Assembly: GCF_007993935.1 (NCBI RefSeq)
Contig: NZ_VITY01000002.1
Span: 248,001 to 312,000, forward strand
Source: Bradyrhizobium macuxiense
Lineage (GTDB): Bacteria > Pseudomonadota > Alphaproteobacteria > Rhizobiales > Xanthobacteraceae
Direction of reading: 5' to 3'
Length of the DNA: 64,000 nucleotides
Of this stretch, positions 1 to 64,000 are shown piece by piece. The translations under genes and the position numbers were made by a program. Below the pieces are notes generated by a model that saw nothing but the letters and a program-made list of their open reading frames with translations, was not told the origin of the DNA and searched no databases. How positions within the stretch are numbered: position 1 is the stretch's first letter; each line of letters opens with the position of its first letter.

Positions 1-477
1 GTCGATCTCCGCCACGAGCTCGTTCGGCACGGTTCGCGTGCCCGCCGCGTCCTGCGCGCGCGTGCCACCGCCGCCGGCCCTGCCCTTGCTCGCCACGCCC
101 TTGCCGCCACCGCTAGCGGCACCCGGCCGGTCGGAGCATTGGCCGCGGTCGCAGCCGGCGGAGAAACGGGGTGAGTCGCGTGCATTGAGCGGCCGCATTC
201 CCGATCGCGGCCCCTCGCCGGTCCACGACCCAGCCGGGCCGCGGTCGGCCGATAGCCGAGTGCGGCCAGCCATGCCGCCGAACCCGCCCGCGGCATTGCT
301 ACCTGCCCTACCGATGCCAGGATTGACCCGCGGACCGAGCGACATTTGTGGCCCGCCGCCACCAGGCGATCGCATGAAATTCTGGGCGTGGGCGGAACCG
401 GACACGCAAACCAGCAGCAACGCCGCGGCCGCGACGGCCGCTCTGTTCGTCGATCTGGTCCGGCCGTTGGCGGCCAT
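1..477 (-). CDS. Secreted protein, N-terminal part; possibly an S8 (subtilisin-like) peptidase
   Basis: This open frame runs from an ATG at 477 off the left edge, giving 159 residues. The first 32 residues form a clear signal peptide (basic start, Ala/Leu-rich core, cleavage near AHAQ). A long Gly/Pro/Ser/Arg-rich low-complexity linker follows, and the visible part ends in VPNELVAEI, which resembles the first strand of an inhibitor-type propeptide. A GAGGT ribosome site lies 6 bases before the ATG. It is the third gene after an ECF sigma factor and its anti-sigma. Secreted S8 peptidases are known downstream of such pairs in Bradyrhizobium, but no catalytic residue is visible here. The peptidase call is inference; the gene itself is well supported. 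Confidence 0.55.
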   Translation of the reverse strand, partial: MAANGRTRSTNRAAVAAAALLLVCVSGSAHAQNFMRSPGGGGPQMSLGPRVNPGIGRAGSNAAGGFGGMAGRTRLSADRGPAGSWTGEGPRSGMRPLNARDSPRFSAGCDRGQCSDRPGAASGGGKGVASKGRAGGGGTRAQDAAGTRTVPNELVAEID

Positions 478-514
478 GGTGACCTCAAGTCGGCGCAGAA
501 CCGTCAGCCGCAGG

Positions 515-1282
515 CTACGGCGTCTCCACCGCGAGGCTGACGATCTTCTCTTTCTGCAAACGGGCAATCAGCGACGCGACGCTGTCCTTGTCCATCGCGC
601 GGAACTGCAACCGGAACATGCCGCCCTTCCCGTCGACGATCGAGCCCTGGTAATTCTCCAGCAGCGACGTGATGTCGGCGATCCTGGCTTCCGGCGTGAA
701 GCGAACCAACAGCCGCGTCGGCGTTGCCGCCACGCTGGCGCCGAGATCGCGGGTGATCGGCGCACTGGACGCACTCGGGGCTGCGCTCGGCGCAACGGCT
801 GTGCTCGGCGCGCTGCGCTGTTCGGCGACATCGAGCGAGGCGGTCTGGAACGAAGCCGGCTGGCTGCGCATCAACACCGCGCCGATCACGCCGGCCTGCA
901 ACAGCACCACGAGCGCGCCGAGGCTCGACGACCAGGCCAGCGTCCGCGGCGACAATCTGGAAAAGAACTCCGAGATCCCGGCCGACATACGTGCACCCGC
1001 CGACGGCTTGCGCTCCGGCTCGGCATCGATCGCGGCAAACAGCTTCTGCATGGCGCGCGCCGAGGGCGCACCGAGGCTCTCGTTGAGGCCGATGGTCTCG
1101 GCATATTCCTCGCGGATGACGGCATACTGCCGGGCGAGCTTCGGATCGGAAGCGAGCGCGTCCTCGACGCGGCGCGCGTCACGCGCGTTCAGCGTGCCGG
1201 CCGCGTGCCAGGGCAGCAGCATCTCGACATCGTCAGGTTCTTGACCCTGCACCTTCTTGTTGCTCGCAGCCGTCATGGCCAA
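515..1282 (-). CDS. Membrane anti-sigma factor with a protease-propeptide-like C-terminal domain
   Basis: The protein has 255 residues. The N-terminal 90 residues resemble the cytoplasmic domain of ECF anti-sigma factors (LLPWHAAGTL, then a helical stretch with a run of acidic/basic pairs) but lack the zinc-binding His/Cys motif. One membrane span lies at about 117-138. An Ala/Ser/Pro linker leads to a periplasmic domain at about 187-253 that reads like the beta-alpha-beta propeptide fold of subtilases (RLLVRF, SLLENYQG, FRLQF, LIARLQKE). The start overlaps the upstream sigma gene by 10 bases, so the two are translationally coupled. It presumably holds the sigma factor at the membrane. The C-terminal comparison is pattern recognition, not an alignment. 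Confidence 0.8.
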   Translation of the reverse strand: MAMTAASNKKVQGQEPDDVEMLLPWHAAGTLNARDARRVEDALASDPKLARQYAVIREEYAETIGLNESLGAPSARAMQKLFAAIDAEPERKPSAGARMSAGISEFFSRLSPRTLAWSSSLGALVVLLQAGVIGAVLMRSQPASFQTASLDVAEQRSAPSTAVAPSAAPSASSAPITRDLGASVAATPTRLLVRFTPEARIADITSLLENYQGSIVDGKGGMFRLQFRAMDKDSVASLIARLQKEKIVSLAVETP

Positions 1283-1842
1283 CCTCGCTCGACACCGGCT
1301 GCCTTCAGCAACTCGGCAAGTTTCTTGCGCGCATAGAACAGGCGCGTCTTGACGGTGTTCTCCGGAATCCCGACGATCTCAGCGACGTCTTCCACGGATT
1401 TCTCGTGATAGTAGACAAGATCGACGATCTCCCGGTGTTCCGCTGATAGTCCCGTCAGGCACTTACGCAGCGTCGCGCCGGTGTCCTTCTTCTGCACCAC
1501 CGTTTCCGGATCGTCGGACGTATCCTCGATCGCGTTCGCGGCCTCATCGTCCAGTTCGGCGTCTTTCCTTCGCCGCAGCGAAGACAACGCCTTGAACCGG
1601 GTAATCGCCAGAAGCCAGGTTGAAACGGCGGATCGTCCCTCAAACTTGCCCGCCTGACGCCACACGTCCAGAAAGACCTCGCTGATGAGGTCCTCCGCCA
1701 CCTGTTCGTCCCGCACGAGCCGAAGCCCGAAGCGGTACACCCTGACATGATGCCGTCCGTACAGCACCTGCATGGCGAGCCGGTCGCCTTGAGCGATCCG
1801 AGCGATCAGAACCTCGTCTGAAGCCGCCTGTGTCGCGCTCAA
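1273..1842 (-). CDS. ECF-type RNA polymerase sigma factor
   Basis: The 189 residues have the usual ECF size. Region 2 lies at about 10-90 (AEDLISEVFLDVW, STWLLAITRFKALSSLRRR) and region 4 at about 125-178 (LSAEHREIVDLVYY, then the helix-turn-helix EDVAEIVGIPENTVKTRLFYARKKL). An acidic linker (95-120) joins them. It is the first gene of a three-gene minus-strand unit with the anti-sigma factor and a secreted protein. It should direct polymerase to its own operon and stress genes; the signal is not evident from the sequence. Confidence 0.92.
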   Translation of the reverse strand: MSATQAASDEVLIARIAQGDRLAMQVLYGRHHVRVYRFGLRLVRDEQVAEDLISEVFLDVWRQAGKFEGRSAVSTWLLAITRFKALSSLRRRKDAELDDEAANAIEDTSDDPETVVQKKDTGATLRKCLTGLSAEHREIVDLVYYHEKSVEDVAEIVGIPENTVKTRLFYARKKLAELLKAAGVERGWP

Positions 1843-2260
1843 TGGCCGTCTCGCAAAGTTGGTCTGAGGGGGGTGGCGCGTGGTTCGACGCGAGAGCCAA
1901 GATTCTTCACATTACGGCAATGTCCAGACCGCATGTGTGATCTATGACACAGTCGACGATCCCAATGAGGAAAAATCGCCGGAGACTCGACAAGCGGTAT
2001 CATAACACCAAAAACTCTTGCGGACGCCCACCGTCCGGCCGGACCATACCAAGCCTTGGCCGGCAAGCCAGCGCCGTTGCGAAGGCCGCATCGGCGCAAG
2101 CTCGCGGCAGGCGCGCTCCCGGTCCCTCGCGGTGAACGGATTCCCCTTACGAAACAAGGGTGATGACCGGGTTCCACCGGAGCAGATTCGGTTCCAAAAG
2201 ATACCAAACCTAAAGGCTTTCCCACTTAGATTTTCGCCGGATTTCACCAATGGCGAGACC
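1843..2260. other. Divergent intergenic region between an ECF sigma gene and a diguanylate cyclase
   Basis: About 420 bases with no convincing gene. It must carry the promoters of the minus-strand sigma operon and the plus-strand cyclase. Its right half is AT-richer than the surroundings. The open frame of the cyclase extends upstream to 2018, but that part has no matching protein character and the ATG at 2261 is the more natural start. I could not assign a promoter motif. Confidence 0.5.
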
Positions 2261-3409
2261 ATGGGCAGCGCTGCGTCGTCACTTCCCAGCCCGGTCGCGG
2301 GCGCATCGGAAAGCGGCCGTCCCAGGCTGACGGTCGAGCGCTTGGCGCGGCGGGCCAGGCAGCGCCGCCAGATCCAATCGATGATCGCCGCCTGCTTCGT
2401 GCTCGATGCCGCCGTGCTGCTGATCTACGCACATGCCGGCACCACGTCGGTGCTGGTCGCGACGAGCTATGCCCTGACCGGCCTCTTTCTCGTCGCGGTC
2501 TATGTGCTGCTCTCGGAGCGCGGCTTTCACGAGCGCTTCCGCGACCACTACCTGGTCGCGCCGCAATCGGCCGTCAACATGGTGAACCTGCTGGTGTTCA
2601 CCTACATCGCGCCGGAAGTCGGCGTGCTGTTCCTCTGCAACTTGTTCGTGGTGTTCGGCTTCGGTGCGCTGCGGACCTCGGCGCGGCAGACCGCTGTTGT
2701 CTGGACCATTATGGTGCTGGGCCTTGCCGCGCTGTTTCTCGGAACTGACAAGGCGATCGGGATGCCGACCGGCACCCGGATCGATCGCCTCGCCACCATG
2801 CTGGTGTTCGCCCTGACGATCGGGCGCTGCATGTATCTCGGCATTTTCTCGAGCTCGATGCAGCAATCGCTGTATCAGAGCGGCGTGAAGCTGAAGGAGG
2901 CCTACCGGCGCATCGAGGAGCTCGCCGAGCTCGACGAGCTGACCGGCACCTCCAATCGCCGCAGCATCATGCGCACGCTCGAGGACGAGATCGCGCGCTG
3001 TGCCCGCAACGGCAGCACCTGCGCGGTGGCGCTGATCGACCTCGACCATTTCAAGCGCATCAACGACGTCTACGGCCATCCGATCGGCGACGAGGCGCTG
3101 CGCACCTTCGCCATCGGCATGTTCGCCAATCTCCGGAGCATCGACCGCTTCGGCCGCTACGGCGGCGAGGAATTCCTGCTGGTGCTGCCCGACCTGTCGC
3201 AGGACCAGGCGATGCGTGCGCTCGAGCGGCTGCGCGCCATCATCGCCGATCTCGACTGGAGCGCATTCTCGCCCGGCATGCGGGTGACGATCTCCGCAGG
3301 CGTCACGACGCTCAAGCCGAACGAAAACTCCGACACATTGCTCGCCCGCGCCGACGGCGCGCTTTACGCAGCCAAGGCCAGGGGACGCAATCGCATCGCC
3401 AGCGCCTGA
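2261..3409 (+). CDS. Membrane-bound GGDEF diguanylate cyclase
   Basis: The protein has 382 residues from the ATG at 2261. The first ~200 residues hold about six membrane spans after a basic 40-residue leader; the rest is a GGDEF domain. The active-site loop is GGEEF at residues 301-305. An allosteric I-site RSID lies at 292-295, exactly five residues before it. The metal-binding segment is LIDLDHFKRINDVYGH. All catalytic features are intact, so it should make cyclic-di-GMP from two GTP and be feedback-inhibited by it. The membrane part resembles no named sensor I recognise. It stands alone; the next gene begins 57 bases downstream and may be cotranscribed. Confidence 0.93.
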   Translation: MGSAASSLPSPVAGASESGRPRLTVERLARRARQRRQIQSMIAACFVLDAAVLLIYAHAGTTSVLVATSYALTGLFLVAVYVLLSERGFHERFRDHYLVAPQSAVNMVNLLVFTYIAPEVGVLFLCNLFVVFGFGALRTSARQTAVVWTIMVLGLAALFLGTDKAIGMPTGTRIDRLATMLVFALTIGRCMYLGIFSSSMQQSLYQSGVKLKEAYRRIEELAELDELTGTSNRRSIMRTLEDEIARCARNGSTCAVALIDLDHFKRINDVYGHPIGDEALRTFAIGMFANLRSIDRFGRYGGEEFLLVLPDLSQDQAMRALERLRAIIADLDWSAFSPGMRVTISAGVTTLKPNENSDTLLARADGALYAAKARGRNRIASA

Positions 3410-3466
3410 TCTTTCATTTCCTATTCGGCGGCGGAGAATCCGTCGCCATCGCTCCAGGACAGAGTC

Positions 3467-4573
3467 ATGAGTTTGAAGCCCGAGACCGCCCCCGAAAGTC
3501 TGCTCGACGAGCTGCAGACGACGCTTGCGCACGGCACCGTCGCCCGCCGTGTCGAGACGCTGCGCCGCGTGACCGACCTCTTCATCAACGGCTCAGTGAA
3601 CTATTCGAACGAGCAGATCGTGCTGTTCGACGACGTTTTCCAATGCCTGCTCGAGCACATCGAGAACTCGGCCAAGGCGCTGCTCGCCAACCGCCTCGCC
3701 CCGATCGACACCGCGCCGCCGCAGACCATCCGCACCCTTGCATTCGACGATCTGATCGAGGTCGCAGGCCCCGTGCTGACGCTGTCGCCGCGGCTCGACG
3801 ATGACACCCTGATCGAGACGGCGCGCAGCAAGAGCCAGGCGCATCTGCTCGCGATCTCCAACCGCAAGACGCTGAGCGGCGCCGTCACCGACGTGCTGGT
3901 GCTGCGCGGCAATGACGAGGTGATCCAGAGCGCGGTCAACAATCCCGGCGCGGAGTTCACCGAGCGCGGCTTCACCCGGCTGGTCAGCCGCGCCGAGGGC
4001 GACGACAATCTGTCGACCTGCGTCGGCCTGCGCCCGAACATCCCGCGGCATCTCTATCTCAAGCTGGTCGCCAAGGCCTCGGACACGGTCAGGCAGCGGC
4101 TCGAGGCTGCCAATCCGCAGCAAGCCAAGGAGATTCCGATCGCAGTGAAGGAAGCGACGCGGCGCGCGCGCTCGGCACCCTCCGGCGTGACGCCGGACAC
4201 CACGATTGCGCATGCGCTGGTCAAGTCGCTCTACCAGGACGGCCGGCTCGACGAATTCCAGCTCGCGGCCTTCGCCGAGGCCGGCAAGTTCGACGAGACC
4301 AATGCCTCGCTTGCCGCGCTCGCCAATGTCTCGGTCAGTATCGCCGAGAACATGATGATCGAAACCCGCGCCGAGGGCGTGATGATCCTGGCCAAGGTCT
4401 CGGGCTTGTCATGGTCGACGGTGCGATCGATCATCAATCTGCGCGACGACATCTCGGGCGGCGAGCCGACCGACCTGCAGGCCTGCAAGGACACCTACGA
4501 GCGGCTGCGGCCATCGACCGCGCAGCAGGTGCTGCGCTTCCATCGCATGCAGCAATCCGCGCCCGCGGCTTAA
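3467..4573 (+). CDS. DUF2336 domain protein
   Basis: The protein has 368 residues, is largely helical and soluble, with no signal peptide or membrane span. Repeating helical pairs in the first 230 residues (LLDELQTTLAHGTVARRVETLRRVTDLF; LLAISNRKTLSGAVTDVLVLRGNDEVIQSAVNNPGA split over several repeats) match the DUF2336 pattern common in Bradyrhizobium and related genera. The molecular function is unknown. It follows the diguanylate cyclase on the same strand by 57 bases, which is compatible with a shared transcript, but no direct link to cyclic-di-GMP is visible. Confidence 0.8.
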   Translation: MSLKPETAPESLLDELQTTLAHGTVARRVETLRRVTDLFINGSVNYSNEQIVLFDDVFQCLLEHIENSAKALLANRLAPIDTAPPQTIRTLAFDDLIEVAGPVLTLSPRLDDDTLIETARSKSQAHLLAISNRKTLSGAVTDVLVLRGNDEVIQSAVNNPGAEFTERGFTRLVSRAEGDDNLSTCVGLRPNIPRHLYLKLVAKASDTVRQRLEAANPQQAKEIPIAVKEATRRARSAPSGVTPDTTIAHALVKSLYQDGRLDEFQLAAFAEAGKFDETNASLAALANVSVSIAENMMIETRAEGVMILAKVSGLSWSTVRSIINLRDDISGGEPTDLQACKDTYERLRPSTAQQVLRFHRMQQSAPAA

Positions 4574-4586
4574 TCGCCGATCTGGC

Positions 4587-4670
4587 GTAGCCCGGATGGA
4601 GCGAAGCGCAATCCGGGATCCTCAAGCCGCGCCGAGCCCCCCGGATTTCGCTACGCTGCATCCGGGCTAC
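4587..4670. repeat. Palindromic intergenic repeat, GTAGCCCGGATGGAGCGAAG family
   Basis: The outer arms are complementary (GTAGCCCGGATG ... CATCCGGGCTAC) around a variable centre. A second copy lies at 51039-51123. It sits between the converging ends of the DUF2336 gene and nrsF and could fold into a hairpin in either transcript. Confidence 0.85.
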
Positions 4671-4675
4671 AAAAG

Positions 4676-5320
4676 TCAGTACCGCAACGCCCGCGTCCCC
4701 ATCAGCGCGCCGACGCTCGCGACGATCGCGGTCGCCAGCGTGTACCAGGTGGCGACGAACAGCGGCGAGTCATCGGTACAATGCGACGCATAGACGGTGG
4801 CCGCGAGGCCTGCGCAGAGCAGGCCCGCCACCGCGCCGGCGACCGCAGGCCGCGCCGGCGCGCCCTGCCGCAGCCCGTACAGCGCGCCGACCAGCAGCGG
4901 CAGCGACATCGCGGGGATCGCGGTCATGCATGCCATCGAGTTCTTGCCGATCAGCCGCGTCATCATCGGCGTGCGCTGCGGCATCATCATCTCGCCGCTG
5001 ATCGCGGCAACGAGGATACCGGCGGGAATCAGCAGCCACCAGCCGAAGCTGCGCAGCGAGGCTTCCGGCCGTGACAGATGCAGGCTGACCGCGATCGCCG
5101 AGGCGGCTAGCGCCAGGGTCACCGCAAACTTCAGGTCGAAGAACGGATTATGCATCGCGGTCATCACGTCGGGCCGCACGCCGAGCTCAGCGAAGAAGAT
5201 CAAGAGCGAGACCGGCGCCGCCGCCAGCAGCGCCAGCATCAGCGCAACACCGATCGGGCGCGCACGATACGCGTTGTCGGCGGCAAGGGTTCGAATGAGT
5301 TGATCGGTATCCATGCTCAT
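4676..5320 (-). CDS. nrsF: NrsF/DUF1109 membrane anti-sigma factor for SigF
   Basis: The protein has 214 residues with six predicted membrane spans and short loops, typical of the NrsF family. Cys131 (MACMTAIP) and Cys181 (SHCTDD) are present; in Caulobacter NrsF the conserved pair of cysteines at these positions is needed to respond to chromate, cadmium or oxidant. An extra Cys169 is also seen. The start overlaps the sigF stop by four bases, so translation is coupled. It should sequester SigF at the inner membrane until the thiols are oxidised or bound by metal. Confidence 0.9.
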   Translation of the reverse strand: MSMDTDQLIRTLAADNAYRARPIGVALMLALLAAAPVSLLIFFAELGVRPDVMTAMHNPFFDLKFAVTLALAASAIAVSLHLSRPEASLRSFGWWLLIPAGILVAAISGEMMMPQRTPMMTRLIGKNSMACMTAIPAMSLPLLVGALYGLRQGAPARPAVAGAVAGLLCAGLAATVYASHCTDDSPLFVATWYTLATAIVASVGALMGTRALRY

Positions 5321-5862
5321 TGGTCCCGTAATTTCGCGGTAAGGCTCGCAAGCCCGCGATGCAGGGCGACCCGCACCGCGCCCTCGGTCATCGAGAATTT
5401 CGCCGCGGTATCCTTGATCGAGGCGCTGTCGACCGCGATCGATTGCAGCACGTCGCGCTGCCGTGCCGGCAACGCCTGCAACTGGGCGGTGACCTCACTG
5501 GGCGATGCCGTCGGCTCCGGTGTTTCCCCCGGCAGCGTCTCGGCGAAGTCATCGATGTTGACGAAGATGCGCTTGCCGCGGCGGCGCAGCGCGTCGATCA
5601 GCTTGTTGCGCGCGATCGCGAACAGCCACGGCGCGAACGGGGCGTTGCTGTCCCAGGTCTGTCGCTTCAAATGAACCGCCAACAAGATGTCCTGCACGAT
5701 GTCCTCGGACTGATCGACCGGTTGTCCCGCGCGCGCCAAGCCACGTCGCGCCGCGGCACGGAGTACCGGCGTGATGGCCTTGAGCAGGCGATGATACGCC
5801 GCGTCATCGCCAGAAATGGCCGACCGCATCAGGTCGGTCCATTCATCCTCACGTTCGCGCAC
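5317..5862 (-). CDS. sigF: ECF sigma factor, SigF type
   Basis: The 181 residues carry region 2 (SEDIVQDILLAVH, PFAPWLFAIARNKLIDALRRRGKR) and region 4 (LPARQRDVLQSIAVDSASIKDTAAKF, then VRVALHRGLASL). The start is a GTG at 5862 with AGGAG six bases upstream. Pairing with an NrsF partner identifies it as the SigF group that answers heavy-metal and oxidative stress. A candidate autoregulatory promoter lies just upstream (5882-5906). The target genes are not obvious in this window. Confidence 0.9.
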   Translation of the reverse strand: MREREDEWTDLMRSAISGDDAAYHRLLKAITPVLRAAARRGLARAGQPVDQSEDIVQDILLAVHLKRQTWDSNAPFAPWLFAIARNKLIDALRRRGKRIFVNIDDFAETLPGETPEPTASPSEVTAQLQALPARQRDVLQSIAVDSASIKDTAAKFSMTEGAVRVALHRGLASLTAKLRDQ

Positions 5863-5881
5863 GCAGGCTCCTGAATTGCAA

Positions 5882-5906
5882 TTCGGCCGATCTTTCAGTT
5901 CGTTAC
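5882..5906 (-). promoter_or_regulatory. Candidate SigF-dependent autoregulatory promoter
   Basis: On the minus strand, GTAACG (5906-5901) is followed after 15 bases by CGAA (5885-5882). The SigF-group consensus known from Caulobacter is GTAACC with CGAA about 16 bases later. The -10 element lies 19 bases before the GTG start, leaving a short leader with the AGGAG site. One mismatch and slightly short spacing keep this tentative. Confidence 0.45.
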
Positions 5907-6188
5907 GCGGTCAACCAAGAATATCACGAATTCGTGATCGCGATCCTCCGGTCAGGCCGCGCCGGAGATCGGGCGCAAAGAATCGCTCCGGCGGGTTTCC
6001 AGACGCCACGGCTCATAACACCGATCGGTCCGACAAGCATCGGGGTGCAGTAGCCGATCACCCGCTGGGACGAAATTGCCCAGCTTTTGCCCCCTGAGGC
6101 CCGAAGATTCCCTTTTTTTGCCCCGGTGTGGACACGCAGCGGGGTCTCATTTCGGCATTGGGACGGGCGAAATGGGGAGATCATCAGA
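5907..6188. other. Intergenic region upstream of sigF and of a secreted low-complexity protein
   Basis: About 280 bases without a supported gene. Around 5925-5945 is a palindrome ATCACGAATTCGTGAT followed by CGCGATC, which could be an operator. The right end carries GGGGAG before the next gene's ATG. Nothing else is recognised. Confidence 0.4.
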
Positions 6189-6875
6189 ATGAAGATCAAA
6201 GCCAATGGGCGCTTGGCCTTGATGGTTGCGACAGGGCTGACCGGGCTTGCCGTGTGTCTCGCTGTTCCGTTGCCGGCACATGCGGCCGGTTCGGACGCAT
6301 CGGCATCGAAATCCGACAACGCAACGACCGACAAGTCCGCGCAACAGAGTTCGCGGCATGTCCGGCGCCATGCGCGTCACAGCTCGTCCAAGACCGCCGA
6401 CAAGTCGGCTGACAAATCCGAGGGCAAGAAGACGGCCAGCAAGGACGCCGGCAGCGTGACGTCGGCCGGCATGCCGGCCACGGTCGCCAATGCCAATGCG
6501 GAGCTGACCTCCGGCGACGGCAATGCGAGCACCCCGCCGGCAAGCGTCAATCCGGTGATGGCCGCCTCCGACAAGCCCGCCGACGCGCACCCCGACGGCA
6601 GCGTGGTCGCATCCGACCAGCTCAACGACCTCGACCGGGCCCTGCAACAGGAGCAGCCGGCGGAACAACCGCAACCGGTTCAGCCACAGACCGCCCAGCA
6701 GGAGGCGCCGGCTGTGCAGCCGCCGCCCGCCGCCGCAGCGGCACCCAAGCCGGCCCCGGTTCTGGCGAGCAGCGACAGCGCGAGCTGGGACCAGACCTCA
6801 CTGATCGGGAAGATCTTCATCGGCTTCGGCGCCCTGCTCACGGTGGCCTCCGCCGCACGGATGTTCATGGCCTAG
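6189..6875 (+). CDS. Exported low-complexity protein with a C-terminal membrane anchor
   Basis: The protein has 228 residues from the ATG at 6189, preceded by GGGGAG. A signal peptide ends near PAHAAG (about residue 32). The middle is rich in Ser, Lys, Asp, Ala, then in Gln, Pro and Ala (repeated QP, PAPA), with no fold visible. A hydrophobic segment near the C-terminus (IFIGFGALLTVASAARMFMA) would anchor it in the inner membrane. It may act as a cell-envelope spacer. No family is recognised. The frame runs upstream to 6087 but that part lacks a ribosome site. Confidence 0.7.
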   Translation: MKIKANGRLALMVATGLTGLAVCLAVPLPAHAAGSDASASKSDNATTDKSAQQSSRHVRRHARHSSSKTADKSADKSEGKKTASKDAGSVTSAGMPATVANANAELTSGDGNASTPPASVNPVMAASDKPADAHPDGSVVASDQLNDLDRALQQEQPAEQPQPVQPQTAQQEAPAVQPPPAAAAAPKPAPVLASSDSASWDQTSLIGKIFIGFGALLTVASAARMFMA

Positions 6876-7000
6876 CCGAGGCGCTTGCGGCTTGCGGCGC
6901 TGGGTAGCGCCGCACCGCGGCCCAAAGCCTCGCTTCGGCCCTTGAAGCGCATCCCGCCAGCGGGCACATTGCCCGCCAAATCAGGCACGGGGTTTGCGTC

Positions 7001-7780
7001 ATGGCTACGTTCGAATTCATCATTGTCGAGAGCAAGGGACCGGTCGGCGTCATCACGCTGAACCGGCCGAAAATGCTGAATGCGCTGTCGTTCGGCGTGT
7101 TCCGCGAGATCGCCGCGGCGGTCGACGATCTCGAGGCTGACGACAAGATCGGCAGCATCCTGATCACCGGCAGCGAGAAGGCCTTCGCCGCCGGCGCCGA
7201 CATCAAGGAGATGCAGCCGAAGGGCTTCATCGACATGTTCAACAGCGACTTCACCGCCATCGGCGGCGATCGCGTCGCGCGTTGCCGCAAGCCGACCATC
7301 GCGGCGGTCGCGGGCTATGCGCTCGGCGGCGGCTGCGAGCTCGCGATGATGTGCGACATCATCATCGCCGCAGACACCGCCAAGTTCGGCCAGCCGGAAA
7401 TCACCCTCGGCACCATTCCCGGCATCGGCGGCACGCAGCGCCTGACCCGCGCGATCGGCAAGTCGAAGGCAATGGATCTCTGCCTGACCGGGCGGATGAT
7501 GGATGCGGCGGAAGCCGAGCGCTCGGGCCTGGTGTCGCGGATCGTTCCCGCCGACAAGCTCCAGGAAGAGGCGCTCGCCGCGGCCGAGAAGATCGCCTCG
7601 ATGTCGCGTCCGGCCGCCGCGATGGCCAAGGAGGCCATCAACCGCGCGTTCGAGACGCCGCTTTCGGAAGGCATGAATGTCGAGCGCAACCTGTTCCACT
7701 CGACCTTCGCGCTCGAGGATCGCTCCGAGGGCATGGCGGCCTTCATCGAGAAGCGCAAGCCGGTCAACAAGAACCGCTAA
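7001..7780 (+). CDS. Enoyl-CoA hydratase (crotonase family)
   Basis: The 259 residues match a short-chain enoyl-CoA hydratase in length and motifs. The oxyanion-hole segments are [11 protein letters not shown] (61-71) and [15 protein letters not shown] (105-119). The two catalytic glutamates are Glu113 and Glu133 ([19 protein letters not shown]). It should hydrate trans-2-enoyl-CoA to 3-hydroxyacyl-CoA in beta-oxidation. It ends in a stem-loop terminator (7777-7825), so it is likely a single-gene transcript. Confidence 0.95.
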
Positions 7781-7825
7781 AGCGCGATGCGATCAGGTTG
7801 AAGCGTGATCGCGCTTTAGCTTTTT
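7777..7825 (+). terminator. Stem-loop terminator overlapping the enoyl-CoA hydratase stop codon
   Basis: A perfect 12-base stem, CTAAAGCGCGAT at 7777-7788 and ATCGCGCTTTAG at 7808-7819, is followed by CTTTTTG. The TAA stop lies inside the left arm. Confidence 0.65.
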
Positions 7826-7831
7826 GTTTGC

Positions 7832-7876
7832 GCATGATCTCGTCGGAAAACCGCTTCGCAGTTTTCCGGATCATGC
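7832..7876. repeat. 45-bp palindromic repeat, GCATGATC...GGATCATGC family
   Basis: The arms GCATGATC and GATCATGC enclose a centre in which CGGAAAACCG and TTTTCCGG also pair. Its right end overlaps the stop codon of the downstream minus-strand gene. Two further full copies lie at 18583-18681 and a divergent one at 15668-15712. Confidence 0.85.
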
Positions 7877-9739
7877 GTTGCGGCTCCGTTGCAGTGCCGC
7901 GGTGACGAGCGCGCGATAGGCGCGCTCGGCGACGTGTGCCGGCTTGTCGAGACCGAGCCGAGCCAGGCATTCGCGGTCGGCGGCATCGGGCGGATGCCGC
8001 ATGCCCTGCCACAGCAGGCCGGCGAGTTGCAGCGACGAGCGCTGGGCCTGCTGCAAGATCTGCAGCGCCGGAATCAGCCGCTGCTCGACGTCGGTGAAGT
8101 CGCTGCCGAACGGGAATGACGGCAGCAGGCCCGAATCGCGCGCGGGCTTCAGCGCAGCGCTGATTCGCTCCGGACAGTTCTCGCGGTGCGCGGCGGGGAT
8201 TTCGTGATCACGTGGCAGCTTGCCGGCATCCTTGGCCTGCCGCATCAACTCGCTTTGGAAACGCGAGTCAGACACCTCCAGCATCGCGGCGATCACGTCC
8301 GCGTCGGATTTTCCACGCGTATCCGCAACGCCATATTCGGTGACGAAGATATCGCGCAGGTGTCGCGGAATCGTCTCGTGGCCATAGGACCAGCGGATGT
8401 TCGACTGCGCCTTCTTGCCGGACTGATGGGTTGCCTCCAGCGCCAGCACCGAGCGTGCGCCTTCGAGCGCGAATGCCTGTGCCACGAAATTGTACTGGCC
8501 ACCGACGCCGCTCACGACCTGGCCGTTGTCGAGCCCGTCGGAGATCGCAGCGCCGAGCAGCGTCGCCATCATCGCGTTGTTGACGAAGCGCGCATCGACA
8601 CGGGCGCGGCGCTTGCCCTCCTCGTCGCCGAAGATCTCGTTGGTGAAGGACACAGGCATCATCTGGACTTGTGCCAGCTGCTCGGGCTTCATCTCGCGCA
8701 GCGCGCGATAGAAGGATTGCGGCCCCAGGAAGAATGCGCCGTGCAGCATCACGCCGCCAATGTCGCGCTTGAGAATGCCGGCGTCGATCAGCCCGAGGAA
8801 CGCCTCGAACAGCATCTCGCTGACGCCATAGAGGCCCTTCTCGAACGGCCCGGTCTCGGCCGCTGCGGCCTGTGCGGTACCGGGCGCAAGGCGCTGCATG
8901 ATGCCGTGGAATTGTGCGTTGTCGCGATGCCGGACCACGAGGCCCTGCGCCAGCGCATCGCCGACCTGCCCGATCCCGATCTGCAGCGTGCCGCCATCGC
9001 GCACCAGACCGGCGGCATGCAATCCGATGGCATATTTGGTGTCGCTGATCGGCTCCGACGGCGGCGCGAACAGCGGGAAATCGGTATCCGGACTGTCGAG
9101 CACCGCGGCGAATTCATCGGCCGGCAGGTCGCCGGGTCCGGGCATGAACGGCAGCTCGGAATTGACCTGGCCGATCAGCTTGAAAGACGCCCGTCCCTGT
9201 GCCCGGGCGCGCAGCACGTCGAGCGTCGTGTCGGTGTTGCAGCTCAGGCTATAGCGCGGCACGCCGTCGATGACGCGCTTGGCAACCAGCTGGGGAACGA
9301 CATTCAGTCCGCGCGACAACAGGTACGACGCCGCGTGGGTGTAATTCGCGGAAATGTAGTGCTGCTGCGCGAACGGCTGATACAGCCACTGCCCCGCGAG
9401 GAAGAAGAACTCGATTACCTTGATGTTGGGCGGAAGCGCGCCGCGATGCAGCGCATCCGCATAGGCGAGATCCGGGTAGCCGCCGAACAGGCGATCTATC
9501 ACCGGTCCGATGAAGCGCTGTTCGAGCAGGCTCTTCGGCTTCGGCTTTTCCAGCGTCAACGCGGAGAACAGCGTCAGGTTGATGGAGCGGTCGGCCACCG
9601 CCCGCGCATACAGCGCGTTGACGATGTGGTTGGCCTTGCCGAGGCCGAGCGGCAGCCCGACCACCAGTTCGGTTCCGACGTCACGAATGATGTGCTCCGC
9701 GATCGCCTCGGGGTCGGAGAACAGTATGGGCATCAGCAA
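7871..9739 (-). CDS. Acetyl-CoA hydrolase/transferase family protein
   Basis: The protein has 622 residues and begins ML-MPILFSDPEAIAEHI. The N-terminal half has family I CoA-transferase character (VVGLPLGLGKANHIVNAL, FFFLAGQWLYQPFAQQHYISANYTH is the region around 110-135). The C-terminal half carries LQIGIGQVGDALAQGL and the acetyl-CoA hydrolase C-domain (VVSGVGGQYNFVAQAF, FVTEYGVADTRGK). Such enzymes transfer CoA between short acids or hydrolyse acetyl-CoA; the substrate here cannot be told. It is convergent with the enoyl-CoA hydratase and divergent from the TolC-type gene. Confidence 0.88.
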   Translation of the reverse strand: MLMPILFSDPEAIAEHIIRDVGTELVVGLPLGLGKANHIVNALYARAVADRSINLTLFSALTLEKPKPKSLLEQRFIGPVIDRLFGGYPDLAYADALHRGALPPNIKVIEFFFLAGQWLYQPFAQQHYISANYTHAASYLLSRGLNVVPQLVAKRVIDGVPRYSLSCNTDTTLDVLRARAQGRASFKLIGQVNSELPFMPGPGDLPADEFAAVLDSPDTDFPLFAPPSEPISDTKYAIGLHAAGLVRDGGTLQIGIGQVGDALAQGLVVRHRDNAQFHGIMQRLAPGTAQAAAAETGPFEKGLYGVSEMLFEAFLGLIDAGILKRDIGGVMLHGAFFLGPQSFYRALREMKPEQLAQVQMMPVSFTNEIFGDEEGKRRARVDARFVNNAMMATLLGAAISDGLDNGQVVSGVGGQYNFVAQAFALEGARSVLALEATHQSGKKAQSNIRWSYGHETIPRHLRDIFVTEYGVADTRGKSDADVIAAMLEVSDSRFQSELMRQAKDAGKLPRDHEIPAAHRENCPERISAALKPARDSGLLPSFPFGSDFTDVEQRLIPALQILQQAQRSSLQLAGLLWQGMRHPPDAADRECLARLGLDKPAHVAERAYRALVTAALQRSRNA

Positions 9740-9974
9740 TGGACCCGGCGGAGACAGTGGATAACCGGCGCCGCGGAATCGGCACCCGGCGGTTCGAATT
9801 TATACTTCATATGACAGTCGCGTTCGCCTGTGACGAACCGGCAACAGACAACAACCGAAATGATGTGCAGATGTCGCGGGGCGGTTTGCCTGTGGCGGCG
9901 CCGCCCCGTAAACAGGTAGATGTGTCGACGGCGTCGGCGGAGGCGGACTGCCGGGGTTTGGTGTGCGGGATCAC

Positions 9975-11393
9975 ATGGTTGAGCGTGCCGCTGGTATTGG
10001 CGAGGTGGCGAGGCGCGTGCTTTTGTCGGGCATCGGCCTTGGCGCGCTGGTATGCGCGCTGCTGGCTGACACCGCGGCCCGCGCCGAGAGCCTGCCGGAG
10101 GCCCTGGTCAAGGCCTACCAGACCAATCCGCAGCTCAATGCCGAGCGGGCGCGCCAGCGCGCCACCGACGAGAACGTGCCGCAGGCGCTGGCCGGCTATC
10201 GTCCCCAGGTCAGCGCCGGCCTCTCGGTCGGCCTTCAGGCGGTGCGCGACCTGCTGCCCGGCAACGTCATCCAGACCGCGACGCTGAAGCCGTGGCAGAT
10301 AGGGGTCACGGTGACCCAGACCCTGTTCAACGGCTTCAAGACCGCCAACAGCGTCCGCGTCGCCGAACTGCAGGTGCAATCCGGCCGCGAGGCGCTGCGC
10401 AATGTCGGCCAGGGCGTGCTGCTCGACGCCGTCACCGCCTATACCAACGTGCTGGCCAACCAGACCCTGGTCGAGGCGCAGCGCTCCAACGTCGCCTTCC
10501 TGAAGGAGACCCAGGCGATCACGCAGCGCCGCCTCAATGCCGGCGACGTCACGCCGACCGATACGGCCCAGGCCGAGGCGCGCCTCAACCGCGGCCTCGC
10601 CGATCTCAACGCCGCCGAGGTCAACTACGCGGTCAGCCAGGCCACCTATGCGCAGGTGGTCGGCAACTCGCCGTCGCAATTGCGGCCGGCGGAAACCACC
10701 GACCGGCTGCTGCCGCGCAGCCGCGAGGATGCGATCGCGCTTGCGCTGCACGAACATCCCGCCGTGACCGCGGCCGGCTTCGATGTCGACGTCGCCTCGA
10801 CCTCGATCCGCGTCGCCGAGAGCAGCCTGATGCCGAACGTCACCCTGCAGGGCAGCGTCAGCCGCAGCCGCGACAGCGACCAGACGCTCGGTACGTTCGG
10901 GACCGACCAGGCCTCGGTGATCGGCCAGGTCACGCAGCCGATCTATGACGGCGGCACCGCGGCCTCGCAGACCCGGCAGGCCAAGGAAGTGGCCGCGCAG
11001 AGCCGCCTCGTGCTGGACCAGGTCCGCAACCAGGCCAAGACCGCCGTGGTCAGCGCATGGGTCGCCAATGAGGGCGCCAAGATCGCGGTGTCGGCCTCTG
11101 AGTCCGAGGTGAAGGCTGCCGAGGTCGCACTGGCCGGCGTGCAGAAGGAAGCCGCCGGCGGCCAGCGCACCACGGTCGACGTGCTCAACGCCCAGCAGGA
11201 TCTGATCACGGCGCGGGCGCGGTTGATCGGCGCGCAGCGCGACCGCGTGGTCGCCTCCTACACGCTGCTCAGCGCGATCGGACGCCTCGACGTCAAGACG
11301 CTCAATCTCAAGACGCCCGACTACCTGCCCGAGGTGCACTACCATCAGGTGCGCGACGCCTGGCACGGCCTGCGCACGCCGTCGGGACAATAG
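9975..11393 (+). CDS. TolC-family outer-membrane efflux protein
   Basis: The protein has 472 residues from the ATG at 9975; a GTG at 9963 in the same frame is an alternative start. A signal peptide ends near AARAES. Two internally repeated halves follow the TolC pattern: long coiled-coil helices (SLPEALVKAYQTNPQLNAERAR ... TPTDTAQAEARLNRGLADLNAAEV; second half QTRQAKEVAAQSRLVLDQVRNQ, TVDVLNAQQDLITARARLIGAQRD). It should form the outer-membrane channel for type I secretion or an RND/MFS pump. The window's metal RND pair lies about 1 kb away on the other strand with no OM factor of its own, so this could serve it, but a general role is as likely. Confidence 0.92.
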   Translation: MVERAAGIGEVARRVLLSGIGLGALVCALLADTAARAESLPEALVKAYQTNPQLNAERARQRATDENVPQALAGYRPQVSAGLSVGLQAVRDLLPGNVIQTATLKPWQIGVTVTQTLFNGFKTANSVRVAELQVQSGREALRNVGQGVLLDAVTAYTNVLANQTLVEAQRSNVAFLKETQAITQRRLNAGDVTPTDTAQAEARLNRGLADLNAAEVNYAVSQATYAQVVGNSPSQLRPAETTDRLLPRSREDAIALALHEHPAVTAAGFDVDVASTSIRVAESSLMPNVTLQGSVSRSRDSDQTLGTFGTDQASVIGQVTQPIYDGGTAASQTRQAKEVAAQSRLVLDQVRNQAKTAVVSAWVANEGAKIAVSASESEVKAAEVALAGVQKEAAGGQRTTVDVLNAQQDLITARARLIGAQRDRVVASYTLLSAIGRLDVKTLNLKTPDYLPEVHYHQVRDAWHGLRTPSGQ

Positions 11394-11531
11394 GCCTCGT
11401 GGAACCGGTCGCAGCGCGAACCGGCCCTTTCCGCCCGCTCTCGCCGCCGATAACCTCCGCCCCCGCCGGCAACAGATAATGCCGGTGCGCGGAGTGCGCG
11501 CATAACAGCCGAGCACGCAGGGAGACGTCCA

Positions 11532-12492
11532 ATGCTGACGCGACGCAGTATGATGCTGGCTTCCATCGCAGCGGGAGTGACCATGACCAGCAGCAACGCA
11601 TTTTCCAAGGCCGCACAACCATCGACCCCGGTGAATTTCGACGTGCCTGCCGGTGCATGCGACTGCCACACCCACATCCATGGCGACCCCGAGAAATTCC
11701 CGTTCTTCGCGGGCCGCGTCTATACGCCAGAACCGGCCTCGCCGGAGGAGATGACCGCGCTGCACAAGGCGCTGCATGTCGAACGCGTGGTGATCGTGAC
11801 GCCGAGCGTCTACGGCCCTGATAATTCGTCGACGCTGTTCGGCATGACGGCGCGCGGTCCGACGGCGCGCGGCGTCGCCGTGATCGACGACAAGACCAGC
11901 GAGAGCGATCTCGACGCCATGCAGAAGGCCGGCTTCCGCGGCATCCGCCTCAACCTTGCGACCGGCGGCGTCAACGATCCCAATGTCGGCCGGCAACGCT
12001 TCTCGGGCGCGATCGAGCGGATGAAGGCGCGCGGCTGGCATGTCCAGCTGTTCACCAGCCTCGCGATGATTTCCGCGATCAAGGATCTGGTCGCAGCAGC
12101 GCCGGTACCGGTCGTGTTCGACCATTTCGGCGGCGCCGAGGCCGCCCTGGGTACGGGTCAGCCGGGCTTTGACGACCTGCTCGCGCTGGTCAAATCCGGC
12201 AAGGCCTACGTCAAGATCTCCGGCGCCTATCGCGCCTCCAAGCTTGCGCCCGACTATGCCGACGCCACGCCGCTGGCGCAGGCGCTGATCGCGGCCAATG
12301 CCGAGCGCATCGTCTGGGGCACCGACTGGCCGCACCCGGATTCAGTGACGCCGGCGGGCAAGAAGGTCACCGACGTGACGCCGCTGTACCAGATCGACGA
12401 CGGCCGCCTCCTCAACCAGCTTCCGGTCTGGGCGCCGGACGCCGCGGTACGCAAGACCATTTTGGTCGACAACCCCGCGCGGCTCTACGGCT

Positions 12493-12500
<8 letters not shown>
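11532..12500 (+). CDS. Amidohydrolase family protein (2-pyrone-4,6-dicarboxylate lactonase-like)
   Basis: The protein has 322 residues. The N-terminus MLTRRSMMLASIAAG has a twin-arginine motif, so export by Tat is likely. Metal-binding histidines appear in CDCHTHIHGD (46, 48, 50); further TIM-barrel landmarks are VVFDHFGG, YVKISGAYRAS and the late Asp in VWGTDWPHPDS. It fits the COG3618 lactonase/dihydrolase group that includes LigI. The stop overlaps the end of the converging RND gene by 8 bases. The substrate is unknown; an exported location is unusual for LigI-like enzymes. Confidence 0.85.
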
Positions 12501-15627
<3,127 letters not shown>

Positions 15628-15667
15628 TCAGATCGGCACTTTCAACGGTGAGAATTTGTCGTGTTGA

Positions 15668-15712
15668 GCATGGTCGATCCGGAAAGCCGGGTCCCCTTTT
15701 TCCGGATCATGC
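15668..15712. repeat. Divergent copy of the GCATGATC palindromic repeat
   Basis: It begins GCATGGTCGATCCGG and ends TTTTTCCGGATCATGC. It lies between the adaptor and pump genes of the RND operon, where an intra-operon hairpin could modulate readthrough. Confidence 0.65.
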
Positions 15713-15715
15713 GTC

Positions 15716-16963
15716 TCAAGTGCCAGATGCGGCGCGGTCGATGAAGAGGCTTCCCTTCGTCACGATCTGCTCGCCCGGCTTGAGATTGCCGGCCACCTCG
15801 ACGAGGTCGCCATTGATGAGGCCGGGCTTGATCTGGCGCAGCTCGATGGTCTTGTCATCGGCCCTCGCGACCCAGACGCGAACCTGATCGCCCTCGTAGA
15901 TCAGCGCCTGCTTCGGCACGCCGACCGCGGGGTGATCGCCCTTCGAATACAGCGTCACATTGGCGAACATCTCGGGCTTCAGCCGCATGTCGGCATTGTC
16001 GATGGTGGCGCGGACCAGCAGCCGGCGCGAGGTCGCGTCGATCGCGGCGGCGACATAGTTCACCCGGGCGTTCAGCACCTTGCCGGGCAGCGCCATCACG
16101 CTGAAGCTGAGGTCCTGCCCGATCGCGACATTGTCGGCGTCGGATTCGCGGACAAAGGCGATCAGCCAGACCGTCGAGAGATCGCCGATCACGTAGACCG
16201 GGTCGCTGGCGCCGGTCGAGACATATTGGCCGGGGCCGGCCTTGCGCTGGACCACGGTGCCGCCGATCGGCGCGAACACCGTCGTCTCCGGATTGAGGCG
16301 GCCCTTCTGCTGCAAGGTCGTGATGGCTTCGTCGCCGAAGCCGAGGATGTGCAGCTTGTTCTGCGCGGCTTCCAGCAGCGTCTGCGCCGAGCGCGCATCG
16401 TTCTGCGCCTGCACCAGCGCGGCCTGCGCAGTCTGGTAATCCTTCAGCGGGATCGCCTTGCCCTCGGACAGGTCCTTGGCGCGCTTTTCCTGGATCTGCG
16501 CCAGGTCGAGCGCCGACTGGGCCTTGTTGAGACCGGTCATCGCGGCGACATAGTCGTTCTGCGCCTGCACGGTGTCGGCCGCCTCGATCACGAACAGCGG
16601 CTGCCCCTTCACCACGGCATCGCCCGGCCGCACCAGGAGACGGGTCACCCGCCCGGTATAGGGCGAGTAGACCGGGGTGGAACGGTCCTCATCGATCCCG
16701 ATCTTGCCCTCGGTCACCAGCTCGGAGCGGAAGGTGTGCTCGGCCACGGTCTGGAAGGTCAGGCTGGCCCACTCGGCGGCCGACGGCGCATATTGCGTGC
16801 CCCCCTTGCGGGACTGGCTGGAGACTTCTGACGGCGCTTGCTTTTCCGAGCCGAAACGGGTGTAGCCATAGGCGCCGGCGCAGGCAACCACCAGCACCGC
16901 CGCGGCCACGAGCAGGCGCGGGCGGCTAAAGCTCTGCATTCTCTTGGTAAACTCTTTCAGCAT
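15716..16963 (-). CDS. RND efflux periplasmic adaptor (CusB/CzcB, HlyD family)
   Basis: The protein has 415 residues. A basic start and one hydrophobic segment (about 16-33) act as signal or anchor. A lipoyl/barrel-sandwich half-motif TGRVTRLLVRPGDAVVKGQPLFVIE is followed by a coiled coil (about 135-200: LNKAQSALDLAQIQEKRAKDL and onward) and the second half-motif (APIGGTVVQRKAGPGQYV). A beta-barrel and a membrane-proximal domain complete the HlyD layout. It should bridge the inner-membrane pump to an outer-membrane channel. No N-terminal metal-binding His/Met cluster is seen. Confidence 0.9.
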   Translation of the reverse strand: MLKEFTKRMQSFSRPRLLVAAAVLVVACAGAYGYTRFGSEKQAPSEVSSQSRKGGTQYAPSAAEWASLTFQTVAEHTFRSELVTEGKIGIDEDRSTPVYSPYTGRVTRLLVRPGDAVVKGQPLFVIEAADTVQAQNDYVAAMTGLNKAQSALDLAQIQEKRAKDLSEGKAIPLKDYQTAQAALVQAQNDARSAQTLLEAAQNKLHILGFGDEAITTLQQKGRLNPETTVFAPIGGTVVQRKAGPGQYVSTGASDPVYVIGDLSTVWLIAFVRESDADNVAIGQDLSFSVMALPGKVLNARVNYVAAAIDATSRRLLVRATIDNADMRLKPEMFANVTLYSKGDHPAVGVPKQALIYEGDQVRVWVARADDKTIELRQIKPGLINGDLVEVAGNLKPGEQIVTKGSLFIDRAASGT

Positions 16964-17114
16964 GCGGTCCGCAGGGTCGATCGTTGCAGCTTCCGGCGGG
17001 ACGGCCCCAGCGGTGCGCTAATAGTGCCGAATTGGCGTTGCAAACAACCTAAAAATCGCACTTCGGCGGTGCGGGTCGTTAAAGTTCGGATACCCTGAAT
17101 GGTGGCTGAATGTC

Positions 17115-18506
17115 TCATCCGGGAAACTCCGGGGGATTGCTGCCGAGCGGCATGGCCGGACGGGACCATTGGGCCGGGGTCCTCGATAGCACGGCGGCGT
17201 GCCGGACCGAGCTCAGCGTGCCAAAACCGGACGGCAACCGCTCGATGAAGGGCAGCACCGCTTCCGCCTTGAGGTCCTCGGTCGCGAGGCCCGCCTCGAG
17301 GCGGCCGAGATTCCACAGCCAGCGCCCGGTTTGCGCCAGCGACAGGCGGACGTGCCAGCTGCCGCCTTCCCGCGCCTGGCGGGCCTTGGCCATCATGGCA
17401 CCGAACGCCATGAAATATCCGGTGGCGTGGTCGAGCATCTGGGCCGGCAATTCCTTCGGTCCATCAACGCCGGCCGCCTGCCCCTCGGCGTGATTGAAGC
17501 CGGTCGTGGTCTGCACCAGCGAATCGAAACCGCGGCGCTCCGCCCACGGACCGGCATGGCCATAGGCCGACAGCGTCACATAGACGATCCCGGGATTGAT
17601 GCGGGCCACTTCCTCCGGCGAGAAGCCGAGCCGCGCAATCGCCTGCGGACGATAGCCCTGGGAGAGAATATCGGCCTGCGCCACGAGATCGCGCATCACG
17701 CCCCGCCCCTCCTTGCTGCGCAGCTCGAGGAACGTCGTCAGCTTGCCGCGGCCGGTGTCGATGGTCAGCCAGGGGATATCAGGCAGGTCGGGACCCGAGA
17801 TCAGCAGCACATCGGCGCCGTGCACGGCGAGCGTACGGCCGGCGACGGGACCTGCGATCACGCGCGACAGATCGAGCACACGGATGCCGGCCAGCGGCCG
17901 CTTCCCGGCGGGCCACGGCTTCGGCGCGGCCTCGCCGATCTTCTCGATCGAGATCAGCGGCAGCTTCGCCAGTTCCCGGGCGTGCGGCATCGCCGACCAC
18001 TCGTCATATGAGCGCATCAAGGCGACGACGCCGCCGGCCGCATAGGCCGCGGTCTCGAATGCCTCGCCGTCCCACTGCAACAGCGCGGCCTGCACCTCGT
18101 CACGCTCAGCGTTGCAGCCGAGCACCTTGCAGGCGGCGTCGCGGTGATGCGGGAAGTTGGTATGGAGGCGGACGAAGCGGCCGTCGCGGACGCGGTAGAC
18201 GCCGGCGATCTTGTCCCAGGCTGGCGGCGGCGGCTTGTCGTCGACCCGCAGGTAGCGCTCGCTGCGGCATTCCACGACGGCATGGCGGATGTCGACCGCG
18301 ACGTCCTGCGCCTCACCGCTGCGGGCTTTCCAGATCTCGGCCGCCGCAAGGCCGGCCGCGGCGATCGGCGCCTGCGCGGCGGCTGCGACACGAAACGACG
18401 ACGGCAATTGCGGCTCGCTGCCGGTCAGCCTGACCGCATCGAGCGCGGACGGCGCTCCGCCGGCGCCGGTCCAGACATCGGCAAGGATTTCACGGATGTC
18501 CTGCAT
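17115..18506 (-). CDS. CaiB/BaiF-type CoA transferase
   Basis: The protein has 463 residues from the ATG at 18506, preceded by AAAGAGG at seven bases; an ATG at 18512 is possible but overlaps the ribosome site. The frame continues upstream through repeats, which is not protein-like. Class III CoA-transferase motifs lie in the second half (IRVLDLSRVIAGPVAGRTLAVHGADVL; NPGIVYVTLSAYGHAGPW; RRGFDSLVQTTTGF), while the first 200 residues resemble the small domain that normally follows. The order therefore looks permuted relative to formyl-CoA transferase, as in several Bradyrhizobium homologues. Substrate unknown. Confidence 0.85.
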   Translation of the reverse strand: MQDIREILADVWTGAGGAPSALDAVRLTGSEPQLPSSFRVAAAAQAPIAAAGLAAAEIWKARSGEAQDVAVDIRHAVVECRSERYLRVDDKPPPPAWDKIAGVYRVRDGRFVRLHTNFPHHRDAACKVLGCNAERDEVQAALLQWDGEAFETAAYAAGGVVALMRSYDEWSAMPHARELAKLPLISIEKIGEAAPKPWPAGKRPLAGIRVLDLSRVIAGPVAGRTLAVHGADVLLISGPDLPDIPWLTIDTGRGKLTTFLELRSKEGRGVMRDLVAQADILSQGYRPQAIARLGFSPEEVARINPGIVYVTLSAYGHAGPWAERRGFDSLVQTTTGFNHAEGQAAGVDGPKELPAQMLDHATGYFMAFGAMMAKARQAREGGSWHVRLSLAQTGRWLWNLGRLEAGLATEDLKAEAVLPFIERLPSGFGTLSSVRHAAVLSRTPAQWSRPAMPLGSNPPEFPG

Positions 18507-18582
18507 GCGCATCCTCTTTGCGATTAATCTATGCCCGAGCATGATGACAAAAAGGCAATGCCCGATCCAAACCCTTATTTGG

Positions 18583-18681
18583 GCATGATCTTTTCGGAAA
18601 ACCGTTTCACACTTTTCCGGATCATGCCTTGTTTGGGCATGATCTTCTCGGAAATCCGCTTCACAATTTTCCGGATCATGC
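18583..18681. repeat. Two tandem 45-bp GCATGATC...GGATCATGC palindromes
   Basis: Copies at 18583-18627 and 18637-18681 differ at a few central positions and are nine bases apart in the same orientation. A decayed fragment lies just left (about 18530-18560). They fill the gap between the divergent CoA-transferase and small membrane-protein genes, so both promoters must lie within or next to them. Confidence 0.88.
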
Positions 18682-18709
18682 CTTCTGGCCGACCCGAACA
18701 GGAGTTGCA

Positions 18710-18997
18710 ATGGCTGCCATCGATCCCATCACCGCCGGCGGCGTCTTCCTCGCGACCGCGGCGACCGACGCGGTCTACGTCATGTTCACCTCGGCGGTCG
18801 TCGCGCGCAAGCGCGTGCCGGCGGCGACCTGGAGCAGCGTCTGGTACGTGCTCTCCTCCTATGCGGTGATCAGCTACACCGAGAACTGGCTCTATGTCGC
18901 CTTCGCGGCAGCCGGCTCGTGGGTCGGCGCCTATGCATCGATCACCTTCCTGCACCGCCCGCCGGGCGGACCGCCGGTCGGGGCTGCGGTGGAGTAG
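18710..18997 (+). CDS. Small membrane protein of unknown function
   Basis: The protein has 95 residues from the ATG at 18710, with AGGAGTTGCA before it. Three hydrophobic stretches are seen: ITAGGVFLATAATDAVYVMFTSAVV, SSVWYVLSSYAVISY (with WYVL at its start) and WLYVAFAAAGSWVGAYASI. The C-terminus is Pro/Gly-rich. I do not recognise a function; similar short proteins are annotated as hypothetical in Bradyrhizobium. Confidence 0.7.
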   Translation: MAAIDPITAGGVFLATAATDAVYVMFTSAVVARKRVPAATWSSVWYVLSSYAVISYTENWLYVAFAAAGSWVGAYASITFLHRPPGGPPVGAAVE

Positions 18998-19088
18998 TTG
19001 GTTCGAGCTCGCTCCGCTGTCGTCCCTGCGAAAGCAGGGAAAGCTTCTGCCGGAATAGGGCTCCGGCAGAAGCTCGCACCGTTTGCTC

Positions 19089-19625
19089 CTACTTCAGCGC
19101 AGCTTGCCCGGCGAGCGAGATCACATTGTCCTGTGAGCCCGAACCGCCGCTGACACCGATGGCGCCGACGATCTTGCCGTCGACGATCAGGAGGTTGCCG
19201 CCGCGCGAGGCGATCACGTCGTCGAGGGTCGTGAGATAAGTGAAGTATGCGCCCTTGCCGATCAGGTTCTCGAACGTCAGCGTCGGCCGGCGATAGCGCG
19301 TCGTGGTGCGCGCCTTGTGCTGCGAGACGCCGATCGAGGCGTATTGGCAATTGTCCTGCTTCTCGAAATAGACGAGCTCGCCGGCCGGATTGACGATCGC
19401 GATGCAGAACGCATTCCAGTTTCGCTTCTGGGTCTCGGCGACCGCCGCAGCCGCGACCTTCTTGGCGGTTTCGAGGTTGATCGGCTCGCCATAGGGCGGC
19501 GGCGCGAGCGCATCGGGGACGACGTCGTTGGGATTGTCGGGATTGGAAGGCACCTGGGCAAATGCGCCGGTGGCCGAGACGAACGCGATGCAGGCCGCGC
19601 CGATGAGCGCAGTGAGATAACGCAT
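19089..19625 (-). CDS. Exported GlcG/HbpS-family heme-degrading-like protein
   Basis: The protein has 178 residues from the ATG at 19625, with GGGAGC upstream. A signal peptide ends at GAFAQ. The mature part follows the GlcG fold: LETAKKVAAAAVAETQKRNW, CIAIVNPAGELVYFEKQDN, the conserved RYRRPTLTFEN segment, and IVDGKIVGAIGVSGGSGSQDNVISLAGQAAL. Some members bind heme or corrinoids and several are periplasmic; the ligand here is not known. It is monocistronic by spacing. Confidence 0.88.
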   Translation of the reverse strand: MRYLTALIGAACIAFVSATGAFAQVPSNPDNPNDVVPDALAPPPYGEPINLETAKKVAAAAVAETQKRNWNAFCIAIVNPAGELVYFEKQDNCQYASIGVSQHKARTTTRYRRPTLTFENLIGKGAYFTYLTTLDDVIASRGGNLLIVDGKIVGAIGVSGGSGSQDNVISLAGQAALK

Positions 19626-19816
19626 GGAGTGCTCCCGAATGTTTGTCGTTGCAGGCCCCGGATCGATCGCCCGGGCGGCCGGGACGATAGCAACTGGCCG
19701 ACGGCGCACAAGACGGCAGCGATCGATGTGCAGCGCAGTATCCGCGCGGCGACAATGAAAATCGCGTGAGGACGGCGGATATCGAGGTCGCGCATCTCGA
19801 ACCGGGTAGAAGGATC

Positions 19817-19848
19817 GTAGGGCGGATTAGCCGAAGGCGTAATCCGCC
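19817..19848. repeat. Left inverted repeat flanking the REP-associated transposase
   Basis: A 32-base sequence beginning GTAGGGCGGATTAGCC and ending GTAATCCGCC. It is the exact reverse complement of 20422-20453, and each copy can itself fold into a hairpin (GGCGGATT/AATCCGCC arms). Confidence 0.92.
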
Positions 19849-19861
19849 ATTCCCTCGGGGA

Positions 19862-20395
19862 TCATTGCCGTTCGCCGAAGTCACCGCTCATCGCGACGTC
19901 ACCACCCCAGTCGTCCGGGAACACTCCTGCGCGGACGTCGCGATGAAACGACGAGTGCGGCCAGTCACACACCCGCGCGACATGACGATGCTTCAGCGGA
20001 TTGATGTAGCAATACTCGATGTGACGCACGTAATCAGTCTCGTCACGGATCAGGTGCTCCCAGAACCGACGTTGCCAAATTCCGCGTTCGTTGCGGGCGG
20101 TGCGAACGTCGCTGAGCTTTTCATGTCTTGGAAGGGCTCTTGCGAAGCGGTTCTTGACCAGTCGCCAGCGCGTCGAGAAATCGGTGTCGCCGGGCGGCAA
20201 AGTCCAGACCGCGTGCAGATGATCGGGCAGGATGACGAATGCGTCGATCGTGAAGGCATAATCCCGGCGTGTCGCCGCAACGGCGTTGCGCAATTCCGCA
20301 ATGTGATCTACGAGCAAGGTTTGTCGCCGGTCCAGCAGGTTGACCGTAAAGAACCAACAACCACCGGGGATGAATGCGCGACGATAATTCGGCAT
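19862..20395 (-). CDS. REP-associated tyrosine transposase (RAYT, IS200-like)
   Basis: The protein has 177 residues, typical for RAYTs. The HUH metal motif is DHLHAVW (His59, His61). The likely catalytic tyrosine is Tyr130 in YCYINPLKH, the family signature. GGCWFFTVNLLDRR at the N-terminus is also characteristic. These single-copy domesticated transposases bind and cleave REP-type palindromes as single strands. Here the gene is flanked by a perfect pair of inverted 32-base palindromes, its probable substrate. No frameshift or stop is seen, so it is likely active. Confidence 0.93.
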   Translation of the reverse strand: MPNYRRAFIPGGCWFFTVNLLDRRQTLLVDHIAELRNAVAATRRDYAFTIDAFVILPDHLHAVWTLPPGDTDFSTRWRLVKNRFARALPRHEKLSDVRTARNERGIWQRRFWEHLIRDETDYVRHIEYCYINPLKHRHVARVCDWPHSSFHRDVRAGVFPDDWGGDVAMSGDFGERQ

Positions 20396-20421
20396 GAGCT
20401 TTCACGTCGGTTGAACTGAAC

Positions 20422-20453
20422 GGCGGATTACGCCTTCGGCTAATCCGCCCTAC
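20422..20453. repeat. Right inverted repeat flanking the REP-associated transposase
   Basis: This is a 32-base perfect reverse complement of 19817-19848. It lies 26 bases upstream of the RAYT start and 16 bases past the end of dnaE2. Confidence 0.92.
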
Positions 20454-20469
20454 AATTCTGGTGATCCCC

Positions 20470-23400
20470 TCAATGGAAATCGCGTGACGGCGGCAGGATG
20501 CGGACGTTGCGGGGGTGGCGGATCCTTTGCGGCGAGTTGTCGCCGTGATCGCGGCGGTCGTCGTTGAGCGGCTCGATCAAGGCCGGGCCCGCCGGCACCG
20601 GGTGCTTGCTGGCGAGGGGCTCATTGGCGAGGCCGATCAGATCGTGGGAGCGGTCGGTCATGCGCTGCGCCACCAGATGCGTCACGCCCTCCGGGCTGCT
20701 CTGGATATAGCCCTCGACCAGGATCAGGCGCGCGCCCATCACCTCCTTGCGGTACTGCTCCATCACCTTCGGCCACACCACGATGTTGGCGATGCCGGTC
20801 TCGTCCTCCAGCGTCATGAACACGACGCCCTTGGCGCTGCCCGGCCGCTGCCGCACCAGCACCACGCCGGCGCAACGGACGCGGCGGCGGTCGTTGCCTT
20901 GATTGATGCTGTTGCAGGCGACGACGCGCTCTTTGGTGAACATCTCGCGCAGGAATTCCATCGGGTGGCCCTTCAGCGACAGGCGGATGGTCTGATAGTC
21001 GGCGACCACCTGCTCGGGGCGCGGCATCTCCGGCAGCGGTTCTGCGCCCTCATCCGGCTGCTCGCGCGCGGTCGCGGCCTCGAACAGCGGCAGCGGCACG
21101 TCGTCGGGCAGCCGCCGCACCGCCCACAGCGCCTCGCGGCGGTCGAGCCCGAGCGAGCGGAACGCATCGGCATCGGCGAGCAGGATCAGCGCGCGCTTGG
21201 GCAGAGCGGTATCGCGGGCGAAATCCTCCAGCGAGGCGAACGGCCGGCGGTTGCGCGCGGCGACGATGCGGTCGGCCCAGTCGAGCTCATCTCCGTCCAA
21301 GGCCGCGCGGGAGGTGGGCGGGTTCCCTCCCCCCTTGCGGGGTCCGAGGCGAGCAAAGCTCGCTCTCGAGGTTAGGGAGAGGGGTAAGCCGCACGGGCGG
21401 TGGTCGTGGCTTACCCCTCTCTCCAACTCTCCCCCGCAAGGGGGGAGAGAGCCCATCCGTTCGTGCCTTCCTGACTCATAAACATCTACGCTTCGCGTGC
21501 CCCGGAATGACGACTGGAGGGACTTCAACCTCTCCTCGTCCTCATCCAGCCAATGAAACCCGTCGATCTGGCGGAAGCCGAGCCGCACCGCGCAGTGATC
21601 GCCGACCTGCTCCTCCAGCGTGTTCTGCGCAAAGCTGAAGGAGACATCGACCTCGCGCACCGTGACGCCGTTCTTGCGGGCGTCGCCGACGATCTGCGCC
21701 GGGGCATAAAAGCCCATCGGCTGCGAGTTGAGCAAGCCGCAGCAGAACGCATCGGGATGATAGTGCTTCAGCCATGAGGAGATGTAGACAAGCTGCGCGA
21801 AGCTCGCGGCGTGGCTTTCCGGGAAGCCGTAACTGCCAAACCCCTTGATCTGGTCGAAGCAGCTGCGGGCGAAGTCCGGATCGTAACCGCGCGCCACCAT
21901 GTTGCCGACCAGCTTCTCTTCATAGCTGCCGATGGTACCGACGTTGCGGAAGGTCGCCATCGAGCGGCGCAGGCCGTTGGCCTCTTCGGAGGTGAACTTT
22001 GCCGCCTCGATCGCGATCCGCATCGCCTGCTCCTGGAATAGCGGCACGCCGAGCGTCTTGTGCAGGACATTGTGGAGTTCATCCGGCGGGCCGTGCTCGG
22101 GCGCCGGCGATGGATAGCTTTCCTTCTCGACACCATTCCGCCGCCGCAAATACGGATGCACCATGTCGCCCTGGATCGGCCCGGGGCGTACGATCGCAAC
22201 CTCGATGACGAGATCGTAGAAAGTGCGCGGCTTCAAACGCGGCAGCATATTCATTTGCGCCCGGCTCTCGACCTGGAACACGCCGAGCGACTCGCCGCGA
22301 CACAGCATGTCGTAGACTTTTTTGTCGTCCTGCGGGACCGAGGCGAGCTCCCAGCGCTCGCCCTTGTGGTCATCGATCAGGTCGAAACATTTGCGGATGC
22401 AGGTCAGCATGCCGAGCGCAAGCACGTCGACCTTCATCATATGCAGCGCGTCGACGTCGTCCTTGTCCCATTCGATGAAGGTGCGGTCGTCCATCGCAGC
22501 GTTGCCGATCGGCACATAGGTGTCGAGCCGGTCCTGGGTCAGCACATAGCCGCCGACATGTTGCGAGAGATGGCGTGGAAATTCGATCAGTTCGGTGGCG
22601 AGCTCGACCGCGAGGTTGATCATCGCATTCTTTGGATCGAGCCCGGCCTGCCGCACCTGCATGTCGTTGAGGCCCTTGCCCCAGCTGCCCCACACGGTGT
22701 CGGCGAGCGCCGCGGTGACGTCCTCGGTCAGCCCGAGCGCCTTGCCGACGTCGCGGATCGCGCTGCGCGGGCGATAATGGATGATGGTGGCGATGATGGC
22801 AGCGCGGTGGCGGCCGTAGCGGCGATAGACATATTGCATCACCTCCTCGCGCCGCGAATGCTCGAAATCGACGTCGATGTCCGGCGGCTCCAGCCGCTCC
22901 TTGGAAATGAAGCGCTCGAACAACAGATCGACCTTGGTCGGATCGACCGAGGTGACGCCGAGCACGTAGCACACTGCCGAATTCGCCGCCGAGCCGCGCC
23001 CCTGGCACAGGATGTTCTGGCTGCGCGCATAGCGCACGATGTCGTGCACGGTGAGGAAGTAATGCGCGTATTTCAGCTCGGCGATCAGCGCGAGCTCCTT
23101 GTTCAAGGTGGCGCGAAGTTTTTCGTCGATCTCGCCGCCGAAATATTTGTCGACGCCGGCCCAGGTCAGGTCCTCGAGATGCTGCTGCGCGGTCTTGCCC
23201 GGCGGCACCGGCTCATCGGGATACTGGTATTTGAGCTGGTCGAGCGAGAACGAGATGCGTTTGGCGAAGCGCATGGTCTCCGTGATCGCGTCCGGCAGAT
23301 CGCGAAACAGCCTGATCATTTCATGCGCCGGCTTGAGATGCCGCTCGGCATTGGCCTCGAGCCTGCGGCCGACAGCCTCGATCGTGGTCTTTTCGCGGAT

Positions 23401-24045
23401 GCAGGTCAGCACATCCTGCAGCGGGCGGCGCGCAGGATGGTGATAGAGCACCTCGTTGGTGGCGAGCAGCGGCACACCGGCATCGGTGGCGAGGCCATGC
23501 AGCCGTGCGAGACGGCGCCTGTCGTCGCCGCGATAGAGCAGGCTTGCGGCAAGCCAGACACCGTCGGCGGCGCTGGCCTTCAGTTGCGCGAGCACGCCGA
23601 GCGCGTCATCAGTCTCGAAACGATGCGGCAGCGTCAGCACCAAAAGCTGACCTTCGGCGAAATCGACGAGATCAGGCAAAGTGAGACGGCAATCACCCTT
23701 CTCGACGCGCTCGATGCCAGCACCGCGCTTGCCGCGGGTCAGCAATTGGCACAGCCGGCCGTAGGCGGCGCGGTCGCGCGGATAGACCAGGATATCGGGC
23801 GTGCCGTCGATGAAGACGATGCGGGCGCCGACCAGGAACTTGGACGGATGGGCGACCTTCTCGCTGTCGAGCTCCTTCCAGGCGCGCACCACGCCGGCCA
23901 GCGTGTTGTGATCGGCGATCCCGATCACGGGGATTCCGAGTTCGCTCGCCTGATGCACATAGGCGCGCGGATCGGAGCCGCCGCGCAGGAAGGAGAAATT
24001 GCTGGTGATGCCGATCTCGGCATAATCGAGCGCTGGCATCGTCAT
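20470..24045 (-). CDS. dnaE2: Error-prone DNA polymerase III alpha subunit DnaE2
   Basis: The 1191 residues include an N-terminal PHP domain (YAEIGITSNFSFLRGGSDP, GIADHNTLAGVVRAW), the polymerase palm with catalytic aspartates at 389, 391 and 393 (PPDIDVDFEHSRREEV), a helix-hairpin-helix region and a C-terminal OB fold (VRCAGVVLVRQRPGSAKGVVF). It performs translesion synthesis in the SOS response with ImuA and ImuB. Its start overlaps the imuB stop by four bases. Residues about 840-918 are an extra Gly/Pro/Ser/Arg-rich segment encoded by a palindromic repeat (21320-21454) plus a second repeat-like piece, inserted between EDEERL and DWADRIVAARN. The frame stays open, so function is probably retained. 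Confidence 0.95.
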   Translation of the reverse strand: MTMPALDYAEIGITSNFSFLRGGSDPRAYVHQASELGIPVIGIADHNTLAGVVRAWKELDSEKVAHPSKFLVGARIVFIDGTPDILVYPRDRAAYGRLCQLLTRGKRGAGIERVEKGDCRLTLPDLVDFAEGQLLVLTLPHRFETDDALGVLAQLKASAADGVWLAASLLYRGDDRRRLARLHGLATDAGVPLLATNEVLYHHPARRPLQDVLTCIREKTTIEAVGRRLEANAERHLKPAHEMIRLFRDLPDAITETMRFAKRISFSLDQLKYQYPDEPVPPGKTAQQHLEDLTWAGVDKYFGGEIDEKLRATLNKELALIAELKYAHYFLTVHDIVRYARSQNILCQGRGSAANSAVCYVLGVTSVDPTKVDLLFERFISKERLEPPDIDVDFEHSRREEVMQYVYRRYGRHRAAIIATIIHYRPRSAIRDVGKALGLTEDVTAALADTVWGSWGKGLNDMQVRQAGLDPKNAMINLAVELATELIEFPRHLSQHVGGYVLTQDRLDTYVPIGNAAMDDRTFIEWDKDDVDALHMMKVDVLALGMLTCIRKCFDLIDDHKGERWELASVPQDDKKVYDMLCRGESLGVFQVESRAQMNMLPRLKPRTFYDLVIEVAIVRPGPIQGDMVHPYLRRRNGVEKESYPSPAPEHGPPDELHNVLHKTLGVPLFQEQAMRIAIEAAKFTSEEANGLRRSMATFRNVGTIGSYEEKLVGNMVARGYDPDFARSCFDQIKGFGSYGFPESHAASFAQLVYISSWLKHYHPDAFCCGLLNSQPMGFYAPAQIVGDARKNGVTVREVDVSFSFAQNTLEEQVGDHCAVRLGFRQIDGFHWLDEDEERLKSLQSSFRGTRSVDVYESGRHERMGSLPPCGGELERGVSHDHRPCGLPLSLTSRASFARLGPRKGGGNPPTSRAALDGDELDWADRIVAARNRRPFASLEDFARDTALPKRALILLADADAFRSLGLDRREALWAVRRLPDDVPLPLFEAATAREQPDEGAEPLPEMPRPEQVVADYQTIRLSLKGHPMEFLREMFTKERVVACNSINQGNDRRRVRCAGVVLVRQRPGSAKGVVFMTLEDETGIANIVVWPKVMEQYRKEVMGARLILVEGYIQSSPEGVTHLVAQRMTDRSHDLIGLANEPLASKHPVPAGPALIEPLNDDRRDHGDNSPQRIRHPRNVRILPPSRDFH
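21320..21454. repeat. Long palindromic repeat inserted inside dnaE2
   Basis: The left arm begins GGGTTCCCTCCCCCCTTGC and the right arm ends GGGGGGAGAGAGCCC, complementary over about 45 bases with a short loop. It is the same element as 25567-25676 in imuB, but carries about 25 extra bases (around 21343-21370) that contain a small hairpin GCGAGC-AAA-GCTCGC. It encodes residues about 864-909 of DnaE2. Confidence 0.9.
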
Positions 24046-25832
24046 GCGAACAGCCCGTGCACATACCAGTTGGCCGGAACGGACTTCCCCTCTTCGTCCC
24101 GCAGCTCGTTCTCATAGAGCCCGTCGCGAAAGATCCAGAAGCGCTGGCCCTCGGCATCCTCGACGCGGAAATAGTCGCGCGTCAGCGCCGCGCCGTCCTG
24201 CTTCCACCATTCCATCGCGATGCGCTCGGGACCCTCGACCCGCACCACCGCATGCAAGGCACGCCGCCAGGTGAATTGATGCGGCGGACCGTCCGGCACA
24301 CTCGCGAACGGCACCTTGATCGGCTCGGGCCGCTCGAACAGCCTGAGCGGCCGCAGCGGCGGCTCGCCGGTGACGCGCTCCGGCCAGGCGGCGGCGCTGG
24401 CGGCGGCCAGATGATGCTGCGCCGGCAGCGCGAGCGCCGCGCGCTCGGGGATATGGCTCTCCAGCGGCAGATGCACGACGACGCGTTTGCCGCCGATGCG
24501 GGCGGCAATGCGGTCGATCAGCGCCGAGATCTCGTCATTGTCGTGCACGGTGGTGTCGAGGTCGCGCTGCTGCTGCACCACGATCTCGGTACGCCCTGCG
24601 GCAAGGCGAATGAGATCGAAGCCGAAGCCGGGATCGAGCGGATCGTTGAGCGCATCAAGCCGCTCGCGGAACAGGCGGTCGATCATCTCGGGCCGCGTCA
24701 CCGGACGCCCGGTCTCGACCATGATCGCGCGCACCGCACCGTCGGTGCGGAAGAAGCTAGCTTCCAATTGCCGCGCGCCCTTGCCCTGCTTGTCCATCGC
24801 CGCAACCAGCATTTTGGCGAGGCTCGACAGCGTCAGCGCGATCACGGTGTCGGTCGCGATCGGTTCGGGGAAACGCTTCTCGACGATGTAATCGGGCAGC
24901 GGCTTGCGCGGGCTGATCGGGGCATCGCCCTGCCCGAGCGCGTGGCTGAGCAAGGCGGTGAAGGCCGCGCCGAACCGCGCCGAGATCTCATGCGGCGCGC
25001 GCGCGGCGACATCGCCGATGGTCTTCAAGCCGGCGCGGCGAAGGCCGGTGGTCACAGCGCTATCTGCGCCGAGCGCCGACACCGGCAGCGGGCCGACCGC
25101 CTGCGCCTCTGTGCCATCGACGACGATCTTGCCCGAGACGTGGCGCGTCAGCGTGCGCGCCGCGATCGAGGTGCCGGCAATCGCCGCGCTGACCGCAAAG
25201 CCGCGCCGGCTCAGCGCATTGGTCACGATCTGCAGCAGCGCGCGCTCGCCGCCGAACAGGTGCGCGCAGCCGGTGATGTCGAGGAACAATCCATAGGGTG
25301 CGTCGAGCGCGACCAGCGGCGTGAAGCGGTCGCACCAGTCGGCGATATCGTTCAGCGTCTTCAGATCGGCGGCGGGATCGGCGTCGTAGACCGTAAGCTC
25401 CGGGCAGATCGCCCGCGCATTGGCGAGCGGCAGCCCGATCGACAGCCCGGCCCGCACCGCGGCCTCGTCGACGGCATGGAGCAGGATCGCGTTGTGGTCT
25501 TTTGCGACCACGACGCTGGGGAGTTCCGCTTGCTTCGCCTCGTTCGTAAGGGATGCATGGACGGATGGGTTCCCTCCCCCCTTGCGGGGGAGGGTTAGGG
25601 AGAGGGGTAAGCCGCTCGGGCGGTGCTCGTGGCCACCCCTCTCTCCAACTCTCCCCCGCAAGGGGGGAGAGAGCCCTGCCGATGTGCTCACCTCACACGA
25701 AGGTTCATCCACTTCCCGCGTCTCAGCTTGCGAGGCGGTGTCCTGCGCGAGCTTGCGCTTGATGCGGTCGATGGGCAGGCGTGGCAGCCACAGGCTGAGG
25801 ATACGCCGACGGTTCACTGAATTGGCACTCAT
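24042..25832 (-). CDS. imuB: ImuB, Y-family polymerase-like mutasome subunit
   Basis: The protein has 596 residues from the ATG at 25832 (MSANSVNRRRILSLWLPRL). Y-family landmarks are SVVVAKDHNAILLHAVDEAAVRAGL, LANARAICPELTVYDADP, the helix-hairpin-helix TIGDVAARAPHEISARFG, and a little-finger domain. ImuB lacks the polymerase acidic triad and acts as the hub joining the beta clamp, ImuA and DnaE2. Residues about 53-89 are coded by a palindromic repeat (25567-25676) between the first two core strands; the frame is kept. The start lies within the last 110 bases of imuA, and the end overlaps dnaE2 by four. Confidence 0.93.
   Translation of the reverse strand: MSANSVNRRRILSLWLPRLPIDRIKRKLAQDTASQAETREVDEPSCEVSTSAGLSPPLRGRVGERGGHEHRPSGLPLSLTLPRKGGGNPSVHASLTNEAKQAELPSVVVAKDHNAILLHAVDEAAVRAGLSIGLPLANARAICPELTVYDADPAADLKTLNDIADWCDRFTPLVALDAPYGLFLDITGCAHLFGGERALLQIVTNALSRRGFAVSAAIAGTSIAARTLTRHVSGKIVVDGTEAQAVGPLPVSALGADSAVTTGLRRAGLKTIGDVAARAPHEISARFGAAFTALLSHALGQGDAPISPRKPLPDYIVEKRFPEPIATDTVIALTLSSLAKMLVAAMDKQGKGARQLEASFFRTDGAVRAIMVETGRPVTRPEMIDRLFRERLDALNDPLDPGFGFDLIRLAAGRTEIVVQQQRDLDTTVHDNDEISALIDRIAARIGGKRVVVHLPLESHIPERAALALPAQHHLAAASAAAWPERVTGEPPLRPLRLFERPEPIKVPFASVPDGPPHQFTWRRALHAVVRVEGPERIAMEWWKQDGAALTRDYFRVEDAEGQRFWIFRDGLYENELRDEEGKSVPANWYVHGLFA
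25567..25676. repeat. Long palindromic repeat inserted inside imuB
   Basis: This 110-base element begins GGGTTCCCTCCCCCC and ends GGGGAGAGAGCCC with long complementary arms. It matches the copy in dnaE2 apart from that copy's internal extra piece and a two-base difference near the loop. Read on the minus strand it gives a Pro/Gly/Arg-rich peptide. Confidence 0.9.
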
Positions 25833-26517
25833 CACATTTCCATTCCATGATCCATCGCCCGACCGGGCCATGACGATTGCGCACGAGTTCGGCCTCGACG
25901 CGCGGCGCGCCCCAAGGGCTCGCGGCATTGCCGGGCGGCGAATGCGCTGCGCGCACGATCCAGCGCGTTTCCGCGGTCGAGGGAATTGGCGTTGCCGCGA
26001 TCCGCAGCACTAGCGCGGTGACGCCGGAGGCTTGCGCGGCCAGGGTCAATTTGCGGCTGGCGACGAGATCGAGCTGGCGCGCCTGGCCCCAGATCTCGAG
26101 CACGACGGCGCCGAGCGCATCGCAGGCGAGCGCGTCGGCCGCGGTGCGCAGGCCGCTGTCGACATCGGCGGCGCGCACCGTGACCAGGAGGCGCGGATCG
26201 AGGCCGAGCTCGGCGAGCCCGCGCATCGACAGCGCGCCGTTCTCGCGATCGGAGAAATCCTGCCGCACCCAGACCAGCGGCTTGCGCGCTGATATCCGTC
26301 CGGCGAGCCCCGCGATGAACCCGGTCGCAGCGCCGCCCTGATGGCTGGCCGCGAACACCTCGTGCAGCACGGCCGGCGCAAGCCCGCCGCGCAACATCGC
26401 GTCCGCGCCGGCATGACCGAGCGCGATGCGGTTCGGCATCGCCGCATCCGATGGCGCCTCGATGCGCGCGATGCTGCCGCGCAGAGACGCAAGCGTACCC
26501 GTGCGTGCGCCGTTCAT
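25723..26517 (-). CDS. imuA: ImuA, RecA-like mutasome protein
   Basis: The protein has 264 residues from the ATG at 26517. It shows the ImuA pattern: IALGHAGADAMLRGGLAPAVLHEVFA, FIAGLAGRISARKPLVWVRQDF, LGAVVLEIWGQARQLDLVASRKLTLAAQASGVTAL, and a C-terminal WIMEWKCDECQF segment. It is first in the imuA-imuB-dnaE2 operon and should be induced by DNA damage through the SOS box at 26592-26606, 75 bases upstream. Its last 110 bases overlap imuB. Confidence 0.92.
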   Translation of the reverse strand: MNGARTGTLASLRGSIARIEAPSDAAMPNRIALGHAGADAMLRGGLAPAVLHEVFAASHQGGAATGFIAGLAGRISARKPLVWVRQDFSDRENGALSMRGLAELGLDPRLLVTVRAADVDSGLRTAADALACDALGAVVLEIWGQARQLDLVASRKLTLAAQASGVTALVLRIAATPIPSTAETRWIVRAAHSPPGNAASPWGAPRVEAELVRNRHGPVGRWIMEWKCDECQFSEPSAYPQPVAATPAHRPHQAQARAGHRLAS

Positions 26518-26591
26518 GATGCGCCGCTCCTTCTCAATCAAAATTTGAGGCCGTCACTGACCAGAACAGAGAACCAGGGACTGGCCCATTT

Positions 26592-26606
26592 GTTCATGGT
26601 ATGTTC
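26592..26606. promoter_or_regulatory. LexA-binding SOS box
   Basis: GTTC-ATGGTAT-GTTC is a perfect match to the alphaproteobacterial LexA site GTTC-N7-GTTC. It lies 75 bases before imuA and 168 before the divergent UdgX gene, in an AT-rich stretch. It surely controls the mutasome operon and might also repress the divergent gene. Confidence 0.88.
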
Positions 26607-26773
26607 TAATATAAAGCTAACAGGGCCCGCGGAGTCAATCGGATTGGTGAGCTCAGTGATTCATGAATGGAATCAATGGGATTCAGACCCAGACGAACCG
26701 GATGGGCCGTGATCTTCCGCAAGTCAGGCGCGCTGGCCCGAAAAAGGCGGCGTGACGGAAACGGAGCAATCGC

Positions 26774-28207
26774 ATGCGTATCATCGTGCTCGACAACGAC
26801 ACCGATTTCGAGGGCTGGCGCAGGGCAGCGCGGCGATTGGCGTTGAATGACGTGAAGCCTGCGGAGGTCGCCTGGACCATTCGCCGCGATGACGAATTGT
26901 CGTCAGCATCCTGCGTGAATGAACTGCCTGACGCGCCGCAGGCGCAGTTCAACGTCCCCGCCATATTCGTCGAGCTCGCAAAGGCCGCAATCCTGCATCG
27001 CAATGACGAGCGCTTCGCCCTGCTCTATCGCCTGCTGTGGCGGCTGCGCAGCCATCACGACCTGCTTAGCGCGACTGATGATCCCGATGTCGCCGAGGTC
27101 CACGCCATGGCGCGCGCGGTCTATTGCGACATCGACCGGATGCACACGCATCTCCGCTTTCGCGAAATCGGCCGCGAGCGGACGGCACATTACGTCGCCT
27201 GGTTCGAGCCGGAGCATCGCATCGTCGAGCTCGCCGCACCTTTCTTCGCCGGCCGCTTCGCCGACATGCCGTGGTCGATCCTGACCCCCGACGTGTCAGC
27301 ACATTGGGACGGGCACGCGATCTCGATCACGCCGGGCGTCGCCAAATCCGAGGTGCCGTCCGAGGACCGGCTCGAGGAGGCCTGGCGGCGTCATGACAAC
27401 GGCCTCTTCAATCCCGCGCGGCTGAAGGTGATGGAGATGCCGCAGGCCTATTGGAGGAACCTGCCCGAAGACTCGATCATTAAGCCGCTGATCGAAGACG
27501 CCATGCGCATGACCAGCGACCCCTTCATCGCCCGCAAGGCGGCGGAGCCGCGGAAGCCACAGGATCCGCCGATGGCCCGCAAGCAAACTCAGGATGCGCA
27601 GGCGCGCGACGCCATCGCTGCCCTGCGCGACGAGGCCGCCGATTGCCGCGCCTGCCCGCTATGGAAGGACGCAACCCAGACCGTGTTCGGCGAGGGACCG
27701 CAGAACGCGACACTGATGCTGGTCGGCGAGCAGCCCGGCGACAAGGAGGATCTCGCCGGCCATCCCTTCGTCGGACCGGCCGGGCAGATGCTCGATCGCG
27801 CGCTTGAGGACGCCGGCATCGATCGCGCCAGCGTCTACATCACCAACGCGGTGAAGCACTTCAAATTCGTACCGCGCGGCAAGGTCCGGCTGCACCAGAA
27901 GCCGAACACGCCGGAGATCCGCGCCTGCCGGCAGTGGTACGAACGCGAGCTCGCCGCCATCAAGCCGGAACTCGTGGTGGCGCTCGGCGCCACCGCAGCG
28001 CAGAGCGTGCTCGGCAAGATCACCCCGATCAACAAGAACCGTGGCCGCCTGATCGATCACGACGGAACCAAGGTGCTTGTCACCGTGCACCCGTCCTATC
28101 TGCTGCGGCTGCCCGACGAGAAAGCCAAGGCGCTGGAATATCAGCGCTTTATCGACGACCTGAAAATCGCCGCAGATCAGTTGCGCAATTCAGCCCGCGC
28201 GGCCTGA
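26774..28207 (+). CDS. udgX: UdgX-type uracil-DNA binding protein fused to an N-terminal DUF4130 domain
   Basis: The protein has 477 residues. The first ~250 match the DUF4130 (TIGR03915) domain (FALLYRLLWRLRSHH, AHYVAWFEPEHRIVELAAPFFAGRF). The rest is a family-4-like uracil-DNA glycosylase fold: Cys291/Cys294 and Cys385 for the iron-sulfur cluster, GEQPGDKED (318-326), HPFVGPAGQMLDRAL, and the late motif VTVHPSYLLR. The UdgX loop reads RGKVRLH (368-374); His374 matches the residue that bonds covalently to the uracil-derived abasic sugar in mycobacterial UdgX. It likely captures uracil in DNA irreversibly. It is divergent from the SOS mutasome operon. Confidence 0.9.
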   Translation: MRIIVLDNDTDFEGWRRAARRLALNDVKPAEVAWTIRRDDELSSASCVNELPDAPQAQFNVPAIFVELAKAAILHRNDERFALLYRLLWRLRSHHDLLSATDDPDVAEVHAMARAVYCDIDRMHTHLRFREIGRERTAHYVAWFEPEHRIVELAAPFFAGRFADMPWSILTPDVSAHWDGHAISITPGVAKSEVPSEDRLEEAWRRHDNGLFNPARLKVMEMPQAYWRNLPEDSIIKPLIEDAMRMTSDPFIARKAAEPRKPQDPPMARKQTQDAQARDAIAALRDEAADCRACPLWKDATQTVFGEGPQNATLMLVGEQPGDKEDLAGHPFVGPAGQMLDRALEDAGIDRASVYITNAVKHFKFVPRGKVRLHQKPNTPEIRACRQWYERELAAIKPELVVALGATAAQSVLGKITPINKNRGRLIDHDGTKVLVTVHPSYLLRLPDEKAKALEYQRFIDDLKIAADQLRNSARAA

Positions 28208-28844
28208 GTTCCACAAAATCTGTGGAACCGGAGCCACACGCTTTCAACGTGAAATTGTTCTGGACGCAGACAAATACCTACAACCTTTAATTGATCCGTG
28301 GTACTGTGACGTGTTCCGCAGGTATCGGGCGTCATGTTCACGCCATGACGTACCCTGAGGCGGGCGCGCTGCGCGGTTTGCTAGCCCCGATCGTGCGGCG
28401 CGCCACCTCATCTCCCATCCTGCCTCTCATTCCTCCCCGCACCCGCGCCCCTCCCACAGCACCTTCTTCGCCTGCGACGCCCCTCACTCGCGACGCCGCC
28501 GGATTTCCGGTCGACAGAAATCTTGTTCAGACCTGCCGTCGTGGTCTCGCGGCCGCTGTGACCTTAGCCGCACACGGTGGGTGTGACCTCACGGCACACA
28601 GTGTGATCTCACTGCACAAAGTCTTGCCCTGCGAAATGAACGCAAGGCATCTCCATCGTCATTGCTGACCTTTGTTGCTGGAGATTGCCACGAGGCCGCG
28701 AAGGCCCGTTGCCCTTCAATGCGTTGCACAACAATTCGGCGCGATGTCCACCGTCTTGGCCGGCCGCCTCATTTCGCGGGGCGGATTTCAATTGCTTGTC
28801 ATATGCATCGATCAAAATCGGAGGCATTGGGACAGGAGTTTACC
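28208..28844. other. Intergenic region upstream of the phosphate transporter
   Basis: About 640 bases without a supported gene. A 125-codon open frame (28291-28668) has no ribosome site and a composition unlike its neighbours. The region holds a triplicated TGTG-N9/10-CACA motif (28557-28618) and then an AGGAG site before the transporter ATG. Confidence 0.5.
28557..28618. promoter_or_regulatory. Three imperfect TGTG-N9/10-CACA direct repeats
   Basis: Units at 28557-28574, 28582-28598 and 28602-28618 each have TGTGA at the left and CACA at the right; the last two are 20 bases apart and nearly identical. Each unit is a short dyad, so this could be a binding-site array for a dimeric regulator of the transporter. 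It does not look like a Pho box. Confidence 0.4.
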
Positions 28845-30467
28845 ATGAGCGATATGGCGTTACCCGGCTCGATCGAGCCCGCCTTGAAAAAGGGTCCGGA
28901 CCTCGACAAGGGCTTCCACCCCATGACGGGGATCATTTATTTGGGCGTGGTCGCGGCCGCGCTGCTGTTCGTTGCCTACAGCATCTATTCCGACGTCGAC
29001 GCCACCGGCACGCGCGTCACCTCGTTCCTGCCCTACATCATGCTGTTCGTTGCGCTGCTGATCGCGCTCGGCTTCGAATTCGTCAACGGCTTCCACGACA
29101 CCGCCAACGCGGTCGCCACCGTGATCTACACCCGTTCGCTGCCGGCGCATGTCGCCGTGGTGTGGTCGGGCATGTTCAACCTGTTCGGCGTGCTGCTCTC
29201 GAGCGGCGCCGTCGCGTTCGGCATCGTGTCGCTGCTTCCGGTCGAACTGATCCTGCAGGTCGGCTCCAGCGCCGGCTTTGCGATGGTGTTCGCGCTCCTG
29301 ATCGCCGCCATCATCTGGAATCTCGGCACCTGGTGGCTCGGCCTGCCGGCCTCGAGCTCGCACACCCTGATCGGTTCGATCATGGGCGTCGGCATCACCA
29401 ACGCGCTGCTGCGCGGCCGTGACGGCACCTCGGGCGTGGACTGGTCGCAGGCGACCAACATCGCCAAGGCGCTGCTGCTGTCGCCGCTGTTCGGCTTCGC
29501 GCTCGCCGCCGGTCTGCTCTACGTCCTCAAGATCGTCCTCCAGCGCGCGACGCCCGCGCTGTTCGGCGAACCGGTTGGCGACCAGCCGCCGCCGTGGTGG
29601 ATCCGCGGCATCCTGATCCTGACCTGTACGCTGGTCAGCTTCTTCCACGGCTCGAATGACGGCCAGAAGGGCATGGGCCTGATCATGCTGATCCTGATCG
29701 GCACCGTGCCGACTGCCTACGCGCTGAACCGCGCGCTGCCCGCAAGCCAGATCGAGCAGTTCGCCGCGCGCTCGACCGCGGCCAGCAAGGTCATCGAAGG
29801 CAAGGCCGCCGGTTACAACGTGCTCGGCAATCCGCGCCCGGCCGTGACCAACTATGTCGCGCAGCACCAGATCAACGAAGGCACCTTCCCGTCGCTCGCG
29901 GTGCTGGTGAACGACATCGGCAAGCAGGTTGCCCAGTATGGATCGCTGGCCAAGTTCCCGGCCGATGCGGTCGGCAACACCCGTAACGACATGTACCTGG
30001 CGTCCGAGGCGATCCGTTTCCTGATGAAGGACAAGGAAGCCGAACTAACCGCTGCCGACGTCGCCACCCTGAACGAGTACAAGGGCTCGCTCGATGCCGC
30101 GACGAAGTTCATCCCGAGCTGGGTGAAGTTCGCCGTCGCGATCGCGCTCGGCCTCGGCACCATGGTCGGCTGGAAGCGCATCGTCGTCACCGTCGGCGAG
30201 AAGATCGGCAAGACCCACCTGACCTATGCGCAGGGCGCCTGCGCCGAGATCACCGCGGCCGCGACGATCGCCGCGGCCGACGGCTACGGCCTGCCGGTCT
30301 CGACCACGCACGTGCTGTCGTCAGGCATCGCGGGCACCATGGCCGCCAACGGCTCCGGCCTGCAATGGGCGACGATCCGCAACATCGCGATGGCCTGGGT
30401 GCTGACCCTGCCGGCCGCGATGATCCTCTCGGGCATTCTGTACTACGTGTTCTACCACGTGTTCTGA
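28845..30467 (+). CDS. pitA: Inorganic phosphate transporter, PiT family
   Basis: The protein has 540 residues from the ATG at 28845, with AGGAG eight bases before. Both PiT signature halves are present: GFEFVNGFHDTANAVATVIYT early and GACAEITAAATIAAADGYGLPVSTTHVLSSGIAG (split motif ending the C-terminal repeat) late, plus SFFHGSNDGQKGMG in the middle. Ten or more membrane spans are evident, with a hydrophilic loop at about 300-400. It should import phosphate, probably as metal-phosphate, with protons. A strong terminator follows. Confidence 0.95.
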   Translation: MSDMALPGSIEPALKKGPDLDKGFHPMTGIIYLGVVAAALLFVAYSIYSDVDATGTRVTSFLPYIMLFVALLIALGFEFVNGFHDTANAVATVIYTRSLPAHVAVVWSGMFNLFGVLLSSGAVAFGIVSLLPVELILQVGSSAGFAMVFALLIAAIIWNLGTWWLGLPASSSHTLIGSIMGVGITNALLRGRDGTSGVDWSQATNIAKALLLSPLFGFALAAGLLYVLKIVLQRATPALFGEPVGDQPPPWWIRGILILTCTLVSFFHGSNDGQKGMGLIMLILIGTVPTAYALNRALPASQIEQFAARSTAASKVIEGKAAGYNVLGNPRPAVTNYVAQHQINEGTFPSLAVLVNDIGKQVAQYGSLAKFPADAVGNTRNDMYLASEAIRFLMKDKEAELTAADVATLNEYKGSLDAATKFIPSWVKFAVAIALGLGTMVGWKRIVVTVGEKIGKTHLTYAQGACAEITAAATIAAADGYGLPVSTTHVLSSGIAGTMAANGSGLQWATIRNIAMAWVLTLPAAMILSGILYYVFYHVF

Positions 30468-30507
30468 TGCCGCCACGGCTTCGGCGCGACACCGCGCCGG
30501 ACACAAG

Positions 30508-30540
30508 GGCCCGCACCTCAGGTGCGGGCCTTTTGCTTTC
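30508..30540 (+). terminator. Rho-independent terminator after the phosphate transporter
   Basis: Complementary arms GGCCCGCACC and GGTGCGGGCC at 30508-30530 are followed by TTTTGCTTT. Confidence 0.85.
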
Positions 30541-30543
30541 GGC

Positions 30544-30627
30544 CGTCATTGCGAGGAACGAAGCGACGAAGCAATCCACGCCTCCGCAAGCGGTGAGATG
30601 GATTGCTTCGCTTCGCTCGCAATGACG
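30544..30627. repeat. Palindromic repeat, CGTCATTGCGAGG...CGCAATGACG family
   Basis: The outer arms CGTCATTGCGAG/CTCGCAATGACG and the inner GAAGCAATCCA/TGGATTGCTTC pair. Copies also lie at 32886-32971 and 50941-51024. It separates the converging transporter and LysR genes. Confidence 0.9.
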
Positions 30628-30645
30628 GACAGGATGGAAGCGCAC

Positions 30646-31554
30646 TCAGTCGGCATAGACCCTGGCGACCTCGGCCAACAGGCCGCGCGCCCATTTGTGC
30701 AGGCCCGACTTGGCCGTCCTTGCGCTCCAGTACATGTCGATCGAGATCGGCACGCGGAACGGCAGCGCAGCGACATGCAGGCCGCCGCGCATCGCCCGCG
30801 CCAGATGATGCGGGATGGTCGCGACCAGGCTTGTGCCGGCGACGATGCGTTCCAGGCTGTCGTGGTTCGGCAGGCTGACCGCCGGCTCGATCTCGATCTG
30901 CTTTGCCTTCAGCGCCTCCAGATAGAGCGGCTGCCACTCGCCGCTATGGGTGATGAAGACATGCTCGGCCTTGGCGTAGGCCGACAGCGCGATCCGGCCG
31001 CGCGCCAGCGGGTTGGCCGGGTCCATCACGCAGACATAGTGATCGGTGAGGATGTGGCGCCTGAAGACGCTTTCGCCGACGACCCCGACCGGACCCAGCA
31101 CGATGTCGCACTGGTTCTGCTTGAGATGGACGTCGCCATGGCCCGCGGCATCGAGCAGGACGAGACGGACCTGTGGCGCGCCGGCCCGCAGCCGCGCGGT
31201 GAACTGCGGCATCAGGGTCTGACGTTCGTGATAGTTGCAGGAGATCGTCACGGTCCCCTGCGCCGTCACGGGGTCGAACTCGACCGGCGAGGCGAGCCCG
31301 TCGATCTCGCCGATCATGTCCCGCGCCCAGCCGGCCAGCGCGGCGCAGCGCTCGGTCGCCGTCACGCCATTGCCGTTGCGGACGAACAGCGGATCACGCA
31401 GTGCGCCGCGCAGCCGCTCGATCGCATAGCTGATGGTGGACTGGTTGACGTCGAGGCGCTTGGCGGCCGCGGAGAACGACTGCAGGTCGTAGACCAGCAC
31501 CAGCGTCCGCAAGGTCCCGATGTCGATCGGATCGATGGTGGAATTGGCCGCCAC
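30646..31554 (-). CDS. LysR-family transcriptional regulator
   Basis: The 302 residues carry a winged helix-turn-helix at about 12-70 (TLVLVYDLQSFSAAAKRLDVNQSTISYAIERL) and a periplasmic-binding-protein-like effector domain. It is divergent from the cytochrome P450 gene, the usual arrangement for a LysR activator of its neighbour. An inverted repeat (31608-31635) in the shared promoter region is a candidate operator. The inducer is unknown. Confidence 0.92.
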   Translation of the reverse strand: MAANSTIDPIDIGTLRTLVLVYDLQSFSAAAKRLDVNQSTISYAIERLRGALRDPLFVRNGNGVTATERCAALAGWARDMIGEIDGLASPVEFDPVTAQGTVTISCNYHERQTLMPQFTARLRAGAPQVRLVLLDAAGHGDVHLKQNQCDIVLGPVGVVGESVFRRHILTDHYVCVMDPANPLARGRIALSAYAKAEHVFITHSGEWQPLYLEALKAKQIEIEPAVSLPNHDSLERIVAGTSLVATIPHHLARAMRGGLHVAALPFRVPISIDMYWSARTAKSGLHKWARGLLAEVARVYAD

Positions 31555-31607
31555 GCAGCGCCTCCCGCATTTGTCGGCGCCCAGCCTAGCATAAGGTCAT
31601 GGAATAT

Positions 31608-31635
31608 TTCGATGACCTATATCGATCCCATCGAA
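31608..31635. promoter_or_regulatory. Candidate LysR operator between the regulator and P450 genes
   Basis: TTCGATG (31608-31614) and CATCGAA (31629-31635) form an inverted repeat with a 14-base spacer. It lies 54 bases before the LysR start and 57 before the P450 ATG, a position fitting a shared regulatory site. Confidence 0.5.
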
Positions 31636-31691
31636 TTGAGTGATCACGCCCATTGGCGCTAGCTTTCGCAAAAAGCGCTCCGGGAGGACCA

Positions 31692-32873
31692 ATGACCAGC
31701 GCCGTGCCTGTCGTCACCGACATCGCGTATCAGGATCTGCTCGACGACCCCTATCCGATCTTCCGCCGCCTGCGCGAGCTGGCCCCGGCGGTCTATGTCG
31801 AGCCCGCGAAGCTGACGCTGGTGACGCGCTTCGACGACATCGTACGGATCGAGCGCGATCCCGCGACCTATTCGGCCGACAATCCGGCCTCGCTGGTCAA
31901 CAAGGTGATGGGGCCGACCTTCATGCGCAAGGACGGCGCCGAGCACGCGATCGGCCGCAAGGCGATCGAGCCGTCGTTCCGCCCGGCCACGATCAAAGAG
32001 CATTGGGCACCGAAATTCACCGCCATCGCGCAAGCGCTGATCGATGATTTGTCCGCGGCCGATGAGGCCGACCTGTTCGCCGCGCTGGCCGCGCCGATGG
32101 CCTCGCTCAGCCTGATGGCGATGATCGGGTTTCGCGAGATGCCGTGGCAGACCCTGGCCGACTGGTCGCAGGCACTGATCGACGGCGCCGGCAATTACGC
32201 CGCCGATGCCGGGGTCGAGCGCAAGGCGATGCAGGCGAGCGCCGATGTCGATGCCGCGATCGACGCGGTACTCGACGATCACCGCAGCAAACCGAACCCC
32301 TCGATCCTGTCCTCGATGGTCAACGCCGATCCGCCGATGCCGATCGAGGGCATCCGCGCCAACATCAAGGTGATCATCGGCGGCGGACTGAACGAACCGC
32401 GCGATGCGATCCTGACCCTCGTGCTCGGCCTCCTGCAAGACCCGACGCAGAAGCACAGCGTGCTGGCCAAGCCGGAGCTATGGCCGACTGCGCTCGAGGA
32501 AGCGGTGCGCTGGATCTCGCCGATCGGCATGTATCCGCGCCGCGTCACCCGCGATGTCGATCTTTCCGGCACCACGCTGCCCGAGGACCTTCAGATCGGC
32601 CTCTGCATCGGCGCGGCGAACCGCGATGGCAATCGCTTCGCTGAGCCCGACCGTTTTGACGTGATGCGGCCGAAGCAATCGCATCTGGCGTTCGGCGCCG
32701 GGCCGCATTTCTGCGCAGGCACCTGGGTATCACGGCTCACCGTCGGCAAGATCGTGGCGCCGATGCTGTTCGATCGCCTGCGCAATCTGCGCCTCCGCGC
32801 CGAGGTGCCGCCCGTCGTCCGCGGCTGGGTGTTCCGCGGCCCGGTGACGCTGCCGGTCAGATGGGATGCGTGA
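31692..32873 (+). CDS. Cytochrome P450
   Basis: The protein has 393 residues from the ATG at 31692, with GGGAGGA just upstream. The heme loop is AFGAGPHFCAG with ligand Cys341, and an ExxR pair lies in ALEEAVRW. The I-helix reads IIGGGLNEPRDAI, where the usual acid-threonine pair is replaced by Glu235-Pro236. That residue swap occurs in some bacterial P450 groups and may change how oxygen is activated. No ferredoxin or reductase is adjacent. Likely regulated by the divergent LysR protein. Confidence 0.92.
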   Translation: MTSAVPVVTDIAYQDLLDDPYPIFRRLRELAPAVYVEPAKLTLVTRFDDIVRIERDPATYSADNPASLVNKVMGPTFMRKDGAEHAIGRKAIEPSFRPATIKEHWAPKFTAIAQALIDDLSAADEADLFAALAAPMASLSLMAMIGFREMPWQTLADWSQALIDGAGNYAADAGVERKAMQASADVDAAIDAVLDDHRSKPNPSILSSMVNADPPMPIEGIRANIKVIIGGGLNEPRDAILTLVLGLLQDPTQKHSVLAKPELWPTALEEAVRWISPIGMYPRRVTRDVDLSGTTLPEDLQIGLCIGAANRDGNRFAEPDRFDVMRPKQSHLAFGAGPHFCAGTWVSRLTVGKIVAPMLFDRLRNLRLRAEVPPVVRGWVFRGPVTLPVRWDA

Positions 32874-32885
32874 GGTAGTCTAGTT

Positions 32886-32971
32886 CGTCATTGCGAGGAG
32901 CGAAGCGACGAAGCAATCCATCGTGCCGCGCACGCGGATAGATGGATTGCTTCGCCTCGCTCGCAATCACG
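32886..32971. repeat. Palindromic repeat, CGTCATTGCGAGG family
   Basis: Second copy of the family at 30544-30627, with the right arm ending CTCGCAATCACGG (one mismatch). It lies between the converging P450 and M20 hydrolase genes. Confidence 0.88.
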
Positions 32972-32999
32972 GTTGGACTTACAACGCTGCCAACGAGGA

Positions 33000-34172
33000 T
33001 CACGCCGCCAGCGCGTCCTCCACGATCTTCACGAAATACGACGTACCGTAGACGATCGCCTCGTCGTTGAAATTGTAGGCGGGGTGGTGCAGGCCGGCGC
33101 TGTCGCCGTTGCCGCAGAAGATGAAGGCGCCGGGCCGCGCTTCCAGCATGTACGAGAAATCCTCGCCGCCCATCAGCGGCGGCATCGTATGCACGTTGCC
33201 GTCGCCGGCCACTTCCTTGGCGATGCGGGTCGCGAATTCGGTCTGCGAGGCATGGTTGACGGTGACGGGATAGCCGCGCTTGTAGTCGAGCTCGATCCGC
33301 GCGCCGGTCAGCTGGGCGACGCCCTTGACCACTTCGCCGATGCGCTTCTCGATCAATTGCCGGACCTCCGGGGTCAGCGTGCGCACAGTGCCGCGCAATA
33401 CCGCGGTCTGCGGAATCACGTTGCGGGCATTGCCGGCGTGGAATTCGCAGATCGAGATCACGGCGGAATCCAGCGGATCGACGCTGCGCGACACGATCGA
33501 CTGCAGCGCGGTGATCAGCTGCGCACCGACCATCACCGAATCGATGCATTTGTGCGGCCGCGCGGCGTGGCCGCCGAGCCCCTCGATGTTGATGTTGACC
33601 TCGTCGGTGGACGCCATGATCGGGCCGGAGCGGATCGCGAACGAGCCGATCGGAATCCCCGGACCGTTGTGCATGCCGTAGACCTGCTGGACGCCGAAGC
33701 GGTCCATCAAGCCGTCCTTGATCATGGCGGCAGCGCCAGCCCCACCCTCCTCGGCCGGCTGGAAGATCACGACCGCATCGCCGGCGAAATTACGCGTCTC
33801 GGCGAGATAGCGCGCCGCGCCGAGCAGCATCGCGGTGTGGCCGTCATGGCCGCAGGCGTGCATCTTGCCCGGCGTCTTCGAGGCATAAGGCAGGTTGGTT
33901 TCCTCATGGATCGGCAGCGCATCCATGTCGGCGCGCAGGCCGATCACCTTGACGTCGCCCCTGGCCGCGCCCTTCTTGCCCTTGATGACCCCGACCACGC
34001 CGGTCTGGCCGAGCCCGGTCACCACCTCGTCGCAGCCGAATTCCCGCAGCCGGTCCGCCACGAATGATGCAGTGCGATGCACATCATAGAGCAGCTCGGG
34101 GTTTTCATGGATGTTGCGGCGCCAGGCCTGGATATCGGGTTGCAGATCGGCGACGCGGTTGACGATGGGCAT
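33000..34172 (-). CDS. M20 family amidohydrolase (hippurate hydrolase/aminoacylase-like)
   Basis: The protein has 390 residues from the ATG at 34172. Metal and catalytic motifs of the M20D group are seen: GLRADMDALP, MHACGHDGHTAMLLG, FQPAEEGGAGAAAMI, YGMHNGPGIPIG, and the dimerisation-domain GLGGHAARPH. The C-terminal metal ligand lies in AYNFNDEAI. There is no signal peptide, so it is cytoplasmic. It should hydrolyse N-acyl amino acids; the exact substrate cannot be assigned. Confidence 0.92.
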   Translation of the reverse strand: MPIVNRVADLQPDIQAWRRNIHENPELLYDVHRTASFVADRLREFGCDEVVTGLGQTGVVGVIKGKKGAARGDVKVIGLRADMDALPIHEETNLPYASKTPGKMHACGHDGHTAMLLGAARYLAETRNFAGDAVVIFQPAEEGGAGAAAMIKDGLMDRFGVQQVYGMHNGPGIPIGSFAIRSGPIMASTDEVNINIEGLGGHAARPHKCIDSVMVGAQLITALQSIVSRSVDPLDSAVISICEFHAGNARNVIPQTAVLRGTVRTLTPEVRQLIEKRIGEVVKGVAQLTGARIELDYKRGYPVTVNHASQTEFATRIAKEVAGDGNVHTMPPLMGGEDFSYMLEARPGAFIFCGNGDSAGLHHPAYNFNDEAIVYGTSYFVKIVEDALAA

Positions 34173-34453
34173 GAGAATTCTGGCCTCGGAGGTTGAACGT
34201 AAGTCACCTCTAGCATGCAAGAGCCGGTCCACCCAAACAGATGTGACATGCCGCCGGCTGGGGCCCGCATTCGCAAACGGGATACGACATGGTCCCCGGA
34301 CACGGCATCGCGTGACTTTGCGCGAGCCGGCCGAGGCCGGGGCTGATACGATCGCACCCGACCAAAGCCTAATAGTGCCGGAAAACTCTCGCGCGAATAC
34401 TACCTGAAGTTTCCGCACCAAAATCCTCCCACCTGCAAAGAAGGGGCGGCTGC

Positions 34454-34879
34454 ATGACGCCGGATCAGGCGGTCCTGTTTTCCACCATCATCCTGCTGGT
34501 GCCGATGGGCTACTTCCTGCTGGCGGCGCCGGCGTTCCTGCTTGTGAAGCTCGACATCCCGTCGGTCACGCGCCTGCTGCGCGGCATGTTCAACGCCTAC
34601 TTCCTGGTGCTGGCGACAGCCGGTGTGATCGGAGCGCTCGCCTTAGCCGCCGCTGGCCGGCCGGCTACTGCGCTCGGTATCGCCCTGATCGCGGCATTCG
34701 CGGTGCTGGCACGCCGCTGGTTTCTGCGCCGGCTCGATGCCGAGGCGGATGCGCGAGACTCGGGCGATCCGACCGCGGTGCGGCGGCTGCGCGGGCTGCA
34801 TTGGGGCGGCATGCTGTGCAATGCGGTCCAGGTGTTCGCGCTGGTCGCCAGCATCCCCTACATGGCACCGCTACCTTGA
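34454..34879 (+). CDS. Small integral membrane protein of unknown function
   Basis: The protein has 141 residues with four likely membrane spans (8-30, 45-66, 70-88, 118-137) and a cytoplasmic loop containing RRWFLRRLDAEADARDSGD. I do not recognise the family with confidence; similar four-span proteins are annotated as hypothetical. AAAGAAGGGGCGGC lies before the ATG. It converges with the downstream FMN protein gene. Confidence 0.7.
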   Translation: MTPDQAVLFSTIILLVPMGYFLLAAPAFLLVKLDIPSVTRLLRGMFNAYFLVLATAGVIGALALAAAGRPATALGIALIAAFAVLARRWFLRRLDAEADARDSGDPTAVRRLRGLHWGGMLCNAVQVFALVASIPYMAPLP

Positions 34880-34882
34880 TCG

Positions 34883-35509
34883 CTATGCCTCGCCTTTCCG
34901 ATGCGGATCGTATTTCGAAAGCACGTCCTTGAGGTAATCCCGGCTCTTCCATTCCGGCGCGGGCGGCTCGTAACCGGGCCGGGGAACGAACGGATTCGCC
35001 GGCACATCAGCTGAAGCGCCCATCAGGTCAGGAATGTAGCGCGGGCAATTCGGAAAGATTTCGCATTTGACGCGGACGACGACTTTCGCGCCATGATGCC
35101 GGGCAAGCGCGTCCGCGCTGTCGTCGATCGTCGCCTTGCCTCGGATCCGCGTGCGAAACGTCTTGCCGTCGAGGCGGACGAACAGCAAGCCGACATTCGG
35201 GTTGCGGTGAATATTGCCGAGCGTGCGGTACATGTTGTTGCCGTCGTACTCGGGGTACTCGAGCGTATCGGGCCCGGTGATCCTCACGAAGCCTGGATCG
35301 CCGGATCGCATCGAACAATCGACGTTGTCCTGATAGCTCGTCGCGATGAAAAAGAACCGTGTCTCTTCGATGAGCTTGCGATCCTGCTCCCAGAATTCGA
35401 AGTGGAGACGATGCTTCTCGAGACCGTCGGCGACGCGACGACCGTCCAAGCGGTCCTGCAACTCACGCATTCCGTCGTGGTAGAAAGGGGCGCGGATCGG
35501 GTCTTCCAC
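34883..35509 (-). CDS. Pyridoxamine 5'-phosphate oxidase-like FMN-binding protein
   Basis: The protein has 208 residues. The split-barrel flavin fold is indicated by FFFIATSYQDNVDCSMRSGD, FVRITGPDTLEYPEYDGNNMYRTLGNIHRNPNVGLLFV and RIRGKATI. The C-terminal part includes CEIFPNCPRYIPDL, a pattern seen in the class with FMN- or F420-type ligands. It probably reduces or oxidises a small molecule; the reaction is unknown. It follows no operon partner with a clear link. Confidence 0.85.
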   Translation of the reverse strand: MEDPIRAPFYHDGMRELQDRLDGRRVADGLEKHRLHFEFWEQDRKLIEETRFFFIATSYQDNVDCSMRSGDPGFVRITGPDTLEYPEYDGNNMYRTLGNIHRNPNVGLLFVRLDGKTFRTRIRGKATIDDSADALARHHGAKVVVRVKCEIFPNCPRYIPDLMGASADVPANPFVPRPGYEPPAPEWKSRDYLKDVLSKYDPHRKGEA

Positions 35510-35588
35510 GGGACTCCTCCAGCAAGGTAAGCAATTGATCTGCGAGTTCTGGCGCGGTGTCTTGTGCGTGCCCGGCCACCACAGACGG

Positions 35589-36926
35589 CTATTTCTCCGG
35601 AGCCTGCCGGTCGAACGCGCTCAGCACCGCAAGCGTCATGGCCGCAACACCGGTCTTGATCGTCGGCTCCGGCACCGGCGCGAACAACGGCGAGTGGTTG
35701 GACGGCAGCGGCGGGCCGCGGCCTTCGCGGGCGGCGGCGACGCGCTCCGGCTCATAGATGCCGATATTGAAGAACATCGAGGGCACCCCGGCGCTGACGA
35801 ATTCCGAATAATCCTCGCTGGGCGTGCCCGGCGGTGACGGCTCGAACTTGTCGCCAAACGCCGCCTTCAGCACCCTTTCCGCGGTGCCGACCACGTTGGG
35901 ATCGTTGATCACGGCCTTGGTCCCCTCGGTGATCGAAATCTCCGGCTCCGGCGCATTCGACATGGCCGCGACCGCCTTTGCCGTCCGCTCGATGCCGGCA
36001 AGCATCTTGGCGCGCACCTCAGGCTTGAAGGTGCGAATGGTGCCGAACAGCACCACGTCGTCAGGAATGATGTTTGACGCGGTGCCACCGTGAATTGAGC
36101 CAATGCTGACGACGCCAAATTCGGTCGGGTCCTTTTCGCGGCTGATCACGCTCTGGACATCGACGACAAAGCGCGCAGCCATCATCACGGGGTCAATCGT
36201 CGCCTGCGGCACCGCACCGTGTCCGCCGCGGCCACGGAATTTGATATAGAGGCCATCGGCGGCGGATGAGCCGATGCCGACGCGATAGCGCACCGTTCCA
36301 TAGGCGAACGGGCCATCATGCAAGGCGAAACCGACATTCGGCTTTGGAAATCGCGTGAACAGGCCATCCGCCAGCATGGCCTTGGCGCCCGAGACGATTT
36401 CCTCTGCCGGCTGGGCGATGAACATCAGCGTGCCGTGCCACTGGTCTTTCAGGCCGACCAGCGTCTTGGCCGTCCCCACCCAACTTGCCATGTGGACGTC
36501 GTGGCCGCAGCTGTGGGCCACGAAGGTTTCGCGTCCCTGCCAGGTCGTCTTGTCGTGGCTGGCATAGGGAAGCCCGGTCTTTTCCTCCATCGGCAGCGCA
36601 TCGAGCTCGGTCCGCACCATGATGGTGGGGCCCTCGCCATTCCTGTAGATCGCGACCAGCCCGGTCTTGCCTATATGCTCCGTCACCTCGAAGCCAAGCG
36701 CCCGCATTTCGGCAGCCAGCTTGGCCGCGGTCTTCTCCTCCTGAAATGCGATTTCAGGATGGGCGTGAATATCCTTGTAGAGCGCATCGAGTTTCGGATA
36801 GTCGGCCTCGACCGACTTCTCGATCGCGCTCTTCAGCCTTGCGACATCAAGCTCGGCATTCGCCCGGTGCGGCAGTGACGCGCAGAGCGCGGCGGACGCG
36901 AGCAGCGTGAGAACCATTTTGGTCAT
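35589..36926 (-). CDS. Exported M20 family amidohydrolase
   Basis: The protein has 445 residues from the ATG at 36926, with GGAG at eight bases. A signal peptide ends near HRANAE, so this enzyme is periplasmic, unlike the cytoplasmic paralogue at 33000-34172. Motifs match that group: VRTELDALPMEEKTGLPYASH, HSCGHDVHMASWVGTA, AQPAEEIVSGAKAML, GRGGHGAVPQ and an insertion SNHSPLFAP near the end. Some homologues act on N-acyl or amide compounds; the natural substrate is unknown. Confidence 0.9.
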   Translation of the reverse strand: MTKMVLTLLASAALCASLPHRANAELDVARLKSAIEKSVEADYPKLDALYKDIHAHPEIAFQEEKTAAKLAAEMRALGFEVTEHIGKTGLVAIYRNGEGPTIMVRTELDALPMEEKTGLPYASHDKTTWQGRETFVAHSCGHDVHMASWVGTAKTLVGLKDQWHGTLMFIAQPAEEIVSGAKAMLADGLFTRFPKPNVGFALHDGPFAYGTVRYRVGIGSSAADGLYIKFRGRGGHGAVPQATIDPVMMAARFVVDVQSVISREKDPTEFGVVSIGSIHGGTASNIIPDDVVLFGTIRTFKPEVRAKMLAGIERTAKAVAAMSNAPEPEISITEGTKAVINDPNVVGTAERVLKAAFGDKFEPSPPGTPSEDYSEFVSAGVPSMFFNIGIYEPERVAAAREGRGPPLPSNHSPLFAPVPEPTIKTGVAAMTLAVLSAFDRQAPEK

Positions 36927-37043
36927 GGCAATCGCTCCAGCTGAAATCCGGACACGGCGTTCCGAATGCCCCATTACATCACAGGCGGGGCTCGGCGGCC
37001 TGATCTAAGCAGGCAACGCGATCGGAGACAACGGCCTGGCGAG

Positions 37044-37814
37044 CTAGCCCGACGTCAGCATCTGGCTGCGGATCTCCTGCGCGGTGCGGCGCAGCGGCAG
37101 CAGGAATTTCTTGCGCGCGCCGGCCTCGCTGACCGTGCCCGAGATCGTGTTGACGCTGAGCGCCGCGACCACGGAGCCTGCCGGATCGCGCAGCGGCACC
37201 GCGATGCCGCAGATCGCGGGATCGAGCTCACCGTCGACCCAGGCATAGCCGTCGCTCTCGACCCGCAGCAGCAGTTCACCGAGCCGCTCCGGATCGGTCA
37301 CCGTGCGCGGCGTGACCTGCTTGAAGCCGCCGGTCGCAAGATAGGCTTCGCGGGTGCCGGGCGGCAGCGCCGCGAGCATGACGCGGCCGAGCGACACCAG
37401 ATGCGCCGGCAGCCGACTGCCGACGCCGAGATTGGCGGAAAGAATCCGCCGCGCCGGCAGGCGTAGCGCATAGACGATCTCGTCCTCGTCGAGCACCGCC
37501 ATCGCGCAGGACTCGCCGATCTCGTTGCGCAGATTTTCCAGCGCACGCTGCGCGTGGCCCCAATAGGGCAGCGCGTTGAGATAGGACAGGCCGAGCCCGA
37601 GCGCGCGCGGCCGCAGGCTGAAATATCGTCCGTCGGAAGCGCAGTATTTCAGCGCCACCAGGGTCGCGAGGATGCGGCGCGCGGTGGCGCGGTTGAGGCC
37701 GGCGGTATCGGCGGCCTCCGCCAGCGTGTGACGCCCCGGCGGCTTGCCGAGCGCCTCGATGATCGAGAAGCCACGCGCGATCGCGCGCACGAAGCCGTCA
37801 CTCTCTTTGCTCAT
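37044..37814 (-). CDS. IclR-family transcriptional regulator (PcaU/PobR type)
   Basis: The protein has 256 residues from the ATG at 37814; the frame runs further up but without homology. A winged helix-turn-helix lies at about 10-70 (ARGFSIIEALGKPPGRHTLAEAADTAGLNRATARRIL split across two helices), then the effector domain (GESCAMAVLDEDEIVYALRLP, ICGIAVPLRDPAGSVVAALSV). This is the type that governs aromatic-acid catabolism. It is divergent from a catabolic-looking block, with a perfect palindrome (37958-37972) in between. Confidence 0.9.
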   Translation of the reverse strand: MSKESDGFVRAIARGFSIIEALGKPPGRHTLAEAADTAGLNRATARRILATLVALKYCASDGRYFSLRPRALGLGLSYLNALPYWGHAQRALENLRNEIGESCAMAVLDEDEIVYALRLPARRILSANLGVGSRLPAHLVSLGRVMLAALPPGTREAYLATGGFKQVTPRTVTDPERLGELLLRVESDGYAWVDGELDPAICGIAVPLRDPAGSVVAALSVNTISGTVSEAGARKKFLLPLRRTAQEIRSQMLTSG

Positions 37815-37957
37815 CGCGTTTTGCTCAAGGCTCTGCGGGAGATTTTGGTTCTGCTCATGACATCGCAAGCCGCATGGCTGCCTGCACATGACGCGGCCCT
37901 GCCCGCTTGTCAGGGGCACTCGACCGCGCTAGCGTCAATTCATACAGCGAATTAATT

Positions 37958-37972
37958 GTTCGCCTGGCGAAC
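37958..37972. promoter_or_regulatory. Candidate IclR operator: perfect 15-bp palindrome
   Basis: GTTCGCC-T-GGCGAAC lies 20 bases before the first hydratase ATG. It resembles the GTTCG...CGNAC sites bound by PcaU/PobR-type regulators. Its closeness to the start codon would suit repression or an unusually short leader. Confidence 0.55.
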
Positions 37973-37992
37973 TCATAGCAGGAGGATACACG

Positions 37993-38484
37993 ATGGCGCA
38001 AGCAGAAAGTTCTGCGGCCACCCCGTTCGAGACCGATTTCTGGAAGGACGCGAAGCTGCGCAAGATGTGGGACGACATCGTCCCCGGAGAGCCGCGCAAG
38101 ACGCTGCCCTACAAGCTGACGCAGGAGGCGATCGCGCTGTACTGCCGCGCGGTCGGCGAAACCAATCCGCTCTATCTGGACGAAGCGGCCGCCAAGGCCG
38201 GACCCTATGGCGGGCTGGTCGCGCCGCCCGCGATCCATATTCTGCTGATGTTCGCCTGCACGCCGGCCGACGACTGGATGCGCTCGCCGGGCACTGTCAA
38301 TGCCGGGCAGTCCTGGAGCTACAACATCCCCGCCCGCCCCGGCGACACCATCACCCTGCAGGCCCGCGCGCTCGACAAGTTCATCAAGCGCGAGCGGCTG
38401 TTCGTGGTGCACGACAACGTCTTCTTCAACCAGCATGGCGATGTGATCTGCTCGGGTCGCGGCCAGACCATCCGTCCGATGTAA
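37993..38484 (+). CDS. MaoC-family dehydratase/hydratase, N-terminal-type subunit
   Basis: The protein has 163 residues with a hot-dog fold of the FAS1-like dehydratase type: YKLTQEAIALYCRAVGETNPLYLDE, GGLVAPPAIHILLMF, and WSYNIPARPGDTITLQARALDKF. AGGAGGATACACG precedes the ATG. The second hydratase gene starts 11 bases after its stop. The two probably form a heteromeric (R)-type enoyl-CoA hydratase or a related acyl-thioester hydratase. It shares a divergent promoter region with the IclR regulator. Confidence 0.9.
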   Translation: MAQAESSAATPFETDFWKDAKLRKMWDDIVPGEPRKTLPYKLTQEAIALYCRAVGETNPLYLDEAAAKAGPYGGLVAPPAIHILLMFACTPADDWMRSPGTVNAGQSWSYNIPARPGDTITLQARALDKFIKRERLFVVHDNVFFNQHGDVICSGRGQTIRPM

Positions 38485-38495
38485 GGAGGATCACC

Positions 38496-38948
38496 ATGAC
38501 CTCAGCGAATTTCGATGCTCTCAAGGCCGGCGACACCATCGACGGTCCCGTTTTCGCGGTCTCGCGCGAATCGATCCGCCTGTTCTGCGATGCCTCGCTC
38601 GACTACAACCCGCTGCATCTCGACGACGACTACATGAAGGGCGATTTCGGCAAGACCAATTTCGGCGGCATCATCTTGCACGGCATGAACAATTTCGGCC
38701 TGATCTCGCGCATGCTGACCGACTGGGCGCTTCCTGCGGGCGCGATCCATCGCAGGCTCGAGACGCGCTGGCTGAAGCCGGTGAAGCCCGGCGACACCAT
38801 CCGTCCCGCAGGCACCATCAAGGCCAAGCAGACCACGTCGAAATCGCGCTGGGTGCTGGTCGACGTCGCCGTGCAGAACCAGCGCGGCGAGACGGTCGCC
38901 GCCGGTGAAGCGATGCTGGAATTTCCGGCGAGCGCAAAGGCGAGCTAG
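38496..38948 (+). CDS. MaoC-family hydratase, second subunit
   Basis: The protein has 150 residues, with AAGGAGGATCACC before the ATG at 38496. The hydratase motif lies in IRLFCDASLDYNPLHLDDDYM, with the Asp and His expected at the hydratase-2 active site, then GGIILHGMNNFGLISRML and VKPGDTIRPAGTIK. The partner subunit is encoded immediately upstream. Confidence 0.9.
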   Translation: MTSANFDALKAGDTIDGPVFAVSRESIRLFCDASLDYNPLHLDDDYMKGDFGKTNFGGIILHGMNNFGLISRMLTDWALPAGAIHRRLETRWLKPVKPGDTIRPAGTIKAKQTTSKSRWVLVDVAVQNQRGETVAAGEAMLEFPASAKAS

Positions 38949-38981
38949 CGGCGCGCATTTTGATCTGAGCAAAGGCTCCAC

Positions 38982-39121
38982 CTCGCCTCGCCCCGCCTGC
39001 GGGGAGAGGCCGGAATGCATCGCCAGATGCATTCCGGGTGAGGGGGAGCCTCCGCAGGCTCAACTCTCTCCGTCTATGCGGAAGCAGCCCCTCACCCCGT
39101 AAGAGCGGGGCGAGGGAGCCC
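38982..39121. repeat. Mosaic palindromic repeat, CCTCGCCCCGCCTGCGGGG family
   Basis: It contains nested dyads: CCCCGCCTGCGGGG, GGAATGCATCGCCAGATGCATTCC (read as two arms) and outer CCTCGC...GCGAGG. It fills the gap between the hydratase pair and the MFS gene. It is a different family from the element inside dnaE2/imuB, though similar in style. Confidence 0.8.
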
Positions 39122-39180
39122 AGTTCCCTCGCGGCGATGCCATTTGCGCAACAATCAAAAAGAGTCATTCGGAGGTTTCG

Positions 39181-40488
39181 ATGCAGGACGCGGCCCATTC
39201 GCGGCTCTATGGACGGATCGCCTGGCGCCTGATCCCGTTCCTGCTGGCGTGCTACACGGTTGCGATCATCGATCGCTTCAATATCGGCTTTGCCAAGCTG
39301 CAATTCCTGCACGATCTGAACATCGATGACGCGGTGTTCGGGCTGGCTGCCGGCATCTTCTCGGTCGGGTATGTCGCGCTCGAAGTGCCGAGCAATCTGC
39401 TGCTGGTCAGGATCGGCGTCCGCAAGACGCTGCTGCGGATCATGGTGCTGTGGGGCACCGTCACCGTGCTGCTGGCGCTGGTGCAGAACCAGTATCACCT
39501 TTATCTGCTGCGCTTCCTGCTCGGCGCCGCCGAGGGCGGATTCTTCCCCGGCATCCTGTATTACCTGACGCTGTGGTTTCCGGACCGCGTGCGCGGCCGC
39601 ATGACGAGCCTGTTCGTGATGGCGGTGCCGCTCGGCGGCGTCATCGCAGGCCCGTTGTCGGGCCTGATCATGGACCACATGCAGGGCGTCCACGGCCTGC
39701 ACGGCTGGCAGTGGCTGTTCGTCCTCGAGGGCGTTCCCGCGGTGCTGCTCGGCATCGCCGCGTATCTCTATCTCGCTGATGGACCGCATGCTGCGCGCTG
39801 GCTCAGCGCCGACGAGCGACGGCAGGTGGCAAATGATCTCGCCCGCGACCGCGCCGCCGCCCCGGGCACGACCCGCAGCTTCGCGGCAGCGCTGCGCGAG
39901 CCGCGCGTCTATCTGCTGTCGTTCATCTATTTCGCGTTCTTCTGCTCGCTCAACACCATCCTGCTGTGGACGCCGACACTGCTGAAGCGCGTTGGCGTCG
40001 CGACCACCACCGAGATCGGCTGGCTGAGCGGCGCGATCTCGGTCGCATCTGCGATCGGCATGGTCGCGATCGGCTACAGCTCCGATCGCACCCGCGAGCG
40101 GCGCTGGCATGTGGTCACTTGCGGCCTCGTCGCGGCGGCGTGCTTCATCGCCTTGCAGACCGCGCAAAGCAGCATCCTGCTGACCGTGACGCTGCTTGCC
40201 ATTGCCTCGGTCGGCATTTTCGCGATCCTGTCGCTGTTCTGGACCATTCCGAACGCGATGCTCGAGGGCAGCGCCGCCGCGGGCGGGATCGCATTGATCA
40301 GCGCGATCGGCTCGTTCGGTGGCGCGGTCTGCCCTGCCCTGATCGGCTGGATGAATGTCGCGACCGGGAGCATCTATGCACCGCTCGCCCTCGTCGGCGC
40401 CGTACTCGGAATCGGCATGCTGACGCTGATTGTCTGTGTTCCCCGAGCGAGACATCAGGTCACATTGGCCGAACCGAGCCGTCCCTGA
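39181..40488 (+). CDS. MFS transporter, anion:cation symporter type
   Basis: The protein has 435 residues with 12 membrane spans. FLLACYTVAIIDRFNIGFAKLQF is the family's first span with the DR/N signature, and DLNIDDAVFGLAAGIFSVGYVALEVPSNLLL follows. GGTTTCG with GGAGG lies before the ATG. Members import organic acids such as phthalate, tartrate or 4-hydroxyphenylacetate with protons. Its place between hydratase and GMC genes suggests uptake of the catabolised compound. Confidence 0.92.
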   Translation: MQDAAHSRLYGRIAWRLIPFLLACYTVAIIDRFNIGFAKLQFLHDLNIDDAVFGLAAGIFSVGYVALEVPSNLLLVRIGVRKTLLRIMVLWGTVTVLLALVQNQYHLYLLRFLLGAAEGGFFPGILYYLTLWFPDRVRGRMTSLFVMAVPLGGVIAGPLSGLIMDHMQGVHGLHGWQWLFVLEGVPAVLLGIAAYLYLADGPHAARWLSADERRQVANDLARDRAAAPGTTRSFAAALREPRVYLLSFIYFAFFCSLNTILLWTPTLLKRVGVATTTEIGWLSGAISVASAIGMVAIGYSSDRTRERRWHVVTCGLVAAACFIALQTAQSSILLTVTLLAIASVGIFAILSLFWTIPNAMLEGSAAAGGIALISAIGSFGGAVCPALIGWMNVATGSIYAPLALVGAVLGIGMLTLIVCVPRARHQVTLAEPSRP

Positions 40489-40546
40489 TCATCCAGCGCA
40501 CGCCCGGTATCCACTGCCGGGCTTGTCTCGACCGGCTGCGTCTGGA

Positions 40547-40590
40547 TAGAACTCGGTTCTGACTCTGTCAGAATCGAGTTCTATTTTCTT
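40547..40590 (+). terminator. Stem-loop terminator after the MFS gene
   Basis: Near-perfect 17-base arms (TAGAACTCGGTTCTGAC and GTCAGAATCGAGTTCTA, one mismatch) around TCT, followed by TTTTCTT. Confidence 0.75.
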
Positions 40591-40598
40591 GTATTGAC

Positions 40599-40643
40599 GC
40601 GTTTTCTTCACGCCAACCGGGCTCCACTTCGCTCGAAAACGCT
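40599..40643. repeat. Palindromic repeat, GCGTTTTCTTCACGC...GAAAACGCT family
   Basis: The ends GCGTTTT and AAAACGC pair around ACCGG and CCACTTCGCTCG. Related copies lie at 47115-47164 (opposite orientation) and 61570-61614. Confidence 0.82.
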
Positions 40644-40685
40644 TTAGAAGGCAGTCAACAAAAGACGCTTGCCGGGAACGAGGAC

Positions 40686-42305
40686 ATGCCGCGAAGGCTC
40701 GAGGGTGATTTCGACTACATTATCGTCGGCGCGGGCACGGCGGGCTGCATCATGGCCAACCGCCTGTCGGCCGATCTAAACAAGCGCGTGCTGCTGCTGG
40801 AGGCCGGCGGCAAGGACAACTGGATCTGGTTTCACATCCCGGTCGGCTATCTCTTCGCGATCGGCAATCCGCGCTCGGACTGGATGTTCAAGACCGAGGC
40901 CGAGCCCGGCCTCAACGGCCGTGCGCTCGCCTATCCGCGCGGCAAGGTGATCGGCGGCTCGTCGGCGATCAACGCCATGATCTCGATGCGCGGCCAGGCT
41001 GCGGATTACGATCACTGGCGCCAGCTCGGCCTCACCGGCTGGAGCTACGAGGACGTGCTGCCGGCGTTCAAGAAGCTGGAGGATCATTTCCTCGGTGCAA
41101 GCGAGCAGCACGGCGTCGGCGGCGGCTGGCGCATCGAGGCGCCGCGGCTGTCGTGGCAGATCCTCGATGCGGTCGGCGATGCCGCCGAGGAGATGGGCAT
41201 CAAGCGCATCCCGGATTTCAACACCGGCGACAATGAAGGCACCAGCTATTTCCACGTCAACCAGAAGCGCGGCCGGCGCTGGTCGTCGGCGCGCGGGTTT
41301 TTGAAGCCGGTGCTGAATCGCAGCAATCTCAGGCTCGAGACCGAGGTGCTGGTCGACCGCATGATCATCGAGAGCGGCCGCGCCGCCGGCGTGCTGTTCC
41401 GCCAAGGCGACGAGGTCGTCGAGGCACGCGCCAAGGGCGAGGTGATTCTCTGCGCCGGCTCGATCGGAACCACGCAGGTGCTGCATCGTTCCGGCATCGG
41501 CCCGGCCGAATGGCTGTCGCCGCTCGGCGTCGACATCGTGGCCGACGTGCAGGGCATCGGCCACAATCTGCAGGACCATCTGCAGCAGCGTGCGATCTAC
41601 CAGGTGTCGGGCGTGCGCACGCTGAACGAGACCTATTACAATCTCGTGCGCCGCGGCCTGATGGGCCTCGACTATGCATTCCGCCGCCGCGGACCGCTGA
41701 CCATGGCGCCGTCGCAGCTCGGCATCTTCACGCGCTCGGATGCGACGCGCTCACGCGCCAACATCCAGTTCCATGTGCAGCCGCTGTCGCTCGACAAGTT
41801 CGGCGATCCCCTGCATCGCTTCCCCGCGATCACGGTGAGCGCCTGCAATCTGCAACCGACCTCGCGCGGTACGGTGCGCATCCGCTCGACCGCGCCCGAC
41901 GACAAGCCGTCAATCGCGCCGAACTACCTTTCGACCGAGGACGATCGCCAGGTCGCGGCCGACGCGATCCGCACCACGCGCAGACTGATGAAGCAGAAGG
42001 CACTGGAGAAATATCATCCCGAAGAGTTCCTGCCCGGTCCCTCGGTCGGCGATGACGACGCCTCGCTCGCCAAGGCCGCCGGCGACATCGGCACCACGAT
42101 CTTCCACCCGGTCGGCACCGCGAAGATGGGAGCGGCGAACGATCCGATGGCCGTGGTCGACGAGCGGCTGCGCTTCTACGGCCTGCACGGCCTGCGCATC
42201 GCGGATGCATCCGTAATGCCGACCATCACCTCGGGCAACACCAACACGCCGACCGCAATGATCGCCGAGAAAGGTGCGACGATGATCTTGCAGGATGCAA
42301 GATGA
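40686..42305 (+). CDS. GMC family FAD oxidoreductase (choline/alcohol dehydrogenase-like)
   Basis: The protein has 539 residues. The FAD site is YIIVGAGTAGCIMANRLS, followed by VLLLEAGG and the GMC signature PRGKVIGGSSAINAMISMRG. The C-terminal active-site motifs are HPVGTAKMG and the SGNTNTPTAMIAEKGA segment. It should oxidise an alcohol to the aldehyde or acid, passing electrons to a membrane or soluble acceptor. Its end overlaps the downstream hydrolase start by four bases, so the two are coupled. Confidence 0.93.
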   Translation: MPRRLEGDFDYIIVGAGTAGCIMANRLSADLNKRVLLLEAGGKDNWIWFHIPVGYLFAIGNPRSDWMFKTEAEPGLNGRALAYPRGKVIGGSSAINAMISMRGQAADYDHWRQLGLTGWSYEDVLPAFKKLEDHFLGASEQHGVGGGWRIEAPRLSWQILDAVGDAAEEMGIKRIPDFNTGDNEGTSYFHVNQKRGRRWSSARGFLKPVLNRSNLRLETEVLVDRMIIESGRAAGVLFRQGDEVVEARAKGEVILCAGSIGTTQVLHRSGIGPAEWLSPLGVDIVADVQGIGHNLQDHLQQRAIYQVSGVRTLNETYYNLVRRGLMGLDYAFRRRGPLTMAPSQLGIFTRSDATRSRANIQFHVQPLSLDKFGDPLHRFPAITVSACNLQPTSRGTVRIRSTAPDDKPSIAPNYLSTEDDRQVAADAIRTTRRLMKQKALEKYHPEEFLPGPSVGDDDASLAKAAGDIGTTIFHPVGTAKMGAANDPMAVVDERLRFYGLHGLRIADASVMPTITSGNTNTPTAMIAEKGATMILQDAR

Positions 42306-43204
42306 CGCAGCCGCAGCGGATTTTCGTTGGCGATGCCGGATCGCAGATCGCGCTGGCACGATGGGGCGAGCCCTCGTCCGGCAAGCCCCCGGCGCTGCTG
42401 CTGCACGGCACCGGCTTTGTCGCCGAAGTCTGGACCGAGGTCGCGGAGGCGCTGGCCGCCGACTACACCGTCCATGCACTCGATCGCCGCGGTCATGGCC
42501 TGAGCCACAAGCCGGCCGCCGACCGCTATCACTTCCAGGATTTCGCCGATGATGTCTGCATGGTGGTCGAACGCCTCGGCCTCTATGACATCTACGGCAT
42601 CGGCCACAGCGCCGGCGCGACCGACCTGATGCTCGCCACGAAGCTGATGCCGGACCGCTTCGCGCGGCTGTTCGTGACGGAGCCGACCGCGATGGATCCG
42701 CGCACCCCGCGCAGCGGCGGCCTGAGCGACATCGCACGCGGATCGGTGCAGGGCGTGCTGCGCCGCCGGGCCGAATTCGACAATGCCGACGATCTGTTCC
42801 GGCGATTGCGCGCCGCGCCGGCGTTCGCGCCGTGGACCGAGCCGTCACTATGGGCCTACGTCCATCACGGATTTGCGCGGCTCGACGACGGCCGCGTGCA
42901 GCTGCACTGCACGCCGGAAATCGAGTCGGGGCTGCTTGAGCCGATCTTCCAGGCCATGGAGCAGACCTACACCGGCGACGCCCGCGGCAATCCGTTCCCG
43001 TGGTTCTCCGAGATCGCCTGCCCGGTCCGTATCGCAACCGCCGAACAGTCATGGCCGATCTACAAGGAGATGGCCGACCGCGCCGCAGCGCTGATCCCGC
43101 ACGCCAGCCGCTGGACGTTCGACAACGTCGGACATTGCGTCGCGCAGGAAGCGCCGGAGCTGATGGTTGCCGCGCTCAGGACGTTCGCGGCGCGCACCAG
43201 CTAG
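42302..43204 (+). CDS. Alpha/beta hydrolase
   Basis: The protein has 300 residues with an alpha/beta-hydrolase fold: the oxyanion segment LLLHGTGFVAEVW, a nucleophile elbow GIGHSAGAT with the catalytic Ser, and the late His in NVGHCVAQEAPELM. It is translationally coupled to the GMC oxidoreductase, suggesting that the two act on the same compound, perhaps an ester or lactone intermediate. Confidence 0.9.
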   Translation: MTQPQRIFVGDAGSQIALARWGEPSSGKPPALLLHGTGFVAEVWTEVAEALAADYTVHALDRRGHGLSHKPAADRYHFQDFADDVCMVVERLGLYDIYGIGHSAGATDLMLATKLMPDRFARLFVTEPTAMDPRTPRSGGLSDIARGSVQGVLRRRAEFDNADDLFRRLRAAPAFAPWTEPSLWAYVHHGFARLDDGRVQLHCTPEIESGLLEPIFQAMEQTYTGDARGNPFPWFSEIACPVRIATAEQSWPIYKEMADRAAALIPHASRWTFDNVGHCVAQEAPELMVAALRTFAARTS

Positions 43205-43312
43205 GCGGTGCACGCATAAAGGCGTTCTGTCCGCTCCTGGCCAAGGCCGAGACGGCACGGGTCCATAGACGATACTGACCAATTGCGCGCTGGACAGCAG
43301 CCGATCATCAAA

Positions 43313-43546
43313 TCATCGGCGATCGCCGAATGGCCTCGCCGAGTAGACCGATGCACGCACCGGCTGGATCGTCAGCCGATAGACGATCAGATTGGTGCCA
43401 TCGAATGCTTCAAGCAAGTAGTCGCAGACAGGGCAGTGATACTCACCCTTGGCGCCGGGTTTAGACCATAGCTCCAACCGCCGGAAACCTGCGCCACAGC
43501 ACGCGCACGTTACATCCGCTTTCCACACGTTCATCCTCTTGGTCAC
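43313..43546 (-). CDS. Small zinc-ribbon-like protein
   Basis: The protein has 77 residues. Two Cys pairs, CACCGAGF and CPVCDYLL, are about 25 residues apart, which suits one zinc-binding ribbon. GLU/LEU-rich segments between them are compatible with a beta hairpin. There is an alternative start at 43534. I do not know its function; homologues are annotated hypothetical in Bradyrhizobium. Confidence 0.6.
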   Translation of the reverse strand: MTKRMNVWKADVTCACCGAGFRRLELWSKPGAKGEYHCPVCDYLLEAFDGTNLIVYRLTIQPVRASVYSARPFGDRR

Positions 43547-43764
43547 GCTCTGTAAAAAGACTGGTGAAACTCGGCAAAGAAATGGGGGCTGTCACCTGAC
43601 TGAGGCGAGACCAAATGTCATGGAGCCTCCCAGGCTTGCATTCTAGGCAAGATGCTTCGGCAGCAAAGTGCAGATTGTGCCTGAGGAGGATAACGACAGA
43701 CGGCTGCCCTTGTTCGAATGAGCGCCCCCTGCAGAGCGAGCTCTTTGAAGGCGATTGCGTTTCG

Positions 43765-43778
43765 TTGATCTACGTCAA
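43765..43778. promoter_or_regulatory. FixK/FNR-type box upstream of the glycine-rich protein
   Basis: TTGATCTACGTCAA matches TTGA-N6-TCAA perfectly. It ends 64 bases before the ATG at 43843, consistent with activation centred near -41 of a short-leader transcript. FixK2 in Bradyrhizobium recognises TTG-N8-CAA. Confidence 0.72.
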
Positions 43779-43842
43779 GCCCGCGCACCGAAATTGTCGC
43801 AGTTTCACCGTTCGCAATATCATCCGCTAAGGAGGACACGCC

Positions 43843-44310
43843 ATGCTTCGTTGTATCCTCGCGGCACTGGCAGCTCTGGTGCTCGTTGCTGTCTGCCTGG
43901 TTCCTGATGATGCCTACGCCCGTCGTGGCGGCGGAGGTGGCGGCTTCCGCGGTGGCGGAGGCGGCGGATTTCACCGTGGCGGCATGCATGCCGGCGCCGG
44001 CAGAGTGCATGCTGGTGCTGGACGGATCCACGGCGGAGGATATCGCGTTGCCGGCCGCCCGCGTCCCTCACACCCGATCGCCGGCCGTCCGGGCTATCCC
44101 GGTCGACCGATTGCAGGTCGCCCCGGCCGTCCGGTCGCAGGATATCCCGGTTATGGCGGAGGCTACTATCGACCTGGCTGGGGATACGGTGCAGCGGCAG
44201 CCGGCGCTGCGGCCGCAGCCGGCGCATACTATGGCAGCTACGGCTACTACGGGAACCAGAACAACTGCTACTACAACGAATACAACCAGCTGATCTGCCC
44301 GCAATACTAG
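43843..44310 (+). CDS. Exported glycine/tyrosine-rich protein
   Basis: The protein has 155 residues with TAAGGAGGACACGCC before the ATG. A signal peptide ends near DAYARR. The mature part is Gly/Arg/His-rich (RRGGGGGGFRGGGGGGF), then a repeated GRP/GYP pattern and a Gly/Tyr/Ala tail with two cysteines (NCYY, ICPQY) near the end. It is probably an envelope protein. No catalytic domain is seen. A FixK/FNR-type box lies upstream. Confidence 0.82.
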   Translation: MLRCILAALAALVLVAVCLVPDDAYARRGGGGGGFRGGGGGGFHRGGMHAGAGRVHAGAGRIHGGGYRVAGRPRPSHPIAGRPGYPGRPIAGRPGRPVAGYPGYGGGYYRPGWGYGAAAAGAAAAAGAYYGSYGYYGNQNNCYYNEYNQLICPQY

Positions 44311-44428
44311 TATTGATGGCAGTGCGATTGAGCCGTGATGACTGGCCCGCTCGTGCGGTCGCGCCGGACGGGCGCGTTGACCAGACCTGTGATGACGTCT
44401 TGCGTTTGCGTTCCAGGGAGACAAACCG

Positions 44429-44662
44429 ATGGAGTACGGCGCTTTTAGCGACGCGAGCCTGAAGATGATGCACGAGGCGGTTCGCGGCGCGCTCGAGGCC
44501 GATGATGAATTCGAGGGTCGTGGAGACGAGCCGGTTTTTCGGGTGCGAACGACAGCCGAGTGGAAGCGTCACGCCGCCAATCTCGAGGACGAGATGTCGA
44601 GACGAGGACTCCAGGTTGACGTCATAGACTGGACGAGCAGGCAGGGAGAGCTTGCACTTTGA
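44429..44662 (+). CDS. Small soluble protein of unknown function
   Basis: The protein has 77 residues, with CAGGGAGACAAACC before the ATG. It is charged and helical (ALEADDEFEGRGDE, TTAEWKRHAANLEDEMSRRG) and has no signal peptide. It lies 118 bases after the glycine-rich gene and may share its transcript. I recognise no domain. Confidence 0.7.
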   Translation: MEYGAFSDASLKMMHEAVRGALEADDEFEGRGDEPVFRVRTTAEWKRHAANLEDEMSRRGLQVDVIDWTSRQGELAL

Positions 44663-44728
44663 GGTCGCGCGGCACAGGTCCACCGCAAGCGCTTTTCGTT
44701 CTTCCCTGCAAATTGCAGCCGGAACGGC

Positions 44729-44742
44729 TTGATCCAGATCAA
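44729..44742. promoter_or_regulatory. FixK/FNR-type box upstream of a small exported protein
   Basis: TTGATCCAGATCAA is a perfect TTGA-N6-TCAA dyad, ending 64 bases before the ATG at 44807, the same distance as the box at 43765. Confidence 0.75.
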
Positions 44743-44806
44743 CGGCTCCCACGGGCGAATGGCGTTCAAACCACGCTGGGTAGGACCGAAAGATTGGAGG
44801 ACAGCC

Positions 44807-45133
44807 ATGAAGGCAAATCCAAAGACATTCGCGTTAGCTGCGACCGTCGTCGCATGTGCCACGCTGCTGTCCGTCGGCTGGTCGCAACACAGCGGCATCT
44901 CGGTTTCCGTTGAGCGCGCGCAAGCGCGCGTCGGCCGTCCCCTGACGCCCGCAAGCGTCGCCGGTGTTGCCCGCCGCCAGACACGACGTGCGGTGTACGG
45001 CACCGCTGCCGTGGGAGCTGCGGCCGCAGGCGCGTATGGCTATTATCACTATCCTTCCAGCGGTCAGGGCTTCGTCTGTCAGCCCGGCACGTATTTTCGC
45101 GGCGAAGACGGCCGCCAGCATCTCTGCCAATAG
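44807..45133 (+). CDS. Small exported or membrane-anchored protein of unknown function
   Basis: The protein has 108 residues from the ATG at 44807, with GGAGG seven bases before. An N-terminal hydrophobic segment (FALAATVVACATLLSVGW) is a signal or anchor. A second Ala/Gly-rich hydrophobic stretch (YGTAAVGAAAAGAYGYY) and a short tail with two cysteines (FVCQPGTYF, HLCQ) follow. Function unknown. A FixK/FNR-type box is placed as expected for activation. Confidence 0.75.
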   Translation: MKANPKTFALAATVVACATLLSVGWSQHSGISVSVERAQARVGRPLTPASVAGVARRQTRRAVYGTAAVGAAAAGAYGYYHYPSSGQGFVCQPGTYFRGEDGRQHLCQ

Positions 45134-45168
45134 CCAGAGATAATCCGCGAGCAGGCTGGCGCGGCCGA

Positions 45169-46272
45169 TCAGATCGGTCCGTGCGATCCCGGTGGCACCA
45201 TATACAGCGTCATGGCAAAAATCGCGTAGATGAACACCAGCAAGACGCCAATAAACCAAGCCGACTTTCCGCTGTTGGTGATGAAGCAGGACGTGACGGA
45301 GGCGATCATGACCATCGTCACGGCACCTGGCCAGAACTGCAGGTCCATTGGCTTCGGACCGATGACGTAGCTGAGAAGAACAAGCGCCGGCGCGACGAAC
45401 AGAGCGATTTGAGACGCGCTTCCGAGCGCGATGCTGACGCTCATGTCCAGCCGGTTCTTGCGCGCCGCAGAGAACGCGACCGCCATCTCCGCCGCAGCCC
45501 CGACCAGCGCGACGATGATGAAACCGACAAACGCCGCGCTCAAGCCCAGCGTCTCACCCGCCTTCTGCACCGAGCTCACGAATATCTCGCTCACCAAGGC
45601 AACCAGCACGGTAACCACGATGAGTGTGGCCGAAGCCAGTCCGATCGGCCAACCAGCGCCATCCGTCTCGCCATGGTCCCCGCTCTCAAATAGCTCCTTG
45701 TGGGTCTTGAGCGAGAACAGCAAGCCAAGCCCGTAAGCACATATCAGCAGCACCGCGAGGCCGGTGCTGAGCGTCTGCGCCATGACTTCGCCTCGTGCCT
45801 GATCAAGGTCGGCAACAGCTGCGGGGGCAAGCAGCGCAACCGTGGCCATCAGCAGCAGCGCTGCGTACATCCTCCCGCCGGCCCGATTGTACTCCTGAAC
45901 GTGATGACGGAGCCCGCCGAGCAGGAACGATGCGCCGAGCATGAAGAGCGAATTGGTGACAATGGCGCCGGCGATCGATGCCTTGACCAGCATGTATTCT
46001 CCGGCGTGGAGTGCGGCGATCGCGATGATCAGTTCCGTCAGATTTCCGAGCGTTGCATTGAGCAAGCCTCCGATCGCATCGCCGGTCTTCTCGGCGACAC
46101 TCTCCGTTGCGTGGCTGAGAAGCGCAGCCAACGGCACGATGCTCAGGACGGCAAGCACAAACAGCGCCGTGTGTGCGGTGGGAGCCACGTGTTCGACCAC
46201 CAGTACGACCGGCACGAAGACCAGCATCCAAAGTATTGGATTGTGACGAATTTCCTTGAGCAAGAGGTGCAT
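45169..46272 (-). CDS. cax: Ca2+/H+ antiporter (CAX, CaCA superfamily)
   Basis: The protein has 367 residues from the ATG at 46272. Eleven or so membrane spans form two repeats with the CAX motifs GGLLNATLGNLTELIIAI (first repeat) and GAAAEMAVAFSAARKNRLDMSVSIALGSASQIALFV (second repeat, read over two segments). It exchanges cytoplasmic Ca2+ or other divalent cations for protons. It is divergent from the Spy-like gene; a FixK/FNR-type box (46333-46346) lies 60 bases before its start. Confidence 0.92.
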   Translation of the reverse strand: MHLLLKEIRHNPILWMLVFVPVVLVVEHVAPTAHTALFVLAVLSIVPLAALLSHATESVAEKTGDAIGGLLNATLGNLTELIIAIAALHAGEYMLVKASIAGAIVTNSLFMLGASFLLGGLRHHVQEYNRAGGRMYAALLLMATVALLAPAAVADLDQARGEVMAQTLSTGLAVLLICAYGLGLLFSLKTHKELFESGDHGETDGAGWPIGLASATLIVVTVLVALVSEIFVSSVQKAGETLGLSAAFVGFIIVALVGAAAEMAVAFSAARKNRLDMSVSIALGSASQIALFVAPALVLLSYVIGPKPMDLQFWPGAVTMVMIASVTSCFITNSGKSAWFIGVLLVFIYAIFAMTLYMVPPGSHGPI

Positions 46273-46332
46273 GGGACCGCCCGATTGAAGGGAGTTCGAT
46301 AGTGCTTTCTGAGCGCCATCGGGCGATCGAGC

Positions 46333-46346
46333 TTGATCTAGCTCAA
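46333..46346. promoter_or_regulatory. FixK/FNR-type box facing the cax gene
   Basis: TTGATCTAGCTCAA matches TTGA-N6-TCAA perfectly and is 60 bases from the cax ATG. Confidence 0.75.
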
Positions 46347-46439
46347 TCCGGCGCCCGATCTCGCCGGGCACGCCCCCCCGGAATTCCCCGATCTTTCGAA
46401 CGGTCGGGGGTGCGTCCCCATCTGCGGCTGTTTTCGCTG

Positions 46440-46453
46440 TTGACCTAGATCAA
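46440..46453. promoter_or_regulatory. FixK/FNR-type box facing the Spy-like gene
   Basis: TTGACCTAGATCAA matches TTGA-N6-TCAA perfectly and ends 63 bases before the ATG at 46517. Confidence 0.75.
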
Positions 46454-46516
46454 CCCGCAGCGGCTCCGGCCATGTCCTCCTGATCGGGGACGTCCACAAG
46501 AGATCAGGAGTTTGCC

Positions 46517-47023
46517 ATGACGAGGAACGCAGCTGTCGCAGCGGTTGCACTGTTGGTCACGACCTCGTCTCTCGCCTTCGCGGCGGAGACATCCTCGACT
46601 GTCGGCGTGGCGCCACCCAGCGCAGCCGATCTCAAGAGCCTGACCGACATGCGTGTCGGCGTTGTCAAGGCCGCCCTGCAACTCACGCCCGATCAGGAGA
46701 AATACTGGCCGGCGATCGAAGATGCGATCCGCGCACGGGCGAAGAATCGGCAAGCTCGGTTGGAGCGGATCGCCGAGTTGCACGAGAACGGCCCGATGGA
46801 CGGCCTTCATGAAGGCAATCCGGTCGAACTCATGCAGCGCAGAGCGGACCGGCTCATTCAGCGCGGGACCGATCTCAAGAAACTTTCCGATGCCTGGGAA
46901 CCGCTCTACAAGACGTTGAGCGATGATCAGAAGAGACGCATGGCATTCGTGTCGTACGCCGTCATGCGCGGCGTGCGAAATGCGATCGAGCAGCAAGGCG
47001 GTCCGGAGGACGAGGACGAATAA
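46517..47023 (+). CDS. Spy/CpxP-family periplasmic protein (LTXXQ motif)
   Basis: The protein has 168 residues. A signal peptide ends at AFAAET. The mature part is all helical with an LTPDQEKYWPAIEDAIRAR segment, the LTXXQ family hallmark, and a second similar segment LSDDQKRRMAF. Such proteins act as periplasmic chaperones or metal/stress sensors. AGGAG precedes the ATG. It is divergent from the Ca2+/H+ antiporter and has its own FixK/FNR-type box. Confidence 0.88.
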   Translation: MTRNAAVAAVALLVTTSSLAFAAETSSTVGVAPPSAADLKSLTDMRVGVVKAALQLTPDQEKYWPAIEDAIRARAKNRQARLERIAELHENGPMDGLHEGNPVELMQRRADRLIQRGTDLKKLSDAWEPLYKTLSDDQKRRMAFVSYAVMRGVRNAIEQQGGPEDEDE

Positions 47024-47114
47024 GGGACGGACGGCTGCCGCCCGCGCGCAAAAGAAAGTCGCCGTCCCCTTGCGGGGACGGCGGAAGCCACTCACGCAGT
47101 ACTGGAACGATCAG

Positions 47115-47164
47115 AGCGTTTTCCAGCAAGGTGGACACCGGTCCGCGTGAGGAAAACGCGTCAA
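47115..47164. repeat. Palindromic repeat, GCGTTTT...AAAACGC family, inverted copy
   Basis: The arms AGCGTTTTCC and GGAAAACGCG enclose ACACCGGTCCGCG. It is the reverse orientation of the copy at 40599-40643. It separates the Spy-like gene from the converging His-rich gene. Confidence 0.78.
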
Positions 47165-47172
47165 ACAGGAAG

Positions 47173-47388
47173 CTAGTGTTTGCCGTGGTGCTCGGCGTGA
47201 TGCCGGCTCGCTTCGGTGTGGTGATGCTGGGCGTGGCTGGCGTGACCATGGGCGCTGTGGGCGTGATGCGCCGCCTTCTCGTGATTGCCCTCTTGGTGGT
47301 GCTTGGCGGCTTCGCGATGATGACGCGCCGCGTGCTCGTGATGCTCGGCTGCCTTGTGATGATGCTCAACGCCTGCGTGGTCGCTCAT
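47173..47388 (-). CDS. Histidine-rich small protein
   Basis: The protein has 71 residues from the ATG at 47388, with GGGAG seven bases before. About one residue in three is His, in the pattern HHxxAAxHH (VEHHHKAAEHHEHAARHH and on), with Lys, Glu and Ala filling an amphipathic helix. It is likely to bind Ni, Zn, Cu or Co. The opposite strand also reads openly as a Val/Met-rich frame, but only because CAC/CAT reverse to GTG/ATG. Similar proteins occur in other Proteobacteria as hypothetical proteins. Confidence 0.78.
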   Translation of the reverse strand: MSDHAGVEHHHKAAEHHEHAARHHREAAKHHQEGNHEKAAHHAHSAHGHASHAQHHHTEASRHHAEHHGKH

Positions 47389-47542
47389 GATGATCTCCCG
47401 GTGTGGCGAATGAAGTCTGCCATCCTTAAGCAGGAGCGCTGACATTATGCTGACGGCCGCAAGACAACGGTGTTGCGGCCGTTCATCTACGTTGCGCGGC
47501 ATCGTCGTGCTGCGGCGCGCATCGTCGCCGCAACATCGCCGG

Positions 47543-47950
47543 TCATTCCGTCGGCGGAAAGCGATCGAAGGCCGGCAGCTCGTGCGCCGTTTCCATCCAG
47601 TGCAGCCGCTCCGCAACCTGGATATGCATCGTGGCCGGCACCGCGCCGGGATCGTCATAGGTGCCGCTCTGAATGTCGATGAACCCGGGCAACATGTTGC
47701 CGTTGGTGTAGAAAAGCCCGCTGCCGCAATTCGCACAGAAATACCGCCGGCCATGCTCCGAGGATCGGTAGATCTTGGCCTCGCCCTTGGTCACCTTGAG
47801 GGCGTCCTCGGCGACCATCACCCAGCCGACCATCGGCGCGCCGGCATGCCGCCGGCAATCGGTGCAGTGACATAGCGTGTGGACGACCGGTTCCCCGCTC
47901 ACCTCGTAACGAATCTCGCCGCAGTGACAGCCGCCGGTGACGTTGCCCAT
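47543..47950 (-). CDS. GFA/CENP-V family zinc protein
   Basis: The protein has 135 residues from the ATG at 47950, with GGAGGAAAAC before. Zinc ligands of the GFA fold are seen: GGCHCGEIRYE, CHCTDCRRHAGAP and CANCGSGLFY. The family was named for glutathione-dependent formaldehyde activation, but many members have other or unknown roles. It is transcribed divergently from the metallophosphoesterase operon. Confidence 0.9.
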   Translation of the reverse strand: MGNVTGGCHCGEIRYEVSGEPVVHTLCHCTDCRRHAGAPMVGWVMVAEDALKVTKGEAKIYRSSEHGRRYFCANCGSGLFYTNGNMLPGFIDIQSGTYDDPGAVPATMHIQVAERLHWMETAHELPAFDRFPPTE

Positions 47951-48130
47951 GTTTTCCTCCGACCGATCAGTGGTTTGCCCGGTCGATAGCGTTGCAGGCC
48001 CGCCGCCTTCAATGGCGCATCTTGCCCTTGCGGCCACCTGTCGCGTGGTCCGCGCGGTCGCCGATCATGCGGTCGACTTCCCCGGTTCTCACGAAATCGT
48101 CATCCCTGCCCCCAACCCCCTCCAAAGCCG

Positions 48131-48140
48131 CGGGAATAAA
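48131..48140 (+). promoter_or_regulatory. Possible ECF-type -35 element of the metallophosphoesterase operon
   Basis: CGGGAATAAA lies 61 bases before the ATG at 48202. GGGAATAAA-like -35 elements occur in some ECF groups. If this is the promoter, the ECF factor in the same operon would control itself. The -10 element cannot be fixed, so this is only a candidate. Confidence 0.3.
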
Positions 48141-48201
48141 GCCCCGGCCGCTCCGATCATCTCCCCGGAAACCCAATCCCTGGGCCCACGGGAGACTTGT
48201 C

Positions 48202-49155
48202 ATGAGCGGACACGATCACAATCACCACGATGAGGAAAAAGGCGTCAGCCGACGCAAGGTGCTGGAATGCATGACCTGGGCCGGCACCGGCGTACTCTGG
48301 ACCGTCACCGGCGGCGTGCCGCATTCGCTCGGCATCGTCGGCTCGGCCGCCGCTGCCGAAGCCACCACCGGCATGACCTTCATGCAGATCAGCGACAGCC
48401 ATGTCGGCTTCGACAAGCCGGCCAACCCGAACGCCATCGGCACGCTGGAAGAGGCCATCAACAAGGTCAAGGCGATGCAGGTCAAGCCGTCCTTCATGAT
48501 CCACACCGGCGACATCACCCATCTGTCGAAGGCGTCCGAATTCGATGACGCCGATCGCATCATCTCGCAGGCCAAGCTCGACGTGCATTACGTGCCGGGC
48601 GAGCACGACTTCATCGACGAGGAGGTCAAGCTCTACAAGGAGCGTTACGGCAAGGGCACCAAGGGCCCGGGCTACTATTCCTTCGACGCCGGCGGCGTGC
48701 ATTTCGTCGGCCTCGTCAACGTCGTCGACCTCAAGGGCGGCGGTCTCGGCAATCTCGGCAACGAGCAGCTCGAATGGCTCGAGAACGACCTCAAGGGCCG
48801 CTCCAAGTCGACCCCGATCGTGCTGTTCGCCCACATCCCGCTGTGGACGGTCTATCCGCAATGGGGCTGGGGCACCGAGGACGGCGCCCGCGCGCTGGAA
48901 TACGTCAAGGGCTTCGGCTCGGTCACCGTGCTGAACGGCCACATCCACCAGGTGATGCAGAAGGTCGAGGGCAACGTCACCTTCCACACCGCGCGTTCGA
49001 CGGCCTTCCCGCAGCCGGCGCCGGGTGCCGCCCCCTCGCCCGGCCCGATGAAGGTCGAGGATGCCAAGCTGCGCAGCATGCTCGGCGTCGCCAGCATCAA
49101 CTTCAAGCAGAACAGCCAGCCGCTGGCGATCATCGACACGCCGCTGCAGGGCTGA
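48202..49155 (+). CDS. Tat-exported metallophosphoesterase
   Basis: The protein has 317 residues from the ATG at 48202. A His-rich start (GHDHNHHD) precedes a Tat motif SRRKVLE (RR at 17-18) and a cleavage zone near AAAAEA. Metallophosphoesterase signatures are ISDSHVG, HTGDITH, the variant PGEHDF (GEHD where GNHD/E is usual), FAHIPLW and LNGHIHQ. It should hydrolyse a phosphoester in the periplasm with a bimetal centre. It is first in an operon with a cupredoxin, an ECF sigma factor and an anti-sigma. Confidence 0.92.
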   Translation: MSGHDHNHHDEEKGVSRRKVLECMTWAGTGVLWTVTGGVPHSLGIVGSAAAAEATTGMTFMQISDSHVGFDKPANPNAIGTLEEAINKVKAMQVKPSFMIHTGDITHLSKASEFDDADRIISQAKLDVHYVPGEHDFIDEEVKLYKERYGKGTKGPGYYSFDAGGVHFVGLVNVVDLKGGGLGNLGNEQLEWLENDLKGRSKSTPIVLFAHIPLWTVYPQWGWGTEDGARALEYVKGFGSVTVLNGHIHQVMQKVEGNVTFHTARSTAFPQPAPGAAPSPGPMKVEDAKLRSMLGVASINFKQNSQPLAIIDTPLQG

Positions 49156-49179
49156 CGGACAAGGCTGAGGAAAGAGACG

Positions 49180-49503
49180 ATGAGTACGATCAATCGACGC
49201 GACTTCGGGATTGCCGTGGTCGCGGCCATGCTGCTGCCTGTCACGGCCGCCCGCGCCGAAGATACCGCGGTCCACATCGACAACTTCTCGTTCGCGCCGA
49301 ACCCGCTCGACGTGAAGGTCGGCACGACAGTGACCTGGACCAACCGCGACGACATCCCGCACACCGTGGTGTGCGCGGGAAAATTCCGCTCCAAGACCAT
49401 GGATACCGACGGCACCTTCTCGTTCACCTTCACGGAGCCCGGCGAATACAAGTATTTCTGCTCGCTGCATCCGCACATGACAGGCAGTATCAAGGTTGGG
49501 TAA
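49180..49503 (+). CDS. Tat-exported cupredoxin (plastocyanin/amicyanin-like)
   Basis: The protein has 107 residues. NRRDFGIAVVAAMLLPVTAARAED is an N-terminal Tat signal. The mature domain shows type 1 copper ligands: His in DIPHTVVC and the Cys-His-Met cluster FCSLHPHMTG. It starts 24 bases after the phosphoesterase stop. It should carry electrons or copper in the periplasm; its redox partner is not in the window. Confidence 0.92.
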   Translation: MSTINRRDFGIAVVAAMLLPVTAARAEDTAVHIDNFSFAPNPLDVKVGTTVTWTNRDDIPHTVVCAGKFRSKTMDTDGTFSFTFTEPGEYKYFCSLHPHMTGSIKVG

Positions 49504-49597
49504 CGTGACCAGCCATACAATCGCAGCCATGCCCGGCCGGTGGCCCTCAGCCCCCAGCCGGGCACAAGCCGTCTCTCGACAAGCCGGGCAGGACACG

Positions 49598-50155
49598 ATG
49601 GTTGTCAACGCGTCGCAAGACGATCCCGAAAAGGCACGGCGCTTCCGCGAAGCCGCGCTGCCCTACCTTGACGACGCCTACACCCTGGCGCGCTATTTGC
49701 TGCGCGATGCCGCCGACGCCGAGGACGCGGTGCAGGAATGCTATCTGCGCGCCTACAAGCATTTCGACAGCTACCGGGGACCTGCGATGAAGCCGTGGCT
49801 GTTCGCGATCCTGCGCAATGTCTGCCGCGCCGAATATGCCCGCCGCAAGACCGCCCCGACGGCGGTCGAGGAGCTGCCCGAAGGCGGCGAGCAGACCCCG
49901 ATGTGGAACGAAGCCCCGGAGACACCGGAAAAGCAGATGCTGCGCCGCTTCGACGGCGACACCGTGCGCAAGCTGGTCGCGGCGCTCGCCGAGCCGTTCC
50001 GCGAGACCTTTGTGCTCAGGGAAATCCAGAATCTTTCATACCGCGAGATCGCCGATGTCGCCGCCGTGCCGGTCGGCACCGTGATGTCCCGTCTCGCGCG
50101 CGCCCGCGCCATGCTGCGATCAGCCTGGCTCGCGGAACAGGAGCGAGCGAAATGA
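49598..50155 (+). CDS. ECF-type RNA polymerase sigma factor
   Basis: The protein has 185 residues from the ATG at 49598; starts further up to 49496 are possible in frame. Region 2 (YTLARYLLRDAADAEDAVQECYLRAYKHFDSYRG, MKPWLFAILRNVCRAEYARRK) and region 4 (EPFRETFVLREIQNLSYREIADVAAVPVGTVMSRLARAR) are complete. The anti-sigma gene overlaps its stop by four bases. It should respond to whatever displaces the zinc anti-sigma. Confidence 0.92.
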   Translation: MVVNASQDDPEKARRFREAALPYLDDAYTLARYLLRDAADAEDAVQECYLRAYKHFDSYRGPAMKPWLFAILRNVCRAEYARRKTAPTAVEELPEGGEQTPMWNEAPETPEKQMLRRFDGDTVRKLVAALAEPFRETFVLREIQNLSYREIADVAAVPVGTVMSRLARARAMLRSAWLAEQERAK

Positions 50156-50916
50156 CCTGCGAGGAAGCCGAAGTGCTGATCCACGCGCTGATCGACGGCG
50201 AACTCGACGCCGGCCATGCACGCGAAGTGGAAGCCCATATCGAGGGATGCGCGCATTGCGCCGCCCTGATGAAGGAATATCAGGAGATCCGCCAGGCGAT
50301 CGCCGAGAGCGACCTGCGCTACAAGGCGCCGCTCGAGCTGCGCCGCAAGATCGAGAAGGCCCTGCCACAGCCGCAGGCGGCGCCGAGCCGGCGCTCGGTA
50401 CTGCGCGGCTTCGCGATGGGCTCGGCGGTATCGGCGATGGCGGCAACGGGCCTCGTCGCGATCGTGCTGCGCAACGACGACGAGCAGCGCATCGAGAACG
50501 AGGTGGTGTCGGCGCATCTGCGCTCGCTGCAGGCCGGCCATCTGATCGACGTGGTCTCGACCGATCAGCATACGGTCAAGCCCTGGTTCAACGGCAAGCT
50601 CGATGTCTCGCCACCGGTGATCGACCTCACCGCGCAGGGCTTCACCCTGATCGGCGGCCGGCTCGACTACGTCAACGCCCGCGAGATCGGCGCCGTGGTC
50701 TACAAGCGGCGCCAGCACGTGATCAATCTGTTCGTGGCGCAGACGGCAAATACCGAACGCAAGACGGCGAAGGTCTCGACGTTGCAGGGCTTCAACATCC
50801 GGCGCTGGAGCGACCGCGGCCTGAATTACTGGGCGGTCAGCGATCTCGGCGCCGACGAGCTCAGCGAGTTCGGCGACAAGTTCGAGAGCGCGATGCGCGC
50901 GAACAAGGAAGGGTGA
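50152..50916 (+). CDS. Zinc-binding anti-sigma factor with a twin-arginine membrane segment
   Basis: The protein has 254 residues from the ATG at 50152. The N-terminal zf-HC2/ZAS domain has Cys3 and HIEGCAHC (His29, Cys33, Cys36). A linker leads to SRRSVLRGFAMG (RR at 80-81) and one membrane span (about 87-106). The periplasmic part of about 145 residues includes LQAGHLIDVVSTDQHTVKPWFNG and GFTLIGGRLDYVNAREIGAVVYKRR, which resemble the DUF of known anti-sigma periplasmic domains. The twin-arginine motif just before the span is unusual and could mean Tat insertion. Confidence 0.9.
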   Translation: MTCEEAEVLIHALIDGELDAGHAREVEAHIEGCAHCAALMKEYQEIRQAIAESDLRYKAPLELRRKIEKALPQPQAAPSRRSVLRGFAMGSAVSAMAATGLVAIVLRNDDEQRIENEVVSAHLRSLQAGHLIDVVSTDQHTVKPWFNGKLDVSPPVIDLTAQGFTLIGGRLDYVNAREIGAVVYKRRQHVINLFVAQTANTERKTAKVSTLQGFNIRRWSDRGLNYWAVSDLGADELSEFGDKFESAMRANKEG

Positions 50917-50940
50917 GTTTCGAACCCTTGCTCCACATCT

Positions 50941-51024
50941 GTCATTGCGAGGAGCGACAGCGACGAAGCAATCCATCCCTGCGCTTGCGGCGCCATGGAT
51001 TGCTTCGCTTCGCTCGCAATGACG
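50941..51024. repeat. Palindromic repeat, CGTCATTGCGAGG family
   Basis: Third copy of the family at 30544 and 32886, with arms GTCATTGCGAGG and CGCTCGCAATGACG. It lies just after the anti-sigma gene. Confidence 0.88.
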
Positions 51025-51038
51025 GATGAAACAATCTC

Positions 51039-51123
51039 GTAGCCCGGATGGAGCGAAGCGCAATCCGGGAAAGGTCTCGCAAGTATCGAGAACCCCGGAT
51101 TTCGCTGCGCTGCATCCGGGCTA
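51039..51123. repeat. Palindromic repeat, GTAGCCCGGATGGAGCGAAG family
   Basis: Second copy of the 4587-4670 element, only 14 bases past the previous repeat. It ends just before the hpnO stop. The two together form the barrier between the converging anti-sigma and hpnO genes. Confidence 0.85.
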
Positions 51124-51134
51124 TAGGTTCAGGC

Positions 51135-52526
51135 TTACGCCGACTTGCGCACCGCGTTGTCGACCAGCGTCTTGCCGAGCGACCAGATCGCGCCGGGCAC
51201 CTTGTGGCTGCCGGCGATCACCTCGTCGAACGACTTCTCGATCCAGCTGCAGTCTTCCTCGGTGATCATCAGCGGCGGCAGCAGCTTGATGGTGTGGAGA
51301 CCGTGGCCGGCGACCTGCGTGAGGATCTTGTGATCCTTGAACAGCGGCACCGTGATGAGCTGGCAGAACAGGCCCTTGTTTGCGGTCTCCAGCAGGTTCC
51401 ACGACGCCTTCAGCCGCAGCGATTTCGGCGGGCCGAACTCGACGCCGATCATCAGGCCCTTGCCGCGGACTTCCTTCATCAGTTCATAGCCCGGCACCAT
51501 GCGCGTCAGCGCGAGGCGGAGCTCGGCGCCGCGCTTGGCAGCATTCTCGACCAGCTTCTCGGCCTTGATGACATCGAGCGTCGCGATGCCGGCGGCCATC
51601 GCCAGATCGTTCTTGGCGAAGGTCGAGCCGTGCACGACCGCGCGGTCCATCTGGTTGAAGATCTTGTCGAAGATGTGCTTGCGCGTCAGCAGCGCGCCGA
51701 TCGGCACGTGACCGCCGGACAGCGCCTTCGCCAGCAGCACCATGTCGGGCTCGATGCCCCAATGCTCGATCGCGAGGAATTTTCCGGTGCGGCCGATGCC
51801 GGTCTGGATCTCATCGGCGATGAACAGCGTGCCGTATTTGCGGCATAGCGCCAGCGCGCCGGGCAGGAACTCGTCGGTGGGCATGTTGACGCCCTTGCCC
51901 TGGATCGGCTCGACGATGAACGCACCGACCTGCCGCGACGATAGCGCCTTCTCCAGCGCTTCGAGATCGTTGTAGGGGATCGGGGTGCAACCCGGCAGCA
52001 GCGGCTCGAAGCCGCTGCGGAAATTCGTATCATCGGTCAGCGACAGCGCGCCGTAGGACAGGCCGTGGAACGAATGCCCGCAATAGACGATGCCCGGCCG
52101 ACCGGTCGCGCCGCGCGCGAACTTGATCGCAGCTTCGACGGTTTCGGCGCCGGAATTGGCGAAAAACACCTTGTCCAGATATGGAACATGTTCCAGAAGG
52201 CGTTCCGCGAGCACGCCGGCGAGGGTCGAGACGTCGAGCTGCACGAGATTGGGCAGATCGGCGTCGAGCACGCTCTTCAGCGCCTTGCGAAGGTCCGGAT
52301 GATTGCGGCCAATCGCAAAAACGCCAAATCCGCTCAATAGATCGAGGTAACGAGCCCCCTGACGATCGAAGAGGTATTGGCCTTGCCCCTTCTGGAAGCC
52401 GACGTCATAGCCGATGGTCTTGAGGACGCGAACGAGCTGCTCGTTGAGGTGACGCGTGTGCATGGCACCGCGCTGCCCCTCGCGCTCCACAAAAATCTCG
52501 GAAACGTCTAAATTGGAACTTACCAT
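51135..52526 (-). CDS. hpnO: Hopanoid-associated class III aminotransferase HpnO
   Basis: The protein has 463 residues. PLP-enzyme motifs are FFANSGAETVEAAIKFARGATGRPGIVYCGHSFHG (split motif near 125-155), FIADEIQTGIGRTG, and the Schiff-base lysine in LLAKALSGGHVPIGALL. Its position beside hpnN and other hpn genes and its start MHTRHLNEQLVRVLKTIGYDVGF support HpnO, which converts a bacteriohopane aldehyde side chain to the amine (aminobacteriohopanetriol) in Rhodopseudomonas. An internal ATG (about residue 22) could be the true start. Confidence 0.88.
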   Translation of the reverse strand: MVSSNLDVSEIFVEREGQRGAMHTRHLNEQLVRVLKTIGYDVGFQKGQGQYLFDRQGARYLDLLSGFGVFAIGRNHPDLRKALKSVLDADLPNLVQLDVSTLAGVLAERLLEHVPYLDKVFFANSGAETVEAAIKFARGATGRPGIVYCGHSFHGLSYGALSLTDDTNFRSGFEPLLPGCTPIPYNDLEALEKALSSRQVGAFIVEPIQGKGVNMPTDEFLPGALALCRKYGTLFIADEIQTGIGRTGKFLAIEHWGIEPDMVLLAKALSGGHVPIGALLTRKHIFDKIFNQMDRAVVHGSTFAKNDLAMAAGIATLDVIKAEKLVENAAKRGAELRLALTRMVPGYELMKEVRGKGLMIGVEFGPPKSLRLKASWNLLETANKGLFCQLITVPLFKDHKILTQVAGHGLHTIKLLPPLMITEEDCSWIEKSFDEVIAGSHKVPGAIWSLGKTLVDNAVRKSA

Positions 52527-52628
52527 TCGTTACATACGTCGGTTGATGGCCATCTCGTCAACTTAAAACGCTCGCTAGCGGCGTTTTGACCCCCGCTCGG
52601 ATCGTCTAGTTAAGCACAGGTTTGGACC

Positions 52629-53285
52629 ATGTTGCACTGCCCAAGAACTTTCGCGCGTACAATAGCCTTTTCAGGTTTATTTTTGGCCACCGTATTATCA
52701 CCGGCACTTGCAGCGGATCCGACCGGCGACTGGAAGGTCGCAGACGGTGTCGCCACCATCCGCGTCGCCCAGTGTAATGGCAACATGTGGGGTGCGGTGT
52801 CCTGGGAAAAAACCCCCGGCGGAAAGGATAAGAACAATCCTGATCCTGCGAAGCAGAGCAGGCCTACGCTCGGCATGCCGATCCTGATCGACATGAAGAA
52901 GAAGGCCGGCGCCGACGCGTGGGAAGGCCAAGTCTACAACGCGAAGGACGGCCAGCTCTACAGCTCGACCATCAAGCCGGTCGGCACCGATCAGCTCGAG
53001 ATCCAGGGCTGCGTGCTCGGCTTCCTGTGCGGCGGCGAGACCTGGACCCGCGTCGGTCCGCCGATCCCGGTGAGCGCCGCCGGCAACCCGGCTGCTGCCG
53101 GCAGCCCGGCTGCGAAGGGCGCCGCTCCCAAATCGGCTGCGCCGCAGAAGACCACCGGCGCCGTGGCGCCTGCCACCAAGCCCGGTCAGAAGCAGGCAGC
53201 CGGTGCTCCGGGCGCCGCCAATGCGTCGGCGGACACCGTGGGCGATATCTGCCTGCTCCCGGACATCGCACGACCGACGCACTGA
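52629..53285 (+). CDS. Exported DUF2147 protein
   Basis: The protein has 218 residues. A signal peptide ends near PALAADP. The DUF2147 core reads PTGDWKVADGVATIRVAQCNGNMWGAVSWEK, WEGQVYNAKDGQLYSSTI and LEIQGCVLGFLCGGETWTRV, a lipocalin-like beta barrel. An Ala/Pro/Lys-rich tail of about 75 residues follows. It lies between hpnO and hpnN on the opposite strand. A role with hopanoids is only suggested by position. Confidence 0.85.
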   Translation: MLHCPRTFARTIAFSGLFLATVLSPALAADPTGDWKVADGVATIRVAQCNGNMWGAVSWEKTPGGKDKNNPDPAKQSRPTLGMPILIDMKKKAGADAWEGQVYNAKDGQLYSSTIKPVGTDQLEIQGCVLGFLCGGETWTRVGPPIPVSAAGNPAAAGSPAAKGAAPKSAAPQKTTGAVAPATKPGQKQAAGAPGAANASADTVGDICLLPDIARPTH

Positions 53286-53360
53286 TACCGACGCACCAGT
53301 CCGGCTCGGCGGCAAATCGCGGCTCGGCGGCGCCTGCCGCCAAGCCGGATCGCCAACGCG

Positions 53361-55976
53361 TCAGGTGACGTCGTTGGCGATATCCTCGTCCTTGAGGGTT
53401 TCGCGCGGTTTGCCCATCAGCGCCGGCTGGAACAGCAGCACCGCCGCGAGCGTCGTGACGAGCGAAAGCGCAAGCAGCTTGCCCATGCTCGCGGTGCCGG
53501 GATGACTGGATAGCCACAGGCTGCCGAACGCCGTCGCCGTGGTCAGCGCGCTGAAAAAGATTGCGCGCGTCAGGCTCGATTGCAGCAGATTCGTCCTGCC
53601 TTGCCGCCATGCCGTGACATAGTAGATCTTGAACGCCACGCCGACGCCGAGCAGCAGCGGCAACGCGACGATATTGGCGAAATTGAGCGGCAGCCCGATC
53701 AGGACGCAGATCTCCAGCGTGACGATGCCGGCGACCAGCAGCGGCACCAGCGTCATCAGCACGTCGACGACCCGGCGCAGCGTCAGCCACAGCAGCAGGC
53801 TGATCGTGACCAGCGCCAGAATGCCGGCGTGGATGAACGCATTCACGATGACGTCGCCCGACTTCAGGATCGACACCGGTCCGCCGATCGCGGTCGGCTC
53901 GGCGGCGAGCACGGCGTCGGCAAAGCGGCGCAGATTGTCGTTGTCGTTCGGATCGCCCTTCGGCTCGACCTCGACCCGCATCAGGCCGTCCTTGGTCTTC
54001 CAGCTCTCGACCAATTCCGGCGGCAGGTTCTGCAGCGTGACGGTCTGGGCCTGCAGCGTATTGCGGAGCTGGTCGAACACGATCTTCATCGGCGCGACGA
54101 AGACGTCCTGCGCCTTGTCGCGAGTCGTCTGGTTCGAATCGGCGAGCTTCTGCAAGGCGTCGGCGAGCCGGCGCGCGGCAACCGCACCCGGCCCCTTGCC
54201 GTCGCCCGCGGTCTTGCGCAGGCTGTCGACCGAGCTCTTCAGCGACTCGACATTCTCCTGATCCGACGGCGCCGGATCGACCGAGTCAGGGTTGAGCGCG
54301 GGACCGAGCGTCTTGGCCGCCTGTGCGATCAGCTTCAGCTTGGCCGGCTGGTCCTCCGGCACGAAGCTGTCGAGCGACATCACGCGCGACACTTCCGGCA
54401 GCTTCTCGAGCTTGGCCTCGATCTTCTTGGCGTCGGCCTCCGAGTGCGTCATCACATTGATGGCGTTGGCGCCGGTGTTCGGGTCCTTCCTCAGATCGAG
54501 GAAGGTGGCGATCGATTCCGCCTGCTTGTTGCGCAGATTGATCGGGTTGAAGTCGAACTTCATGTAGTGCAGCAGCGGCAGGCCCGCGACCGTGACCAGC
54601 AGCGTGCCGACGATGATCGGAACACGGTGCTTCTCCAGGAAGTGGTCGAGCGGCGCCAGGAAGGCGTAGCCGACCGGCTCCCTCTCGCCAGGCGGATTGA
54701 GCAGGTCGAGCAGCGCCGGCAGCACCGTGATGCTGGTGATGAAGGCCACCAGCATGCCGGCGCCGGCGATCTTGCCGAGCTCGGAGATGCCCTTGTAGTC
54801 GGTCGGCAGGAAGCACAGGAAGCCGGCTGCGGTCGCCATCGCCGCGAGCGACAGCGGCACCGCCGAGCGGCGCGCTGCGTTTTCGAGCGCGAGTGTCAGA
54901 TTGTCGTTCTTGAAGCGCTCGGAGCGGTAGCGCACGCTGAACTGGATGCCGAAGTCGACACCGAGGCCGACGAACAGCACCGCGAAGGCGATCGAAAGCA
55001 GGTTCAACGACCCGACCATCATCAGGCCGACCGCGGTGGTGAGCGCAAGGCCGATGAACAGGTTGACGAACACGGCGAAGATGATCTTGCCGGAGTGCAG
55101 CGCCAGCCAGAGGATGATCAGCACGATCACCACGGTGCCGATGCCGTTGGTGATCGCGCCGTCCTGCACGGTGGCGTATTCCTCGTTGGCGATCGGCACC
55201 GGTCCGGTCAGGCGCACGCGCGCGTGATACTCGGTGGCGAATTTCAGATCGGCCGCCGCCTGCCGGATCGCGTCGGTCGCGGCCTTGCCGGGCTCCAGTG
55301 CCGAATAGTCGATGATCGGCTTGATCTCGATGAAGGCGCGCTTGTCCGAATCGGTCAGCGGCTTGTCGCTGGTGAGCTCGCGCCAGGAGAAGGTCGCGCT
55401 GCCCTTGGCGAGGATGGTCTCGACGGTCTCGGAGATCAAGTTGAAGGGCGGCGCGGCATTGTCGAGCTTGACCTGTCCGCGCTTGACGCCGGCAAGGCCG
55501 GTCTCGAGCGCACCGGTCAGGCCGCGAATCGAAGGGTCGCCCGCCATGATCTCGATCAGCGGCGCGGCCGATTCGAGCTGGCCCGTGACCTTGCCGACCT
55601 CTTCGGTCGGCAGGAACAAGAGCCCGTTCCTCTCGAAGAATTCGCCGGAGCCGAGCGCGGTGATGGCCTCGAAGTTCTTCTTGTCGGCTTGCAGCTTCGC
55701 GGTGAGCGCCTTGGCGGCCGAGCTGGTCAGCTCCGGCGTCGCTCCCTCGACGACCGCCAGGATCAGCCGCTCGCGGTCAAAGGCTTCCTCGAACTGATTG
55801 TCGCGCTTGCGCCAATCCAGATCCGGCGAGATCAGCTTGTTGATGTCGGTGTTGATCGAGAAATTGCGGGCCGTGTAGAAGCCGGCGCCGATCGACAGCA
55901 GCACAGAGATAATCACAACCGGAAGGGCAAAACGCGTACAGGTCCTAACAACGGAGACGACAATATTTGTCAGCAC
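53361..55976 (-). CDS. hpnN: Hopanoid transporter HpnN (RND/MMPL family)
   Basis: The protein has 871 residues from a GTG at 55976. The layout is MMPL-type RND: one span, a large periplasmic loop, five spans, then the same again. FYTARNFSINTDINKLISPDLDWRK is the typical HpnN opening, and VLFVGLGVDFGIQFSVRYRSER carries the family's membrane Asp. HpnN moves hopanoids to the outer membrane in Rhodopseudomonas. An ATG in the same frame further upstream gives a leader with no similarity, so the GTG is preferred though its ribosome site is weak. Confidence 0.92.
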   Translation of the reverse strand: MLTNIVVSVVRTCTRFALPVVIISVLLSIGAGFYTARNFSINTDINKLISPDLDWRKRDNQFEEAFDRERLILAVVEGATPELTSSAAKALTAKLQADKKNFEAITALGSGEFFERNGLLFLPTEEVGKVTGQLESAAPLIEIMAGDPSIRGLTGALETGLAGVKRGQVKLDNAAPPFNLISETVETILAKGSATFSWRELTSDKPLTDSDKRAFIEIKPIIDYSALEPGKAATDAIRQAAADLKFATEYHARVRLTGPVPIANEEYATVQDGAITNGIGTVVIVLIILWLALHSGKIIFAVFVNLFIGLALTTAVGLMMVGSLNLLSIAFAVLFVGLGVDFGIQFSVRYRSERFKNDNLTLALENAARRSAVPLSLAAMATAAGFLCFLPTDYKGISELGKIAGAGMLVAFITSITVLPALLDLLNPPGEREPVGYAFLAPLDHFLEKHRVPIIVGTLLVTVAGLPLLHYMKFDFNPINLRNKQAESIATFLDLRKDPNTGANAINVMTHSEADAKKIEAKLEKLPEVSRVMSLDSFVPEDQPAKLKLIAQAAKTLGPALNPDSVDPAPSDQENVESLKSSVDSLRKTAGDGKGPGAVAARRLADALQKLADSNQTTRDKAQDVFVAPMKIVFDQLRNTLQAQTVTLQNLPPELVESWKTKDGLMRVEVEPKGDPNDNDNLRRFADAVLAAEPTAIGGPVSILKSGDVIVNAFIHAGILALVTISLLLWLTLRRVVDVLMTLVPLLVAGIVTLEICVLIGLPLNFANIVALPLLLGVGVAFKIYYVTAWRQGRTNLLQSSLTRAIFFSALTTATAFGSLWLSSHPGTASMGKLLALSLVTTLAAVLLFQPALMGKPRETLKDEDIANDVT

Positions 55977-56481
55977 TTCGTTTCTTTCTAATCTCGGGGA
56001 AGCATGGCCGAAAACGCCCGCTCTGTAGCGGAGTTCCCGGGACCGATCTAATGTTGTTTTGGTTATCTTCCTCGACGAGATGGTGAGGAGGTTCCAAACC
56101 ACAGGAACGGCCACGAGTGGCCGGTATAAACCGCATCAGTGGGCGATAAAGTGACGAACAAGTGAGGGGGACGGACGGTCGCAGGACCTGAAATCCATAC
56201 TATATTACCTCAAATCCTTCTCCTTGCCGGCTGCCCACCCGCTCGAAGCGCTACCTTTTTGCCACAAATCCCTGTATTTCCATGCCCTTGAGGGCGCGGA
56301 TCACGTGCAGAACCTGAGATGGTGCGGACATTGCAACTGATGTTGCGAGGTCCGGCCTGGCGGAGTGCGTTGCCGAAAAGGCTGCAGGACTTGGAAGCAA
56401 GGCTTGGAAGCAAGGCTTGGAAGCAAGGCTTGGAAGCAGCGCTTGGAATGAGGCTGGTGCAATTTGCGTAACGGACGACCG
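55977..56481. other. Divergent intergenic region between hpnN and ispH
   Basis: About 500 bases without a supported gene. Open frames on the minus strand here read through the tandem repeat and are not protein-like. The region must hold both promoters; an AT-rich stretch lies around 56190-56215, and the last 90 bases are a 13-bp tandem repeat and short leader before ispH. Confidence 0.5.
56390..56453. repeat. 13-bp tandem repeat upstream of ispH
   Basis: The unit CTTGGAAGCAAGG is repeated three times exactly (56390-56428), then CTTGGAAGCAGCG and CTTGGAATGAGG continue as decayed units. It ends about 29 bases before the ispH ATG. Confidence 0.92.
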
Positions 56482-57408
56482 ATGGAAGTGTTTCTTGCTC
56501 AGCCGCGCGGCTTCTGCGCGGGCGTCGTGCGCGCGATCGAAATCGTCGAACGTGCGCTCGCGAAGTATGGTCCGCCGGTCTACGTCCGCCACGAGATCGT
56601 TCACAACAAGCACGTGGTCGAAAGCCTGAAGAAGAAGGGCGCGATCTTCGTCGAAGACCTGTCGGAAGTGCCGGCCAAGGCGGTGACCGTCTTCAGTGCC
56701 CATGGCGTCGCCAGGAGCGTCGAGGAGGAGGCGGAAGCCCGCGACCTGCCCGTGCTCAATGCCACCTGCCCGCTCGTCACCAAGGTCCACAACCAGGGCA
56801 AACGCTATATCTCGAAGGGCCGCGCCCTGATCTTGATCGGGCATGCCGGCCACCCCGAGGTCGAGGGAACCATGGGCCAGGTTCCGGGGCCGGTCCTGCT
56901 GGTCCAGAGCGTCCAGGATGTGGCGGAATTGCGGCTGCCGACCGACACTCCGGTCGCCTATATCACCCAGACCACCCTGTCCGTGGACGACACCAGGGAC
57001 ATCATCGCGGCCCTTCAGGCAAAATTTACAGATATTCAAGGCCCGGACATCAGGGATATCTGCTATGCGACACAGAACCGCCAATCTGCGGTAAGGGACC
57101 TAAGTAAGCTGGTGGACGTCATTCTGGTGGTGGGGGCCGCCAATAGTTCCAACTCGAACAGGCTTCGCGAAATCGGCACCGAGGTCGGCGTCGCGAGTTA
57201 TCTCATTGCCGATGGGAGCGAGCTCAACCCGGACTGGCTGAAGGATGCCAAGGCCGTCGGCATCACGGCGGGTGCATCGGCACCCGAAGTTTTGGTCGAC
57301 GATGTGATCGAGGCCCTGCGGCGCATCGGACCTGTTTCGGTCTCGGTCGTTCCGGGCCGTGAAGAGAATATCGAATTCCGGCTGCCGGCCGAACTGACTG
57401 CGGGCTGA
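56482..57408 (+). CDS. ispH: 4-hydroxy-3-methylbut-2-enyl diphosphate reductase
   Basis: The protein has 308 residues from the ATG at 56482; a TTG at 56464 is less likely. It keeps the family's iron-sulfur cysteines (Cys12 in PRGFCAGVV, Cys96 in [11 protein letters not shown], Cys194 in ICYATQNRQ) and substrate residues His41, His74, His124 and Glu126. It makes IPP and DMAPP, the last step of the MEP pathway, supplying the isoprenoid units used by the neighbouring hopanoid genes. hpnH follows after 45 bases, probably on the same transcript. Confidence 0.95.
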
Positions 57409-57453
57409 TCTGAACCCACTTCCCTTTGATAAGTGCAGAAAGAAAATCGTCTA

Positions 57454-58614
57454 ATGGCTATACCGTTCTTCAAGGAAATGCGTATCGGCGGTTATCTGAT
57501 CAAGCAGAAGCTGCTTGGCCGCAAACGCTATCCGCTCGTGCTGATGCTCGAACCCTTGTTCCGCTGCAACCTCGCCTGCGTCGGCTGCGGCAAGATCGAC
57601 TATCCCGATGCGATCCTCAACCGCCGCATGACCGCGCAGGAATGCTGGGACGCGGCCGATGAATGCGGCGCGCCGATGGTGGCGATCCCCGGCGGCGAGC
57701 CGCTGATCCACAAGGAGATCGGCGAGATCGTGCGCGGCCTCGTGGCGCGCAAGAAGTTCGTCTCGCTGTGCACCAATGCGCTGCTGCTCGAGAAGAAGCT
57801 CGATCTGTTCGAGCCGTCGCCCTACCTGTTCTTCTCGGTGCATCTCGACGGCCTGAAGGACCATCACGACAAGGCAGTGTCGCAGAAGGGCGTGTTCGAT
57901 CGTGCCGTCTCCGCGATCAAGGCGGCGAAGGCGCGCGGCTTCACGGTCAACGTCAACGCCACCATTTTCGACGGCCATCCCGCCGAGGAAATTGCCAAGT
58001 TCCTCGACTTCACGACCGAGCTCGGCGTCGGCGTCTCGATGTCGCCGGGTTACGCCTATGAGCGTGCGCCCGACCAGGAGCACTTCCTCAACCGCACCAA
58101 GACCAAGAAGCTGTTCCGCGACGTCTTTGCGCTCGGCAAGGGCAAGAAGTGGAATTTCATGCATTCCGGCCTGTTCCTCGACTTCCTCGCCGGCAACCAG
58201 GAATACGAGTGCACGCCCTGGGGCATGCCGGCGCGCAACATCTTCGGCTGGCAGAAGCCCTGCTATCTGCTTGGTGAGGGCTACGCCAAGACCTTCAAGG
58301 AGCTGATGGACACCACCGATTGGGAGACCTACGGCACCGGCAAGTACGAGAAGTGCGCCGACTGTATGGCCCATTGCGGCTACGAGCCGACCGCAGCCAC
58401 CGCCGCGATCAACAATCCGCTCAAGGCGATGTGGGTCGCGCTGCGCGGCATCAAGACATCTGGCCCGATGGCGCCGGAAATCGACATGTCGAAGCAGCGC
58501 CCGGCGCAGTACATCTTCGCCGAGCAGGTCCAGAAGAAGCTCTCGGAGATCCGCCGCGACGAGGCGGCCGCCGCAGCTGCCAAGCAGCAAGCCAAGGCTT
58601 CCACGGCCGCGTAA
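57454..58614 (+). CDS. hpnH: Radical SAM adenosylhopane synthase HpnH
   Basis: The protein has 386 residues from the ATG at 57454 (MAIPFFKEMRIGGYLIKQ), as in the family; a GTG at 57433 is an alternative. The radical-SAM cluster is CNLACVGC (Cys38, Cys42, Cys45). The C-terminal part has the conserved CADCMAHCGYEPTA. It joins a 5'-deoxyadenosyl group to diploptene, the first step of hopanoid side-chain extension; the product is then used by HpnG. A terminator follows. Confidence 0.95.
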   Translation: MAIPFFKEMRIGGYLIKQKLLGRKRYPLVLMLEPLFRCNLACVGCGKIDYPDAILNRRMTAQECWDAADECGAPMVAIPGGEPLIHKEIGEIVRGLVARKKFVSLCTNALLLEKKLDLFEPSPYLFFSVHLDGLKDHHDKAVSQKGVFDRAVSAIKAAKARGFTVNVNATIFDGHPAEEIAKFLDFTTELGVGVSMSPGYAYERAPDQEHFLNRTKTKKLFRDVFALGKGKKWNFMHSGLFLDFLAGNQEYECTPWGMPARNIFGWQKPCYLLGEGYAKTFKELMDTTDWETYGTGKYEKCADCMAHCGYEPTAATAAINNPLKAMWVALRGIKTSGPMAPEIDMSKQRPAQYIFAEQVQKKLSEIRRDEAAAAAAKQQAKASTAA

Positions 58615-58640
58615 TCCGCGCCGCCAGGCACAGCAAAGCA

Positions 58641-58677
58641 AAAGGCCCGATCGCGATGCGATCGGGCCTTTGTTTTT
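58641..58677. terminator. Rho-independent terminator between converging hpnH and hpnG
   Basis: Complementary arms AAAGGCCCGATCGC and GCGATCGGGCCTTT around AT, followed by GTTTTTGC. It lies just past hpnH and would also work partly for hpnG on the other strand through the paired A-run. Confidence 0.88.
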
Positions 58678-58748
58678 GCGCCAAGTGCTTTGAGCTTGAT
58701 GTTTTGAGCCTGGTGCGAGGAGCGCCCGTCCCCGCCCGAGACAGCGGA

Positions 58749-59507
58749 TCAGGCCGCCTTCGCCGTGATCAGCACGTCTTCCGCCGGCATCAGCACGTCG
58801 TTGCCAAGCAGGAACCCGCGGCAGCTACGCAGCGAGCGCAGCGCGCGGTTGAAGTCGATCCCGGTCGACACCAGCGCCCGCAGCGTCCGCGGATTGCGCG
58901 CGATACCGCGCAGCACCTTGCGCAGGTCGATGTCGCCATTCGGCTTCACCGCGGATTTCGCCAGCTCCGGCAGCGCCCGATGCGCGGGATCGCTGATCAC
59001 GCGCAGCGCGGCGAACGGAACGCCTGCTTTGGCGGCATAGGCTGCCGCGATATGGCTCTCCATGTCGACTGCGGCCGCGCCGGTCATCGAGCGCAGCGCA
59101 GCCTTGCAGGCCTTCGCCGCAATCACCTGTTCCACGCCGGCGAGCCCGCCGCGGACGATCCTGCGGCGCTTCAGCGCGGCGCTGGCGATCATCTCTTCAT
59201 TCAGGGCGGATGCCGCCAGGAAACGCGTGTCCCCGGACATCACCTCGGTCGCGACTACGACGTCGCCCGACTTGAGCGACGGGTCGAGCCCGCCGGCCAC
59301 GCCGAACGAAATCACGCCACGGAAGCTCGTCGGATCCAGCGTCGCCAGCAATTCACGCAGCTGCTGCGGATCGCTCGAACTGCAAATCACGATCATGCCG
59401 GGACCCGCTGCGATACGGGCCTCCTGCACCAATCCAGTCACAATTAATACCGGCCGAGGATCAATTCTACTGCCCACGGTCTCGGCGGCCCCCGCCTCAA
59501 CAATCAC
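58749..59507 (-). CDS. hpnG: Hopanoid nucleoside phosphorylase HpnG
   Basis: The protein has 252 residues with an MTA/SAH nucleosidase-like fold: VLIVTGLVQEARIAAGPG, ISFGVAGGLDPSLKSGDVVVATEV, and the substrate-binding AAAVDMESHIAAAYAAKAGVPFAALRVISD. It removes adenine from adenosylhopane to give ribosylhopane in side-chain building. Its start overlaps the shc stop by four bases. Confidence 0.92.
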   Translation of the reverse strand: MIVEAGAAETVGSRIDPRPVLIVTGLVQEARIAAGPGMIVICSSSDPQQLRELLATLDPTSFRGVISFGVAGGLDPSLKSGDVVVATEVMSGDTRFLAASALNEEMIASAALKRRRIVRGGLAGVEQVIAAKACKAALRSMTGAAAVDMESHIAAAYAAKAGVPFAALRVISDPAHRALPELAKSAVKPNGDIDLRKVLRGIARNPRTLRALVSTGIDFNRALRSLRSCRGFLLGNDVLMPAEDVLITAKAA

Positions 59508-61486
59508 ATCCCGACCCCTACCACCCTGCTATTGGTGCTTCTCAGATTCCGATACCGCGCCAGCGCCCAGAGCGGAAAGAACTTCGAGTAACCATGATAT
59601 CGCAAGTAAAATACCCGCGGAAACCCCGTTGCGGTGTATCGCTGCTCGTCCCACAGCCCTTTTTCCGTCTGTGTTGCCTTTAGGTACTCCACACCCCGCG
59701 CAACGGCGGGATTTTCGACCTCTCCGGCCGCCATCAATCCAAGCAAGGCCCATGCCGTTTGCGAGGCGGTCGATGGCGCAACTTCATAACCCTTGTAATC
59801 CAGCCGGTAGCTGACGGCGTCCTCGCCCCAGCCGCCGTCCTGATTCTGGACGGACGACAGCCAGTCGACCGCCTTCCGGACCATCGGGTCGTTGCGATCG
59901 ACCCCTGCGACATTTAGCGCCGAGAGCACCGACCAGGTGCCGTAGACGTAGTTCAGGCCCCAGCGGCCGTACCAGGAGCCCTCGGCCAGCTGGGTGCGGC
60001 GCAGATAGGCAACGCCGTCGGCCATCGCCTTGCTGCTCTCGGCGGTCTCGCCGAGCTGGCCCAGCATCGAGATGCAGCGCGCGGTGACATCCTCGGTCGG
60101 CGGATCGAGCAATGCGCCGTGATCGGAGAACGGGATGTTGTTGAGGTAATATTCGAGGTTGTTGACGTCGAACGCGGCCCAGCCGCCGTCGCGGCTCTGC
60201 AGCCCCTCGATCCATTCGCGGCCCCGCGCGATCGCCTCATCATATTCCCGGGTTCCGGTATGACGCCGCACGCGATCCATCGCCATCACGACCACGGCGG
60301 TGTCGTCGAGATCGGGATAGTGGTCGTTGTTGTACTGGAACGCCCAGCCGCCGGGACGGACGTCCGGCGCCTTGACCGCCCAGTCGCCCTTCAGCTCCAG
60401 CACCTGGCGCGGCTTCAGCCAGTCGAGACCCTGCTTGGCCTTGGCGAGGGTGTCGTCGCCACCCGCCTCCTGCAACGCGTGGCAGGTCAGCGCGGTGTCC
60501 CACACCGGCGAGACGCAGGGCTGGCAATAGGCCTCGTCGTCGCGGATCACGAGCAGCTTGTCGATGCCGCGGCGGGTGGTCGCGCGCGGCGGGAAATTCT
60601 CGTCCTTGCCGAGCGCCTCGTACATCATGACGATGTTGGCCATCGGCGGATAGATCGCGCCCATGCCGTCTTCGCCGTTCAGCCGCTCTTCGGTGAAGGC
60701 GAGCGCGGCATCGATCGCGCGCTGGCGCAGGCTCTTCGGAAACATCGGCTCGATCACGCGCAGCACGGCATCGAGCGAGCGGAACAAATAGAACCAGCTC
60801 GCGCTCTGATGCGGCGCCTTCGGTGCCATGCGGACCGATTTCGGATCCTCCAGGAACAGCTCGTCGATGCCGACGCCCTTCGGATTCTTCGCGCGCGGCT
60901 TCAGCGCGGCGAGCACCATCAGCGGCACCATCGTGGTGCGCGCCCAGTAGGAAATCTTGTTGATGTGGAACGGCGACCATATCGGCAGCAGCATGATCTC
61001 GATCGGCAGCACCGGCGTTGCGCGCCAAGTCACGACGCCATAGAGCGCGAGCAGGAAGCGCGTGAACACGTTGCTGCCCGAAGCGCCGCCGCGCGAGAGG
61101 ATCGCCTCACGTGCCCGCACCATGTGCGGCGCGTCGACGGAATCGCCGATCATCTTCAGCGCGAAGTACGACTTCACGCTGGCGCTCATGTCGAACGGGC
61201 CATCATGGACCAGCGGCCAGCCGCCATGCGCGCCCTGGACGCGGCGCAGATAGTTGCCGAGCTTGGCCTCGAGGGCAGCATCTATGGGCTCGGCCAGATA
61301 GTGACGCAGCAGGATGTACTCGGCCGGAATGGTGCTGTCGGCCTCGAGCTCGAACACCCAATGTCCGTCGGACTGGCGATAGCCAAGCAGCGCTTCGGTT
61401 GCCTTGGAGATGCTCTTCTCCAGCGCGACCGGATCGACTGCAACGCCGTGATCTCTCGAAAGCATTTCGCTCGATATCCTCTTCAT
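59504..61486 (-). CDS. shc: Squalene-hopene cyclase (HpnF)
   Basis: The protein has 660 residues. The catalytic acid motif is DLDD (392-395) in YPDLDDTAVVV. Several QW repeats are seen (QSRDGGWAAF, QNQDGGWGED, LAEGSWYGRWGLNYVYGTW). It cyclises squalene to hopene and hopanol at the inner membrane. It is translationally coupled to hpnG. The upstream 149 bases contain two palindromic repeats that separate it from hpnE. Confidence 0.95.
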   Translation of the reverse strand: MKRISSEMLSRDHGVAVDPVALEKSISKATEALLGYRQSDGHWVFELEADSTIPAEYILLRHYLAEPIDAALEAKLGNYLRRVQGAHGGWPLVHDGPFDMSASVKSYFALKMIGDSVDAPHMVRAREAILSRGGASGSNVFTRFLLALYGVVTWRATPVLPIEIMLLPIWSPFHINKISYWARTTMVPLMVLAALKPRAKNPKGVGIDELFLEDPKSVRMAPKAPHQSASWFYLFRSLDAVLRVIEPMFPKSLRQRAIDAALAFTEERLNGEDGMGAIYPPMANIVMMYEALGKDENFPPRATTRRGIDKLLVIRDDEAYCQPCVSPVWDTALTCHALQEAGGDDTLAKAKQGLDWLKPRQVLELKGDWAVKAPDVRPGGWAFQYNNDHYPDLDDTAVVVMAMDRVRRHTGTREYDEAIARGREWIEGLQSRDGGWAAFDVNNLEYYLNNIPFSDHGALLDPPTEDVTARCISMLGQLGETAESSKAMADGVAYLRRTQLAEGSWYGRWGLNYVYGTWSVLSALNVAGVDRNDPMVRKAVDWLSSVQNQDGGWGEDAVSYRLDYKGYEVAPSTASQTAWALLGLMAAGEVENPAVARGVEYLKATQTEKGLWDEQRYTATGFPRVFYLRYHGYSKFFPLWALARYRNLRSTNSRVVGVGM

Positions 61487-61521
61487 CGCGACCCGGCTGA
61501 TCGAAAGCCGTGGCCGCTCCC

Positions 61522-61552
61522 GAACATGATCCGATCAAATCGGATCATGTTC
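61522..61552. repeat. Perfect 14-bp-arm palindrome upstream of shc
   Basis: GAACATGATCCGAT and ATCGGATCATGTTC are complementary with a CAA loop. It belongs to the ATGATCCG family but is short and perfect. It lies in the hpnE-shc gap, 36 bases before the shc start. Confidence 0.85.
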
Positions 61553-61569
61553 TCATTCATTTGTCGGTC

Positions 61570-61614
61570 GCATTTTCTTGACGCGAACCGGTGACCACTT
61601 CGCTCGAAAATGCT
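61570..61614. repeat. Palindromic repeat, GCATTTTCTTGACGC...GAAAATGCT family
   Basis: Third copy of the family at 40599 and 47115, 17 bases from the preceding palindrome. It lies between hpnE's stop and shc within the hopanoid operon. Confidence 0.78.
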
Positions 61615-61635
61615 CCAGCAGGTCGAATCTCGAAT

Positions 61636-62886
61636 CTAGCGCGTGGCCAGAACCAGATCGGCGGCGCGATCACCCGACCGCACCGATCCCTCGATGGTTG
61701 CCGGCAACCCGGTAGCAGTCCAGTCGCCGGCAAGGAACAGGTTTTTTTGCGCCGTTGCGGCCCCAGGTCGCAGCGCGTTCTGCTCCGGCGTCGCCTCAAA
61801 TGTGGCACGGCGCTCGCGCACGATCTGCCAGGGCGGCAACTCGCCGGACACGCCGGCTGCCTTGCAGATATCCCGCCAGATCGCCTGCGCGAGCTCCTCG
61901 CGCGGCATGTCGACCAGGCGGTCGCCGTTGCTGATCGTGATCGACAGCCGTTGCGGGAACGCAAACAACCACTCCACGAGGCCGCCGACCACGCCGAGAA
62001 TGGGCGCGGCATCGCGCGGCGGATCGACGCGGAAATGCGCGTTCACGATGGCGCGGAATTTGGTCGGGGTTTTCACGCCGGGCAGCAGAGCGGCCGCAGC
62101 GCGCGGCGGCACCGCGAGCACGACAGCATCGCCGGCCGCCAGCGTGATCTTGTCACCGCCGCCAAAATCGAGCTCCGTGACGCGATCACCGGACATGCCA
62201 AGCGTACGCAATTCGTGACTGAACTGGACGCTGTGGCCCCGCTCCTGCAGCAGCTTCACGGCCGGCTCGATCAGGACCGAGCTCAGGCCGTCGCGCGCGA
62301 TCAGCGGGCGGCAGGCCTGCCCGCCCGCGAGCAGCGTCTCGCGCACGATGGCGCCGGCAAGCCCGGCCGAGCCTTCCGGCGGATCGACGTTCAGTGCGGC
62401 GAGCAGCAGCGGCTGCACCAGGCGGTCGTACAGCGTGCCCTTGCAGGGAATGGTGTTGCCGACCAGCGCCTCGGTGCCGGCCCAGGCCAGCGGCGCCAAT
62501 GCGAGATAGTCGCGCAAGGTCGTGTCCGGGACGCGGCGCGCCTCGTCGAACACCCACAGCGGCAGGCGTGAATCGCCGAGGTCGAGCTGCCAGCGCTGGC
62601 CAGAGGCCAGATCGACAAACGGAAACTGCGCGCGCGCGGGCCCCACCAGGCCGGCCTCGGTACCGATCGAACGCGCGTAGCTCAGCGCATGGCGATTGCC
62701 CGACAGCAGGAGATGGTTGCCATTGTCGATGGTGAGATTGGTGGCGGCGTCGAAATAGGAGCGGCAGCGGCCGCCGGCCTGCTGCGTCGCCTCGTGGACG
62801 GCGACCTTGTAGCCGCCATTGGCGAGCCGCACGGCGGCGGAGAGGCCGGAAATACCGGCACCGATGATATGAACGGTCTTTTGCAT
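61636..62886 (-). CDS. hpnE: Squalene-associated FAD-dependent desaturase HpnE
   Basis: The protein has 416 residues from the ATG at 62886. The FAD motif is VHIIGAGISGLSAAVRLANGG at the start, and the C-terminal LFLAGDWTATGLPATIEGSVRSG is the amine-oxidase-type flavin site. With HpnC and HpnD it makes squalene from presqualene diphosphate through hydroxysqualene. The start overlaps the hpnD stop by one base (TGATG). The open frame continues upstream out of phase through hpnD, which is not a real fusion. Confidence 0.93.
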   Translation of the reverse strand: MQKTVHIIGAGISGLSAAVRLANGGYKVAVHEATQQAGGRCRSYFDAATNLTIDNGNHLLLSGNRHALSYARSIGTEAGLVGPARAQFPFVDLASGQRWQLDLGDSRLPLWVFDEARRVPDTTLRDYLALAPLAWAGTEALVGNTIPCKGTLYDRLVQPLLLAALNVDPPEGSAGLAGAIVRETLLAGGQACRPLIARDGLSSVLIEPAVKLLQERGHSVQFSHELRTLGMSGDRVTELDFGGGDKITLAAGDAVVLAVPPRAAAALLPGVKTPTKFRAIVNAHFRVDPPRDAAPILGVVGGLVEWLFAFPQRLSITISNGDRLVDMPREELAQAIWRDICKAAGVSGELPPWQIVRERRATFEATPEQNALRPGAATAQKNLFLAGDWTATGLPATIEGSVRSGDRAADLVLATR

Positions 62887-63722
62887 CAGATGATCGCGTA
62901 ACGAAGAAGAATGCCGATCTTGGCCGCCTTGGACACACGCACCGGCGCACGCGGGGCGGTGAAGCCGCGCGCGATCAAGAGATCGAGGATCGCGCGGTAG
63001 TATTTCGACATGATCCGCGGCGCGCGCACGGCGCGGCGCGAATTGCGCTTCATGATCTCGTCGGACTTCTGGAAATGCACCTTGGCGCGCTCGGCGAGCG
63101 GCGCACACACCTTCGGCAGCGCGCGGTCGGCGGTGACGCGGGCCGGGTCGTTGTTGGTGATGCCGGCGTGCCAGAGCCATTCGCGCGGCAGATAGAGTCG
63201 GCCGAGACCGGCATCTTCGTCGATGTCGCGCAGGATGTTGGTGAGCTGCAGTGCACGGCCGAGGTGATGCGCGAGCTGGATGCCATCGTCCTCGGGCAGG
63301 CCGAACACGCGCACCGACAGCCGGCCGACCGCACTCGCCACGCGATCGCAATACAGATCGAGCGTCGCAAGATCCGGCGCGCGGATGTCCTGCGGCACGT
63401 CCATCTCCATGCCGTCGACGATCGCGACGAAATCCTCGCGCTTCAGGCCGAAGGTCTTCACCGACGCGACATAGTCCTTCAGTCGCTCCGGCGGATGCCC
63501 GGCATAGAGCGCGTCGATGTCGTCGCGCCACTGCTGCAACGCGGCCAGGCGCTCCGGCCGCGGACCGTCGGAATCGGCGATGTCGTCGACCTGACGGCAG
63601 AAGCTGTAGATCTGGAACATCGCCTCGCGCTGCGCGTGCGGCAGGATGCGCATCGCGGCATAGAACGAGCTGCCCGACGCGGTGCTTCCGTAATTCGCGT
63701 TGGCCGCCGCCTCAGCACTCAT
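62886..63722 (-). CDS. hpnD: Presqualene diphosphate synthase HpnD
   Basis: The protein has 278 residues of the trans-isoprenyl synthase fold. The first aspartate motif is DDIAD (46-50), the second lies in LTNILRDIDEDAGLGRLYLP. FCRQVDD and the conserved Tyr in FYAAMRILP are also present. It condenses two farnesyl diphosphates to presqualene diphosphate. It is coupled on both sides: four bases shared with hpnC and one with hpnE. Confidence 0.95.
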   Translation of the reverse strand: MSAEAAANANYGSTASGSSFYAAMRILPHAQREAMFQIYSFCRQVDDIADSDGPRPERLAALQQWRDDIDALYAGHPPERLKDYVASVKTFGLKREDFVAIVDGMEMDVPQDIRAPDLATLDLYCDRVASAVGRLSVRVFGLPEDDGIQLAHHLGRALQLTNILRDIDEDAGLGRLYLPREWLWHAGITNNDPARVTADRALPKVCAPLAERAKVHFQKSDEIMKRNSRRAVRAPRIMSKYYRAILDLLIARGFTAPRAPVRVSKAAKIGILLRYAII

Positions 63723-64000
63723 GCGCCTGCCGCCGTCTTGGAGATCGCACGCCGTCCGGTCGCGCGCTGCGCGGTCTCGCCGGCGACGCCGCCGAGGCTC
63801 TGCAGCAGCAGTTCAACCTTGCTCAAATGCACGCGCTCGCTGAGCGGATCGCGCACCTTCAGCATGTTGACGATCTTGTCGGCGAAGGCCTGGATCACGG
63901 AGATTTCGAGCCCGAGCCGGAAGTCCTTCACTTCGGCGGCCAGCGACTTGCTCTGGTCGAGCAACACGGCGGTGCGCACCGCGAGCGCCTGCAGGCATTT
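63719..64000 (-). CDS. hpnC: Squalene synthase-like HpnC, C-terminal part
   Basis: The frame enters from the right edge and ends at 63719; the start lies outside the window. The visible 93 residues are helical (LLDQSKSLAAEVKDFRLGLEISVIQAFADKIV, in part) and match the end of HpnC, the hydroxysqualene synthase that is regularly encoded before hpnD. Its stop overlaps the hpnD start by four bases. The assignment rests on similarity to the family's end and on gene order. Confidence 0.85.
   Translation of the reverse strand, partial: KCLQALAVRTAVLLDQSKSLAAEVKDFRLGLEISVIQAFADKIVNMLKVRDPLSERVHLSKVELLLQSLGGVAGETAQRATGRRAISKTAAGA

Follow-up and report, generated by a model that had tools for sequence, protein, structure and literature searches.

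In-frame palindromic repeats in imuB, dnaE2 and two further damage-response genes of Bradyrhizobium macuxiense

Rickettsia palindromic elements (RPE) are about 100-150 bp long and contribute 30-50 added residues. They are described as palindromes lying in frame within genes that stay open, in the sections of Di Nocera et al. (2013, PMC3733652) considered here. The same sections report in-frame intragenic REPs of the GTAG and CGTC classes, many of them in repair genes and with DnaE2 named, as well as an intragenic REP in the DNA ligase of O. terrae; the authors doubt that the REPs of repair genes are due to chance and propose mutator effects. The presence of REPs inside repair genes, DnaE2 included, is already published in this 2013 text (PMC3733652). 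For Bradyrhizobium, the portion of PMC5082802 considered places Br-REP1 and Br-REP2 in 3′ UTRs and intergenic regions.

The repeat and its host genes in the window

The window, that is, the whole 64-kb stretch analysed, contains the following features.

20470..24045, minus strand: dnaE2 (imuC), error-prone DNA polymerase, by ORF and family match; insert splitting the helix-hairpin-helix region, about residues 844-920
21320..21454, minus strand: palindromic repeat core in dnaE2, by repeat pair, own-genome matches and folding
21343..21369, minus strand: short palindrome of 27 bp nested within the dnaE2 repeat, seen by eye
21489..21513, minus strand: half of a CGTC-type REP, CGTCATTCCGGGG, past the dnaE2 repeat copy; class as given in the part of PMC3733652 considered
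24042..25832, minus strand: imuB; ORF opening at 25928, probable start at 25832; insert about residues 36-103
about 25546..25696, minus strand: probable full imuB element with outer arms GTGAGGTGAGCAC ... GCATCCCTTAC (gene strand), from own-genome copies compared by eye; ends approximate
25567..25676, minus strand: palindromic repeat core in imuB, by repeat pair, own-genome matches and folding
25723..26541, minus strand: imuA (NF033429, 31 bits, below the cut-off of 150)
26592..26606, plus strand: candidate LexA box GTTC-N7-GTTC, upstream of imuA

A preliminary description of this DNA had placed the same palindrome in imuB and dnaE2 with both genes unbroken, and both copies are found at these positions. 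DnaE2 (1191 aa; NF004225, 1566 bits, cut-off 939) is open throughout, as is the 628-aa ORF of ImuB, which measures 596 aa from the probable ATG. With lengths taken from the first conserved motif onwards, ImuB exceeds its relatives by 66 aa (589 versus a commonest length of 523) and DnaE2 by 65 aa (1184 versus 1119). Comparison with relatives bears out the earlier proposal that the inserts lie between conserved segments. The left halves of the two copies are read in different frames, as had been claimed; openness alone is weak evidence, because 85 of 222 frames of this GC-rich repeat (37 copies outside the window, six frames each, summed by hand) have no stop. In the predicted ImuB model the insert has pLDDT block means of 30-42 and most of the polymerase core is above 90; the prediction for DnaE2 is of low quality (mean pLDDT 63.5, pTM 0.39). 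GTTC-N7-GTTC is the LexA box consensus. It matches once in the window versus 1.59 times expected by chance, so that the case for the candidate box comes from its position.

The genome-wide copy search suggested in the preliminary description gives 55 places for the hairpin-shaped repeat in the B. macuxiense genome, four of them in genes; the core of the imuB palindrome has 134 own-genome matches when both strands and half-units are counted. A 21-nt core pattern with at most three mismatches matches three times in the window versus none in 100 shuffles. The imuB and dnaE2 copies fold as RNA at −97 to −112 kcal/mol, with z of −8.9 to −10.7 (200 shuffles each). Inverted paired units on opposite strands, spanning at least 160 bp, are found at 28 of 38 merged places, as in BIMEs/REPINs. 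The main repeat has no GTAG hairpin end, its flanked copies showing GTGAGG-type outer arms by eye, and imperfect GTGAGG-GAGCAC outer arms, candidate terminal inverted repeats of the MITE kind, lie on both sides of many copies (by eye). Nor does it have the CGTC tag and 8-9 bp stem of a CGTC REP, a pattern that the separate piece at 21489-21513 fits. Eight Rfam matches, all under the curated cut-offs and mostly to animal miRNA models, are taken as chance. A second hairpin family has eight pattern matches in the same genome.

The imuB and dnaE2 copies have a common stem variant, which makes 2 of 106 units and occurs in no other complete unit examined in the genome; probably, therefore, one copy gave rise to the other across 4 kb, or the two derive from one small subfamily. 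Direct copying is weakened by an intergenic copy, truncated and 95% alike over 92 of 110 bases (G000:C10:12010-12102), which contains part of this variant.

In-gene copies and their recurrence in relatives

An open frame and coding signal on both sides are found at only four of the 55 places, namely imuB, dnaE2, a ligase and a helicase, and this combination is lacking at the other 51. The two-sided frame-scan scores are 16.3 for the helicase and 30.3 for the ligase, and none of the other 51 places outside the window scores above 3.5; the imuB and dnaE2 copies were classed as in-gene by the window ORFs and the comparison with relatives, outside this scoring. The third host is the “cisplatin damage response” ATP-dependent DNA ligase (TIGR04120, 807.5 bits) and the fourth is the DEXH helicase associated with that ligase (TIGR04121, 1104.5 bits). 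The first gene caller had left the helicase copy intergenic, which the frame scan rules out. Insertion is in frame in genes that stay open, as in protein-invading palindromic elements. The four copies are located in two gene clusters, C2 and C9, and may thus represent two events with local spread.

The locus set comprises 80 loci, 79 named plus the window. Recognised palindromic repeats of several families occupy 25 of 74 ImuB loops and 44 of 66 DnaE2 loops in Bradyrhizobium and relatives, with 0 of 140 in the backward control; CGTC seeds alone match 25 of the 66 DnaE2 loops, and CGTC-REPs fill this same loop in many relatives. Left out of the ImuB set are L131 and L137, in which the gene is split, and L072, L115, L128 and L133, in which no start motif was found because the contig is cut or the gene broken. 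The DnaE2 set omits 14 loci: L098, L100, L104, L112, L115, L116, L118 and L128 (short), L067, L085, L119, L140 and L141 (gene split or no start motif found) and L106 (no match). In a DnaE2 protein search, which was excluded from the counts, the best 120 of 7997 were nearly all close relatives. Among readable genomes, the loop is filled in 18 of 30 ligases and 10 of 30 helicases, G016 having no full helicase gene. The ImuB-loop repeats of L064, L067, L069, L071, L113 and L135 contain palindromes similar by eye to the 27-bp one nested in dnaE2.

There are at least 14 changes of state at the ImuB loop, at least 22 changes of family at the DnaE2 loop and at least 11 changes at the ligase loop (L253, empty and missed by the pattern, and L277, cut by a contig end, excluded). 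Many sister species have no insert, and the homologue alignment proposed as a check in the preliminary description finds the inserts absent from many ImuB and DnaE2 homologues. In L125, which is the closest relative lacking the ImuB insert, the loop is too divergent to display an empty site. Natural out-of-frame copies are present in two relatives, in the helicase of G027 and the ligase of G006.

The preliminary description had stressed that both hosts are subunits of one mutagenesis machine. This emphasis is not supported, as the ligase and helicase contain this repeat too and repeat presence in ImuB and in DnaE2 is not clearly linked: across 62 loci with both loops readable, repeats occur in both in 19, in ImuB only in 4, in DnaE2 only in 23 and in neither in 16 (Fisher p 0.09).

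The control genes DinB, UvrA and DnaE1 of Bradyrhizobium and relatives show no inserts; the DnaE1 comparison omits G016, whose DnaE1 is split in two and which lacks a complete standard DnaE2, as well as the second DnaE2-like genes of G014 and G016. Flanking genes, 665 kb in all, contain nearly no palindromes. With 14-bp arms, the densities per kb are 0.095 in imuB, 0.116 in dnaE2, 0.003 in other flanking genes and 0.38 between genes. With 12-bp arms they are 0.233 in ImuB, 0.163 in DnaE2, 0.159 in ImuA and 0.035 in other genes. The imuA genes of the 80 loci contain no palindromes with 14-bp arms and seven with 12-bp arms.

Origin and maintenance of the inserts

The explanation that we consider probable is that paired hairpin repeats, likely mobile and non-autonomous, have settled in loops of four damage genes. 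They would be inserted by transposition, and their survival would be limited to sites whose cost is low because the linker is variable and the function accessory. Their predicted translation product is a disordered linker, most likely tolerated rather than needed, and their arms may later be overwritten by other copies, by gene conversion or by repeats inserting into repeats. Against it, no target-site duplication was established and no transposase found for the main repeat, the density contrast becomes smaller with 12-bp arms, two natural copies are out of frame, and the four in-gene copies may reflect two events. Moreover, tolerance alone leaves unexplained that all four in-gene copies lie in damage-response genes, since variable linkers are expected in many other accessory genes.

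The ligase hairpin arms are 90-91% alike between species versus 68% at fourfold sites, and arm likeness is the higher in 105 of 105 pairs (L270 and L274, with arms partial or replaced, omitted). In all 14 genomes whose readable arms agree, the ligase arm variant is the majority variant of the copies in the same genome, and it tracks the genome rather than the gene tree. This pattern looks like concerted evolution, and because the variant follows the genome, homogenisation explains it with no need for the gene to be under selection; the high conservation could also come from selection acting on the hairpin or the peptide. The case raised in the preliminary description as contrary, a same-sequence insert with no repeat copy elsewhere, is absent for the ligase: all 16 insert-bearing-ligase genomes searched with two arm variants have further copies.

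That the inserts are kept for function, the hairpin or added linker tuning expression or activity of mutagenic, DNA-processing enzymes as a damper or mutator, is unlikely. The mutator variant was speculated upon by Di Nocera and colleagues in 2013 (in the part of PMC3733652 considered), and the four damage-response hosts, the 105 ligase pairs and the very stable hairpins predicted in the coding strand are in its favour. However, different repeat families serve, imuB and dnaE2 use different reading frames, many sister species have no insert, and homogenisation suffices for arms that track the genome. Also unlikely is the proposal that repeats are preferentially drawn into damage-response linkers and kept current by concerted evolution, forming an evolvable brake or throttle on mutagenesis.

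Movement of the repeats during DNA damage, with transcribed, open damage-response genes as preferred targets, would agree with the nature of the four hosts and with the candidate LexA box upstream of imuA, but it is quite unlikely: the ligase and helicase loci have no exact GTTC-N7-GTTC and only two one-mismatch matches each versus 3.7 and 3.9 expected, and imuA, in the same operon, lacks the 14-bp-arm palindrome. Regulation of these two loci by LexA is rejected, no site being above chance.

A full RAYT transposase gene (19862-20395; NF047646, 187 bits, cut-off 80) lies 74 bp from dnaE2 and is one of two RAYT matches in the genome. Mobilisation of the main repeat as the REP of this enzyme is nevertheless very unlikely; both RAYT genes adjoin other, GTAG-ended palindromes (by eye), the main repeat flanks neither, and its printed copies have GTGAGG-type outer arms and no GTAG ends. 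Mobilisation by the neighbouring RAYT is rejected as the leading explanation because its own flanking REPs differ. Finally, despite the out-of-frame copies of two relatives, it is hardly credible that we are dealing with an artefact, with decayed genes or with inserts that fall outside the real proteins, given the full-length family matches and intact ORFs of dnaE2, ligase and helicase, the internal position of the inserts between conserved parts and the filling of the same sites in many separately sequenced genomes.

Significance and comparison with known systems

REPs in repair genes have been an unexplained remark since 2013, which is now testable on four defined loops, with sister species carrying or lacking the insert, several families per site and insert-free control genes. 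Since the ligase arms track the variant that prevails genome-wide, copies of a repeat family located elsewhere may be able to overwrite a stretch of a protein; proteins would then have a way to change that is neither point mutation nor recombination between genes. Should the inserts affect damage tolerance, natural on/off pairs would be available among closely related rhizobia; if repeats are indeed drawn into these linkers and homogenised there, a mobile repeat family would continually rewrite parts of the enzymes that set mutation and repair.

Like the GTAG/CGTC intragenic REPs of PMC3733652, in the sections considered, the main repeat is palindromic and in frame inside genes, but it has neither a GTAG nor a CGTC end. 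ImuB, here a host gene, is absent from the main text of that article, and recurrence in the same loop by several families within one genus, together with arm homogenisation, was not found in those sections. With BIMEs/REPINs it shares two inverted hairpin units, a variable centre and a location mostly between genes; it differs in lacking the GTAG end, in its longer units (about 85 bp, against 20-40) and in that the RAYT genes of its genome have other repeats beside them. Br-REP1 and Br-REP2 are abundant palindromes of the same genus whose printed consensus, in the portion of PMC5082802 considered, differs from the main repeat, and CCCCGGAATGA is common to the Br-REP2 element and the CGTC piece in dnaE2. 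The likeness to Rickettsia elements noted in the preliminary description holds in kind, as in-frame palindromes in genes that stay open; the host group is another one, and here 51 of 55 places lie outside genes, while every copy within a gene has a damage-response host.

Distribution of the main repeat in the genome

The genes imuA, imuB and dnaE2 lie consecutively on the minus strand of the window, and the same palindromic hairpin element, referred to here as the main repeat, is contained in two of them. Comparison of the repeats gives the following positions.

25567-25676, within a minus-strand gene: main repeat in imuB
21320-21454, within a minus-strand gene: main repeat in dnaE2

Both copies are predicted to fold much more strongly than shuffled sequence. 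The dnaE2 copy has a smaller palindrome nested inside it, and half a palindromic repeat (REP) of the CGTC type comes after it. Both reading frames are open, DnaE2 is a full-length match to its own family in a profile search, and ImuB matches the Y-family domains IMS and IMS_C and, weakly, DUF6504. The preliminary description, according to which one palindrome is found inside two intact genes, is confirmed in this respect.

The 8.82-Mb genome (G000), whose closest named relatives are Bradyrhizobium, contains at least 55 places of the main repeat, 2 in the window and 53 outside, as located by BLAST and pattern search; BLAST scored 40 of the first 72 candidates, and further places may exist. A copy was considered in-gene when an open frame ran through it and a coding signal was present on both sides. 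Beyond the window, two copies are of this kind.

G000, C9, 83913-84034: ATP-dependent DNA ligase (TIGR04120), score 30.3
G000, C9, 88463-88606: DEXH helicase (TIGR04121), score 16.3

The other 51 places, including one at a contig end, score 3.5 or less. The genome search proposed earlier thus yields four copies inside genes, and every in-gene copy found is in a DNA-damage-response gene. These are not four independent draws, because they form two neighbouring pairs (imuB/dnaE2 and ligase/helicase).

Among 106 half-units scanned in the fetched G000 loci and the window, the paired stem change CTCTCC/GGAGAG is limited to a single imuB unit and a single dnaE2 unit. Since the variant is confined to these genes among the 106, either one copy derives from the other or both belong to one small subfamily. 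Part of the variant is also carried by a truncated intergenic copy too short for the scan (G000, C10, 12010-12102). In the dnaE2 inserts of two relatives (loci L089 and L129), the variant arm lies on the opposite side and the outer flanks are similar by eye; relative to the dnaE2 of the window, this hairpin was apparently inverted in place with the frame kept.

An improbable candidate for the mobiliser of the main repeat is encoded directly downstream of dnaE2.

19862-20395, minus strand: REP-associated transposase (RAYT) gene, 74 bp from dnaE2
19817-19848 and 20423-20453: inverted GTAG REPs flanking the RAYT gene in a compact REPtron (19817-20453)

Both RAYT genes of G000 are flanked by other palindromes, which end in GTAG, not by the main repeat.

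Occupation of the ImuB and DnaE2 loops

From 588 relatives the best 80 were retained, and the comparison rests on 79 named loci that carry the whole cassette or a part. Counted from the first conserved motif, ImuB has 589 aa in the window versus 523 aa as the commonest length in relatives, and DnaE2 1184 aa versus 1119 aa. As the suggested homologue alignment reveals, the inserts are absent in many relatives. The extra residues fall in a single loop of each protein: in ImuB it follows the first helix and precedes the strand reading VVVAK, and in DnaE2 it is inside the helix-hairpin-helix region. In the predicted models, block means of pLDDT are very low, 30-42 for the ImuB insert and 22-31 for that of DnaE2, whose whole model is weak (mean pLDDT 63.5, pTM 0.39); on these models both inserts would be disordered.

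With seeds for several repeat families, a recognised repeat is present in 25 of the 74 ImuB loops that could be read and in 44 of the 66 DnaE2 loops, against none of 140 loops read backward as a control. Besides the main repeat, the occupants are a related hairpin rich in CT, dimers of the CGTC REP and at least two further families; the three CT-rich seed sets, which cross-match, are treated as one group on the tree. On this tree, built by a quick method from the remaining parts of ImuB and DnaE2 (78 rows; support is weak for 24 of 75 inner branches), ImuB requires at least 14 changes and the DnaE2 family states at least 22 (10 if presence alone is scored), gain and loss being indistinguishable. 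Repeats lie within or beside other repeats: a CGTC piece persists next to the main repeat in the dnaE2 of the window and next to a second family in L135.

Another repeat (coding SSEVGTGSREENASKQ or similar) is found in the ImuB loop of nine loci (L074, L076, L078, L100-L103, L109 and L124), and a repeat of the SSEVGTGSREENASKQ type occupies a different DnaE2 site in L063, near residue 102 when counted from the start motif. The cassette of L130, a record titled Frankia sp. RB7, groups among Bradyrhizobium in the tree, and the record name looks wrong. The ImuB genes of L137 and L131 and the DnaE2 genes of L067, L085 and L119 are in two frames, with the break apparently outside the repeat loops; natural mutasome loss or sequencing errors are possible causes.

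Palindromes, defined by perfect arms within 130 nt, were counted in the 80 loci. Genes in the flanks were called only roughly, the rows share ancestry, and the flanking genes sample a genome without covering it. The contrast is weaker with 12-bp arms.

Palindromes by arm length in 80 loci (the two 14-bp cases in other genes are chance-like)
imuB (137 kb): 12 bp, 32; 14 bp, 13; 16 bp, 12
dnaE2 (258 kb): 12 bp, 42; 14 bp, 30; 16 bp, 20
imuA (44 kb): 12 bp, 7; 14 bp, 0; 16 bp, 0
other genes (665 kb): 12 bp, 23; 14 bp, 2; 16 bp, 0
intergenic (149 kb): 12 bp, 111; 14 bp, 57; 16 bp, 33

Ligase and helicase inserts and their arms

In 31 genomes spanning the genus, the ligase loop has an in-frame insert in 17 (43-112 aa), is empty in 12, out of frame in one (G006) and cut by a contig end in one (G003). 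The helicase loop is empty in 20 (33-38 aa), filled in frame in 9 (60-139 aa) and out of frame in one (G027), the remaining genome lacking the full gene. The palindromic nature of these inserts was called by eye, and for the ligase also through arm alignment. The excess of DnaE2 over its family profile is 77-79 aa in 5 of 30 genomes and 94-156 aa in 25. As for the controls, DnaE1 exceeds its profile by 36-41 aa in 30 of 30, the best DinB match measures 1245-1257 nt in 31 of 31, and UvrA measures 2814-2838 nt in 31 of 31. The out-of-frame loops of L302 (G027 helicase) and L308 (G006 ligase), both natural copies, may represent failed insertions, subsequent frameshifts or base runs that were sequenced wrongly.

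In the 15 of 17 in-frame ligase inserts with both arms complete, the hairpin arms are 90-91% alike between genomes versus 68% for ligase fourfold sites, and exceed those sites in 105 of 105 genome pairs; the centre of the insert has a mean likeness of 52%. A single arm position is A or G. The ligase arms are of the A type in G005, G014, G026 and G017 (in the last, the left arm has an extra change and the A was read by eye), and A also dominates genome-wide in all four, with exact A and G copies of 11/4, 21/0, 7/0 and 18/1, respectively. In the 10 genomes with G-type ligase arms, G is dominant (in G025 the left arm alone is readable); the association of arm type with the genome majority has a Fisher p of 0.001. 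G004 and G012 have one A arm and one G arm, and their genome copies are mostly G. The counts contain the arms of the ligase itself (at most two), and subtracting two keeps each majority. In the ligase tree, many branches of which are weak, the A-type genomes fall on more than one branch. The arm pattern is what would be expected if other copies overwrote the arms, or if insertion took place anew. Selection on the hairpin or the peptide is another possible explanation.

Relation to known intragenic repeats

Intragenic repeats in repair genes are of a kind already known. PMC3733652 describes intragenic REPs of the GTAG and CGTC types, many of which lie in genes for replication or repair, names DnaE2 and doubts that chance accounts for this; two other Bradyrhizobium REPs are treated in PMC5082802. 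Among the titles listed in searches that covered few subscription papers, no other publication concerned the main repeat, ImuB inserts or homogenised in-gene arms. Within the literature searched, the main repeat itself, three of its four hosts in this group, the genus-wide recurrence and the homogenised arms appear to be new.
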